Shown: in pieces, positions 1 through 64,000 of the stretch | Layout: each line of letters begins with the position of its first letter | How positions within the stretch are numbered: the stretch's first letter is position 1 | NCBI GenBank assembly: GCA_020152595.1 | Contig: JAIGNY010001459.1 | Coordinates: forward strand, 1,842,001-1,906,000 | Direction of reading: 5' to 3' | Origin: Chiridota heheva | Lineage: Eukaryota; Echinodermata; Holothuroidea; Apodida; Chiridotidae | DNA: 64,000 bases | Position numbers and translations under genes: made by a program | The notes under the pieces: generated by a model | Database searches by the model: none | Told to the model about the DNA's origin: nothing | Seen by the model: the letters and a program-made list of their open reading frames with translations, nothing else

Positions 1-483
1 CCCAGCATCCTGAGAGCCCAACGCCCTAGGGACCCAGGTCATAAGGGGTGCGTAAATTTAAAGAGAAGAGGTTTTCATTGAAAAAATAAACAGTAGTGAA
101 TTTTCGGCGTCCAAAAAAGCTAAAGTGTTCTTTATTTGCTTCTCAACATTTTTCGAAAATCCTGGACCTGTCAGTGCTTTGAACAGCTGTGTCATCAGCT
201 ATGACTTATCAAAGGGGGCTTATGTATGTAAAGGTCCCCCGGTCCATATTGATTCTCTGGGACCCTGCTCAAAGATGAAGAATGTCATTCAATACTGAGG
301 GTAAGTATACTAAATACTTTGGCGTAAGAATAGAAATTCCTGACCTAACTAAAAAAACTAAAATTCATGCTCATATGCACAGAAAATGCTTTAGTAGGCT
401 ACCACTTGGAAATATAAATGGTGTTCTCTACAAAACTGCTATATTATCTCTCAAGACTCACCCCTGGATATTTCTTAAACGGA
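1..483. other. Unassigned AT-rich sequence
   Basis: No exon or recognisable repeat is supported here. An 86-residue frame starting at 282 has no coding character and runs into the CCTAGGACAC repeat. The first 30 bases already carry CCTAGG-type words like the block that follows. Confidence 0.4.
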
Positions 484-655
484 CATGGACCCTAGGTCCC
501 ACCCCTAGGACACCGGAGCCCCTAAAACGTCGAAGCCCATAGGATACTCGAGCTTCTAGGGCACAGGGTCCCTAGGACACTGAGGCCCCTTCCTAGGACA
601 CCAGAGCCCTAGGACACTGGGGCCCCTAGGACACCAAGGCTCACCCAGTGGCATG
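484..655. repeat. Degenerate CCTAGGACAC minisatellite, block 1
   Basis: Imperfect copies of a motif of about 16 bases built on CCTAGGACAC followed by a GAGCCCC- or GGGGCCCC-like half. The same motif returns at 2088-2245, so two blocks of one family flank the segment between them. Confidence 0.6.
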
Positions 656-769
656 GTGGGACATACTTCACTGGGGGCAAGGGCATTTTGGCAACCCCTC
701 TACATAATTGCTCGTAAGAGTAAAGTGTTGGCCATATGGGCCTAAATTGGCATGCACCAGAGGCGAAGG

Positions 770-1040
770 AAGCACGGTTTGAGGAATGCTTCCCCTTCAC
801 GATTGGGAAAAAAATTGGGGAATTATTGACACAAAATGGAACGATAGGTCAAATAATTGAAGGAAAATTTGGAAAATTATTGGTAAATTTGATCAACTTG
901 GTTTGTCAGCATTTCCCTAAAGTTGAAGAAATTTCATTATTATGAATGAAATTTCACAAATATTTCCCCTAAAATTAAAAACTTCCTGAAAATATAGGAA
1001 ATTGTCTGATTTTCCTATTAGCAGCAAAGTTTGATGAAAA
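770..1040. repeat. Degenerate AAATTTCC-type dispersed repeat
   Basis: Runs of short AT-rich words (GGAAAATTTGG, AAATTTCAC, TTTCCCTAAA) ending in GATTTTCCTATTAGCAGC. The same words occur in reverse complement near 7220, and a similar texture appears at 20370-20720. These look like copies of one old repeat family. Confidence 0.45.
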
Positions 1041-1540
1041 GCAGTGCAATTTTTCTGCTTGCAACTGAGAACCCCCCCCCTTTGAGAGGTGCCCCTTCCT
1101 AGTACACCCCTAGCATGTGGTAAAGAATTGGAAAGTACATTTATCAAGTTAATTAGTAAGTTGACGAAGATGACAAAACATTTATGGGGCATAAGCTATG
1201 TTTATTTATATAACTCACGATATCAAATACTGGGTGCGCTGTGCGGCCGATGGCAAAAATGCCCACATAATGTTCAGGGTCGAAGTCCCATATAGGGGTC
1301 CAAGGGGCGAAGCCACGGGGAAACTCTGCGTTTCTCGTAATTTGAGTGTCAGAAAATTGCTTAAAATAATGTCAAGTATACACTAAAATCACTTAAGAGA
1401 AATGATCAGATAATCTCATTGGGTCCGGTGCAAATTGAATATTTTTTGCACAGAGGTCGTCCTCAGCCCTCCCCCTTTGACATTTTTGGCTACCATCATG
1501 CACATATGTGCTTTTTTCAGCTCATATAACTAGAGTGTAT

Positions 1541-1877
1541 GTACCTCCAAGACATCCCGGACATGTACCTCCCGGACATGTACCTCCCGGACATGTACCT
1601 CCCGGACATGCACCTCCCGGACATGCACCTCCCGGACATGCACCTCCCGGACATGCACCTCCCGGACATGCACCTCCCGGACATGCACCTCCCGGACATG
1701 CACCTCCCAGACATGCACCTCCCAGACATGAACCTCCCAGACATGTACCTCCCAGACATGTACCTCCCAGACATGTACCTCCCAGACATGTACCTCCCAG
1801 ACATGTACCTCCCAGACATGTACCTCCCAGACATGTACCTCCCAGACATGTACCTCCCAGACATGTGCCTCCCAGAC
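1541..1877. repeat. 15-bp minisatellite
   Basis: About 22 tandem copies of a 15-bp unit, TACCTCCCGGACATG, with C/T and G/A variants that change in blocks along the array. Since 15 is divisible by 3 and the unit contains no stop, both strands read open in several frames (for example Pro-Gly-His-Val-Pro repeats). That is a by-product of the repeat and not evidence of a gene. Confidence 0.95.
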
Positions 1878-2087
1878 AGAATCATGGCCTTTTCTGATGA
1901 AGATTAGTGCGCTTTTGTACTACAAAAATGGAATATCATGGAATAATATTGATGAGAAAGTAGCAAATGAATTTCTAAAGAAAACTTATTGATCAACACA
2001 TAAATTGTACCCTACAAAAATATGTTCTTGATTTTGATTTTGGAGCCCCTTCCTCTTGGAAAACTTCACTGGAGGCAACCCCTGCCA

Positions 2088-2245
2088 CTGGCCCCACCCC
2101 TAGTACAATGGGGCCTCTAGGATACCAAGGCCCACCCCTAAGACACCAAAGCCCCTAGGATTTGGTACGGCGCCTGGAAGGACACTAGGATACTGGAGGA
2201 CATATAGGAGTGCCACTAGGACACCGGACCCCTATTTCCACTCAT
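2088..2245. repeat. Degenerate CCTAGGACAC minisatellite, block 2
   Basis: Second block of the motif seen at 484-655, with variants such as CCCCTAGTACAATGGGGCC and CTAGGACACCGG. Confidence 0.55.
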
Positions 2246-2483
2246 CAGACACTGCAACATTAACCTCAACATTGGTTTTCAGAATAAATAATACCCTCAA
2301 TAATGAGGGTCAGTTAGCCTATACATCAATCTAAAATCGAGTGATTTTCAGCTGCGCTTGCATAAAATCCTTAAGTTTGTATTCTTTAATACTCAAATTT
2401 GTAGTGGATCTGGTATATGGGCTTAAAGCCATTGCACTAAACATTTACTAATTATCAAATTGCGAGTAATTGTTTTTCATTGT

Positions 2484-5158
2484 CAATTGTTTGTTTGTTT
2501 GATGAAGGCTTTATGGCACCACAAAACTAAGGTCAAACTGTGCCTGAGAGGTCAGATCATTCTAGAGGTAGGAAGTAAAGGAAACAGGGGGAGAATGAGA
2601 GAAATTTAGAGACAAAAGGTCAGAAAGCTGTGATCGTGAGGGGAGGTGCATGGTTGAAACAAAACAAAGTAGAGAGGGGGTGGAAGAGGAGAATTGAATA
2701 TGGTCGTAGAGGGAGGCATGATGAAGGAAGGAGATAATTTTATTTGCAGGATTTTTCTAGAACTCAGCAATTGAGTTGTAGGGAGCGAGGGAAGCTCTGG
2801 GAGGGTTTTACAGGGGGCAAGCAAGGAGAACGTGATGGATTGTGAGGGTGCAATGGCAATTGTTGCAGAGGAGTTGGGGGAGCCAATACGGAGGTGGGAG
2901 TGGGTGAGATTAGTGTGACCAATTCTAAGACGGTTAATATGAACGTTGTCAATACGAGAGAGGTTGTTGATGGTGGCTTTGATCGGAATTGTGGGCTGGA
3001 TGACATAGAGTTTGTTATCAATTTGGGACTTCCATGAGGTTTGCCAGCGGTCCCGAACAAGGGAAGCGATAAGCGGTGTGATGTCAGAGAGGGTTTTGGG
3101 AAAAGGGGCAGGGAGGAGGGTGAGGGCAAGCTTAGCGGCTGCATCAGCCCTGTCACTACCCGGGATGCCAACATGGCTGGGTATCCAGAAGAAAAGAATA
3201 CTTTTTCTGCAGAGGGTGGGAGAAAGGAGTTTGCGGAGAAGGAGGTGGCATGTGAGGTTATCCCATTTAAGGTTGAGTAAAGAAGTAAGAACAGCCTTTG
3301 AGTCGAAGAAAAGAAAGTGGCCGAGCGGGGAGTACTCAATAAAGTTGAGGGCAAGGAGAATGGCCTTAGCCTCGACTGAAAAGATGGATGAGTAGTCGGG
3401 AAGTCTGCTACTGAGGGTAATGTCTTGGATGACTGCAGCAGCAGCTGTCTTGTTGCCCTCCTTGGACCCATCAGTATAGATGGAGGTGTAATTTGAAAGT
3501 TGGTCTTTGACTTGGTTGTGGAGATTGATAAAGAGGTTAGGATGGGTTTGAGCTTTGTGATGAGTGGAGAGGCCCAGGTGGACAGAAGGGAGAGGGGTGG
3601 CCCAAGGAGGAAAAGCGGGCCAGGAGAAGGTGCCGAGAGTGGTGGGTTTGATGCCGAGATGGAAGAGGTCTGATTTAATGCATAAGCTGAAGGGAGGGGA
3701 TAGGGTTTTAGTCCTATCAAAGAGGGTGGAGAAATTTGGGTACCTAATGAGGTTGTAAACAGGGTTCTGGGTGTTGGTGAGGACCCTAAAAGCATAGGAT
3801 AGGCTAAGCTTTCTATATCTAAGTAGAAAGGGGGGTTCGTTGGCTTCAACATGAAGGCTGGTGATTGGGGGGTCCTGTAAGCACCTAGACAAAGCCTGAG
3901 GGCTTCATTTTGGATGGTGTTGATGTGGTTGAGGTATGAGTTGTGCGCGACACAGTAGACAATATTTTGAGGAGAGCAAAGCGGTTCGCACCCCAAGTGG
4001 TGTTGGAGAGGAGTCTGAGGAAGCTGTTGCATTTCAGTTTCAGGTTGGTGATGTGTTGCTTGTAGGTAAGCTTAGGGTCTAGAGTTAGACCCAGGAACTT
4101 TGTGTGTTCAACTTTTGGGATGCGATTACCATTGAGCACAAAGTTCGGGTTGGGGTGGAGGTTGTTGAAATGACAAAAGTGCATGCAGACTGTCTTGTCT
4201 TTGGAGAATTTAAAACCGTTTTTGTTGCTCCAGTCTTGCAGCTGGTCGAGGCTGGTTTGGAGCCTACTTTCAACAATAGGAAGGCTAGGGGAGGAGTAGA
4301 AGATGGTGAAGTCATCCACGTATAAGGTACGTTTGATGTTGAGGCCAAGGTTATCCGCGATGTCATTGATGCTCAGGTTGAAGAGAGTGGGAGAGAGGAT
4401 GCTGCCTTGGGGAACACCCTCTTTTTGGGGGTACGGGTTGGAGAGGGTGTGGCCAATACAAACTTGGAACCGCCTGGATGAGAGGAAGTTTTGAATAAAG
4501 ATGGGGAGATGGCCTCTGAGGCCAATGGTGTGAAGTTTGCGGGTAATGCCGTATTTCCAAGTAGTGTCGAAAGCTTTCTCAAGGTCAAAAAATATGGCAA
4601 TGAGGTGTTCCTTTTTTGCAAAGGATTCACGGATAGTGGTATCGAGTGTAATTAACTGGTCTAGGGTATTGCGACCTTTTCGGAAGCCCCTTTGGTCAGG
4701 GGAGAGGATTCTGTTGGTCTCCAGAAGCCAGTTTAGTCTCTGATTAATGATCCTTGCCATAATTTTACAGAGACAGCAAGTTAGGGCGATGGGGCGGTAG
4801 TTGGAGGGGTCGGTACTGTCTTTTCCCGGTTTAAGGACGGGGATGACAATAGCTGTCCTCCATATAGGCGGAAAGGAGTGTGAGGTCCAAATGTTGTTAA
4901 AGATTGTGAGTAGGGTAGTGGTGGCCTTGATGGGGAGGTGTTTCAGGAACTGGTAGGGGATGTTATCTGGGCCCTTGGAGGTACAGCCAGCGCCGTGGAT
5001 GGCTAGGTTTAATTCAGAGAGGGTGAGAGGGGCGTTGTAGCTTTCGGAGTTGTCGGAAGGAAAAGTGATTTTCCGGGCTTCATCAGAAGCTTTTTTGGTT
5101 TTGAAGGCATTGGAGTAGTTGGTCGAAGATGAGATGTTGCTGAAAGTGGCATAGTCAA
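2484..5158 (-). mobile_element. 5'-truncated I-superfamily LINE
   Basis: Non-LTR retrotransposon on the minus strand. The 3' end is a short CAAA-type tail (read as TTTGTTTGTTTG at about 2488 on the plus strand). It carries reverse transcriptase followed by RNase H, an order typical of I-superfamily LINEs, and lacks ORF1 and most or all of the endonuclease, so it is 5'-truncated. The sequences beside it (about 2440-2483 and 5159 onward) match the continuous hAT-like element at 24900-25940, so it inserted into an older copy of that element. A shorter copy of the same family lies at 41829-42478. Confidence 0.9.
2606..5158 (-). pseudogene. Reverse transcriptase-RNase H polyprotein, frameshifted
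   Basis: Dead LINE ORF2. Reading right to left, the RT domain is open for about 400 codons. It shows GPDNIPYQFLKHLP, a PSNYRPIAL block, FRKGRNTLDQL, the FDLEKAFDT aspartate block, EGVPQGSILSPTLFN and the catalytic LYVDDFTIFY. The frame breaks near 3966 and again near 3872. After that an RNase H domain is readable at about 3480-3120, with YTDGSKEG, an SVEAKA glutamate, FDSKAV and SDRADAAAK, so all four acidic residues are present. The first few residues of the open frame (before 5158) are flanking DNA. RT and RNase H would have made and processed cDNA of the element. The two frameshifts show this copy is inactive. Confidence 0.9.
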
Positions 5159-6065
5159 GTCTTGCCATTGAAAATCAATATACTCATGATTCAAATCACA
5201 CGCATATTTGGCTGACAAAATTCCAATCAATGACTTTTGCAAACTGTAAACCTGATTAGCATAATCTTTTTTACATGTGAGAATCACAAATGCGCAGTAA
5301 TCACCTATGAATGAGGATATTTTGCACTTTGATTCGCCGAAATCTGAGTAACTTGTAAAAATGCACCGCGAATGTTGTGGCAGTAAACAGTGAACTGGTG
5401 AAACTAACAATAGGCCATAATGTAAGGCTTTAATCCTACTCAGTCAAGACCTGTTTTATTAGCTGCTAAATCGACCTAAAAAAAACCACACAGTCAAAAT
5501 ACTAGAATCGTGACAATCAGTACATTTACATGTAAATATTACCTGATGAGTCAAATAAATTTTGCAAGAAAGAAAAACTATTGCAAAATAAACTGAAATT
5601 CTGCATGCTTTGCAAAGATGGCTACCATTTTTTCCAGAGGACTGATATATTAGCAATACTTCCGGGGTGACGTAGTTTTGAAATGTTTTACAGCGAGGTA
5701 TCTTAGTATGCAAGATCTTCACAGTAAAAGCCCTAGTTAGTACAGCAAAAAAGTTATGTAATGTTGAGATTAAATGACATTAAAGGAACTTTTCTGTTCT
5801 TTCTAAACTAAACTTCCATTTTCTAATTTATCCTGTAGAAGTAAACAATTTAAGATTTAGGAAGCAAAATTCCAGCGTCTTTTTGGGCAATGGAGTCAAT
5901 ACTTTTGCCATACTGGTTGCGCGATTTTTTTACCTAGCATCGTAAATTGGAGGAATTTTGGTGTACTTCCAAAAATTACTGCACTAAATGCGTGTAAACA
6001 ATACACGCTCGCTTTTTTGGTGTGTACAGGTTTACTAAAATCCCTAAACGTTCACAGCTTTATAA
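5159..6065. mobile_element. hAT-like non-autonomous element, right part
   Basis: Matches 25015-25940 in the same orientation along its whole length, including GATTAGCATAATC, ACAAATGCGCAGTAATCACC and the end ATCCCTAAACGTTCACAGCT. It ends at the same inverted-repeat terminus as that copy. The left part, near 2440-2483, is separated from it by the I-like LINE. No clear target-site duplication was found for this copy. Confidence 0.75.
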
Positions 6066-6069
6066 GAGC

Positions 6070-6225
6070 ACATCTACAGACCATGGGCTATCTGTGTACC
6101 AAGTATGACATGAATACATTTCACCGTTCTTGAGACAACGTGCTAACAAGCTCTTTTCAGCAAAATCCTATTAAGCTCCGCCCACTATGCATATTTTGAT
6201 TTTTGAGCTGTCCACTGTTTAACAC
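6070..6225. repeat. Dispersed repeat, partner of 49340-49720
   Basis: The segment with ACCATGGGCTATCTGTGTAC, TATGACATGAAT and CTTGAGACA matches the reverse complement of 49340-49480, and the same family appears again at 49600-49700. The element type is unknown. Confidence 0.55.
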
Positions 6226-6393
6226 ATCGTAACTTTTGCATACACTGAAAATTCATTGAATTTTGATTTGAAGAAAACTATAGACTTGTGCTGTTGATAT
6301 TCTGCCTTGAGTAATACTCTTTCAACTAACATAGAAATTGTGCCAATAAAGCAATACTTACAGTATTGTGCCAATAGACCATGGTATACTTAC

Positions 6394-6457
6394 CGTAATG
6401 AAAGTATCAGGCTTAGACTCTTCTTCTGGTTCCAACTGGATGGCATCTGGAATGGTT
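6394..6457 (-). CDS. Minus gene, exon 7 (last one seen)
   Basis: A 64-bp exon with a TTTTTGTCCAG acceptor and a GTAAGTATA donor. It encodes TIPDAIQLEPEEESKPDTFIT, an acidic stretch. The phase fits exon 6 exactly: exon 6 ends with two codon bases, this exon supplies one and then reads 21 codons to a phase-0 donor. The intron between them is 13.6 kb and could hide further exons, although none was found with matching phase and sense. The gene must continue to the left or beyond the window, since no stop codon occurs here. No domain is recognised; it is probably a disordered acidic linker C-terminal to the zinc finger. Confidence 0.6.
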
Positions 6458-7189
6458 CTGGACAAAAATAACCCACAGTAAACATAAAATTTCACTTCTT
6501 AAAATAAGAATATTTGAATCGGATACATTTGAATTAAAACAAAACATTTAAAAGTCATGAATTATAATCATCAATACTCATAACACAGATATAGTTTCAT
6601 TGATGTGTGAACTAAACAAAACCGAAAATAAATGACATATTTCCAATCTCTAAAAACCATGTAAACAGCAAATACGCCAGTCTTAATCGGTGGAAAATTT
6701 GACAATTTAACAATAATTCTTTCATTCTTAGGTCATAATGTGCAAATTTGCATTGCATGAAGTGGCAGACCTTTATATTTTCTTGTAGAAACATATTTTT
6801 TTCAATCCTCTGCTAAAGGAGTTAAGCTGGCAGCAGCAAAGTGAGGACAAATTTTTCTTGAGTCTCAAGAATATTTGAACACAATTTTCGTACATGTAAT
6901 GATCCTGTCTTCAAATTAATCAGTACTATTTCTTATGAATACTTCAGTAATTTTTCAACAACACAAGTATCAAAAGTTAGACCTGTGTTATTTCAAAATT
7001 CCCATAACTTAGCAAAAAGGACTTTTCATCCATAAGTTCCTTTATATGTTTGGATGAAATCAGTAGATTCTTACAAAGAGGTTTTATATCTCTACATTAC
7101 CCCCAAGCAATATTCTCCCCATGGCGTAAGAAGGGTCACCTCTAAGAGCCTGGGGGCAAGAACCCAAAATATTTTCTCGGAAAGAGTGG

Positions 7190-7510
7190 AAAATTTTCAC
7201 TGGTAAATTAAGTTTCCACCACACGTTGCTGCTAATAGGGAAATCTGCAAATTTTGCAAAATCTTCCGTTTTCTTACATATTTAGAAACATTTCTTCACT
7301 TGCCTTTATTTTCAGGAATATCTCTCTCCAAATTTTAAGTAATTTTCTTTAATCTTCAGAAAATTCCCTTCATTTTCAGGAAAACTTTTGTCAATTTGAC
7401 CAAATTCTTCTACTTTGTGATACAAATTTCCCAATTTCACCTTCCAACCAGAATGAGGCATGCAACAAGGTGAAATCCTCTCGGGAAAAGGGGGGAGGCA
7501 GTTTTCCTCC
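7190..7510. repeat. Degenerate CCTTCATTTTCAGGAAA-type repeat
   Basis: Imperfect repeats of words such as CTTCATTTTCAGGAAAA and ATTTTCAGGAATATC. It shares GCTGCTAATAGGGAAATC with the reverse complement of about 1010-1030. It lies in the large intron of the minus gene. Confidence 0.45.
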
Positions 7511-7715
7511 CACCCTCCACCAATGTATTCTCCTAATTTTTAAAAACTGAAATTTAGACAAGAAATTTAAATGACTAGTTTAAAATTTTGAGCTGTCTAA
7601 TACATCACAATTTTGCACACGCTAAAAATGCTGACTCTTTGATCAGCCCTACAGTATCTTGATACCTAAATATGTTTTTTTTCTCAAAATGTCCTCGGCT
7701 TATTACTCTCAAATG

Positions 7716-8260
7716 TTAAAAATTAGATCAGAGGCCAAGCAAGTCTATCTTATATGAAAGAGGACTTAAAAGAAACAAAATAGTAAAGAAAGCATCCAAA
7801 AAAAATGTTTCCCTCAAGGAGATATCTAAGCTTAAAGTTTGGTATCATTTGTGTAGAAACGACTGAATTCGGACTACTGTAGTTGTGATGTCCTAGCCCC
7901 AGATTCCTCAGTCTTTATGTCTATTATACTTTGTCCTGCAATTTTGAGGCTTAAAAACCATCTGATTGGTCATAAAATGTCGAAAATCTACAAAGGGTAG
8001 TTATAATAATAATCTTAACCAAAGAAAGTTTAAAGAAAAATTATTTAAACTTTTTTTTTTTAAACTTTTTTTAAAATACATTAATAATTGTTACGAATGT
8101 AAGGATAAAGACGTCAACTTTCCATAGTAGACTTACCACACAGTCATTTCTACACAAATAAGACAGAGCTTTACGCCTGAATATCTCTTTATTGTCCTTA
8201 AAAAATGTAATTCCTCTATCATAAAAAAATCTGTAACATTTTCAATTTTCCTGCAACCTT
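7716..8260. mobile_element. MITE-like foldback element (AAGGATTAG family), copy 1
   Basis: The left arm reads CTATCTTATATGAAAGAGGA, then AAGAAAGCATCC, then GGAGATATC and TGTGTAGAAACGACT. The right arm carries the reverse complement of the same series (ACACAAATAAGAC, GAATATCTC). A complete copy is at 46806-47395 and a diverged one at 39085-39560. It has no coding capacity, so it is probably a non-autonomous DNA element. Confidence 0.6.
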
Positions 8261-8607
8261 CATCAGATGGAGAGCTGCACTTCCTTAATTGCAGACATTT
8301 CTTTCTAGTGATACAGTTTTTACATTGTGTCCTTACAAAATAATACTTCGCTGTACTGTCCTCAAAAAATATAACTCCTCGCTGATAAAATATCTTAACT
8401 TTACACTTTTTGTTTAACCCTTCTTGGAGAGGGAGAGGACAGGGAAGGTGGGCTCACTCAATTTCAGTCCAACAAAGGTTCAAACTTCTCACTACAATAT
8501 AGATGTTCTCCTATGGTTTTTACATCACTTCTATGGAATGCTTTGCATTCTTGATGGAATCTCCTTTTCCTCACGGAACAAAAATACAACAAATCCTGGC
8601 AATAAAT

Positions 8608-8826
8608 GAGCTTCATGAACGAGAAACAATAATAGTAGAGTGCCACCTCTTGAGCTCCATGAACGAGAAACAATAATAGTAGAGTGCCACCTCTTGAGCT
8701 TCATGAACGAGAAACAATAATAGTAGAGTGCCACCTCTTGAGCTCCATGAACAAGAAACAATAATAGTAGAGTGCCCCTTTTGTGCTTCATGAACGGGAA
8801 ACCATAATAGTAGAGTGCCACCTCTT
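8608..8826. repeat. 44-bp minisatellite, 5 copies
   Basis: Five tandem copies of a 44-bp unit that begins GAGCTTCATGAACGAGAAAC and ends GAGTGCCACCTCTT. The fourth and fifth copies have substitutions (AACAAG, CCCCTTTTGTG). Repeated open frames on the minus strand come from this unit. Confidence 0.95.
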
Positions 8827-9402
8827 TGGTTATAAAGCACAGGCCGATGAGAGCAAGGTGCACTTCCATATTTCACCTCAATTTCACATTAATATATTTT
8901 TCACAAAGCACAAAAATGTTCATCTTTTATCCACAGGAAATATTGTAAATACAGGTGATGCAGCACTTTCATCCAAAAGAAATTCATTAAAAACTTCAAG
9001 CAGTTGCATTGTCTGAGTTAAAATAGAATCTGAGTTAATGTTAATCGAATCACTAGCTCTTCAATTATACATAGGGTTCACAACCTAGACATTCAAAAAT
9101 GAAAAACGACTTTATTTTACCATCCTGGAATACACCAGCAGTACCCACGGTCATCACCACCACAGCCTATATTTTGCTTGTCCATAGAATCTGCAAATGA
9201 GTAAAATCATGCTCATTAAAACAAAGAAACATATCGTTAGTATTCAGAGTGTACCACACTGTTACCAAGCAACACATGGTATAGTCTTTCAGTTTTCTAT
9301 TTTAGAAAAACTCAAAACCTTTAACACAGAAATGTTCAAGCAACTTTGTGATTTGATGCTCATTTTCAGCATCCACTTCAATTTTCTGTTCAAATAGTGC
9401 AA

Positions 9403-9475
9403 TCTCAAAACATTAGCTGCCACAATCTTAGAACATTAGCTGCCACAATCTCAGAACATTAGCTGCCACAATTTG
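9403..9475. repeat. 23-bp repeat, 3 copies
   Basis: Three head-to-tail copies of a 23-bp unit containing ACATTAGCTGCCACAATCTC. Confidence 0.85.
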
Positions 9476-9987
9476 ACATTAGTGTGGCACCTAAAAAGGA
9501 AGGGTCTTGAAATACTTTTGTCACTTTTTTGTTCTATTCTATCAACTATTTGGCAACATGCAGCATCTTGGAATATAAAGAAACATGTCTTGAATTTTAA
9601 TTGAATATGATTATGAAAGAATATTTACCGCTACAGTAGTAAGATATTGAATGCACAAGATATGTTTAATTCCAGGTAATATTGCAGGTACTTCCAATTG
9701 AATACACAAAGAAAAATGTGCTCAATTTAGCACAACATTGAACAAAACACATGATATGAACTTGTGGTAAACTTTGCCTCCAAAATCAATTTCCATTAAA
9801 ACTGGTTCCCAGCTGTACAAGAGAATATGGCCTATCAATAAATTTTGCTATTGAGGCACATAATGTCAGAAACCTTTTCTTCTCAAGAAGGATGCCAATT
9901 TCCAATATAAATATAATTGCATCAGATTTTTTCTGATTGACATGCAAACACTTATAAGGAACTGCAAAATATCAAAGAAACAATCTA

Positions 9988-10079
9988 CAAGGCATGTGCC
10001 CTGTTTGTACCAAGGCATGTGCCCTGTTTGTAACAAGGCATGTGCCCTGTTTGTAACAAGGCATGTGCCCTGTTTGTAT
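9988..10079. repeat. 23-bp repeat, 4 copies
   Basis: Four nearly identical copies of a 23-bp unit beginning CAAGGCATGTGCCCTGTTTG. It is unrelated in sequence to the 23-bp repeat at 9403. Confidence 0.95.
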
Positions 10080-10559
10080 AGTATCACTGATTGTACTTCC
10101 ACTTGAATATAAAACGAACGTTAACTAAAGGTTCACTTTGCTTCAGATTTAATACACACAAAATGCAAACTTGCATGTGTACACAAAACTAGAAGTGGTA
10201 AATTTTACTTTCACATTGAACTAAAAAGCAACTTCCAACTGAATTCTCTTTAAGTAGATTTTGCTTCCAAATGAAAACACAGAATTATAAAACACATTTC
10301 TTTCCTTTGAATAAGCAAAGAAGTTAAAGTCTTTAGAACCATGCCCTTCCATTTGAAAACTGTACATCATGACTGCTGACTTTCAGCTTCCACTTGACTG
10401 CATACACAACGGTTACTTTGCCACAAGCAGACGAGATTAAAACTCCTTCATCTTTTAATTAGCATTTGCTACACATGTTTAAATTCCAAGAATCTTCCTT
10501 CTTTAATCTAAATTGGCTAAACATCCACACAACTCAAAATTGTTTAAAATTAAAGAATC

Positions 10560-10910
10560 TTTTATCTTTAATGATATTGGTTGAAATTCCACAATGGTCA
10601 AAACAGCTAATAATCTAAGATACTTTCATACACATTGCTTTGAATGGCTGAAAATCTAAGAAAACCTGTAATTCAGGTTCTTCAGGCTCATAAATCTGGC
10701 TTTGATGCTCGCGGGATGATGATTTATTGGTTAAAACTCCACACTGGTCAAAATAGTTGAAAATCTGAGTAACTCTCAGGTCTGTATTGCTTTAAATAGC
10801 TGAAAATCTAAGAATTTTTCATGCACATAGATTCACATGGCTGAAAATCCAAGAACTCTACTTCTGGTTTTTCATGCTAACAAATCTGGCTTTGATGTTC
10901 GTGGATTATT
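10560..10910. repeat. Imperfect duplication of about 190 bp
   Basis: Two diverged copies share GGCTGAAAATCTAAGAA, TCTGGCTTTGATG and GGTTGAAATTCCACA-like words. The surrounding 10.1-11.3 kb is AT-rich intronic sequence with no exon that I could support. Confidence 0.5.
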
Positions 10911-11340
10911 ATAGCATAATGAAGAGGATCATCATAACAATTTGGTTTTTAATCTCGGAATCATCTTTAAAAACATCCATTCTCCACTCTGAATTTGCAA
11001 TTTAGCAATATGTGGTACTACAGCATACGGGTATAACAATCTGTCGCGAGTTTAAACATTACTGTACCTCTTATTTTTAAATTGCATGAGAAGAAAACAT
11101 TTAGAGGTTGCAAAATCCAATGAAAAGAGAACAAAGGAAAAGATTTATCACCCGATGTACATTGCAAAAACTTCATGACGATGACATATGCAAAACTGCA
11201 GTTGTTTGGGACAGGTGGTTTGGGTACTTTGTAAATATGAGAAGCTAAAAGTTGGTCTTGAAATATGCACACATGTAAACACACAAATTCAGGGCATTGA
11301 GATAGCGTTAGGCAGTATTCTGGTACTCGATCAAATATTA

Positions 11341-11730
11341 GTACCGGTACTTGTAATTAATGACAGCCAAGATGTGAATACCGGTACTTGTAATTAATGA
11401 CAGCCAAGATGTAAATACTGGTACTTGTAATTAATGACAGCCAAGATGTGAATACCGGTACTTGTAATTAATGACAGCCAAGATGTGAATACTGGTACTT
11501 GTAATTAATGACAGCCAAGATGTGAAAACCGGTACTTGTAATTAATGACAGCCAAGATATGAATACTGGTACTTGTAATTAATGACAGCCAAGATGTGAA
11601 TACTGGTACTTGTAATTAATGACAGCCAAGATGTGAATACCAGTGCTTGTAATTAATGACAGCCAAGATGTGAAAACCGGTACTTGTAATTAATGACAGC
11701 CAAGATGTGAGCTACTAATACCGGTACTTT
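11341..11730. repeat. 37-bp satellite A, about 10 copies
   Basis: Tandem copies of a 37-bp unit containing GGTACTTGTAATTAATGACA and then GCCAAGATGTGAATACC. Variants are mainly A/G at the GAATACCGG step. It lies in the 13.6-kb intron of the minus gene. Confidence 0.95.
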
Positions 11731-12039
11731 AAAACTTTACTGCTTCCAACCACAAAAATAAATATTAATGAATTTTCATCCACGTTTGTGCTAGAGCTAA
11801 TGCTAGAGCTTGTGGCTAGAGCTAGAGACCACCCCTATAAATGTGATCATTTGCAGAGAAGAATTGAGCACCAACTCATAATGAAGTGATAGTTCTTTGA
11901 CCTTTTTTTCACTCACGTATGAACTACTGTACCAGTATTTCAAACAGTACCTCTTCTTTGTTGACAAAATTACTCGTACCAAAGCTACATTGAGATCCTT
12001 ATGGGATCAAAATAATAAAGATACATTAAGTCTGTAAAA

Positions 12040-12328
12040 TATCTACAATGAAGGTATCATATCAACAACGAATGTATCATAACAACAATGAAGATACCAT
12101 ACTGTATCACAGCGAAGGTATTATATCAACAACGAAGAAATCATATCAACAACGATGGTATCATATCAACAATGAAGGTATCATAACAACGAAGGTATCA
12201 TAACAACAAAGGTATCATAACAATGAAGGTGTCATATCAACAAAGAAGGTATTATATCTACAACGAAGGTATCATATCAACAAGGTAGGTATCATATCAA
12301 CAACAAAGGTATCATATCAACAAAATAT
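12040..12328. repeat. Degenerate 18-20-bp repeat
   Basis: Many imperfect copies of ACAACGAAGGTATCATATC with deletions of one or two bases. The repeat is older and less regular than its neighbours on either side. Confidence 0.85.
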
Positions 12329-12371
12329 GGTCAAAATGATATTTACTTCTATTGATCAATAAATGTAAAAA

Positions 12372-13482
12372 ACCCATGTGATTCAATATCACTTTGCACT
12401 GATATTCAAGACATGTGATTCAATAACACTTTGCACTGATATTCAGGACATGTGATTCAATAACACTTTGCACTGATATTTAGGACATGTGATTTAATCA
12501 CACTTTGCACTGATATTCAGGACATGTGATTCAATAACACTTTGCACTGATGTTCAGGACATGTGATTCAATAACACTTTGCACTGATATTCGGGACATG
12601 TGATGCAGTAACACTTTGCACTGATATTCAGGACATGTGATTCAATAACACTTTGCACTAATATTCAGGACATGTGATTCAATAACACTTTGCACTGATA
12701 CTCAGGACATGTGATTCAATAACACTTTGCACTGATATTCAGGACATGTGATTCAATAACACTTTGCACTGATATTTAGGACATGTGACCCCAGGACATG
12801 TGATTCAATAACACTTTGCACTGATATTCAGGACATGTGATTCAATAACACTTTGCACTGATATTCAGGACATGTGATTCAATAACACTTTGATTCAATA
12901 ACACTTTGCAATCAATAACACTTTGCACTGATATTCAGGACATGTGATTCAAAATAACACTTTTACACTGGATATTCAGGACATGTGATTCAATAACACT
13001 TTGCACTGATATTCAGGACATGTGATTCAATAACACTTTGCACTGATATTCAGGACATGTGATTCAATAACACTTTGCACTGATATTCAGGACATGTGAT
13101 TCAATAACACTTTGCACTGATATTCAGGACATGTGATTCAATAACACTTTGCACTGATATTCAGGACATGTGATTCAATAACACTTTGCACTGATATTCA
13201 GGACATGTGATTCAATAACACTTTGCACTGATACTCAGGACATGTGATTTAATAACACTTTGCACTGATGTTCAGGACATGTGATTTAATAACACTTTGC
13301 ACTGATGTTCAGGACATGTGATTCAATAACACTTTGCACTGATATTCAGGACATGTGATTCAATAACACTTTGCACTGATACTCAGGACATGTGATTCAA
13401 TAAGACTTTGCACTGATGTTCAGGACATGTGATTCAATAACACTTTGCACTGATATTCAGGACATGTGATTCAATAACACTT
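12372..13482. repeat. 37-bp satellite B, about 30 copies
   Basis: A tandem array of a 37-bp unit that contains GGACATGTGATTCAATAACA and then CTTTGCACTGATATTCA. It is mostly homogeneous, with point variants (TTTAATC, GATGTTC, GATACTC) and a few internal partial copies near 12780-12960. The unit is unrelated in sequence to satellite A or to the array at 56.9 kb, although all three have a 37-bp unit. Confidence 0.97.
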
Positions 13483-13918
13483 TTTCTTTGTTGAACATTT
13501 AGGAGTTTTTGCATTTCAAAGATTGTGAGAGTGTGGGGAAAAGTGACCTCACAGTGTACAATGTGATGTCATAAAGGCAAATCAAATTTTTGATAATTTC
13601 TTTGAAAATTAATTGTCTCTTCCTAAATTACCGGAAGCAGTTCATTTATTGACATAGGGTATAACATACACTTATAAGAACATACTTTTTTCCATTTGCT
13701 CATGAACCTTTAAATACACTTTAAGCAAAAGAAAACAAATGTTTCTGTTTTATAGAAATACAGTACATCGGAATTATCTTGGATCTGCCTTCATGAAATC
13801 ATATTTTACACTGTAAGGTCACTTTCAATACACTCACACAATGTTTGAAATGCAATAACTCCTAAACGTATAAAAGATATCAACATGATTTTTACACTAA
13901 TTTGTTTCTTTAATAAGA

Positions 13919-14197
13919 GGTGCAATGGCTTATTGGTTAAGGAGTTATGCTCGTATTCAAAAGGTACCGGGTTCGATTCCTTGAGCAAGGCACTTTACTC
14001 TACTTGCTTATTGTAAGTCCACTCAGCTGTAAAATGAGTACCAGCACTGCTGGGGAGTTAATCTGTGATGGACTGGCGTCCCATCTAGGGGGAGTCATGT
14101 GCTCTCATCCGCTTGCGCCATGGAAAGTGAGGATAAGCACCGGTCCCATGAGCCTAATAGCTTGGATGGATTTAACTTTGAACTTGTTTCTTTAATA

Positions 14198-14200
<3 letters not shown>
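13919..14200 (+). mobile_element. tRNA-derived SINE
   Basis: The head resembles an RNA polymerase III promoter: an A-box-like TGGCTTATTGGTTAAGGAG and a B box GGGTTCGATTCC at about 13970. The body follows, with GAGCAAGGCACTTTACTC, AAAATGAGTACCAGC and GTGATGGACTGGCGTCCCAT. A diverged copy of the same body lies at 18985-19510. The (TA)n tract begins right after this copy. It is not a functional tRNA gene because the cloverleaf is incomplete. Confidence 0.8.
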
Positions 14201-14745
<545 letters not shown>

Positions 14746-16908
14746 GCGGCGGGAGACGAAGAGGGCCTCTCAGACCGTCGCTTCTCCACTTTCTCCGCCA
14801 CAGTACCGTCGCGTGGAGCCCAGTTCACCACGGGCTAGATCCCAATCGCTGCAAAAGAGTACGATTTGACTGCATAATCTGCACGCCGTAAAATATCGCA
14901 GAGATGGATGTCACCGAGCGTGAATTTGAAGCGCCGCACCACGCATCACGCAGACATCCTGGGTGTGTAAAACATCACACTCGGGACCCGTCCTTCATGT
15001 CCAAGGAGTATCAGAAATAAATACGGAACTTGTAACGCCAACACAGGGTTGTGGCCAGCAGGACCAAGAAGAAAAAATAAGTCGCTATATAGGTCACCTC
15101 CGATAAATTGGAACCGCTTACGGGAACCGCTGAACCGGTTTACAACTTAACGTGGGCCGCTGAACGTGAGGAACCGGCCCGCTAACGCCCCTAACAGAGG
15201 TTCTGAACTCGTGAATCTCGGAACTTCAGAATAACGGGTTATGGAACTCCGAACCCATGGATCCGCCCCCGAACTTTTATGGGCCGCTGAACCGCATGGA
15301 TGGAACTTATGGAACTCACCAGAATCCCTGGAACCACAATGGAACAACCGGCGCGCAGTGGAGCCGCTCCACGAACCGTCACCAATAACGGCCGCTGGTC
15401 GCATAGGACCGTCCAATGGAACCGCTTGGAACCAGAGCCAACTTACCGGGTGAACAACGGGGGTCGCTAACTTATGGACTCCTAAGAGGATATCTCTGGA
15501 CTCCTGGAATTTGAGGGAACCGCTCCTTTAGGCGCTCAACGCGCCTTCTAGGAGTCCAATGGAACCCTTTGGAACCGGTTTGATAACTGCAGAGGCGACG
15601 TCCATGCCCCTGCGAATCTCTTTTATACGGCCGGAACCAACAGATATAACTCACACAACCGGGCGCCGCACATGTGAGCCTAAGAACATCTATCCACTGC
15701 GGTTTACAACTTTAGGTGACTACAGAGGATATCTCTCTCTTTCGCAAAGTAAGTAGATCTTCTCAGTGAATCTCTTTATATATCTAAAGAGAGACAAGGC
15801 CTAGCAGTCTAAACAGAACACCAAAATTCTCTTAAACAGAAAAATTTTACTGAAAAAATAAATTCTCTAAGAGAAGAACGTAAGTCCAAGCGCATAAACC
15901 TAAACACGGCAAAGTAACTATGATTCACGACACGCTAAAGAGAGACGCAGGCATAGCATTCTAAACAGAACAACAACACTTGCTTTAACAGAAAAAATTT
16001 AAAACCAAAAAATTTTCTATCTGAAAACTTTTAGAAACCCGAAAACGATCCAACGTAATGACTTTACGCCGGGAGACTCCACCTTGAGGTCACTGTATTC
16101 AGGCCCTCCGACACCCCAAGTTCAACTGAAAATTAAATATTTTATCTCCAAACTGTGTGAGAAAATAAAAATATTCATATGCTGTTAACGTGAAAACGAA
16201 AATAAGCTCGCTAGTAACAACTGTAGCTCCTAGAGTTGTTACAGGCGACCCCACATTTACCCAGCGGTGACTAAGACCCAATGCGCATGCGCCCAAAATC
16301 GAAAAAGGAAATTGGCCTAATGCATACGCAGAAGGTGTACTGAAATATCCTAACGGTTAAACACTATACATAGTATAACGCTAGGGTCACCTCGAGGCGG
16401 GTGGGGCTAAGGGAGAAAAAGACTAATTTCGGGCAGAGGTCCCCAGACAGGCACAACCTGTGCTCTAGGACCCAAAACACCCACCACGAGTAGGACGCCT
16501 CGAACTAGCCACGCTATGTACGAATGGAGACAAAACCCGCTATCCTATGTAGGCTACACGGGTAAAGTCGTAGGTCGGCCAAGAAATCTCGACCCATGGC
16601 TATCTCACCCTTCTCTCGGAAGACTTGAAAAGGCGAGCCAGATGAGAACGGGCAGCGTAAAACCCTTCAGGTAGAAGCTGCCAAGAGAAAAGAGTTAGAA
16701 AGGTTAATTAAAAATAAAATAAAAGTGACCAGTTTTCAGCGATGTTGTGAAACAAACGCACTGAAAAAGAGTGAGGTGGTACAGAGGTATTATGGAGGTC
16801 AGGGCTTGGCTGGTTACTGCGTTTTTTAGGTTCGGTTAGAAGTGCGTTAGAATCAGGTCGTGTGACCAGATTGCATATTATAGCATGGAAGGTAAGGTAT
16901 AACTTGAA
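14746..16908. other. GC- and CpG-rich island of unknown origin
   Basis: A 2.2-kb block with a base composition unlike its surroundings, bounded on both sides by TA-rich tracts. It includes many GGAACCGCT/GAACCGG words (15100-15460) and two imperfect copies of a segment with AAAGAGAGAC, TCTAAACAGAACA and TAACAGAAAAA (15785-16010). No protein domain, LTR or rRNA sequence could be recognised. It could be a retroelement or other transposon inserted into the TA repeat. Confidence 0.5.
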
Positions 16909-17129
16909 GTAAATATATATATACACGTATATATATATTAAAATGAACATTCACGGGAATATTCCTTTAACTTTGTTGCTCATTTTCTCCCAAAAGTGAT
17001 CAGTGATCTTCATTTTAAAGCATATATGAATAATTTTCTTTCAAAATTTGCTGTACATATGAAAATTTGATTGTCTGCAGAACGCATCATTCATGCTTCT
17101 TGAATATGACATTTTTCTGATAACTTCAT

Positions 17130-17385
17130 GATTGACAGATGTGTGTGAACATTACCCCAAACTATATACACATCTGTCCTAGATTGACTAATGTGTGTGA
17201 ACATTACCCCAAACTATATACACATCTGTCCTAGATTGACTAATGTGTGTGAACATTACCCCAAACTATATACACATCTGTCCTGTGTGAACATTACCCA
17301 AACTATATACACATCTGTCCTAGATTGACTGTGTGTGAACATTACCCCAAACTATATAAACATCTGTCCTAGATTGACTAATCCA
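17130..17385. repeat. 52-bp minisatellite, about 5 copies
   Basis: Tandem copies of a 52-bp unit that contains GTGTGTGAACATTACCCC and then ATATACACATCTGTCCTAG. One copy is internally shortened near 17284. Confidence 0.95.
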
Positions 17386-17389
17386 CCAT

Positions 17390-18980
17390 TGATGACAATG
17401 ATCAGCTTCCACAGCAGTAAGCTGTGAGGGTATTCCAAATGCTATGAAAACAATTTTCAATGTGTTAAATGTGTAAATCAATACCGACAATCACGACTTA
17501 TTTCAAATGAACCCACAATATTTTCCAAGCTTTGTGATAGACTAGTAACGTTTGTAGAGAATAGAATACTCCCAATGTTTAATGCACATTAAGGGGATGT
17601 ATAGTATCCAAGCACAAATATATAATGATATATTCTCAAGACATTTACACATTCTAAACACTTTGGCAATCAGCAAAACCTTTCTGTACAGAAATAAGTT
17701 GTTTTTATTTTCCGACACAAAAATGCAGCTGGAAATGGATCTTGCACTATTGCAGCGTCCAATACAAACTACCGAGATTGCTGTTGTTTTCATGACTTCT
17801 TGAATATAAGTGGAGAGATATGCATTTGGTAACCACACACACTACAGTATACACAGTATACTTCCCAAAATAGGGTAAAATGTATTGGTCATGTGTGTGA
17901 GTATAGCAGAGCTAACATCCACCAACTTTTGTTCGATAAACATTCACAGTAAATAATATTGAACAAATGCTGTGATTATTTGGAAAAGGTAACTCAAGAA
18001 AAAGACACTCGCCACAAGGAACATTTAAGTTGTGCCATGTTCTTGATGTGATTCTTGTATCAAAAACAGTTTTAGAATCTGACAAAGAATTTACATCGGA
18101 TACTGGTGATAACTGGTGATAACTGGTGATAACTGGGAAGACTCGCATTCAATTTGATGAAGAAAATGAACATGGGTGTGATTCCAATAAAGAAATTTAA
18201 GTTTCAAAGTATCGCTATCACTGATCGCATAAAAGGGCAATAACTAGAAAACAGAATGTATCAAGTAACACTTGAAATTACATGATGATTATATAAGATG
18301 CATTGTGTAACTTGATTCCTGTAAAGCTGGAACAAAGAGAATTGTGCTTAAACTGCTCATTCATTTAAAGTATTGGATGAATTGAATGATCTGCGGTAAC
18401 TAGCACAGATGACGTGCGTCTGGTATCCAAATGAAAACACTTGAAGAACTGGATATTAATTTTGAACTATAAATTGTGGACATCCACATCCAAACTGAAA
18501 TGAATAAACAAGGGTTTGGTGTTATACCAAATTTCCAATGGAGAAAATCTAGTTTCCCACATCACCTTAACTGATGCCACGAATAGAAGTAGACTGTAAT
18601 AAAATCATTTAGAAGAACTGATGTTAGGAACACTCAAAATGACAATTATCAATGCAACAGCTGACATTCACAGATTTGGAACAAAGATCTAAGAAACTTC
18701 CCACTTATTTCTTCTCGTAATTCTTGTGGCTCCTTCCTAACTTCAATCATGTACAAGCCAGTGGCACTGTGGCAGATACAACAAAATATTCCAACACAAA
18801 AATTTCCAACAAAAGTATCTAAAACATATATTTTTAACTCAGAACATGTAATAGAGAGGAAAGATTATAACACCTCGCAGGAAAATCCAACTTGGTTCAA
18901 ATGATAGAATATAATTCTATACATTTCACTTTACAAAAACGGATATCCAAACAATATTAGAACCTACGTTGCAACGTCAT
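17390..18980. other. Intronic sequence, nothing recognised
   Basis: AT-rich sequence inside the large intron of the minus gene. The only small structure seen is a run of four AACTGGTGAT decamers near 18101-18135. The open frames here are short and have no recognised domain. Confidence 0.5.
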
Positions 18981-19019
18981 AAGATCTGGTACTTGAAGAG
19001 CAGTGGCCCGGTAGTAGAG

Positions 19020-19255
19020 AGGTCCTGGGTTAGATTTCCAGTATGGTCCCAGTATGGTCCTGCGTTAGATTCCCAGTATGTGTCCCAGCATGGCCTGGGC
19101 TAGATTCCCAGTATGTGTCCCAGCATGGCCTGGGCTAGATTCCCAGTATGGTCCTGGGTTAGATTCCCAGTATGTGTCCCAGTATGGTCCTAGGTTAGAT
19201 TCCCAGTACATGTCCCAGTATGGTCCTGGGTAAGATTCACAGTATGTGTCTTGTA
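19020..19255. repeat. Minisatellite built on a SINE B box
   Basis: About seven imperfect copies of a unit of roughly 33 bp with GGTTAGATTCCCAGTATG followed by TGTCCCAGTATGGTCCT. Each copy keeps a B-box-like GGTTAGATTCC. Confidence 0.8.
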
Positions 19256-19309
19256 TTATGTCCTACTCCACTTGCTTCATTCTACTTGGCTGTAAAAAAT
19301 GAGTACCAG

Positions 19310-19415
19310 CATACCCTGTGATAAACTGGTGCATACCCTGTGATGGACTGGTGCATACCCTGTGATGGACTGGTGCATACCCTGTGATGGACTGGTGCAT
19401 ACCCTGTGATGGACT
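19310..19415. repeat. 22-bp minisatellite built on the SINE core
   Basis: Five copies of a 22-bp unit containing GCATACCCTGTGATGGACTG. The single-copy equivalent in the SINE at 13919 is GTGATGGACTGGCGTCCC. Confidence 0.85.
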
Positions 19416-19799
19416 GGTAGCTTGTTCAGGGAAAGTCACTGATTCTTATCTGCTTGCATCACAAAAAGACACCAGCCTCATCATTCTGGAATGGATTTAA
19501 TTTTGTATTGGTAACACTTTTACTAAAGCCTTTTAGAGGAACAATAAATGCGTATTGCAGCCTGCGAGGAAAGTATAAAACCCACACCCAAAAAAATTGA
19601 TGTGTTACAAAACTGTGAAAAAATCCCATCTTATTTGATGACTGTGGAGTTAACCCACCCATCTTATCATTCTGTGGAAGAAATGTTATATCACAAAATT
19701 GAAAACAAGCACCAACCTTAATTTATTTCTCATGTCAATAACTTAGAGATATACATTACCACACAAAGTTATGCAGCATTCAAGCAAATGTGCATTTCA

Positions 19800-19995
19800 G
19801 GAAAAACTCCTACTATAAAAAGCTCCAACTATAAGAAGCTCCTACTATAAAAAGCTCTCACTATAAAAAGTTCCCACTATGAAAACCTCCCACTATGAAA
19901 AGCTCCCACTATAAAAAGCTCATACTATAAAAATATAAATAAATAGCTAATACTATAAAAAGCTCATACTATAAAAAGCTCATACTATAAAAAGA
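19800..19995. repeat. Degenerate 15-16-bp repeat
   Basis: Copies of AAAAAGCTCCCACTAT and AAAAAGCTCATACTAT with small indels. It ends about 30 bp before exon 6 of the minus gene. Confidence 0.85.
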
Positions 19996-20027
19996 TAAAA
20001 TTCATAAGAAAACATAAGCAACCTAAC

Positions 20028-20152
20028 CCTGTCTTGGGGGGCAGCTTGCGTATGTTGGAAAGCAGATTCTCACGGCCAACCTTTCCCTTTTCGCTTGAGA
20101 GGTGCTTGGTCCGCTGCTCGTGCCTCTTACCGTTACAATGCTCGAGGTAATT
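20028..20152 (-). CDS. Minus gene, exon 6: second half of a U1/matrin-like zinc finger
   Basis: A 125-bp exon with acceptor TTTGTTTATATAG and a GTTAGG donor. It encodes NYLEHCNGKRHEQRTKHL and then a basic helix-like tail ending NIRKLPPKTG. Spliced to exon 5, it supplies the two zinc-binding histidines of a C-X2-C-X12-H-X5-H finger, with the HCNGKRH spacing usual for U1/matrin/JAZ-type fingers that bind RNA or double-stranded nucleic acid. The exon has the same length (125 bp), the same phases (0 in, 2 out) and a clearly related protein sequence to the exon at 63119-63243 on the other strand. The function is inferred from the finger class only. Confidence 0.85.
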
Positions 20153-21162
20153 CTATATAAACAAAAGAGTACAAAAGCCCAAATAGACTTTATAAAGCAT
20201 ACACTACCAGGATAAATACTCACAAAAAGTAATGGGAGTATGTACTATGCAGTACGCAATAAAAATTATTTTACAATTGTGAATAGTTGTGGATCAGTGA
20301 TGTCATTTTACCTTTGAATTTAAACTTTTAATATCTCAGAAATAGAATAAGTGTTTGAATTGTTTTGGGTTACCCCCCCCCCCTCTCCTTTGAGATTATG
20401 TCTGAATTTCCCTCAATATTTCCCTACCTATTTGAAGTTTTGGGAACAAAATTCTTCAATTTTTAGGGTTTTGTTTAATTTTTGGCAAATCTCATTCAAT
20501 TTTTGTAATATTTCCTTCATTTTTGCAAAATTTGCTTCAATCGTTGTAAAATTTCCTTAATTTCTGTGATATGTTTCTTCTGTTTTCAGGATATACTGTA
20601 TGTTGCCAAATTTTACCACAATTTTCAATTATTTTACAAACCCTCTCTTTACAATGATAGTTTTTGGACCGTTACATGAGATTCATTCATTTCTGCATTG
20701 TTGGGACTGGCCCCCACTGTCAAATTTCTTCCTTCGCCGCCGCTGACGTAATCACATGTATTTATTTTTCTATGTTTCATAACAAAATAAACATTTGTAA
20801 CAATACCAAACCAAAACTATTTTTTTAGGGGGGAGGGAGAAGTTAGAAAGTAACCGAAGAGATTGATTATTACCAATTCACTGATTTTGCATTTCCATCT
20901 TTCGGATCAATTGTTTCAAACATGTGTGCCCTCCACACTTGAAATATTGCTCCGCAGCCCATGACCTTATTCTTCTCATGACATTTTTTATCTTTTGTTA
21001 AAACTAGAGGGATGTTAATACTTACTCCAACAGAAAGAAACCAATAACTATGATTACAAAACATGAAAACAAAATTATTTGCCATCCCAGATCATTTTCT
21101 TCCAAATTGCAAACTTGATAAAGACTGTTGCAGTATTTACTAAGCTCTGATGGAGATCTTAC
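20153..21162 (-). other. Minus gene intron inside the zinc finger (1,010 bp)
   Basis: The intron lies between the Cys half and the His half of the finger. It holds degenerate AT-rich words (20370-20720) and a poly-C run near 20372. The corresponding intron of the plus gene is 9,999 bp. Confidence 0.8.
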
Positions 21163-21264
21163 CTTGGTGCCTCTACTGATAGTGTTGCACAAGTAGCATT
21201 TCCAATCTACAAGCTCTCGATACTCAAAGTTTTCTGATATACCAATCTGCTTGAAAAGCTTCAT
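21163..21264 (-). CDS. Minus gene, exon 5: first half of the zinc finger
   Basis: A 102-bp exon, phase 0 to phase 0, with acceptor TTTATCTCCAG and donor GTAAGATCT. It encodes MKLFKQIGISENFEYREL, then VDWKCYLCNTISRGTK. The CYLC pair gives the two zinc-binding cysteines, and the intron falls eight residues after the second. The paralogous exon at 53018-53119 is also 102 bp and reads KIGITINFSDRQL then WKCYLCNANCRNKN, so the intron position is conserved. The leading ATG is just a codon after the acceptor and probably not the start of translation, because exon 4 joins in phase. Confidence 0.88.
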
Positions 21265-21713
21265 CTGGAGATAAAGAGTACAGAATCAACAACACCATTT
21301 TTGGATGTTTAGTTGTATAGTTTTGTACCTACAAGGACGGGTGCTGGGTGCAGTGGGGGTGACGGGGAGGGGTAGAAGCTGGTAAAGTTGTTGAATATTT
21401 ATTTTTTCAGTTGCTGTTCCTTTTTTGTTCTTGAAAACTACCTGTTCCGACATATCAATTGACTATTTGTAATAGCTATATTTTCCATTATGTTATAATC
21501 TATGTTATGATTACTCAATTTGAAAAGTGAACTTTGTAAAACACTTTATGTTCGTGAAACAGAACAATAAAAAATATAAAAAATCATATTCATCTTTGAT
21601 GACAAGCAACCACTTGGCATTTTTTTTATTAAAGTGATGGAAGTACCAGTGCAACTTGGTACTGTATGTCCACTAAGATAACTTGAAGTTGACAATAGGG
21701 ATGGCACTAGGAA

Positions 21714-22210
21714 TTGGAATTTGAGGAGGATTTATCAGTCTTACCAAACAATCCATACTCAAGTATTAATTTTATGTACATAACCAGAACAATCAATGAT
21801 GTTGAAGCTCAACTTCATCACAAAAATGTTCAAAAGATGATATCAAAGGAAGATGAAATGGTGAGTTACCATTTTCAAGTCAAGTTTTGCATAAAAAAAA
21901 ATACATTCATGGTCTACTGTCGTTTAATAGTATTTTATAAGAAGCAATTTATTTTTGCAATATTCCCATTGATTATACTCTTAACATTGTACACACTTTC
22001 TTTTAATTAGTTTGTCTGAAAATGCGTCAATCATATGATGTGAAACCAAGGATGTACGAACACATCCTTGGTGGAACTAAAGAAACAGCAAGGCTTTCAC
22101 ACATGTCTGTATTACGAGGCCATGCCCCCAATCCAAAAGACAAAGTTATTTTAATTCCCCCAGAAAAGGAGAAACTGTGGAATATGGGGTTTGTCCCCCT
22201 GGATTTGTAG
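21714..22210 (+). other. Two unassigned open frames
   Basis: Two frames on the plus strand, inside an intron of the minus gene. The first starts at 21714 (MEFEEDLSVLPNNPYSSINF onward) and reaches a possible donor, ATGGTGAGTT, near 21861. The second, at 22022-22207, reads MRQSYDVKPRMYEHILGG and ends GFVPLDL. A TTTTAATTAG acceptor precedes the second, but joining them in phase meets a stop. They have more protein-like composition than nearby frames, but I do not recognise a family. They could be a decayed gene or a transposon fragment. Confidence 0.25.
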
Positions 22211-22564
22211 GAAGCATACTTCATCCCCCTTGCAAGACTTTTTCAGAGAAAACAATATTGAAATCATTCATACTGATATTACATGTACTTGTCTTACATG
22301 TATTTAACTGGCAATTTTTGTATTTTTGTTGGTTAAGCAGTTGACTTTCCCTAAGAAAGGAAAAAATCTATAAAACTCCATGGGACTTTCCCAATGGAAT
22401 CCAAGGAAGTACACTTTAGACCCGTCCAACAATATTTCTTAACAATAAAATCATCATTCATGTGATAATTAACAATTAATCTCTTACTAAGGTTGCATCA
22501 TCTTTATTTTTGCTCTTAAATTTCCTCAAATGAAGGATAAATCCATAGCTTTTTTTTTTCTTAC

Positions 22565-23280
22565 AGGAATATTCCCAGGTTTTCTGTAAAATTTTATTTG
22601 AAAGAGCATAGTTTTAGAGCCAATTTGGTACAAAAATCAGGTTGTTATCATATTCCGTTCAGGAGATATGGATTTTTAAAGATTTCCGATTGCATTTTAA
22701 AGTTTTTGTACAGTATGATGAATTCATGTTTGATGATGTCATAGAGACAATTCCATTGAAAATGTTTATGTATCTCTTTGAACGTTAATAGGTTGTTTCT
22801 GTATGATGAGAAACAATTTTCCAAAAGTTATTGAAGTAGGGTATATTTGGCAATGTATATAAATACCTAACTATCATCAATTTATTTTTCTAGCAGGTTT
22901 TACCAATATAAAAAGGATGATAGATTTTAATGAAATACATCAACTTTGTGGGAGAATGTGTTGCTGTGATGTCATACTGAGCCTTTTCCTATTATTTTTC
23001 ATTTATTGGCATTTTTTGTGAACCTTAAAATTTGAATATCTTATGGTTGGAATAACATATCATAACATAACAAGATTATGGGCTAAGAAGGGTTAGTCAC
23101 CCCATAAAAAGCCCAAACAACACCACCACCAAAAAAAAAAATAAAAAATCAAAGATGCCCAGAGTTAGTAAAGACTTTGTTGACTTTGAAATTGTAACAT
23201 AATTTTGTACTAAATTGTTTCTAATATTTTTCTCTTTCTTATGAAAGGTTATAAAAAAACAATGGGAATATTCCTTTAAA
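22565..23280. mobile_element. MITE-like element with GGAATATTCC ends
   Basis: The left end CAGGAATATTCCCAGG and the right end AATGGGAATATTCCTTTAA are inverted copies of each other, about 700 bp apart. The inside is AT-rich and non-coding. Similar GGAATATTCCTTTAA words occur near 16957. The boundaries are approximate. Confidence 0.45.
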
Positions 23281-23284
23281 TAGT

Positions 23285-23700
23285 TGGCAAATGTACTTTT
23301 TGCTTTACATTGCAACAAATCACTCAGGCAAAGATAAAGAGGGTGGTTAACAGGGATAAGTATTCCATGCTGTCCACACAACAGAGGATATTGTGCACTG
23401 TAGCGTGAACAAAGTGGTACCTCTTTCGTGTCTTATCAATTCCCTGGTGTCAGCTGTAGGAAATTATTTACACACCAGCACATATTTTCCAGATTTGACT
23501 GCAGATTTTCAAGAAATTGATGAAAATGAAAATTGCTCTATTTTAGGTATTGCAAACAGTAAATGAAAAACTGAAAACACCCATGTGGAGAATTTCATGC
23601 TCTTCAAGATTGCCTAATTTCAAGTCTTTGGTCAAACACCTCTAACTAGATACATTTAAAAAATGGGAGACAAAAGTTAACAGAAATTTCCCATTTATAA
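23285..23700 (-). repeat. Dispersed repeat, uninterrupted copy
   Basis: The reverse complement matches 53160-53310 plus 54650-54935 on the plus strand, including TTCATTTACTGTTTGCA and AATAGAGCAATTTTCATTTT. This copy has no insert at the point where the other copy holds an L2-like LINE. It lies in the intron between exons 4 and 5 of the minus gene. Confidence 0.8.
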
Positions 23701-24224
23701 GATCAACTTCATTGAGCTAAAAATAGACAATTTCCCGTTGTAATTAATTTAATTAGCAGTAATGGCTTCCAACTAAACTCCAACATACAGAACATCCTCA
23801 AGATTTTTGTTCCTGATAAAATCAAGCTTCCTTTGAATTTAGTCACACAAAACTATTTTAAATTTCCAACAATACCAGGTGTACTTTTGAATAACAAAAA
23901 ACCTAAAATTACATTGTCTTTTAAGCTCACGGGGTGGAACAAATATTTTACTTTCTGGGACTAAGTCAAAAAAAAAAAGAATTTAGTGGCCTTTAAAGAA
24001 TTGTTAGTTTAAGAATATATCTTCTTGAATTGACATAACAGTTAAACAAACTTTTAATATATACATAGATTTTCCTTTTTCTGTTTTCCTGCTATTTTTC
24101 TTGATCTAAAAAATTGCTGTGTCCATCGGTCTCGTGGCCCACTGTATTTTCAAAAATAATAATAATGATAAAATAAAAAAGAATAATAAAAAATATACAT
24201 TTACATAAAAAAGAAAAATAATAT

Positions 24225-25985
24225 TAATAATAATAGGTGCTATTTATATAGCGCTCACTTCTACAATACTAATATAATTAGTGGCACTTTACAATCAAAA
24301 CAAAAAGCAAAAAGTCAAGCAGAGTACAAGGCATAGTAATCAATTAAATGCTATTTGAAAAATGTTTTTTTAAAGTTCCTTTTGAAAAGGGGAAAAAAAG
24401 TTATTATTTTTTCTCGGCCAGCAATCTATTCCATTCTTTTGGCCCAGCCACAGAAAATGAACGATCCCCAAAGATTTCTATGTAAGTTTTTGTTATTTCG
24501 AATGTGCAAGAATGAGTTAATCTCAGTGAATAACTGCTTTGTTTTACATGAAAATATCTTGTTAAGTAGGTTGGAGCTAATCCAGTTATACATCTGAAAT
24601 ACATTCATAGCAACCGAAATAAAATTCTAGACCTTAGCAACCAAAATAAAAATCTAGACCTTATTGGCAACCAATGTAAGGACTTCAAGCCTGCTGAAGC
24701 ACCATCATATTTCTTCTTCCCTAAAATCAATCTCGCTGCAAAATTTTGAACCCTTTAGTTTTATAATAATTTAGTTATTGACGTACTTGGCAAGCCATAA
24801 AACAACATACTACAATAGTCAAGCTAAAAAATAACAAGAGAAAGTACCAACTGTTGAAGGGACTGATTGTTTAGACGACTGCGAAATGACCTTAGGCGAT
24901 AGAGCTGTGACCGTTTAGCGTATACTCGCTACACGCTCGCAAATCTTGTAAACGTTTACTAAATACTTCATTGCGAGTAATCGTTTTTTTATACATTATA
25001 GGCCTAGTGTCTTGCCGTTGAAAATCAATATCATGATTCAAATCACACACACATTCGGCTGACAAAATTCCAATCAATGATTTTTTACAAACTCTAAACC
25101 CGATTAGCATAATCTTTTTTAAATGTGCAAATCACAAATGCGCAGTAATCACCAATGAATGGGGATATTATGCACTTTGATTTCGCCAAAATCTGAGTAA
25201 TCTAACTTGTAAAAATGCACCGCGAATGTGCAGCAGTAAACAGTGAAACTAACAATAGGCTAAACGTTAGGCCATAAGGCTTTAAATCCCATGCAATCAA
25301 GACCCGTTTCATCGACCAAAAAACACTTGAATCGTGACAATCAGTACATTTACATGTAAATATTACCTGATGAGTCAAATAAATTTTGCAAGAAAGAAAA
25401 AATATTGCATTATAAATAAACAGAAAAAGGTTTTAAAGCTGAAATTCTGCATGCTTCGCAAAGATGGCGGTCATTTTTTCGAGAGGACTGATATTTCAGA
25501 ACTTCCTGGTAGTGGCGTAGTTTTGAAATGTTTTACGGCGAGGTTTATCATAGGCCTCAATATGCAAGATTTTCACAGAACTTTAAAAGCCGTAGCGAAT
25601 AGGACAAACAAGTTACGCGATGTTGAGTTTAAATGACATTGAAAGGAAGTTATCTGTTCTATCTAAACTGAATTTCCATGCATATTTTCCATAAAAATGA
25701 TGATTTATACTGTAAGAGTAAACTTTTTACAATTTGGAAAGCAAAACTCAGCGTCTATTTGGGCAATGCAGTCAGTACTTTTGCCATACTAGTTGCGCGA
25801 TTTTTTTACTTCGCCCCGTAGTTTTGGAACAATTTTGGTGTATTTCCGAAAATTACGGTACTAAACTCGTGTACAGGATACACGCTCGCTTTTTTTGGCG
25901 TGTACACGTTTACTAAAATCCCTAAACGTTCACAGCTCTATTAGGCGATGTAGCATACATATACATAGCTGTTTTTCCACCCCTG
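24225..25985 (-). mobile_element. L2-like LINE 3' fragment, split by a hAT element
   Basis: Minus-strand remnant of an L2/CR1-group LINE. Reading leftwards it gives LHRLRSFRSRLNNQSLQQL (across the hAT insertion point), LDYCSMLFYGLP, QNFAARLILGKKKYDG, LKSLHWLPIRSRFLF, GLAPTYL and GDRSFSVAGPKEWNRL. These are the C-terminal RT blocks of the family. The 3' end is a short hairpin-like TATATAGCGC region and an (ATT)-rich tail at 24225-24250. Stops and frameshifts make it inactive. Confidence 0.8.
24900..25940. mobile_element. Non-autonomous hAT element with perfect 8-bp target duplication
   Basis: A 1,041-bp element. The left end is TAGAGCTGTGACCGTTTAG and the right end CTAAACGTTCACAGCTCTA, an imperfect inverted pair that fits the YARNG start of hAT termini. 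The flanking octamer TTAGGCGA occurs at 24892-24899 and at 25941-25948. It has no transposase. Removing the element and one octamer restores a continuous LINE reading frame, which independently confirms both boundaries. Confidence 0.88.
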
Positions 25986-25995
25986 AATAACTAAC

Positions 25996-26103
25996 CTGAT
26001 GCTTGGCAGTACCATCAGCCAACTCTTCTTCTTTAACTAGTACAGCATTGTTGTCCTCTGACATTGGTCCCTCCTCTCGGTCTGCTTCATCCTTGTGCCC
26101 CTG
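25996..26103 (-). CDS. Minus gene, exon 4
   Basis: A 108-bp exon, 36 codons, phase 0 to 0, with acceptor CTATTTTTAG and donor GTTAGTT. It encodes QGHKDEADREEGPMSEDN, then an acidic stretch ending ELADGTAKHQ. The end resembles the end of the plus-gene exon at 52020-52151 (SDGSTKHQ), which also directly precedes the first zinc-finger exon. The segment is a polar, probably disordered linker. The donor is only 11 bp from the right edge of the L2/hAT insertion. Confidence 0.8.
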
Positions 26104-26804
26104 CTAAAAATAGACAAGTTACTCAAATTGATATTTAGACAAATACACCACAGGCCAGGTTTGAAGGAATCCAGGTATAGAGGCTTCACACCCCTAGCTT
26201 GATTTTATAAGGGGCAGGGTGCTAGATTTGTTGAGGGGCACATTGATGTGTGCATGAAGAGCTGCACTTTTTCTTTGTGGGGTCCTGGGGCCCCTTAAGG
26301 CTTAAGCCCCTGGTGAAGCTTTGGGATTTTAGCTATAATCATACCTCAAAATGAAACTATTCTTGACTCATAAGGACCATTCATGAGACAAAACAGGACA
26401 ATTTCTTACTATGCTATAAATTTGTGTTGTGTATCCATTAATTAATATTATTAAGTTTTAAAGAATTATTTCAAATATTTTTTTTTAAATGTTTCTTTTT
26501 GTCTTTATCTACTGAGAGGCAGGGTGGACCAAAAGGGGAAGGGAGGGGCAAGACAGGCCAACGGAGGGGCGGAGCGAGCCACCCTTCTGAAACAGCAAAG
26601 CTAGGGCTGTGGATAACCTTGTTTAAATGTCTATGGACAGGTGCACAAGTTGTCTGTTCTTTCACAAATTTCTAGCCAAAAGCCTGACACAAGTTAATAG
26701 ATTTGACCCATTTTATAACCTCAACAATGTATTCGTTGTTGAGCTAAACATGATTTCTACTCAAATTAGAAGTTGCCCATCCATCCCTGGTATTTGAATC
26801 TTAC

Positions 26805-26987
26805 CTGAGGTAGTGAGCCTCTCATCATATCGATGATGGAACCAATACCCCTGCTCAAAAGAAAAGAATTGGTAGATGGCTTGGGTTCTTTCTTCTTCTT
26901 TGCTTCCTCCTCATTCTTTTCTTGACCTTTAGTATCCTCATGTGAGGTTTTGCTCTCTGACCGATCCTTAGTTTTGTCACCATGGCT
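26805..26987 (-). CDS. Minus gene, exon 3: charged repeat with RGIGS motif
   Basis: A 183-bp exon, 61 codons, phase 0 to 0, with acceptor TTCTTTGCAG and donor GTAAGATTC. It starts SHGDKTKDRSESKTSHED, passes through a Glu/Lys-rich run (NEEEAKKKKEPKPS) and ends SRGIGSIIDMMRGSLPQ. Its second half repeats the end of exon 2 (TSHED, a lysine run, KPS, RGIGS, then R..LP at the donor), so the two exons share an internal duplication. No known domain is recognised; the conserved RGIGS..(I/L)..R..LP block looks like a short amphipathic interaction motif. Confidence 0.82.
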
Positions 26988-26999
26988 CTGCAAAGAAGT

Positions 27000-28790
27000 G
27001 AAAGTTATGTAAACACCAATATTTTCATGTCATACAGTACATACCAGGGATCAAAGTGACATCACTTTCTCCAGATCTGTTAATGAGTGCACAGGAAATT
27101 AATAAACATAAAATTAATCAACTTTTTTTATATTAATTGGCGGAGCTAGATAGTATTCATAAAATTGTAAAATATAAAATTAATTAAAATCGAGACAGAA
27201 ATAGTATGAAGTCAATACATCTTATATACTTCCTTCTTTCGCATTTTAATGCACTTTTCATCGCACAATTACAAGGGGGACGTTTATAGGGCACATATTT
27301 AACACAATATACTGTTGTTTACTCAAGAAATCTTTAAAAAAAATTCTTCCAGCGAATTCCAGATTTCTTTAACCGTAGATTTTTTCCAGCTCCGTTAATT
27401 GGGAATATATTTTTTCTTTTCCATTTCTTCAGATGGAAAAATAAATTTTACTTGTCAATGAGATACAAATCACACAATCTCAGAAAATATTTCTGCAAAT
27501 TGCACAATGGGTTTTGAAAAATGTCACTCTGTGATATCAGTTATGGTTTCATTTGAGTCATTTGTACACAAATCTGATTGATAAAACTCTCAAATCGCTT
27601 TTTTCCAAATAATTGTCGCAGACCAATAAAATTCCAAGGATTTTTATCAGGAACTTCAGCAGTCTGCCTAATCATGTCACAAATTAATATACAATACAGT
27701 AGAAATATGTGTACTATGGTTTACTGCAGGAAAATTAAAAATCTTGTAACAAATCCCACCACATGCCACCCTTCCTATCCCACACAGCATCACGCCTGAA
27801 AACCAGATAACATTCTGTATACCATTCTGAATTCAGAATAAAATCGGCAAAATTGAGTAAGTTGATCATTCCTTTTTCAGTCACTTTGTTTCATTCTGTT
27901 GAGTAAAATTTCAGTGCACAAATAAGTATAGGCTTAAAATAAACCAAAGTTTAAAATTCCCAATTTTGACTAAAACATTGAAGTCATCAATCTATGAAAA
28001 ATTGAACACGGTAGGCCTAAGATAAGAAAAACATACACAAAAATGAAAATGTAAAACATTATTTGGTCAAGATTTCTTGATTCTTGAAATGTCTCCAATG
28101 TGAAAGATAACAAAGAAAAAGACTTAAAGTTTAACTTTTTAAAAGATATTTTGAAATTGTTCTTTTTTGATGACAGATCAATATCATTATCACCGCAAAA
28201 TCAAAGCCAGAAGACACATTCATTTTCAGTTTTTCTCCAGTTTAAAAACTGAGGCATTTTGGCTCAACGCAACTATCAACTGAGACAGTACTGTAGCAGG
28301 AGTTAGTCAGTTGAATCGCAATACTATTTGTTACTTGTTTTAAACATGTTATTTTTCGTGGAACACATTACAAGTAAGTAACAGGGTTTTTTTCTTTCTT
28401 TTTTATCCTGAGTACTTGACTTTCACAATCCCATCCTGTTGCTGAAATAAGATTAAAGTAACAGTGTATCATTCTTTGTGCAGTTGGAGCATGGAGCTAT
28501 TATTAGCTTCATGGTTGAAGGAACTTTCCAACAAGATTACCAGCGATATCCTGTGCAATATCGTGAGGTATTGTTCCTATTGTTATGCAGGAATGTTTGT
28601 TGGTACAATGGCTTCACTGAACCATGTTTTATGGGTGCTTTTAATCCGTAATAAATAGAAAAAAAATCCCGCAGTTTTCCGGGATTTGACGGCATGCCAT
28701 GTACCGAAAGTTGGATGGCCCCCTTAACTCTTATCTAAAAAATGAAAAAAGCCATTGCATAAAAATTAAGATCTTGTGCTTCAATTTTTA
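27000..28790. other. Intron with no recognised feature
   Basis: AT-rich intron between exons 2 and 3 of the minus gene. A plus-strand frame at 28464-28658 (one reading gives QLEHGAIISFMVEGTFQQDY) has some protein-like character but no family that I recognise. Confidence 0.45.
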
Positions 28791-28794
28791 GTTT

Positions 28795-28960
28795 TGAATA
28801 TTCACACCATCACCATAATGATCATCATCACCATAGCGATCATCATAACCATAACGATTATCATCACCATAATGATCATCATCACCATAACTATCATCAT
28901 CACCATAACGATCATCACCATAACAATCATCATCATGCTCATCATCAAGATCCTCATCAT
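28795..28960. repeat. CAT-rich minisatellite
   Basis: Copies of CATCATCACCATAACGAT and shorter ATCATC units, 85 bp from the donor of exon 2 of the minus gene. Frames of Ile/Thr repeats are artefacts. Confidence 0.9.
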
Positions 28961-29044
28961 AATCACCTCATTCTCATTTTACTACCATTATTAATTACCA
29001 CAATGAAAAGTGCAAAATAACAGACATTTTATAAACAATCTTAC

Positions 29045-30095
29045 CTCTGGCAAAGTATTTCTTATCGAACCAAGTAAGGATCCAATACCTCTATGTACAG
29101 GAGCGGAAGATGGTTTGGCCTCTTTTTATTCTTTTGATTTTCAATTGGTAATAGACTTTGACCTTCCTCTGTCTTGTCTTCACCTCCATCCTCATGAGAT
29201 GTACTGCTCTCTGGTGCACTCGAGGTGTTCAACTGACTGACTGGTTGGCTTGCATCAACCCCCTTCTCATTCTGATCAAGGTTGTCCTCACAGGAGGGTA
29301 TACTTGCAGTTCCCTCCTCTTTCTGATCTACAACACTCTCACATGAGGGCATTTCCTTTGACACATCATCTGGAGACATGGGTTCTACAACAAGAGGAGA
29401 TGCCTCTCCAAGTGGGTTGGAAGGAATTTCGTCTTGAGGTGATTCTTTAGGGTCTTGGTTGGAAAGAGCTTTTGAAGTATGAGGCTGATCACTTGATGAC
29501 TGTCCAGGTTGTTGTGAAGATGCTTGCCCACTGGATGCAAATGTTTTATTGATAACCTCACTATCTTCAGAAGGAGCTTCAAAAGGTTTTAAGTCAGAAA
29601 TATTTCTGTCCTGGGATGAATCTTCAAGGGAATTCATCTCATCTGCTCGTTTTGTTTCTAAGTTTTGAGCTAGAGGTAACAAAGAACTGCTGCCTTCCAC
29701 ATGAACTTGTTCAATCTTTTCTGTCTCTAAAACCAAGTCTTCTAGCACATCTGATGTACCCTTCTGAGGAGATGAAAGGTTATTAAGCCCACTTTCGGTC
29801 TTGGCTGTTGTACCCTGCTGATTATCAATGTCAATGTCAGGAACACCAATGACAGATGGATCATCAGTATCCATTCTGTTGTCGTCAAGAGATTCCTGAC
29901 TTTGTAATTCAGAAGGGCTCAAACGCAGTAGCTCTTCTTCATCTACAGTATTCCATTGTGAATCCGAATCCGATGTGCATGTAAGTAGTTCGTCTGATGT
30001 AACTTGTTCCATCTGGAGCACATGCTGTGGGGAATAAATTGATACACTCCCAGTTTGATTTGGATTCTGTGACTGGTTTCCTGCTTCATTCAATC
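29045..30095 (-). CDS. Minus gene, exon 2: large acidic Ser/Gln-rich exon, with one-base frame break
   Basis: A 1,051-bp exon that starts after TTTTCACAG with phase 1 (joining exon 1 to read VPGLNEAGNQ) and ends CCAGAG before GTAAGATTG. It encodes about 340 residues rich in Ser, Glu, Asp, Gln and Pro, with DSDSQWNTVDEEELLRLSP near the start and no folded domain visible; it is probably disordered. The frame set by exon 1 runs through TSHEDGGEDKTEEGQ to NQKNKK, then shifts at the A5 run (plus strand T5 at 29123-29127). One base along, the frame gives KPSSAPVHRGIGSLLGSI, then RNTLPE at the donor, matching exon 3. With that base restored the exon ends in phase 0, as exon 3 needs. It is either a homopolymer error or a real lesion. 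Confidence 0.8.
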
Positions 30096-30240
30096 CTGTG
30101 AAAATTTTAAAAAAACAAACAAGAACAAATTATTATTTTTACAAAAACAACTTGAATAAATTTGAAGGCCTATGGGGTGATACAAAATTGTATGAATCCG
30201 CTAGAGGTCTTTCTCAAAATTACTTGGTAAGGGATGGAAA

Positions 30241-30520
30241 ATGAATGAAAAAATGGATTTTAATCTTTTAGAAATTGAGGACAGTTTGTCTTTTTCATAC
30301 AATCAAAGTTTTGATTTCGTTCAAAATTTGTGGCAGGCAACACTGAAGAGATTCCAGTCTGGAAATTGGAAAGAATGTACAATATACAGTATATTGTACA
30401 GTACATTGAACATCAAATTGTTCATCAAACATGTAAATTATAATATGCCAAAGATCTTCATCATGGAGCTTAGCCAGTTCCACAAAATTTGGCATATTTT
30501 TCTCTGAAGTTCAATGCATT
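30241..30520 (+). repeat. Dispersed repeat with a PKIF-MELSQ-IW frame
   Basis: About 80 bp around 30440-30520 matches the reverse complement of 44043-44125. Both read PKIF(I/G)MELSQ(F/Y)..IW. This copy lies in intron 1 of the minus gene, antisense to it. The remainder of each frame does not match, so it is probably a repeat rather than an exon. Confidence 0.45.
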
Positions 30521-30698
30521 TAAATTACAGCAAATTAGAACAACAACGATGTAAACAGATAGCCTATTAATACTACTACTACTAGGCCTAGGTTTAAAAA
30601 AATTATGGTATAGGCCTAGGCCTAAATATTTGCCGTGGAGAAAACAAATTTTCGACTATGGAAGAGATTGAGAAGCATTCTAATTTAGTAATACTTAC

Positions 30699-30834
30699 CG
30701 GGAACTTGTTGGCTGTCAGACAACTGAGACCCATCATCAGTCTTATTACTAACACTAGCAGGAACAGATGACTGAATTTCTGGGCTGGCTTTACCTTTCG
30801 CCTTGGGCTTAGCTCTGCTTCGTGTGAACGGCAT
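30699..30834 (-). CDS. Minus gene, exon 1 with start codon
   Basis: The exon starts at ATG 30834 and reads MPFTRSRAKPKAKGKASPEI, then a Ser/Thr/Asp-rich stretch to DSQQVP, and ends in phase 1 at GTAAGTATT. The basic start (RSRAKPKAKGKA) looks like a nuclear localisation signal, consistent with a nuclear nucleic-acid-binding protein. The ATG was chosen because it is the first in the frame and the phase joins exon 2 exactly. Upstream sequence (30840-31100) has no TATA box that I would defend. The protein then continues through the acidic exons to the zinc finger. Confidence 0.75.
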
Positions 30835-31399
30835 TACAATATTTCCAAATTTTCAGCTGCAACTTCACCCAAATTCGTATCCAAGCACAGCCACAATGTA
30901 GTATGTATGCATAAATCCCCAAGATTCCTTAAGTTATGAAACGTTTGCTTGTGAAAACATAAAGTTCTAACATCGATTGAATGGTCAACTAAAGTTAAGT
31001 CAAGTTCTGTGCGCCACTCTGTGAGCCTAATGTTAATAGTCTAACATTACCCTTTATGGCATTTAGGCCTGGGGGCCTAACGTTAGACAAATCGCAAACA
31101 GCCTTACGAAACCGACCTGAAGTTAGCCTCAGATTCAGATTCATTCAGCCTCAGATTCGAATTCGGACTAGGCATTTTTTTGCCATGTTGCGGTATCATG
31201 CATACTCGTTTATTCAAAGAGGTTATATTGCAATGCCATGAATTTCCAACCAAAAGTATGTTTGTATGTAAAAAAGTATGTAAACAAAAAACAAACAAAA
31301 AATGTTTTTATGTTTGTTTTGGGGTTTCTCCAAATATATGTTTTGTTTTCCTTTTGAAATAAAAAACAAAAAATCGTGTTTTTCTAACTAGCTCGTGAA

Positions 31400-33480
31400 C
31401 TAACATACCAAAAAATAAATGAAAGACCAGACACCCCTACGAATAATTTGACATATGTTAAATATCCATTAAAACCGACAGGTACCCTCAAAAATGGGCC
31501 CAAATGGCATATTATATGCTTAATTTGATGAAATTAAGGAAACTAGCTCCTGGACCAACATACCCGCATATACACATGGGATCTGAATCGGATCTGAATT
31601 GGTTAAGTCGGCAAAAATCCTTCAAGAGGACATGAACGCCAACCGAGCGTAAAAAGTAAAACTAGTTAGCAATACAAGTGTTAGTAAGTTAAGCTTTGAA
31701 ACAGTTGAGACTTGGTGCATGTACAAAGTACAAATGGGACACTAAGACCAAATGATAGCTTGATATATGTGACATTTGGATTGATGTCGTTAGGCACCCT
31801 AAAAAATGGGCCAAAATGGTATTGTTATGTGGTCAATTAAAACAAATATCGGAGTTTTGAGGCCCTAATTGGTTCTCTTGGCTGCCTGGAGCTCCTAAAC
31901 CAGCTCGTGGACCAGCATGCCCGCAATATACCGGTTGACAAAAGCAATAATGTGATATATGTGTCATATCCATTGAAGCCGTCATACATGTTGCTTTTTA
32001 ATTCATTTCACGGCCCTTGGGTACCAAGGGCTCTGGAACCAGCTCGTAGACCAAAATACCCGAATGTAGATGTAAGACCTAAAACGTTTATGAATGATTT
32101 TATATATGTGTCATATGGATTGGAACCGTCAGGCACCTTCAAAATGGTAATTTGGTGAAGTTTGTGGTTTTTCGGCCCTTGGGTATTCTGAGACTCTCAA
32201 ATTACTTCGTAGACCAACATATCCGCATATACACCATTACGCATGGGACCCCTTGATGAATGTAATATTTTGACATATGTGACATATCCATTGAACCGGT
32301 CAAGCACCCTCAAAAATGGACCCAAATGACATATTACGAGGTAAATTTTTGGAAATTCGATGCCCTTGGATGCCCTGGGACTCATAAACCAGCTCATGAA
32401 CCAATATACTAGACCAGTCGCCCCCGGGAGTAATTATATATATGTGTCATATGGATTGAAAGTGTCGGGCATGATCCTCACAAATGGGCCCAGCGGCATG
32501 TTATGTGGTTAATTTGGTGGTGAAATTCGGGGATTTAGGCCATCGGGTACCGTGGGATCGACTCCCAAGCTTGTTCGTGGACCAACATACCCACATACAT
32601 GGACCCCTTGACCAAAGTAACATTTTACATATGTATGTGATATATCCATTAAAGTCGTCAGGCACCCTAAAAAATGGACCCAATTTTCATATTATGTGGT
32701 GAAATTCGATGTTTTGGGCCCTTGGGTGCACTGGAGCTACTAAAGTAGCTCGTGGACCAAGATAGCCGAATATATATGTGAGACCAGACACGCCCAGGAG
32801 TAGTGTGCTATATGGATTGATGTCGTCAGGCACCAGCACACGTTGGCGCAAAAGGCATATCATGTTGTCATTTAAAAAAATAAAAAATCAGGGTTTTCGG
32901 CTCTTGCCTGCATGAGGCCCTTAAACTAGCTCATGGATCAACATACCCATGGGATCCCTTGACCAAAGTAAAATTTGACATATGTATGTAACATATCCGT
33001 TGAAGCCGTCAGGCACCCTAAGAAATAAACCCAAATGTCATTATTATGTGGTTAAGTTTGTGAAATTCGATGTTTTCAGCCCTTGGGTACCCTGGGGCTC
33101 CAAAACTAGCTCATGGACCAACATTGCCGAATATAGATTTGAGACTAGACATCCCCAAGAGTTGTGTGCCATATGAATTGATGTCGTCAGGCACGCTCAC
33201 AATTTGGAGCAAATGACATAGGGATTTGAGCTCATACTATGTCTAACTTAAGGGGTAGGTCCAAAACGAAGAACTCCAAAACAGAAGAACGAAGATTTCC
33301 AAAATCTCCAAAACGAAGAACGAAGATTCTAGAAATAACTTTTGCTGGTCGAGAAGGTAATTTTCGGGAGTTGAACATTTTCAAAATGAAGAACTCCAAA
33401 ACGAAGAACGAAGTTTTTCTAAAAGTAAATACTGAAAAAATCGAACGAAGATTTTCTCAGAAATTCTATTAAAATATTTT
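31400..33480. repeat. Foldback left arm: diverged satellite
   Basis: About ten diverged units of roughly 160-200 bp (one spacing is longer where a LINE fragment is inserted) built on CAACATACCCGCATATACAC, GACATATG, CCATTGAAGCCGTCAGGCACC and AAAATGGGCCCAAATG. Two unit types alternate, CATATCCATTGAAGCCG and CATATGGATTGATGTCG, so the arm has a dimeric pattern. The inner end, near 33247, reads TAGGTCCAAAACGAAGAACT. The reverse complement of the same family forms the right arm at 36060-37650. A short LINE 3' fragment sits inside it (31578-31730). Confidence 0.75.
31578..31730 (-). mobile_element. LINE 3'-end fragment inside the foldback arm
   Basis: Shares GAACGCCAACCGAGCGTAAA, AGTTAGCAATACAAGTGTTA and GAGACTTGGTGCATGTACAA with 41203-41357, the presumed 3' untranslated end of the Rex1/CR1-like LINE there. 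It is probably a very short 5'-truncated copy. Confidence 0.65.
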
Positions 33481-33484
33481 CGGA

Positions 33485-35685
33485 AATGAATCTAGTTTCC
33501 CGAAAAGTGATGAAAATTTCCCATAACGAACCACAATTGTAAACGTTTGATTTAAAAGGGCAATTTGCCAGTTCTCACCCCCCCCCCCTTTCCCACATTT
33601 AGAGGAAACTCTTCCTACGGTCCTAACAAGACACCTTGCAAAAGCCGCTCTGTAGCATGCTACACACTTTCAGGTAGCCCCAAGCCAAATTCTGAGTGTT
33701 TGAAATAGCATAATTATTAATAGGCCTATGTGAATAAAACTTGCGTTTAAAAATTGGAGGATATTTGGTATGTCATATTCCAAGAAGTATGAACAGGTAC
33801 ACTATGCCGGCAGGGGCGGACTGGCCCGCATGCAGTCCGCTTCAAACGGACGCAGAAGCTTCCCAAAGTAAGTTTAAAGCCGGTGTGAAAGAAAATCCCC
33901 CCTAGTAAATTTTGGCCCCCGGCCCTTATTTCTTAGGAAATTTGGGCCCCCAGACAATTAAGCCGTAGCCTTCCATTATATTTGGTCCCCCCCTCATAGT
34001 AAAAACGGTCCGTTAGGATATTTGGGTCCCAACCCTTCTTTCTTAGGAAATTTGGAGACAACAACTTGTCCCCCTTTTGCAAGAAAAGGCCCTTCTTCTC
34101 TTTCACACTACATCTAGCCTAACTTAAGTTTAAGTTTATTAAGTTTATTACACTTATATGGCGCATTATCTAAATAACTTATTTTAATGCACCTTACAAA
34201 ATATGCATATAAAGAAAATGAATACAAATGTGTAAATAAGATAAGCATGAAATATAAAGAAAACAAAGAACTAAACAAATAATGAAGAGGACTTGAAAGC
34301 ACAATTAAATAAGTGAATCTTAAGCAAGGTGTGGAATTGTTTAGGGGATTGAGCAGATTTGATTGAAAGAGGTAAGTCAATCCAAAATTTTGGGCCAAAT
34401 ATTTGCAGAGAGCGATCGCCATATATAAGTTTACTTTTTGGAACATGAAAGATGAGGTGGTTTTAAGAGCGAAGGCGTTAACTAGTCTGTTTAATGAAAC
34501 ATTTCGGTGAGATATAACGGGGCCATCTTATAAAGGGATTTAAAAATGAGTATTACAATTTTTAATTTAATTCTATATGAGACAGGTAGCAAATGAAGAT
34601 TTTGCAGTAGATAAAGTGATGGAGTGAAACGGTTGCTTTTTGTGACGAGCCTTGCAGCATAATTCTGAACACGCTGCAATTTTTCACTGTAACACCTGGC
34701 ATCCCTGCAAGGAGGACATTGCAATAATCTATGCAGCTATGCACAAGTACATTTCCAAGTGATATTGCAGAGCTTCTGTCTAGAAACTTCATGCACCTGA
34801 TGTTAAATAAAAGATAAAATGCAATCTTGCATTTGTGAATGACATGGTCAGCCATTGTCATACCTTAATATAACCAAGCGCCCAGATATTTGACAGTGAA
34901 GATAATTTCACACTGTCGTTACCAATAGCAATACTGCTAATATTTGATTTAGTCAGTTGGTAATTTAATCCAAAAAAATGACTTCACTTTTTAAATCGTT
35001 CATTTTTAGTTTGTTGTAAATCATCCAATCTTTCACTATTTTCAAACAACCTTCAATTTCAGCTATGACTGAGATCACATTTGATGGATTATTAGCATTG
35101 AACGACATGTATAGCTATCAGAGCATCAAAAATAGAAGATGCATACCATGTGAATAAGAGGAGTCCATGACCCCCTCATTCTCTCTCCCGCCAAACTTCC
35201 GTTTTGCGTAAAGCACACCTTTTTTTTTCTTTAGTGTATTAGCTTATCACTTCTTATCATTTTTTAGCTTATCACTTCAAAACACAAAAATTAATTGAAG
35301 GAACCGTACAGACACACCAGTAAATTACCTAGTAAAATCAGTCCGGAGGAGACCAAATTCACTAGACATTCCTGAGGAAATAAGGTCCAAGCGGGACGAA
35401 GGAGGGGGGGGGGGGGAAGAAATTTACTGGGAAGGAGGGCAACCGTTGAATTAATTTAACGAATACTCAAATAACATAGGAAAATTGAAAAAAATATTGT
35501 TGTCCTCAAATATACATAATACACAAATCCATGACGTATATACTCAAAGACGTTTTGTAAACCTGGCTTGGCATATACCTTTACTAAGGATTTGTATTTC
35601 TTTAAATATTTTTTTGATGGGAGGGGCGGGCGGGCCATGGGGCCGTTCATTCTCGAACCCCAAGAAAAAATGTATTTAAAAAATC
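33485..35685. other. Foldback spacer
   Basis: Sequence between the two arms. It holds poly-C (33578-33590) and poly-G (35404-35416) runs, phrases such as TTTGGCCCCCGGCCC (33912 onward), and an L2-like LINE fragment on the minus strand. No transposase was recognised. Confidence 0.5.
34110..35100 (-). mobile_element. L2-like LINE 3' fragment
   Basis: Minus-strand C-terminal RT remnants: SCIDYCNVLLAGMPG, EKLQRVQNYAARLVTKS, LHLLPVSYRIKLKI and KMAPLYLTEMFH, followed by a 3' region with a TATATGGCGC-like box near 34155. It is frame-broken and inactive. It lies in the foldback spacer. Confidence 0.75.
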
Positions 35686-35687
35686 TT

Positions 35688-36039
35688 CCTTCTTCGTTTT
35701 GAAGTTCTTCAAGTTCGTTTTGGACCTACCCTAACTTGTGTGTATATATGTTGGTGTGTTTAGACCCACCAACTGATGACATTCGTATGTTTACACACCT
35801 TTAAAGCGATGACACGTACACAACCGATGACGTTCTCGGTTGTTTTTAAGTCTAAAAATGGCTGTTTTCAAAACTATTATGACTAAAATACTACTCTAGT
35901 TCAGTATTTTTGCATATCGGTACATGTCACCTGTTAGATAGGATAGGTTGAAAATACGGGTGTAACCTAATTTCCTAATCCTATATAGGATTACGCCACG
36001 TCATCAGTTGTAGGGTCTACACCCGTATGGGTGTAGGTT

Positions 36040-36071
<32 letters not shown>

Positions 36072-37650
36072 CAGTAATATGTCTTTTGGGCGCATTTTTT
36101 TAGTATGCCTGACGGCTTCAAAGGATATGGAACTTATATGAAATTACACCTCTGACCTTAGGGTTCCACGTGGATATGCGGGTATGTTGGTCGACGAGCT
36201 ATTTTAGAAGCCCCAGTGCACCAAAAGTGCAAACAAACGCCTTTTTCAACAATTTACCACGTAATATGTCAGTAATATGTCTTTTGGGCGCATTTTTTTA
36301 GTATGCCTGACGGCTTCAATGGATATGGAACTTATATGAAATTACACCCCTGACCTTAGGGTTCCACGTGGATATGCGGGTATGTTGGTTGACGAGCTAT
36401 TTTAGAAGCCCCAGTGCACCAAAAGTGCAAAAAAACGCCATTTTCAACAAGTTACCACGTAATATGTCAGTAATATGTCTTTTGGGCGCATTTTTTTAGT
36501 ATGCCTGACGGCTTCAATGGATATGGAACTTATATGAAATTACACCTCTGACCTTAGGGTCCCACGTGGATATGCGGGTATGTTGGTCGACGAGCTATTT
36601 TCGAAGCCCCAGTGCATCAAAAGGGCAAACAAACGCCATTTTCAACAAGTTACCACGTAATATGTCAGTAATATGTCTTTTGGGCGCATTTTTTTAGTAT
36701 GTCTGACGGCTCCAATGGATATGGAACTTATATGCAATTACACCTCTGACCTTAGGGTTCCACGTGGATATGCGGTATGCTGGTCGACGAGCTATTTTAG
36801 AAGCCCCAGTGCACCAGAAGGGCCAAAAAAAAAACGCCTTTTTCAACAATTTACCACGTAATATGTCTTTTGGGCGCATTTTTTTAGTATGCCTGACGGC
36901 TTCAATGGATATGGAACTTATATGAAATTACACCTCTGACCTTAGGGTTCCACGTGGATATGCGGGTATGTTGGTCGACGAGCTATTTTAGAAGCCCCAG
37001 TGCACCAGAAGGGCAAAAAAAAAACGCCATTTTCAACAAGTTACCACGTAATATGTCAGTAATATGTCTTTTGGGCGCATTTTTTAGTATGCCTGACGGC
37101 TTCAATGGATATGAAACTTATATAAAATTACACCTCTGACCTTGAGGGCCCACGTGGATATGCGGGTATGTTGATCCACGAGCTACTTTACAAGCCCCAG
37201 TGAACCAAAAGGGCAAAAAAACGCCATTTTCAACAACTTACCACGTAATATGTCAGTAATATGTCTTTTGGGCGCATTTTTTTAGTATGTCTGACGGCTC
37301 CAATGGATATGGAACTTATATGCAATTACACCTCTGACCTTAGGGTCCCACGTGGATATGCGGGTATGTTGGTCGACGAGCTATTTTAGAAGCCCCAGTG
37401 CACCAGAAGGGCCAAAAAAACGCCATTTTCAACAAGGCACGTAATATGTCAGTAATATGTCTTTTGGGCGCATTTTCTTAGTATGCCTGACGGCTTCAAT
37501 GGATATGAAACTTATATGAAATTACACCTCTGACCTTAGGGTTCCACGTGGATATGCGGTTATGTTGGTCGACGAGCTATTTTAGAAGCCCCAGTGCACC
37601 AAAAGGGCAAACAAACGCCTTTTTCGACAAGTTACCACGTACTGCACGAG
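35688..37650. repeat. Foldback right arm: regular 197-bp satellite, about 8 copies
   Basis: The inner end (35688-35731) carries CTTCTTCGTTTTGAAGTTC and TTCGTTTTGGACCTACCC, the inverse of 33247-33295. From 36060, about eight homogeneous units of roughly 197 bp follow, each with GTAATATGTCAGTAATATGT, GCCTGACGGCTTCAATGG, ACGTGGATATGCGGGTATG and AGAAGCCCCAGTGCACC. Their reverse complement is the unit of the left arm. One copy lacks the GTCAGTAATAT segment (about 36858). Confidence 0.9.
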
Positions 37651-37869
37651 CAAAGACAAAACCACGAAGCCCTTTAAAACCGTTTGGTATCTCGGCCTAT
37701 ACAATGAAATATGGTATCAAATTTCATTTACTTGTTTGAAATATATTTATGCATAAAGTCACTGTCTGATCGTTATACATAGGGAATTAAAGTAAAGGAA
37801 ATGAACACGTGCCCGTGCGCGACCTCAGCGACGTCACTGATCCAAAAATATTATAAGCAGCATCGTATC

Positions 37870-38510
37870 TCTGGCCCATGAATCCCCTGACCTCCTGCAC
37901 TTCGGAACCCTGGACTTCGGAACCCCTGGTAGAATGATTTCATAGTAGAATGACCCCTGGACCTCGGATCCCCTTGCATACGGATCCCCTAGGCCTCGAT
38001 TCTACTGCCCTACGGCCCTTGGATCCCCTGGCCTTCTGGACTCCGTATTACCTGGCCAACGTATACCCTGGCTTCTTGAAAATCGTATCCCTGGCCCACG
38101 AATTCCTGGCTTCCTGCACTTCGAATCCCCTTGACCTCGGATCCCCTGGTAGAATGATCACTGGCCCACAGATCTTTGGGCCTCGGTTCACAGGCCCACG
38201 GCCTTTGGATCCCCTGGCCTCCTAGACCTCTGATCCTCATGCCCACGAATCCGCTGTCCTCTTGTGCTTTGGCTTACCCGGTCCTTGGATACCTTGGCCT
38301 CATGGCCCTTCGATCCCTGGCTTCCTGGACCTCGGATTCGGCCCTCCGATCCATGTGATCCGCGGGAACTTCCAATCCCCTCCAAAACCTTCGATTCCCA
38401 GGACCCTTCGATCCTCAGGACTCTTCGATCCCCAGGGTCCTCTGATCCCCAGGGCCCCTCAGGCCTCTAGGATCACCAGGGCTTTTCGAAAACCGGCCCT
38501 CCAATCCTGA
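37870..38510. repeat. Degenerate GGATCCCCTGGCCTC minisatellite
   Basis: GC-rich imperfect repeats of roughly 16-20 bp, with CTCGGATCCCCTGG, CCCACGAATCC and CCCTTCGATCCC. It is too degenerate to count copies. Pro/Leu/Ser-rich frames on both strands are artefacts. Confidence 0.75.
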
Positions 38511-39084
38511 TGGGAGGGGAGAGGTCTTACCAAGGTACGTAGTTATCATGCATAACGTAGGCCCGACACGGTTCATATTTTTCCTTCACACTGGGGGGCA
38601 CTTCCCGAAACATCATACTTATACATCTGTACATACAAAATTTTCTTTTTACTAACTGACAGATTGAAAAGGAAGAAATCTTAAACGGACGGGGTCTAAT
38701 CCCTTGTGCCCCTTCACCCGCTTGAGCCAACCGTGCATAAGACATTAAATGACATGCCACACTGTTTTGCCTCCCAAGCTCATGGTGAGCATGTTTGACA
38801 GTGATATAATGGCATAATGCTAAAAATGCTTCCAGGAGCGCAAGAAGTGTCGTGGCACTTCTCAGGGCCGGATAAATTGAGTTTCAATCAATCCTTTTGG
38901 AAGCAAGAAATACTCCCGTATCTCCTTTCAAGTTCCCTATTTTGTGAAGGAGAACTACGCTCCTGACAACAGGACAGTTTCTTTGTGACACTCAGTTGAA
39001 CCTAAAGAAGAAAAACTGTAATTTTTGGAGGGTACGAACGCCCCCTCACCCCACCCCTATACTCCATTGATAAACAACTGGTTT

Positions 39085-39560
39085 AACTTAAAGGATTAGT
39101 TCAGCAGAGGACTTGAAAAAAAACAAAATGTTGAAGAAATCGTTCAAAATCTTACACCGTTTTAGGAGATATTTAAGTTTAAAAGTTGAAGTACAAAGGA
39201 TCCCTATGGAGGACTTTCCAGTGTGACAATTTACATATAGGTAAATTCATATCAAGAATAAAAAACATAATTTCAAGATAAGAAGCGAATCAAATTTGAT
39301 ATAATATGATTCAGCATGCAGAATATGACTGTATGAGGGTGGGTACGTTTTTTGTGGCTCTGTATTGGCTGAGTGTATTTCTTAAGCATCTACTGTACCA
39401 ACAAAATATCAATAATGGGCGGAGTCACATTTATTGACACCAATAAATGTTCATGCAGAAATTGAGATTGCTAACTGCATTAATATTTCTATTTTGAAAA
39501 TTTAAATGATTAGTCTAGTGTGTATTTAGTTAATCCGTGTGGTATCATTCCTTTAATATT
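39085..39560. mobile_element. MITE-like element (AAGGATTAG family), copy 2
   Basis: The left end TTAACTTAAAGGATTAGTTC is identical in part to the start of the copy at 46806. The next words (GAAGAAATCG, AGGAGATATTTAAG) are diverged versions. The right end is less certain. Confidence 0.5.
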
Positions 39561-39617
39561 TTGATTCAATCGTTTATGCTGAATTTTGTCTGATAAAACT
39601 AAGGAAATAAATCAATA

Positions 39618-40285
39618 TAACTGGAGCCACCAGACGGTTCCTGCAGCTAGCTAGCTGAAACCACCAGACGGTTCCTGCGGCTAGCTAGCTGTAACCACCA
39701 GACGGTTCCTGCAGATAGCTAGCTGTAACCATCAAACGTTCCCGCAGCTAGCTGTAACCACCAGCAGTTCCCGCAGATAGCTGGAACCACCAGAAAGTTC
39801 CCGCAGATAGCTGAAACCACCAGACGATTTCCGCAGCTAGCTGGAATCACCAGACGGTCCCCGCAGCTAGCTGGAACCACCAGACGGTTCCCGCAGCTAG
39901 CTGGAACCACCAGACGGTTTCCGCAGCTAGCTGGAACCACCAGACGGTTCCCGCAGCTAGCTGGAACCACCAGACGGTTCCCGCAGCTAGCTGGAACCAC
40001 CAGACGGTTCCGCAGCTAGCTGGAACCCAGACGGTTCCGCAGCTAGCTGGAACCACCAGACGGTTCCCGCAGCTAGCTGGAACCACCAGACGGTTCCGCA
40101 GCTAGCTGGAACCACCAGACGCTTCCCGCAGCTAGCTGGAACCACCAGACGGTTCCCGCAGCTAGCTGGAACCACCAGACGGTTCCCGCAGCTAGCTGGA
40201 ACCACCAGACGGTTTCCGCAGCTAGCTGGAACCACCAGACGGTTTCCGCTGCTAGCTGGAACCACCAGATGGTTTCTGCAGCTGG
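39618..40285. repeat. 30-bp minisatellite, about 21 copies
   Basis: Tandem units of 30 bp containing CTGGAACCACCAGACGGTTC and then CCGCAGCTAG, with shorter units near 39740 and 40010. The unit length is divisible by 3, so minus-strand frames of Val-Pro-Ala-Ser-Cys-Gly repeats are open without being coding. Confidence 0.97.
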
Positions 40286-41197
40286 AACCACCACTTTCCA
40301 GCTGGGAACTGTGCCAAATTCCATATTAAAAATTTCCAGCTGGAACCAGTTGTATTTTCTCCTGGATGTACTGTTTTGTGCAAATAATTCCATTTCTTGA
40401 AGAAATCACGCGCGGGAGATGGTCGGTCAGTAAAACTAAAAGATTCATAGGTTTTGGTGGAGGAATCGACCGTCACCGGGGAGAGTGACACAGTGGCAAA
40501 AACCAAATAATATTTGCAAATTGCATCATGAATAATCCGGAACCACATTCAGCATCAGGTTTAAAACTAATTTTGATGTAATGTTTACCATAGGGCTAGT
40601 TACACGTGTTCTTCTCGTTATCTTAGGTCCTTTTCAGCAAGCCTAAGTTCGACTGTGCTATCTTAACCACGATAGCCACACTTATCCAATTCCACGAAAA
40701 TAAATGTTTTCTGTAGACAATCAGTTGAGTAACTTACAGAACATCATAACGTGAATGCAACGTGGAAGTTGACAGCTTAGAAAGCTGAAAGAAGGATTAG
40801 ACTGCAGATTTTGCAAAATTATGTCAGAAGTTGATAAAATTATGTCAGAAGTTGATATATCAATAATATCATTGCCAATTTTGTTCACCTGCATGCTATC
40901 TTGTTCTCAATGTAACGTTAACATGTTGTTAGTATGCCTAGCCTAACGAGTACGTTGGGCCTAGCTGTATTAACAACGGTACCTTCTCTAGTCAGAGATT
41001 CCTCAGACAGTGGGTGGGCCATCAATTTTCTCTCAATTATACCCTTGACATTTTTTATTAGGTGTCTGGGCCCGGACATGTGAATGGACAATTCCAGAAA
41101 ATTGTAAGGCTAGTTATTCGTCATATGGGCATAGGCTTAGGCCTACCTCATTCCAGAACTTGAGTTATACGTCCCCACTGGTCTGTTTTTTTTCTTC

Positions 41198-42842
41198 TGA
41201 ATCTTAATCGGTTAAGCTGGCAAAATTTCTTTAAGAGAACATGAACGCCAACCGAGCGTAAAAAGTATGAGTAAAAAATATAAAACAACTAGTTAGCAAT
41301 ACAAGTGTTAGTAAGTTTAGCTTTGAAACAGTTGAGACTTGGTGCATGTACAATGTCTGACAGTAAAGCATTTCAATCCTTTAGTGTGTGAGGGAAGAAA
41401 GAGGGTTAATATACATTCTTTTTAGCATGGGGAACCTGGAAATTAGGGGCATGATTATTCTTGTATTAGTTCTGACAGTGGGGATAAGTTCATCTTTACT
41501 GATGGCGACAAGATTGTCATTGATTTTATATAGCATATGTAGCCGGGTGTTGTATCTTCTTGTTTTAAGCAGGGGCCAATCTAATTTATGAAGCATGTTT
41601 TTTACACTAGATTTATAAGAGTAATCAGCCATACAGAACCTGGCTGCTCTCCTTTGAATAGATTCAAGTCTATAAACAATGCACTGGTGATGGGGGTTCC
41701 AGACTGCAGATGCGTACTCAAGTACTGGCCCGACTAGAGCTTTATAAGCAGTGGATTTAACGTCGGTGGGACAGTTTGAGAGGTTACGTTCTAAGGCTTC
41801 CAGACTGCAGATGCGTGCTCAAGTACTAAGCTTGCCCTTAACCTCCTCCCTTCCCCTTTTCCCAAATCCCTCTCTGACATCAAACCGCTTATCGCTTCTC
41901 TTGTTCGTGACCGCTGGCAAACCTTATGGAACTTCCAAATTGATAACAAACTCCATGTTATCCAGCCCACAATCCCGATCAAATCCACCATCAACAACCT
42001 TTCTCGTATCGACAACGTTCATATTACCCGTCTTAGAATTGGTCACACCCACCTCACTCCTCCCACCTCCTTATTGGTTCCCCAACCCCTCTGTAACAAT
42101 TGCCACTGCATCCTTACAATCCAACACGTTCTCCTTGCTTGCCCCTGTACAACCTTCCCAGAGCTTCTCTCGCTCCCCACAACTCAATTGCTGAGTTCTT
42201 CCAAAAAAATCCTCCAGATAAAATAGTCTCCTTCCTTCAGCATGCATCCCTCTACAACCATATTTAATCCTCCTCTTCCACCCCCTCTCTACTCTGTTTT
42301 TAGTTTTTCCCATGCACCTCCTCTCTCGATCACAGCTTTCTGGCTTTTGTTCTTGAATTTCTCTCATTCTTCCCCTGGTCTCTTTCCTTACTACCTCTAA
42401 AATGATCTGACCTCTCAGGCACAATTTGACCTTCGTTGTCGTGGTGCCGTTAAGACCTCATCAAACAAACAAACAAACTGACCTGACTAGAGCTTTATAA
42501 GCAGTGGATTTAACATCGATGGGACAGTTTGAGAGGTTACGTTTTAATAGGCCAAGTACAGAGTTAGCTTTCTTGGTTATGTTATGTATATGTTTATCCG
42601 ATCTAAGTTTATTATCAATTTCAACACCTAGGTATGGGTGGGAGTTGACATGTTTTTGTGGTTGGTTGCATAAGGTGATTTAAAGCATTTCTTAGAGGAA
42701 ATTGACAGGATGTAGCATTTAGAGGGGTTGAAATTCATTTGCCATTTGTTTTGCCATTGTTCAAGTTTGTTAAGATCATCTTGGAGGATTTGTTGGTCAG
42801 AGGAATTATCAATTGTTCTGTACACAAGGCAGTCTTGTTTCT
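41198..42842 (-). mobile_element. 5'-truncated Rex1/CR1-like LINE, interrupted
   Basis: Minus-strand RT remnants: CLVYRTIDNSSDQQILQDDL, LNKLEQWQNKWQMNFNPSKC, then RTNTRIIMPL and YINPLSS near the end, and a non-coding 3' part (41198-41380). It starts just after the RT catalytic motif, so it is 5'-truncated. An I-like LINE copy lies inside it, and about 100 bp of it is tandemly duplicated at the insertion point. Confidence 0.75.
41829..42478 (+). mobile_element. I-like LINE 3' fragment
   Basis: 5'-truncated second copy of the family at 2484-5158. It reads PFPKSLSDIKPLIASLVRD, DNKLHVIQPTIPIK, INNLSRIDNVH and a C..C..H..C knuckle region (CNNCHCILTIQHVLLACP), then ends GTGCCGTTAAGACCTCATC and (CAAA)n. 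Frameshifted and inactive. Confidence 0.85.
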
Positions 42843-43354
42843 TGTAGGCTGACGTTCATTGATTGCTGTCGTTTCTGATTTTCATTTCATTCTAACTGAG
42901 TTACGATGCTCCACTACATTTATTGGGCTGAAGCTCTCTTCCACTTTCAAATTACCTGTCTTTTGCGTGTCCAGCTTTGCACTCAAACAATTCTCCAACT
43001 TCTTTTCTACGCTCCAGCGAACAAAAATTGGATAAAATATGATCCAGCATTGGCAAAATTAAATGATTCTTGGCACACTTTCTCTGTCTGTTCTTTGCAC
43101 TCTACAGGCTACAGCATTAAGTTTGTCCTGATAATAACAAAGTTCATAAATGAAAGTCATGTGACTAACTGCCTAATAATACTATTGCAATGGCAGTTGC
43201 AATTTCTACACAGGGTCAATTTTAAAGTTTTGTTAGATCCTGGAAATACAAGGTGAAAGAATAATTTGAATTATGCAAAGAAATACAACTAATCATCGTT
43301 CACTTTCATTGAAAAAGCTCTAAAACAGAAAAAGGTTGAATAATTATTTAGCAT

Positions 43355-43525
43355 AGTATGGCATAGCAAGGTTTAACGTCCCGGAAGCATCCAATGCTGG
43401 ACATTATATCAAGACGGCCACGGCCTTTGATAACCAGTTGTGAACTCACAGGTTGCAGACCCACCAGGATACGAACCCGGGACGTGCAGGTGAGAGGGCA
43501 AATTCACTAACCACTACACCACAGA
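43355..43525 (-). mobile_element. tRNA-derived SINE, second family
   Basis: On the minus strand: GTGGTGTAGTGGTTAGTGAA (A-box-like), then CGGGTTCGTATCCTGGTGGG (B box) and a tail with GATGCTTCCGGGACGTTAAA. This is a different body from the SINE at 13919. A cloverleaf cannot be closed, so it is not a tRNA gene. Confidence 0.8.
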
Positions 43526-44042
43526 AGTCTAATTTTTGTTGATTTTAAAGACGACACATAGACACTGCACGCATTTGTTTCACTCGTTAGTACAATGAAG
43601 AAGAGTACAAATGCGCAGGCGTGACTTTCAACAAAAATTTTGGAACATGACGACCAACAACCTATCGGTGGATTTTACTTCGGCAAAATTCTTCTGTTAA
43701 AAGGCAACTAATGAACATTTTTTTCAAATAATTAAATGAAAAGGGTGAAATCCCACCAGACTGTGTGCAAAGGAAGTGAAGTTATCGCATTTTGGAAAAT
43801 ACATTTTGCTTAAGTGTGACTCGAATTAGAAACATAGCATCTGCAACAACCTATGTACACAAAACAAATGTCACAGTGATAACATACATGTATGTGGGTT
43901 GTGACAATAACTAACTTTAGGCCCACAGGGGGGTTGGCGACTGCCACAGTGGAAAGTTTTCTCCACAATGAAAATTTGCTCCAGAATTGTTGAAAACCTA
44001 GCGATTTACTCCAGTTTTGCACATACAGTAGGCCTACCACTG

Positions 44043-44300
44043 TCATTTTAATGTATTTCTGTATAAATCAGAGAGAACAGTACGCCAAATTTCGTCATAC
44101 TGGCTAAGCTCCATGCCGAAGATCTTTGGCGTAACATACACCAGACTGTAAAGTTTGGCCTGCACGTACTTTTTCCGCACCCAAAAAAATGGGCTATTTT
44201 CCATTCGCGCAATTTCTTGGCTGTCTCCAAATCTGTGCTTCAAATTTGGCCATTTGCGAGACATTCCCCACTCAAAATAGTACCTCTCTTCATCTGCAAC
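44043..44300 (-). repeat. Partner of the PKIF-MELSQ repeat
   Basis: An 88-codon minus-strand frame ending PKIFGMELSQYDEIWRTVLS. Only the last 80 bp or so match 30440-30520. Confidence 0.4.
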
Positions 44301-44339
44301 AATGGACAACCTTGTCTACTTGGCTATACACTTCACGTT

Positions 44340-45140
44340 ATGCACGTCAGTTGTATGACTCACCTCGATTACCCCCAGCAATGTCAATCAAAGGTGAGTT
44401 ATTGACATATGAAATAGTGACTCACATGTGCATCATTCTACCAAATCGTCAGTTACAGAGTGACTATGGGGTGGGTCAATTTACTTCAGACCCGTTAACT
44501 TTGTACAAAGGTGATTGATTTGGGGTAATGCACTTGTCAGTTGTTGTGACTCACCCCTACACCTCGGGACAAGGTGAGTCATTGCACCAAAGTGGGTGAC
44601 AAAACATGTACATTGATGCACCCCTCAGTCACTTAGATGACTGACATTTTTTGTGAAATGACTTATCCCAGATATTTATGTTTATGTTTATATATTTATA
44701 TAGCACTCAATATCTATACAATGCACACTCAGCGGCGCTGTACAGAAAATAAATAAAACTGCTCATAAAGTTAATAAAGTCAAAGGTGAGTCATTGACTT
44801 CTGTACAAAGTCAATGGGTCTGAAGTAAATTGACTCACACCACAGTCACTCTGGTGACTGACAATTTGGCACAATGACACACACATGAGTCACTATTTCA
44901 TATGTTAATGACTCACCTTTGACTGACATTGCTGGGGGTAGTAGGGGTGAGTCATACAACTGACAAGTGCATCTAGGCCTAAGTCATTTCACACAAAAAT
45001 GTCAGTCACCTTAGTGACTGAGGGGTACATCAATGTACATGTTTTGTCCACCCACTTTGGTGCAATGACTCACATTGTCTTGGTGTGTAGGGGTGAGTCA
45101 CACAATTGACAAGTGCATTACAAGCTTGTCAATCACAACC
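44340..45140. mobile_element. Inverted modules of a GTGAGTCA-rich element
   Basis: Two modules, one with AGTTGTATGACTCACC and CCCCCAGCAATGTCA and one with GTGACTCACCCCTACACC and ACAAAACATGTACATTGATG, occur on the left (44345-44660) and inverted on the right (44785-45140). The module order is the same on both sides, so it is not a simple hairpin. The middle (44670-44780) has a TTTATATAGCACTC box like the 3' ends of the L2 copies. It is probably a non-autonomous element. Confidence 0.6.
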
Positions 45141-45669
45141 CATATATTCCTTATTCAGAATTCCTCATGATACTGGATTTGAATGCAGACTGCACCTGCA
45201 CTGCAGTAATGCAGGTAATGTCACTGCAGTAACGTAACTGCTACAAATTACATACAATCCAGTTATTACTTCCGTTATCAGTCTTCCAACAACCATTTAC
45301 CAATTGCGTAACGGCTACTGGTTGGCATTTAAGGAGCAGGTATTAGTTTTCAAAGGACACCACCATCTCTGCTGGAACTGTGTCATTCATTCATTCAATG
45401 CAACAAATTCAGATTTCACAACATGATGGGTGATAAGACTTGATGTCTAGTTTGTCCATCAGAAACCTAACACGTAAAATTTAAGTAAATTTATTATTAA
45501 TCTTTTGTGGAAATTTTAGCACACAACTTTTTGTGAAAGCATGAAAATATCTGCGCATTTTTACTGTTCAACTTTGCATTCCCCTAGATAATCTGCACAT
45601 TTTGAACGATCGTTTTTGCATTCCCTGCGCAAGAAAAAAACTTTACAGTCTGGAACATACATACTTTCC

Positions 45670-46215
45670 AGACTGGGGTGACAAGAATCATAATTGGCGT
45701 GGGTGGGTGGTCAGGCGAGTCTGAAATCAGAATCGGATTTAGGGTCAGTAGGTGGTCGGTGACTGAATACCGAATCAGAATCGGGGTAGGTGGGTGGTCA
45801 GCCAAGTCCGAATTCCAGAATCAGAATTGGGGTGGGTGTGTAGTCAGCCAAGTTCGGACAGGAATCAGATTCGCCGTGGGTGGGTGGCCAGCCAAGTCTG
45901 AAATCAGAATCGGATTTGGGGTCGGAGGGTGGTCTGTTACTGAATACGGAATCGGGAAGGGTGGTCAGCCAAGTCCGGATTCCGGACTCATTATCGGGGT
46001 GGGTGGGTGGTCAGCCAAGTTTGGAATTGGAGTGAGTATGTGGTCAGTCGATATCGGAATCGGGGTGGGTGAGTGCTTAGCCGACTTTGGAATCAAAATC
46101 GGAACTGGGGTTGGTAGTCAGCCGATAGGGAATTGGAATCAGGATGGGTGGGTAGTCAGCCAAGTCCGGATTTAGGGTGGGTGGGTGGTCAGCGGAGTCT
46201 GGAATTGTAATAGGA
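45670..46215. repeat. Degenerate GGTGGGTGGGTGGTCAGCC minisatellite
   Basis: Imperfect units of roughly 35-60 bp with GGGTGGGTGGTCAGCCAAGT and TCCGAAATCAGAATCGG. The long Gly/Trp/Ser-rich frame on the plus strand is a product of the repeat. Confidence 0.85.
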
Positions 46216-46640
46216 GGAGGGGGACGGTCCGACATTCGGAATTGGATTGGAGATGGGGGTTGGTGTCCCTTAGGGTGTCATTGATCCCCTATATCCTTAT
46301 TTTCCGGAATTGCCCAATGTACATGATTCATGCATACAGTACTATGTTAGTAGTAGTAGTAGCATGGTAGCCTAGGCCCAAATTTCAACCACTTAAGGCA
46401 CAAATTTAAGGTGGGGAGGGGAGTCCGACATTCAGAATTGGATTCCGACATTCGGAATTGGATTGGAGATGGGGGTTGGGTGTCTGTTAGGGTGTTATAG
46501 ATCCTCCCTGTACCCTTATTTTCCAGATTTACCCAATGTACATGATTCATGCATACAGTACAGTACTATGTTAGTAGTAGTAGCATGGTAGCCTAGGCCC
46601 AAATTTCAACCACTTAAGGCACAAATTTGAAATTTGTTTT
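46216..46640. repeat. Tandem duplication of about 205 bp
   Basis: GACATTCGGAATTGGATTGG, ATGTACATGATTCATGCATA and GGTAGCCTAGGCCCAAATTT each occur twice in the same order. Confidence 0.85.
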
Positions 46641-46805
46641 TCAAAATGGAAGCAAAATATTGACTAATTAATGTTTCAACTTAATCTCCAATCTTTTGAA
46701 ACAATGTATGATGATTGATTCGGGATATGTGGTGTCACTTCAAAAGTCAGAATTTTGGTAAACCAGTAAAACGTGCAATGTCCGATCTTTGTATTGATAG
46801 AAATA

Positions 46806-47395
46806 AACTTAAAGGATTAGTTCAGTGGTCAAGCATGTCCATCTTATATGAAAGAGTACTTCAAAAGAACCAAAATGGTGAAGAAAGCATGCAAAAATCT
46901 TAATCCATTAAGGAGATATTCAAGAATAAAGCTGTCTTATCTGTGTAGAAATGACTAGTGTAGTAAGTCTATTATGGAAAGTTGATGTCTTCATTCTCAC
47001 ATTCTTAACAAATTAATGTATTTTAAAGAATGTTTATTTAATTTTTTCACTATTCAGATTATTTTTCCTTAAACTTTCTTCAGGTGGTATATTATAAATA
47101 TCTTTCCTAGATTCAGTTTTACTACTTTTTTGACATATCCCATGGTTTCAAGCGACAAAATCGCAGGGCAAAATATGATAGAATACATAAAAGACTTTTT
47201 AGCAATCTGAGGCAGTGACATCACAACTAGTCTGGTTTCACTCGTTTCTACACAAATGATACTAATCTTCAAACTTAGATATCTCCTTAACAGTAAAATA
47301 TTTTTGAATGCTTTCTTCACCATTTTATTTCTTTTGAAGTCCTCTTTTATGTAATAAAGACTTGCTTGATCCCTGAATTAATTCTTTAAATAAAT
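46806..47395. mobile_element. MITE-like foldback element (AAGGATTAG family), complete copy
   Basis: About 590 bp. The left arm AACTTAAAGGATTAGTTCAG, ATATGAAAGAG, GGTGAAGAAAGCATGC and GGAGATATTC has its inverse at the right end (GAATGCTTTCTTCACC, GTCCTCTTTTATG, TGAATTAATTCTTT). The arms are about 150 bp. No protein is encoded. Confidence 0.75.
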
Positions 47396-48175
47396 TCTTA
47401 TTCTATACTGCACAATCAATTTATGAAGCATCTAATTAGTGAAAATGGAATTTAATCAACAATTGGTAATTGTAAAAATTTGTCCGACTTTGCAAAGGTG
47501 GGGTGTGATTAGGGGTGGTTGAAATTCAGGTCACTCACTATACTCAGCTGGGCACTCACTATACTCAGCCTCAGCTGAGTCTCTGAGATTGCTCAGAATA
47601 CTCCCATTTAAAATCCTCATGACTTTATACAATATCTCCTTAACATAATAAAAGTCAAATAACTTCTTCACTGTTTTGTTTTGTTAACTCTCTTCTCTTT
47701 TACAAAAGATTAATTAATTTAACCAGTAGAAAGTTTAGTAGTCTTTTAGACCTATAGGCCTTACTTGAAATGGCAAGCATATGGGTTATTAGTGTTTAGG
47801 CTCCATAGGGGAAAAAAACCTCAATTTTTTAATTTTAGATTCTTAAAAACTATTGCATCCCTGGTCATAAAACTCTTAAAAATTGCAAGAGTAATTCCTT
47901 TTTACAATCCACTCCCTGCAAAAATATTCCAAATCTTTAATAATTTTATTATATTAGAAATTTGTGATCTTTATTAGCTCAACATCCCTTTAAGGGATTT
48001 TGAGCTTATGTGAGGCTAGCCCAAAATCCTGATTTTCATGCGATCTGAATTAATTTAGCAAATAAAAAAACATTATCTTGAAAAATACCATGGAATATCT
48101 TTGATTAAAATAAAACTATGTTTTTCTTGGCTGGAGCGTTGATATACCATCTGACACATATGCTAATGGCCCTTA

Positions 48176-48520
48176 CAGAAAAAACTAGCTTGCAGCAAGT
48201 TGCAACAAGGTAACAATTTTTAGCTTGTGCAAACCTGCTGCAAGCTTGCTGCAACCTTGCAGCAAGCTAGTATTTGGGACAAATGCAAGCTTGCTAGCTT
48301 GCACAAACTAACATTAGCTTGCGCAAGCTAGCAAACAATATTTGTTAGCTTGTGCAAGCTTGCAGAAAGTTTTTGCAAGCTTTTAGAAAGGTTTTTGCTA
48401 GTTCGGCAAGCTAACAAGTTTGCATTTGTCCCAAATACTAGTTTGCTGCAGGGTTGCAGCAAGTTTGCACAAGCTAAAAATGTTAGCTTATTGCAAACTT
48501 GCAGCAACCTAGTTTTTCTG
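48176..48520. mobile_element. 345-bp hairpin MITE with TA target duplication
   Basis: The ends are CAGAAAAAACTAGCTTGCAG and CAACCTAGTTTTTCTG, inverted copies, each flanked by TA. The arms pair over more than 110 bp (for example TAGTATTTGGGACAAATGCA on the left, TGCATTTGTCCCAAATACTA on the right). TA duplication and a hairpin body suggest a Tc1/mariner-mobilised MITE. Confidence 0.8.
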
Positions 48521-49339
48521 TAGGAGTGAGCTTGTTACTTGATATTCCGTTTGGGATTTGTCCCAAACTATAAATAAACTGGGGGTATAATCTTCATAAT
48601 TGATAGCTCGTTTGGGCTATAACTTGCGTTTAAAAACTAAAGCTTTAAAACTAAAATAGCCTTGAATAGGCTAAGTAAATCATATGACAGGGACACCAAC
48701 AACGAGGGCCGTGGTGGGAGGGGACATGCCCCCAATAATTTCCTAAGCAGCAATTCTCAAAAAAAGCCTTTAACCTATTTGCCCGATGGCAAATTGCCAA
48801 CATTGGTTTTGGCTCCCTAATCTCAAACCCATAGGCAGAATTTGACTGTTGGGGAAAGTAAAAAGTGTATATTTGAGGGGTTTGAGAGCGGCGGGAATCA
48901 CAAAATCATGGTAGATACATCACATCACCATACAAAAGTACCCATTTGGACAAAAAGTGAGGGTGGGAAAGTGCTCCCTTTCTCCCCCAGATCCCGCCTA
49001 TGCTCAAACAATATGTGTAGGAACCATGGGACAGGGGGCACGTTTCCTCACAATTTTGAAAACTGACAAGAGTGCCCTCTTTTTGTTCCGATGCTAATTT
49101 CATAAGGAACCTAAGCAGTCATGCTGGTGTGTGTATGTATGTGTGAATGCATGTATGGGTGTATATCTGTCAAAGCTTACTCCCATGATTATTCTGCTTG
49201 TTTACCATTCATATTTGTTTTAAAGTATTTTAAGTTTCATTGTAAGCGCAATGAGCTTGTCACAAGGAGTAGTGCATCAAATGCTTCCTTTATGTACAGT
49301 ATGTATGTGTGTGTATGTGTGTCTGTGACAGCAAGCTCA

Positions 49340-49720
49340 TACCATGATATCTCAAGAACAATACACTGGATTCATGTCATATGTGGTACACATATAGCCC
49401 ATGGTCCGTAGATATGCTCTATTGTTTTTGGTGGTGATGTCATGCATATTAATGAGTAGGCGGGGTTTAATGTAAATATTTTTAAATGCTCATATTTTTA
49501 CAACCATATGTCTGCTTTGTTTCATATTGGTTGTAATTATGCTGTTAGCTCTTGTGTACATGTTCATGGTACAAAAATGTTGAATTTCATTGATATGCAT
49601 AGTAGGCGGGACTTAACATGATTTTGCTGAAAAGAGCTTGTAAACATTGTATCTCAAGAATGGTAAACTGGATTCATGTCATATTTGGTACATATCATTT
49701 TCAAAAAAAATAAACATCAA
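49340..49720. repeat. Dispersed repeat, partner of 6070-6225
   Basis: Contains ATCTCAAGAACAATACACTG, GATTCATGTCATATGTGG and a second, similar segment at 49650-49700. The reverse complement matches 6080-6190. Confidence 0.55.
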
Positions 49721-49898
49721 ACATGGATTTCTTTCCTAACAACCCCAGGCAAGCGCTGCTTGAATTAACTACCCACCAATACAAAAATAAAAAGCAAGCT
49801 TGTAACTACTCCAAAAATATATGTTGAGCTACTACATCATTTATGTTCTTGTTATGAATGTTGAGAATTGTTAATAATTATAATCTTTTTATTACTAG

Positions 49899-50221
49899 GA
49901 TTCCAAGGAGATCCATATGCACAGGAAAGTGAGAATGTTCCAGGTAACTCCAAGAAACGCTCTGATGTTAATCATGCACGATACTCAAATCAAGAATTTC
50001 AACACAGGCAAGCAGCCGGCTCTTCTCGGTTTGGTCAGAGATATCAAAATCAGTGGCAGGAGAACACTGGCATACGGGGCTTTAGCCACACATACCAAGA
50101 AAAGCAAAGCATGGGGTCTGGTAAGGATCCACATACACAGCGTCCAGCAGCAAAGTCTAGCTGGTCAAGAACTGGGGTTGGCCAAGGTGGACTTCAAGAT
50201 GCAAGGAAAAGTATGCAACAG
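49899..50221 (+). CDS. Plus gene, first exon seen: Gln/Arg/Ser-rich
   Basis: A 323-bp exon with acceptor TTTTTATTACTAG and donor GTATTG; phase 1 in, phase 0 out. It encodes FQGDPYAQESENVPGNSKKR, then a stretch rich in Gln, Ser, Gly and Arg ending LQDARKSMQQ. No folded domain is visible; a basic, polar, probably disordered region of the kind often seen in RNA-binding proteins. The phase-1 entry is the same as exon 2 of the minus gene, but the sequences do not align. Exon 1 must lie upstream and was not found. The first methionine in the open frame, at 49868, is in the intron and not a likely start. Confidence 0.75.
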
Positions 50222-50291
50222 GTATTGTGGTTGAAACAGTATTTTGTACAAACTTGTATGTTTGCGTTTGTACTTTCTTAAAATATTCATA

Positions 50292-50750
50292 GACACCAGT
50301 AGGAAACAATGGGTAACCCTTGTCAGACCAGTAGGAAACAATGGGTAACCCTTGTCAGACCAGTAGGAAACAATGGGTAACCCTTGTCAGACCAGTAGGA
50401 AACAATGGGTAACCCTTGTCAGACCAGTAGGAAACAATGGGTAACCCTTGTCAGACCAGTAGGAAACAATGGGTAACCCTTGTCAGACCAGTAGAAACAA
50501 TGGGTAACCCTTGTCAGACCAGTAGGAAACAATGGGTAATCCTTGTCAGACCAGTAGGAAACAATGGGTAACCCTTGTCAGACCAGTAGGAAACAATGGG
50601 TAACCCTTGTCAGACCAGTAGGAAACAATGGGTAATCCTTGTCAGACCAGTAGGAAACAATGGGTAACCCTTGTCAGACCAGTAGGAAACAATGGGTAAC
50701 CCTTGTCAGGCCAGTAGGAAACAATGGGTAACCCTTGTCAGACTAAAACT
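50292..50750. repeat. 32-bp minisatellite, about 14 copies
   Basis: Nearly identical copies of a 32-bp unit containing ACCAGTAGGAAACAATGGGT and then AACCCTTGTCAG, starting 70 bp after the donor of the preceding exon. Only a few point variants (AATCC, a lost G, AGGCC) occur, so the array is young. Confidence 0.97.
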
Positions 50751-50914
50751 GGAAATTGGACTGGGGCTTCCCCCAATTTCAGTCTGACAGGTATTATAAA
50801 ACAGACAACCTCATTTTAAAGATTGGTAGATTGGTGTTGAAAGTGTAAGACAACAGGAAAGTATTGAATGTCTGTGTTATTATCTGTGATATACCTTTTC
50901 AATTGTGGCAATGT

Positions 50915-51003
50915 GGTGTGTGTGTGTGTGTGTGGGGGGGGGGGGGTGCATGTGTGTGTGTGTGTGGGGGTGCATGTGTGTGTGTGTGTGTGTGTGTGTG
51001 AGT
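50915..51003. repeat. GT microsatellite with G runs
   Basis: (GT)n interrupted by a run of 13 G near 50933 and a second GGGGG. Confidence 0.95.
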
Positions 51004-51329
51004 ATTAGGTGTGGACAATGGCTGGGAGTAACTTCTTTCAGGATTATGTAATAATGTAATAATTATTTATTCATTCTTATAGAAAATATCAATTATATAG
51101 ATTTCTCTTAGTCTAGAGTGTATTACCTCATTAAGCTTTAAACAGGTTTTAAGATAATTTCCTTTCACAAAAATTGTTGATACTATTAAAAGAAATATGT
51201 ACAGCCACATTTGTTAATTTCATTTATACAGCACTGGGAAGAAACATGAAGAAATAGCACTGTTGTTATTCAAACAGAACACTTCATTAAATTCTGTAAA
51301 ACTTAATCAATCAATAAGTTATAATTAAT

Positions 51330-51660
51330 GATGATGATAATAATAATAATAATAATAATGATAATAATAATTAGTTTATGTAGCGTTATATTCAAACAAA
51401 CAAATTCAGAAATGTTTTACAATGAACAATGTAAAGTAAAACAAAACATCTATGAGATATCGCTAACAACCTAAAGAAAATGACGTATTATAGTAAGCTT
51501 TGAAAGATTAGTTTGAAGAAATGTGGATTGATTTTCTGTTTGTCTGACATTAGCTTGAAGTTCATGCCACTAAAGTGGTCCCACCTTCCAAAATACCCTC
51601 CCACCAAGTGTTTCATGTTTTGTAATTGGTTCCTGAAAGCAAATATCATTTTTACAAACA
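51330..51660 (-). mobile_element. LINE 3'-end fragment
   Basis: An (ATA)-rich stretch at 51335-51370 followed by TTTATGTAGCGTTATA resembles the tail and 3' box of the L2-like copies at 24225 and 34110. The minus-strand frame reads LVGGYFGRWDHFSGMNF without clear RT blocks. Confidence 0.4.
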
Positions 51661-52019
51661 ACAAGTTCTGGGTTTTAGCTTGACTGTTCAAAGAATAGTA
51701 CTAGCTATTCAACTTACGCATTGGCATCAGTGTCAACATGGACTTTGACATCCGATTAAAGTGTTTGGAAGAATTTTGTTCTTACTATTATGAACTTTTG
51801 TACATGAGTAGAAGCATGCAGTGGCACAACTAGAGTTATGGGGGCCCATTGGGGAATATAGAGATCGGGCCCCATAACAGACATATAGCAGTGTCATTGC
51901 TCAGGCCCCTCAAATCTAGATTTTTACTCGGGGCACGTGGGGATTTCCAGCCCTATTGTTGTGCCACTGGGTAGAAGTAATAGCGAGTTAATTATGACTG
52001 TTTTATGGCATTGTTTCAG

Positions 52020-52151
52020 GGTGAGCCATCTGCAGGTGGCAGGAATAGAGGAAGGAGGAGAAGGACAAAACAAGGAGGAAGTGGCGGCGACCTCCTCTCA
52101 TTACCTCAGAATATTCAGGATATGGACAGTGATGGTAGCACCAAGCATCAG
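52020..52151 (+). CDS. Plus gene exon: RGG-like basic linker
   Basis: A 132-bp exon, 44 codons, phase 0 to 0, with acceptor TTGTTTCAG and donor GTGAGC. It reads GEPSAGGRNRGRRRRTKQGG, then SGGDLLSLPQNIQDMD and SDGSTKHQ. The arginine/glycine-rich start resembles RNA-binding RG/RGG segments and could serve as a nuclear signal. The end (SDGSTKHQ) matches the end of minus exon 4 (ADGTAKHQ), and both lead straight into the first zinc-finger exon. Confidence 0.82.
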
Positions 52152-52574
52152 GTGAGCCCTCAAAGGCTTTGCAAGGAATACATTATAATAATCTATCAGG
52201 CAAAATGTGCTTAGTAATTGACGTTCGTTGTTTCTATCTATTACCAAGGTTTGATGATTTGATATGAAAGGGGAGCACCTAGGAATCATTTTTGACTTGT
52301 GGGCCAGTTGGAAAGGTGTTTTTACTTTTTGAGTAAAAAAGTATTTACTTAAAGTATTTTTTGACATCGTATTCTGTCATGTCACGCCATATAGTAGTCA
52401 TGTTACTTTTACAATCAATGGTAAAAATTAAGTCTAAATACTTTTAATGGAATTTTGAGTGATGAGGGATGGTGACAATTCTATCTTGATACAAAATGTT
52501 GCTGAAGGAGATTTTGGTTGGTTTACCGAGGTTTCTTATCTTCTGAAAGACCTCCACTGGAGTATTTACATATA

Positions 52575-52690
52575 GAAGCTCTCAGTCATTTGTTGGACCA
52601 GTAGTGGTACACTGGTGGAGACCCACTGGGGATTGAACCTAGGATGCTGGTTTGAAAAGATGACGTTTTACTGCACTGCCACAGAGTACT
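52575..52690 (-). mobile_element. tRNA-derived SINE fragment
   Basis: The minus strand reads CTCTGTGGCAGTGCAGTAAA, then a B-box-like CTAGGTTCAATCCCCAGTGG. Short and decayed, in an intron of the plus gene. Confidence 0.55.
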
Positions 52691-53017
52691 CCAAATGTAG
52701 TTAAAATGTTAAAGACATGTAGACGCAGCATTAGCTACATTGCTTTAATGGACCTAGCAAACACTTTAGCAGAATTCTGTGAAAAATGACTATTTTACAG
52801 CTTTTCAAATTTGTATGCATCAATATGCAATTGTTTTGGCAAATGTCTGATTTATGGCTATAGCATGTATTTAATTGTGTGGTCAAGGTAGCTAGTTTTA
52901 GAAATGTGGAGGATCAACCTTAAAGCACAATAAAATCATTCAACAGAGAAAAGAGAATGAATAACATGTACAATTTATTAGTGGTCTATACTTTTTCCTT
53001 CTCACCCCTTTTTGCAG

Positions 53018-53119
53018 CTGGACCTGATAAAGAAGATTGGTATAACCATCAATTTTTCAGATCGCCAACTGGAACCTTGGAAGTGCTATTTGTGCAATGC
53101 TAACTGTCGAAATAAAAAT
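53018..53119 (+). CDS. Plus gene exon: first half of the zinc finger
   Basis: A 102-bp exon, phase 0 to 0, with acceptor CCCCTTTTTGCAG and donor GTAAGTTTC. It encodes LDLIKKIGITINFSDRQL, then EPWKCYLCNANCRNKN. The two cysteines of CYLC are the first zinc ligands; the matching histidines are 10 kb away in the exon at 63119. Length, phase, motif (K.IGI..NF.....L..WKCYLCN) and intron position all equal those of minus exon 5, so the two are paralogous. Residue substitutions are conservative around the finger, suggesting that both genes were kept by selection. Confidence 0.9.
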
Positions 53120-53309
53120 GTAAGTTTCTTTATTTTAAGCTCAACAAAGTTGAGGTTTTAAAATGGGAACTTTCTGTTAACTTTCGTCTCCCATTTTTTA
53201 ATTGTATCTAGTCAGAGGTTTTTGACCAAAGACTTCTGAAATGTGGCAGTTTTGAAGAGCATGAAAATCTCCACATGGGGTGTATTCTATTTTTCATTTA
53301 CTGTTTGCA

Positions 53310-54561
53310 TTTTATCAACCACCTCAATGACAATAATCTGATGGATCCTCTACAATCAGCATACCGTGCTAAACATAGCACGAAGACAGCTCTCTTAAAA
53401 ATTCAGAAAGACATTTTACGAGAAGTGGATTAAAAAAGAGTTGTTTTAGTGGTCCTTTTGGACCCTACCTCTGCATTTGATACTGTAGACCATGCTAATT
53501 TGTTTTGAGGAAGGCTTTAAAGTAACGGGAGTTGCACTTAGATGGTTCTCGTCCTACCTTACAGGATGGAAGAGCTCTGTGAGTGTCTCTAATGGTAATC
53601 AAAACCAAAAACACATAAGTATGGACTCCCTCAAGGCTCCATATTGGGACCCTTGCTGTTCCCGGTTTACACTGCACCACTGGGTGACATTGCAAAACAG
53701 AATGGAGTGAGTTATCATATGTATGCTGACGATTCACAATTATATGTCTCCTGCAACCCTCGCAACACCAGCGACGTAGATAATGCTATGACAAAGTTAT
53801 CCTTCTGTATTGCTGAAATGAGGATATGGATGAGAGTCAATTATTTGAAATTAAATGATACTAAAACTGAATTTTTTATAACTGGTTCACCTCATCTTCT
53901 TAGAATACTACCTGAGTTGGAGATCACTGTTGGGTCAAGCAGTATCAAACCATCCAAATCAATCCGTAACCTTGGTGTCACTTTCAGTTCTTCGCTTTCC
54001 TTATCCAGCCATGTTGACGTTCTACGTTGGTCAATAATTTACCACATCAGAAACCTCTGGCGTATTCGAAGATTTATCGACACAAATACATGTCACCACC
54101 TAGTTCGTGCTTTAATCACTTCCAGGTTGGACTACTGCAACTCACTCTTTACTATTATGTCTCGTAAAGACTTGACAAGATTGCAGCGTCTCCAGAATAG
54201 AGCAGCGTATCTGATATTCGGTGTTGGTAGCAAAACTGATCCAGGTCCATTAATCAGCAAACTACACTGGCTACCAATATCAAAACGGGTCACCCACAAA
54301 ATACTACTCTTTATCTACAAAATCCTGAATGGTGAGGCGCCTAGGTATTTAAAGGATATGATCAAGATAAGAAAATCCACACGTGAACTTAGATCGAGTA
54401 ATGACTCCACCCGACTTCACATACCTATTTTCAATTCTGCTATAGGTGACAAAAGATTTGAAATACTTGCATCCAGATCCTGGAACACTTTACCCACCCA
54501 CATGAGAACTTCTCCATCCACCACAGTATTTAAAAAACTCTTAAAGACCCACTTATTTTGA
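53310..54561 (+). pseudogene. L2-like reverse transcriptase, C-terminal part, broken
   Basis: RT remnants in order: FINHLNDNNLMDPLQSAYRA, LDPTSAFDTVDHA, ALRWFSSYLTGW, YGLPQGSILGPLLF, the catalytic YHMYADDSQLYV, KSIRNLGVTFSSSLS, ALITSRLDYCNSLF, RLQNRAAYLIFG, KLHWLPISKRVTHKIL and LASRSWNTLPTHMR. Stops and frameshifts occur before about 53640 (a stop after REVD near 53430, breaks near 53505 and 53615), after which a single frame of 306 codons is intact. RT would have copied the element's RNA at the target site. The intact stretch suggests a fairly recent insertion. Confidence 0.88.
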
Positions 54562-54650
54562 TATTTTCATTTTGTTTAAGTTTACTTTGTAAGCGCCATG
54601 GTACTTTGGTAAATGGCGTATTTAAGTAACATTTATTATTATTATTATAT
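53310..54650 (+). mobile_element. 5'-truncated L2-like LINE with (ATT)n tail
   Basis: Inserted in the dispersed repeat also present uninterrupted at 23285-23700. The insert starts after TTTACTGTTTGCA and ends with an (ATT)n tail at about 54630-54647 just before CTGAAATAGAGCAATTTTC. The flanks join to the same sequence seen in the uninterrupted copy, so both boundaries are known within a few bases. Confidence 0.85.
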
Positions 54651-55554
54651 CTGAAATAGAGCAATTTTCATTTTCATAATTTGCATGAAAATCTGCAGTC
54701 AAATCTGGAAAATATGTGCTGATGTGTAAATAATTGCTGACAGCTGATTACACCGCAGAAATGATAAGACACCAAGGGAGGTACCACTTTGTTCACACTA
54801 CAGTGCACAGTATTCTCTGTTGTGTAAACAGTATGGAATACTATCCCTGTTAATCACCCTCACTTGTTATCTTTGCCTGAGTGACTTGTTTTCATTGTTG
54901 CAATGTAAAGTAAATTTGCAAACTTTTAAAGTTTTTTGCAGCTTTGGAGTTCCTTCAATCTAAGGTAATAGTAAATGACAAAAAACGTATTGATTTATGA
55001 AACTTTTTTGCTTTTAAAGTTGAAATTTCAAATGAAATACTGTAATTTTCAGAAAAAGTGTCTCCTGGTAATTTGGAGAAGAAAAAAAAGTATGGAATTT
55101 TCCTTCATTTAAGAAAATTTAACAATGAAAAGGAAGATGTAACCTTAGTAAGAGATATCTCGGTAATTATCTTATGAATGATGAAAGTATTTTTATTTAT
55201 AAAAATTGTTGGTGGAATCTGGGCTGTACTTCCTTGGATTCCATTGAAAAAGTCCCCTGAAAATGTATGGATTTTCCCCTTTCTATAGGAAAGTAAACTG
55301 CTTTTAGCCAACAAAAATAAGAACATTGCCAGTTTAATAGTAGTGCTGTCATGACATGTCGATTGTCGTGATATCTCTTTTCCCACGACACCAAGGGCTA
55401 TATCAGGCATAATTATTTGGCTCCGCTTTTTCTTCTTCTTATTTAACAAGTCATTTGCATGGAAGTTATTATATGAACTGACACTTTCATACACACTTTC
55501 ATACATAGTATGCTCAATCAGGGACTGATATCTAGGATGAGACTTCTTATGGAG

Positions 55555-56500
55555 CCTATGGGATGTCATGTGGGACATGGGGTGGAATGTCATGTGTGGC
55601 ATGGGGTGGAATGTCATGTGTGGCATGGGGTGGAATGTCATGTGTGGCATGGGGAGGGATGCCATGTGGAACAGGGTGGAATGCCATGTAGGATATATGG
55701 TGGAATGCCATGCGGGACATAGGGTGGAATGCTTTGGGATGGGATGTCATGTGGGACATGGGATCCCACCCCATTTCAACAAGTCATTTGCATATAATTT
55801 ATTATATGAGCTGATACTTTCATACATAGTATGCTCAATCAGGGACTGTGATAGCTAGGATGAGACTTTTTATGGAGCCTGTGGATTGTCATGTGGAACA
55901 TTGAATGGGATGCCATGTGGGACATGGGGTGGGATGTCATGTGGAACAGGATGGAATGCCATGTGGGACATGGGGTGGGATGCCACTAGTAACACAGAAT
56001 GTGACATAGGTTAGAACACCATGTGTGACATAGGTTAGGAGGCTATGTGGGACATCAGGTAGGAGGCCATGGGGACATATGGTAGGAGGCCATGGGGACA
56101 TATGGTGAAATGCCATGTGAGACATATGGTGGCATGCCATGTGAGACATACTGTATGGTGGAATGCCATGTGAGAGATATGGTGGAATGCCATGTGAGAC
56201 AAGGCATGGGATAGGATGTCATGTGGGACATGGGATGGGATGTCATTTAGGACAATGGATGGGATCCATGTGAGACATAGGGTGGGATGCCATGTTGGTC
56301 ATAGGGTGGGATGCCATGTGGGTCATAGAATGGGATGCCATTCGGGACATGGTGGAATGCCACATGGGACAAGGGATGGGATGTCATATGGGACATGGGG
56401 TGGGATGCCATGTGGGACAAGGGATGGGATGTCATGTGGGACATGGGTGGGTTGCTATGTGGGATATGAAATATCATGTGGGACATAGTGTAAGATGCCA
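55555..56500. repeat. Degenerate GGGATGCCATGTGGGACAT minisatellite
   Basis: Dozens of imperfect units of about 20-24 bp in two blocks (55555-55770 and 55890-56500), separated by a short segment that repeats ACTTTCATACATAGTATGCTC from 55490. Met/His-rich frames on both strands come from the repeat. Confidence 0.9.
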
Positions 56501-56794
56501 TTTTTATAATTGGCCGGGTCATATAATATGGGTGTCAATTTGCATGGGCATGCAAACCATGATGGTATTTACTGTTCTTGTTCCAAAATGATGTGACACA
56601 AAGTTTTAACAGCATGATTTGATAGTTTCATGTGTACACAATAATGTCCTTGATCCTGACAATAGGAAAAAACAACTTTTATCAGCAGCATTACAGTTTT
56701 TAATCATTACAAAATATGTGTCAGATTGCTACGGGAAAATAAGTCAAAAGATTTGCTTTTTTAATTCTATCATATAATATAAGGATCATGTCAG

Positions 56795-56955
56795 ACTTTA
56801 TTCTCCTTTAATTTCTTCAAAATTTCCTTTCAAATTGATTTGAAAAGATGTAAGCTTTTATCTTTGCTGATGATTTTTTTTCTCTGTAGACTTCCAAAAT
56901 AAATCTATCTAGAAAAACATACAAGGAGCAAATAAAGTATCTGACCTATAAATAC
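56795..56955 (+). pseudogene. Decayed duplicate of the second zinc-finger exon
   Basis: The sequence before it (TTGATTTGAAAAGATGTAAG, then CTGATGATTTTTTTTCTCTGTAG) aligns with that before the real exon (TTGATTGAAAAAGGATGTC, CTGATGATTTGTTG, CTTTATAG). After the AG at 56889, the reading TSKINLSRKTYKEQIKYL parallels TYKIHLSANKHKEHMKHL. About 45 of the first 59 exon bases match by eye. Both zinc-binding histidines are lost (H to N and H to Y), and the frame ends in a stop after about 32 codons. The 37-bp satellite starts inside this relic at about 56917. Confidence 0.85.
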
Positions 56956-59900
56956 ACACAAGGAGCAAATGAACTATCTGACTTATAAATACACACAAGG
57001 AGCAAATGAAATATCTGACCTATAAATACACACAGGGAGCAAATGAATTATCTGACCTATAAATACACACAAGGAGCAAATGAACTATCTGACCTATAAA
57101 TACACACAAGGAGCAAATGAACTATCTGACCTATAAATACACACAAGGAGCAAACGAACTATCTAACCTATAAATACACACAAGGAGCAAATGAACTATC
57201 TGACCTATAAATACACACAAGGAGCAAATGAACTATCTGACCTATAAATACACACAGGGAGCAAATGAATTATCTGACCTATAAATACACACAAGGAGCA
57301 AATGAACTATCTGACCTATAAATACACACAAGGAGCAAATGAACTATCTGACCTATAAATACACACAAGGAGCAAATGAATTATCTGACCTATAAATACA
57401 CACAAGGAGCAAATGAACTATCTGACGTATAAATACACACAAGGAGCAAATGAACTATCTAACCTATAAATACACACAAGGAGCAAATGAACTATTGACC
57501 TATAAGTACACACAAGGAGCAGATGAACAATCTGACCTATAAATACACACAAGGAGCAAATGATCTATCTGACCTATAAATACACACAAGGAGCAAATGA
57601 ACTATCTAACCTATAAATACACACAAGGAGCAAATGAACTATCTAACCTATAAGTACACACAAGGAGCAGATGAACAATCTGACCTATAAATACACACAA
57701 GGAGCAAATGATCTATCTGACCTATAAATACACACAAGGAGCAAATGATCTATCTGACGTATAAATACACACAAGGAGCAAATGAACTATCTGACCTATA
57801 AATACACACAAGGAGCAAATGAACTATCTGGCCTATAAATACACACAAGGAGCAAATGAAATATCTGACCTATAAATACACACAAGGAGCAAATGATCTA
57901 TCTAACCTATAAATACACACAAGGAGCAAACGAACTATCTAACCTATAAATACACACAAGGAGCAAATGAACTATCTAACCTATAAGTACACACAAGGAG
58001 CAGATGAACAATCTGACCTATAAATACTCACAAGGAGCAAATGAACAATCTGACCTATAAATACACACAAGGAGCAAATGAACTATCTGACCTATAAATA
58101 CACACAAGGAGCAAATGAACTATCTAACCTATAAATACACACAAGGAGCAAATGATCTATCTGACGTATAAATACACACAAGGAGCAAATGAACTATCTG
58201 ACCTATAAATACACACAAGGAGCAAATTAACTATCTGACCTATAAATACACACAAGGAGCAAATTAACTATCTGGCCTATAAATACACACAAGGAGCAAA
58301 TGAACTATCTGACCTATAAATACACACAAGGAGCAAATAAGCTATCTGACCAATAAATACACACAAGGAGCAAATGAACTATTGACCTATAAATACACAC
58401 AAGGAGCAAATGAACTATCTGACCAATTAATACACACAAGGAGCAAATGAACTATCTAACCTATAAATACACACAAGGAGCAAATGAACTATCTGACCTA
58501 TAAATACACACAAGGAGCAAATGATCTATCTGACCTATAAATACTCACAAGGAGCAAATGAACAATCTGACCTATAAATACACACAAGGAGCAAATGATC
58601 TATCTGACCTATAAATACACACAAGGAGCAAATGAACTATCTAACCTATAAATACACACAAGGAGCAAATGAACTATCTAACCTATAAATACACACAAGG
58701 AGCAAATGATCTATCTGACGTATAAATACACACAAGGAGCAAATGAACTATCTGACCTATAAATACACACAAGGAGCAAATTAACTATCTGACCTATAAA
58801 TACACACAAGGAGCAAATTAACTATCTGGCCTATAAATACACACAAGGAGCAAATGAACTATCTGACCTATAAATACACACAAGGAGCAAATAAGCTATC
58901 TGACCAATAAATACACACAAGGACAAATGAACTATTGACCTATAAATACACACAAGGAGCAAATGAACTATCTGACCAATTAATACACACAAGAGCAAAT
59001 GAACTATCTAACCTATAAATACACACAAGGAGCAAATGAACTATCTGACCTATAAATACACACAAGGAGCAAATGATCTATCTGACCTATAAATACTCAC
59101 AAGGAGCAAATGAACTATCTAACCTATAAATACACACAAGGAGCAAATGAACTATCTAACCTATAAATACACACAGGGAGCAAATGAACTATCTAACCTA
59201 TAAATACACACAAGGAGCAAATGAACTATCTAACCTATAAATACACACAGGGAGCAAATGAACTATCTAACCTATAAATACACACAAGGAGCAAATGAAC
59301 TATCTAACCTATAAATACACACAAGGAGCAAATGAACTATCTAACCTATAAATACTCACAAGGAGCAAATGAACAATCTGACCTATAAATACACACAAGG
59401 AGCAAATGATCTATCTAACCTATAAGTACACACAAGGAGCAAATGAACTATCTAACCTATAAGTACACACAAGGAGCAAATGATCTATCTGACCTATAAA
59501 TACACACAAGGAGCAAATGAACAATCTGACCTATAAATACACACAAGGAGCAAATGAACTATCTGACCTATAAATACACACAAGGAGCAAATGAACAATC
59601 TGACCTATAAATACACACAAGGAGCAAATGATCTATCTGACCTATAAATACACACAAGGAGCAAATGAACTATCTAACCTATAAATACACACAAGGAGCA
59701 AATGAACTATCTAACCTATAAATACACACAAGGAGCAAATGAACTATCTGACGTATAAATACACACAAGGAGCAAATGAACTCTCTGGCCTATAAATACA
59801 CACAAGGAGCAAATTAACTATCTGACCTATAAATACACACAAGGAGCAAATGATCTATCTGACCTGTAAATACACACAGGGAGCAAATGAACTATCTAAC

Positions 59901-62900
59901 CTATAAATACACACAAGGAACAAATGAACTATCTGACCTATAAATACACACAAGGAGCAAATGAACTATCTGGCCAATAAATACACATAAGGAACAAATG
60001 AACAATCTGACCTATAAATACACAAGGAGCAAATGATCTATCTGACCTATAAATACACACAAGGAGCAAATGGACTATCTAACCTATAAATACACACAGG
60101 GAGCAAATGAACAATCTGACCTATAAATACACACAAGGAGCAAATGAACTATCTGACCTATAAGTACTCACAAGGAGCAAATGAACAATCTGACCTATAA
60201 ATACACAAGGAGCAAATGATCTATCTGACCTATAAATACACACAAGGAGCAAATGGACTATCTAACCTATAAATACACACAGAGCAAATGAACAATCTGA
60301 CCTATAAATACACACAAGGATCAAATGAACTATCTGACCTATAAATACACACAAGGAGCAAACGAACTATCTGACCTATAAATACTCACAAGGAGCAAAT
60401 GAACAATCTGACCTATAAATACACACAAGGAGCAAATGATCTATCTAACCTATAAATACACACAAGGAGCAAATGAACTATCTGACCTATAAATACACAC
60501 AAGGAGCAAATGAACTATCTGACCTATAAATACACACAAGGAGCAAACGAACTATCTAACCTATAAATACACACAAGGAGCAAATGAACTATCTGACCTG
60601 TAAATACACACAAGGAACAAATGAACTATCTGACCTATAAATACACACAAGGAGCAAATTAACTATCTGACCTATAAATACACACAAGGAGCAAATTAAC
60701 TATCTGGCCTATAAATACACACAAGGAGCAAATGAACTATCTGACCTATAAATACACACAAGGAGCAAATAAGCTATCTGACCAATAAATACACACAAGG
60801 AGCAAATGAACTATTGACCTATAAATACACACAAGGAGCAAATGAACTATCTGACCAATTAATACACACAAGGAGCAAATGAACTATCTAACCTATAAAT
60901 ACACACAAGGAGCAAATGAACTATCTGACCTATAAATACACACAAAGAGCAAATGATCTATCTGACCTATAAATACTCACAAGGAGCAAATGAACTATCT
61001 AACCTATAAATACACACAAGGAGCAAATGAACTATCTAACCTATAAATACACACAGGGAGCAAATGAACTATCTAACCTATAAATACACACAAGGAGCAA
61101 ATGAACTATCTAACCTATAAATACACACAGGGAGCAAATGAACTATCTAACCTATAAATACACACAAGGAGCAAATGAACTATCTAACCTATAAATACAC
61201 ACAAGGAGCAAATGAACTATCTAACCTATAAATACTCACAAGGAGCAAATGAACAATCTGACCTATAAATACACACAAGGAGCAAATGATCTATCTAACC
61301 TATAAGTACACACACAAGGAGCAAATGAACTATCTAACCTATAAGTACACACAAGGAGCAAATGATCTATCTGACCTATAAATACACACAAGGAGCAAAT
61401 GAACTATCTGACCTATAAATACACACAAGGAGCAAATGAACTATCTGACCTATAAATACACACAAGGAGCAAATGAACTATCTGACCTATAAATACACAC
61501 AAGGAGCAAATGATCTATCTGACCTATAAATACACACAAGGAGCAAATGAACTATCTGACCTATAAATACACACAAGGAGCAAATGAACTATCTGACCTA
61601 TAAATACACACAAGGAGCAAATGAACTATCTGACGTATAAATACACACAAGGAGCAAATGAACTCTCTGGCCTATAAATACACACACAAGGAGCAAATTA
61701 ACTATCTGACCTATAAATACACACAAGGAGCAAATGATCTATCTGACCTGTAAATACACACAGGAGCAAATGAACTATCTAACCTATAAATACACACAAG
61801 GAACAAATGAACTATCTGACCTATAAATACACACAAGGAGCTAATGAACTATCTGGCCAATAAATACACATAAGGAACAAATGAACAATCTGACCTATAA
61901 ATACACAAGGAGCAAATGATCTATCTGACCTATAAATACACACAAGGAGCAAATGGACTATCTAACCTATAAATACACACAGGGAGCAAATGAACAATCT
62001 GACCTATAAATACACACAAGGAGCAAATGAACTATCTGACCTATAAGTACTCACAAGGAGCAAATGAACAATCTGACCTATAAATACACAAGGAGCAAAT
62101 GATCTATCTGACCTATAAATACACACAAGGAGCAAATGGACTATCTAACCTATAAATACACACGGAGCAAATGAACAATCTGACCTATAAATACACACAA
62201 GGATCAAATGAACTATCTGACCTATAAATACACACAAGGAGCAAACGAACTATCTGACCTATAAATACTCACAAGGAGCAAATGAACAATCTGACCTATA
62301 AATACACACAAGGAGCAAATGATCTATCTAACCTATAAATACACACAAGGAGCAAATGAACTATCTGACCTATAAATACACACAAGGAGCAAATGAACTA
62401 TCTGACCTATAAATACACACAAGGAGCAAACGAACTATCTAACCTATAAATACACACAAGGAGCAAATGAACTATCTGACCTGTAAATACACACAAGGAA
62501 CAAATGAACTATCTGACCTATAAATACACACAAGGAGCAAATTAACTATCTGACCTATAAATACACACAAGGAGCAAACGAACTATCTGACCTATAAATA
62601 CACACAAGGAGCAAATGAATTATCTGACCTATAAATACTTACAAGGAGCATATGAACTATCTGACCTATAAATACACACAAGGAGCAAATTACCTATCTG
62701 ACCTATAAATACACACAAGGAGCAAATGAAGTATCTGACCAATAAATACTCACAAGGAGCAAATGGACTATCTAACCTATAAATACTCACAAGGAGCAAA
62801 TGGACTATCTAACCTATAAGTACACACAAGGAGCAGATGAACAATCTGACCTATAAATACTCACAAGGAGCAAATGAACTATCTAACCTATAAGTACACA

Positions 62901-62970
62901 CAAGGAGCAGATGAACAATCTGACCTATAAATACTCACAAGGAGCATATGAACTATCTGACCTATAAATT
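56917..62970. repeat. 37-bp satellite C, about 163 copies, derived from the zinc-finger exon
   Basis: A nearly continuous tandem array of a 37-bp unit containing TATAAATACACACAAGGAGC and then AAATGAACTATCTGACC. The matching stretch of the exon at 63119 is AATAAACACAAGGAGCATAT and then GAAACATCTAACCTC. Recurrent variants (GATCTATC, TCTAACC, TACTCAC, GAACAATC, GGGAGC, CAATTAATAC) are arranged in higher-order blocks. The last units carry GGAGCATATGAAC, closer to the exon than most. Occasional units are one to four bases short. The unit length is not divisible by 3. Confidence 0.97.
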
Positions 62971-63118
62971 CCAGTTTTCTCTTCAAGCAACCTTTCTTAT
63001 TCTTTGTTTTCCATAAGCTAGTGTTTAGTTAGTGGAAGATTATTTTAATTGTACTTCAAAATTGATTGAAAAAGGATGTCAATCTCAACCTTGACTGATG
63101 ATTTGTTGTTCTTTATAG

Positions 63119-63243
63119 ACTTACAAGATACATCTATCTGCAAATAAACACAAGGAGCATATGAAACATCTAACCTCAACTCAAGGAGTGAAAAAAGTGT
63201 ATGACATCATGTCCAAGCTGTTCCTTCTACCAGATAAAAGCAG
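63119..63243 (+). CDS. Plus gene exon: second half of the zinc finger
   Basis: A 125-bp exon with acceptor TTGTTCTTTATAG and donor GTAAGG; phase 0 in, phase 2 out. It encodes TYKIHLSANKHKEHMKHLTS, then TQGVKKVYDIMSKLFLLPDK and SR. Joined to the exon at 53018 it completes CYLC-X12-H-X5-H, the spacing of U1/matrin/JAZ-like fingers. The minus-gene exon at 20028-20152 has the same length, phases and layout (H.....H......KHL followed by a helix ending L..LP). The gene continues off the right edge. This exon is the source of the 37-bp satellite just upstream. Confidence 0.88.
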
Positions 63244-63369
63244 GTAAGGCTACACTGCCATGTACTTGTACTTGTCGTTGTGTTTTTAAAGGTAAATTCA
63301 CCTGAGCCAATGAAGGTGCATATTGATTGGTGCTTTAGCCCTTGTTTTCTTGGTGCAATCGGATAATAG

Positions 63370-63640
63370 TATGTGACTCTCGTTTTCTTGGTGCAAAACG
63401 TGCCCCCGGTTTTCTTAGTGCAAGCGAATGAGGATTTGACCCTGGTTTTTTGGGTGAAAAGCTCACCTCCAGTTTTCTCTGTGCAAAGCTCACCCCCGGT
63501 TTTCTCTGTGCAAAGCTCACCCCCGGTTTTCTTGGTGCAAGAGAATAACAGTATTCGACTCTGGTTTTCTTGGTGCAAAGCTTATCTGCAGTTTCCTTGG
63601 TGCAAAGCTTATCTGCACTTTTCATGGTGCAAGTGGATGA
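63370..63640. repeat. Degenerate GGTTTTCTTGGTGCAAAGC minisatellite
   Basis: About nine imperfect units of roughly 30 bp, with CACCCCCGGTTTTCTCTGTG and CTTGGTGCAA. It starts about 125 bp after the zinc-finger exon. Confidence 0.9.
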
Positions 63641-63734
63641 TTCCTGCCGGATGGGACAGCAGTCCGTCACAGGTCACCTCCCCAGAAATGGTCTTCTCAT
63701 TTCATAGCTGAGTCAACTTGAGCTCTTCGAGCTT

Positions 63735-63835
63735 TTCAAGAACACGAGGTGGTACCTAATTTAGGAATTGATCCCAGTACCCCAGAGTATGATTAACATG
63801 CTCTACCACTGAACTACCATGCTTTCCCTATTTAT
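63735..63835 (-). mobile_element. tRNA-derived SINE fragment
   Basis: On the minus strand: GTAGTTCAGTGGTAGAGCAT (A-box-like), then GGTACTGGGATCAATTCCTA (B-box-like). No complete cloverleaf is formed. Confidence 0.6.
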
Positions 63836-64000
63836 TCTTATGTGAAATGATAAATAATTTTCCTGGTTTAGGGATCTTTGGTTCATTTGCTTGTAGTGAT
63901 ATATTCCAACAAAAGGGATCTATCATCAAATCTTCACTGGGACACTGAAAGCTATACACATGTTAGTCTTAGTCACACATTGTGTATTAGAGGTGGATGA

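Follow-up and report, generated by a model that had tools for sequence, protein, structure and literature searches.

In many tandem arrays the starting sequence is no longer visible, and models of their birth are correspondingly hard to test. The closest described systems are the minisatellites, VNTR loci whose copy number varies between individuals and that are taken to be born de novo from local sequence and then to change by slippage and unequal exchange; they are defined by a unit of 10–100 bp and a classical array size under ~1 kb (PMC5615363, section 7). For some satellite DNA families the seed is a known sequence, namely the rDNA spacer or transposable elements (PMC5615363), and in the notothenioid antifreeze glycoprotein gene a 9-nt piece across a trypsinogen intron–exon junction was amplified (PMC8622921). 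No case of an exon-born satellite or minisatellite was found among the titles and abstract openings listed for a few terms in open-licence full texts, and PMC8490949, considered as a comparable case, is not close.

Here, we describe a 37-bp tandem array in the holothurian Chiridota heheva, within a window of 64,000 nucleotides (contig JAIGNY010001459.1; coordinates are those of the window, on the forward strand unless stated otherwise). As in minisatellites, the unit falls within 10–100 bp and the array occupies a single locus in a gene, with an internal block structure; it differs from them in its size (6 kb, above the classical limit), in that a putative seed, a coding exon, can be identified, and in that a decayed copy of this exon survives at the start of the array. 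The rDNA-spacer- and transposon-seeded satellites likewise have a known sequence as the seed of a tandem array, whereas the candidate seed here is a single-copy protein-coding exon and close copies of the unit are present at one locus only. The antifreeze glycoprotein gene shares the tandem amplification of a short gene piece near an intron–exon border, but its repeats turned coding; at the present locus, coding sequence appears to have given rise to intronic repeats, with a unit length that is not divisible by three.

The array and its host gene

TRF places the array at 56909–62969 (period 37, 164.2 copies, 93% matches, 6061 bp). Searching the 1.1-Gb assembly with a 28-base probe at up to 3 mismatches returned 158 matches, all 158 inside the array, although these counts are lower bounds, as the search passes over very common words. 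The array is thus not one of a family of long arrays spread over several to many loci, the pattern that characterizes satellites, and its ~164 units at one locus compare with the hundreds to thousands of units in heterochromatin that are expected of them; minisatellites are assigned to euchromatin, and the array sits in a predicted intron. By unit length and location it is conventionally a large minisatellite at a single locus rather than a dispersed satellite, and the word satellite used in the original prediction is not supported by that convention (PMC5615363, section 7). A genome-wide satellite was rejected for close copies on the basis of the probe matches. An exact 30-base probe gave no matches in a prokaryote genome collection and in viral contigs, which are non-animal collections and uninformative on relatives.

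The array accounts for 61% of a 9999-bp (~10.0 kb) intron at 53120–63118, which separates a predicted C-x2-C-x12-H-x5-H zinc finger into a 102-bp exon carrying the C-x2-C half and a 125-bp exon carrying the H half. The predicted 102-bp exon (53018–53119), located with the paralog exon as tblastn query (E 7.9e-9), ends in phase 0 at a GTAAGT donor, its borders being read from the sequence; the predicted 125-bp exon lies at 63119–63243. The cysteine and histidine spacing, counted by eye, is present in the spliced peptides of the array gene and of both paralogs described below. A Pfam scan covering the array-gene and paralog 1 peptides matched the array-gene peptide to zf-met over profile positions 1–25 of 25 (E 6.6e-4), with a score of 20.4 bits that falls just below the curated cut-off of 21.2; the zf-C2H2_2 score was 22.5 bits (cut-off 26.9), and paralog 1 scored 13.1 bits against zf-met (E 0.12). 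Fingers of the zf-met type are known as U1/matrin-like C2H2 zinc fingers. Against solved structures the matches were weak, with 28 distinct sequences at E ≤ 1, the best being CTCF (E 0.0031).

Two paralogs have matching exons with no such array between them. Paralog 1, on the reverse strand, comprises a predicted 102-bp exon with the C half (21163–21264) and a predicted 125-bp exon with the H half (20028–20152) in the same frame as 63119–63243, separated by 1010 bp of intron; this agrees with the earlier claim that the paralogous exon is present and array-free. The third paralog, on the same contig, has exons of 102 and 125 bp around a 659-bp intron, the 125-bp length depending on a weak donor, GTCAAG. 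The intron measures 10.0 kb in the array gene versus 1.0 and 0.66 kb in the paralogs. Intron sequence apparently shared by paralog 1 and the array gene (53131–53309, 54647–54931 and 55077–55339) was set aside: 53131–53309, the sole piece tested of the three, belongs to a dispersed repeat, as all 40 candidates scored out of 660 proved to be matches.

Correspondence between unit, exon and decayed duplicate

The array unit matches the core of the 125-bp exon, as had been proposed: 37-mers beginning at 63138–63143 agree with it at 30 of 37 positions without gaps. With the array zone (56851–62984) masked, nothing on either strand of the window matches better; the matching stretch is placed at 63140–63176, with a further 67 bp of exon beyond it. 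The local alignment score of 45 compares with maxima of 29 in 1000 exon shuffles and 32 in 1000 unit shuffles, and a control under another scoring scheme was less extreme, with 1 of 1000 shuffled units equalling the observed score. Matches between a unit and its surroundings are, however, common in this genome, which weakens their uniqueness as an argument: a survey of 194 kb, taking arrays with at least 5 copies and a period of 15–150, flagged 20 of 60 arrays for nearby matches of any kind (4 of 29 from the window plus the sequence downstream of it, 2 of 10 around paralog 3 and 14 of 21 around C1390, a locus considered below). Of the 31 array rows in the window, 12 reached a score of at least 36 outside their own mask; 11 of these read by position as copies of the same or a neighboring repeat, and only for the 37-bp array does the outside match fall on an exon.

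At its 5′ edge the array begins within a decayed duplicate of the exon, preceded by a duplicated intron end. The duplicated intron end (77 bp, 56813–56889) retains a pyrimidine tract and AG and is identical to the real intron end (63040–63118), its apparent source, in 57 of 76 ungapped columns, with 4 further gap columns; it is followed by a copy of the exon's first 58 bp (56890–56947, 45 of 58 identical) in which both zinc-ligand His codons are altered, to Asn and Tyr. Aligned with the real intron–exon junction, 56821–56947 scores 94, where 500 dinucleotide shuffles reach at most 35, and with relaxed scoring 56813–56947 aligns with 63040–63176 at a score reached by 0 of 500 shuffles. The original prediction had envisaged duplication of the exon together with ~90 bp of intron; the duplication and the start of the array inside it are borne out, whereas the aligned intron amounts to 77 bp. 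The first array unit is the last 37 bp of the duplicate (56911–56947), from which the array runs on in exact 37-bp register to a point 149 bp before the real exon (gap 62970–63118), close to the ~150 bp first given.

The duplicate has no counterpart of the 3′ part of the exon, which counts against an origin from an exon duplicate. Beyond the right end of the array no remnant of this part was detected (464 of 500 shuffles did equally well), and no homology was detected upstream of the duplicated 77-bp intron piece (365 of 500). Further exon copies were sought in the paralog 1 intron (116 of 200 shuffles as good), the 5′ part of the array-bearing intron (163 of 200), the first 3757 bp past the 125-bp exon (200 of 200) and the paralog 3 intron (borderline, 8 of 200), and none was clear. 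Taken together with the intron end before it, the real exon has 1 match in the assembly and is single-copy at the sensitivity of the search.

Comparing unit, duplicate and exon base by base, all three agree at 27 positions, unit and duplicate agree against the exon at 5, unit and exon at 3, duplicate and exon at 0, and all differ at 2. As the unit agrees with the duplicate at bases where the exon differs, amplification from the duplicate is indicated. The exon itself appears to have come first, as proposed, because it completes the zinc finger with 53018–53119 and because the two array-free paralogs have matching exons.

Order of events and competing readings

Taken together, the sequence comparisons point with considerable confidence to a large intronic minisatellite that arose within a spare, decaying copy of the zinc-finger exon of the same gene. 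We favor, with less assurance, the stronger reading that the coding exon is the direct and traceable ancestor of a multi-kilobase array, with decayed copy, array and living exon standing in order.

It is very unlikely that the array stems from an older repeat family which arrived at this site and gained its exon-like sequence by chance or conversion. The C1390 array (C1390:912729–912829), an AT-rich array of 35-bp units with 75% identity to the query across 101 bp (E 7.4e-7), would then be a relative: its unit resembles the array unit slightly better than any of 1000 shuffles of either kind (score 48 against maxima of 40 to 46), and its edge carries an acceptor-like stretch somewhat resembling the duplicate, in a post hoc comparison that 2 of 500 shuffles equalled. 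The locus was, however, picked as the best of 1.1 Gb, in a genome where AT-rich arrays are plentiful. Its unit shows no match to the exon, 384 of 1000 shuffles scoring as well; zinc-finger exon matches within 70 kb of it are weak only (best E 0.095); and the probe, at up to 3 mismatches, finds its target only in the window array. Within this genome, the same repeat at loci free of the exon was thus not seen for close copies, with one 75% look-alike; the C1390 and 37-bp arrays might have a common origin.

The duplicate acceptor and cryptic donors in the array might also form a poison exon regulating the gene, which would be an added function and not another origin. The retained AG and pyrimidine tract, a frame open for 32 codons from the duplicate AG before a stop inside the array, and four GTAAAT donor-like sites within the array are compatible with such a role, but both zinc ligands are lost from the duplicate, GT is absent from the consensus unit and only 22 GT occur within 56948–62969, so that we consider regulation of this kind improbable. 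Least plausible of all is exonization of a pre-existing array, for although array and exon adjoin and resemble each other, the exon provides the H half of a finger common to two array-free paralogs, with matching lengths and frame, extends well beyond the unit-like stretch, and differs from bases common to unit and duplicate.

Under an origin from the exon duplicate, the intron end and the start of the exon would have been duplicated first; the duplicate, freed from selection, would then have had a 37-bp stretch copied in tandem. A direct repeat in the exon, ACATCTA at 36-bp spacing, perhaps aided the first tandem duplication, although so short a repeat (7 bp) carries little weight, since 2.9% of shuffles have one at that spacing and 42% have one at some spacing. 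Growth may have proceeded by slippage or unequal exchange, with blocks ~51 units (1.9 kb) apart being copied as well at a later stage. The resulting array is probably a neutral by-product that leaves the transcript together with the intron. Blocks repeated at an offset of 51 units (~1.9 kb) span 59087–62591: units 60–68 are identical to 111–119 and units 93–102 to 144–153, 44 of 114 unit pairs are identical at a shift of 51 (15 of 99 at the shift with the next-highest fraction), and the longest identical run is 10 units versus at most 5 in 100 unit-order shuffles. This arrangement indicates that block copying contributed to the later growth of the array.

Seed, intermediate and array thus survive side by side at this locus, with two array-free paralogs for comparison, and the case traces a path from a redundant exon copy to intron growth. 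The order of events is testable in related species. If the reading is correct, the locus would be a fossil record of how an array was born out of coding sequence. It would mirror the antifreeze case, and it would mean that a redundant exon copy can launch intronic arrays and the growth of introns.

The array-bearing intron and the probable source of its unit

The array at 56909–62969 (37-bp unit, 164.2 copies and 93% matches according to the tandem-repeat finder TRF) lies in the intron between two exons of a predicted zinc-finger gene. The C-half neighbor exon of a related minus-strand gene, paralog 1 (21264–21163), was found by eye from the paralogous exon at 20028–20152, and it matches 53018–53119 in the present gene (tblastn E = 7.9e-9). 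In these two genes the C-half exons are each 102 bp and the H-half exons each 125 bp, the latter with identical frame. Because the predicted splice of 53018–53119 to 63119–63243 reads C-x2-C-x12-H-x5-H, and the resulting peptide covers the full length of the Pfam zinc-finger profile zf-met (E = 6.6e-4; 20.4 bits, slightly below the curated 21.2), the intron is predicted to cut a zinc finger in two, with the H half as the array seed.

As the original prediction had it, the unit matches the core of this H-half exon: in an ungapped alignment with a 37-base stretch of 63119–63243, 30 positions are identical, and once the array zone is masked the exon gives the best match of any 37-mer on either strand of the window. 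The local score of 45 exceeds the maxima from 1000 shuffles of the exon (29) and of the unit (32). A score no better than shuffled controls, which would have refuted the prediction, was thus not seen; under an alternative scoring scheme 1 of 1000 shuffled units equaled the match. Tandem arrays are very common here: the 194 kb covered include 60 (at least 5 copies, period 15–150), and for 20 of these some match to unmasked DNA nearby was flagged; the 37-bp array is distinguished by its coding-exon match together with its start in a decayed copy of the same exon.

The same intron holds a second, 24-bp minisatellite (55559–56464) immediately upstream of the decayed exon. It also has pieces in common with the paralog 1 region (53131–53309, 54647–54931 and 55077–55339, listed together with 23274–23725 and 22301–22561); the piece at 53131–53309 is a repeat dispersed in the genome, where it has 660 candidate places. 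Unrelated 37-bp-unit arrays occur at 11342–11710 and 12375–13483, with no seed found in the window. The open frames at 2609–5174 and 41748–42223 (63% identity across 145 residues) resemble parts of a LINE-type retroelement.

The decayed duplicate and the growth of the array

At the left edge of the array, 56813–56947 is a second copy of the intron–exon junction 63040–63176, equaled by none of 500 shuffles. Its intron part is identical to the real one at 57 of 76 ungapped columns (with 4 gap columns in addition) and its exon part at 45 of 58 positions; in translation, both zinc-ligand histidines are gone, replaced by Asn and Tyr. The final 37 bases of the duplicate are the first array unit, in register, upholding the claim that the array starts within a decayed exon duplicate.

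Across the 37 aligned positions of exon, duplicate and unit, all three agree at 27 and all differ at 2; the unit sides with the duplicate against the exon at 5 and with the exon against the duplicate at 3, and at none do duplicate and exon agree against the unit. These counts fit an array that branched off the duplicate's lineage later than the exon duplication. Units differ from the consensus at a mean of only 1.5 positions per 37, whereas duplicate and exon have diverged far more; the present array is therefore younger or homogenized. Divergence peaks in the last ten full units, with 2.4 changes; units in the middle have 1.4, and the first ten, among which the duplicate itself is counted, have 1.3.

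Unit pairs are identical in 44 of 114 cases at a shift of 51 units (the runner-up by fraction being 15 of 99), and runs of identical units reach 10, a length never above 5 when the order of units was shuffled 100 times. Both patterns argue that the array grew in part through block copying, with the blocks now ~1.9 kb apart. As to the first amplification step, ACATCTA occurs twice in the exon at 36 bp spacing, close to the unit ends, and a second 7-bp repeat is spaced by 31 bp. A role for ACATCTA is no more than suggested, because an equally good repeat arises in 2.9% of shuffled exons at spacing 35–38 and in 42% at some spacing.

Paralogs and distribution in the assembly

Searching the C. heheva assembly (G000; 1.1 Gb, 3744 contigs) with the spliced peptide returned eight matches up to E = 10: two in the present gene and one in paralog 1, both in the window; one on the same contig (C1455) at 1989207–1989287 (E = 0.0065), leading to paralog 3; and four, with E from 0.83 to 2.9, on contigs other than C1455. 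Paralog 3 comprises a 102-bp C-half exon (C1455:1989201–1989302) and, 659 bp past it, a 125-bp H-half stretch whose 3′ end lies at a weak donor, GTCAAG. The three related zinc-finger exon pairs (20028–21264, 53018–63243 and G000:C1455:1989201–1990086), of which one is inverted, lie within ~130 kb of a single contig and form a local gene family. Upstream of paralog 3, 52 copies of a 77-bp unit (G000:C1455:1982872–1986875) have no nearby seed.

TRF detected no array of the 37-bp type in the introns of paralog 1 (1010 bp, with only 91 bp of a 21-bp unit) or paralog 3 (659 bp), in agreement with the claim that the paralogous gene has the exon without the array. Neither intron holds a clear second exon copy (116 of 200 shuffles equal for paralog 1; 8 of 200, a borderline value, for paralog 3).

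A 28-base probe, allowing up to 3 mismatches, has 158 matches in the assembly, none on the opposite strand, and the window contains 158, every one inside the array. In its own genome, therefore, close copies of the repeat do not form the widespread satellite that would have spoken against an exon origin. Of the 73 places found with a 111-base query, 72 belong to the array; the remaining one, 75% identical, is on another contig (C1390:912729–912829). It falls in an AT-rich 35-bp array (about G000:C1390:911325–912950), a locus chosen as the best match of a whole genome. Its unit resembles the 37-bp unit slightly more than shuffles do, and at its edge is an acceptor-like stretch that 2 of 500 shuffles equaled in the comparison with the duplicate and likewise with the real junction. 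The unit shows no match to the exon, however (384 of 1000 shuffles equal), and zinc-finger exon matches within 70 kb are weak only (best E = 0.095). The C1390 array may or may not be kin to the 37-bp array. A repeat similar to the 24-bp minisatellite (score 98) adjoins the C1390 array, in reversed orientation relative to it.

Classification and origin

By unit length and single locus (PMC5615363), the array is a large minisatellite; "satellite," as originally predicted, is too strong. No exon-born array appeared in titles or abstract openings among the literature matches listed, which is limited evidence of novelty. The nearest analogue found is the notothenioid antifreeze gene, in which a 9-nt piece spanning a trypsinogen intron–exon junction was amplified into coding repeats (PMC8622921; also PMC12776774). 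In C. heheva the array probably has no effect on its gene. This one assembly gives good support to the predicted origin, in which a duplicated coding exon of the same gene gave birth to the intronic array.
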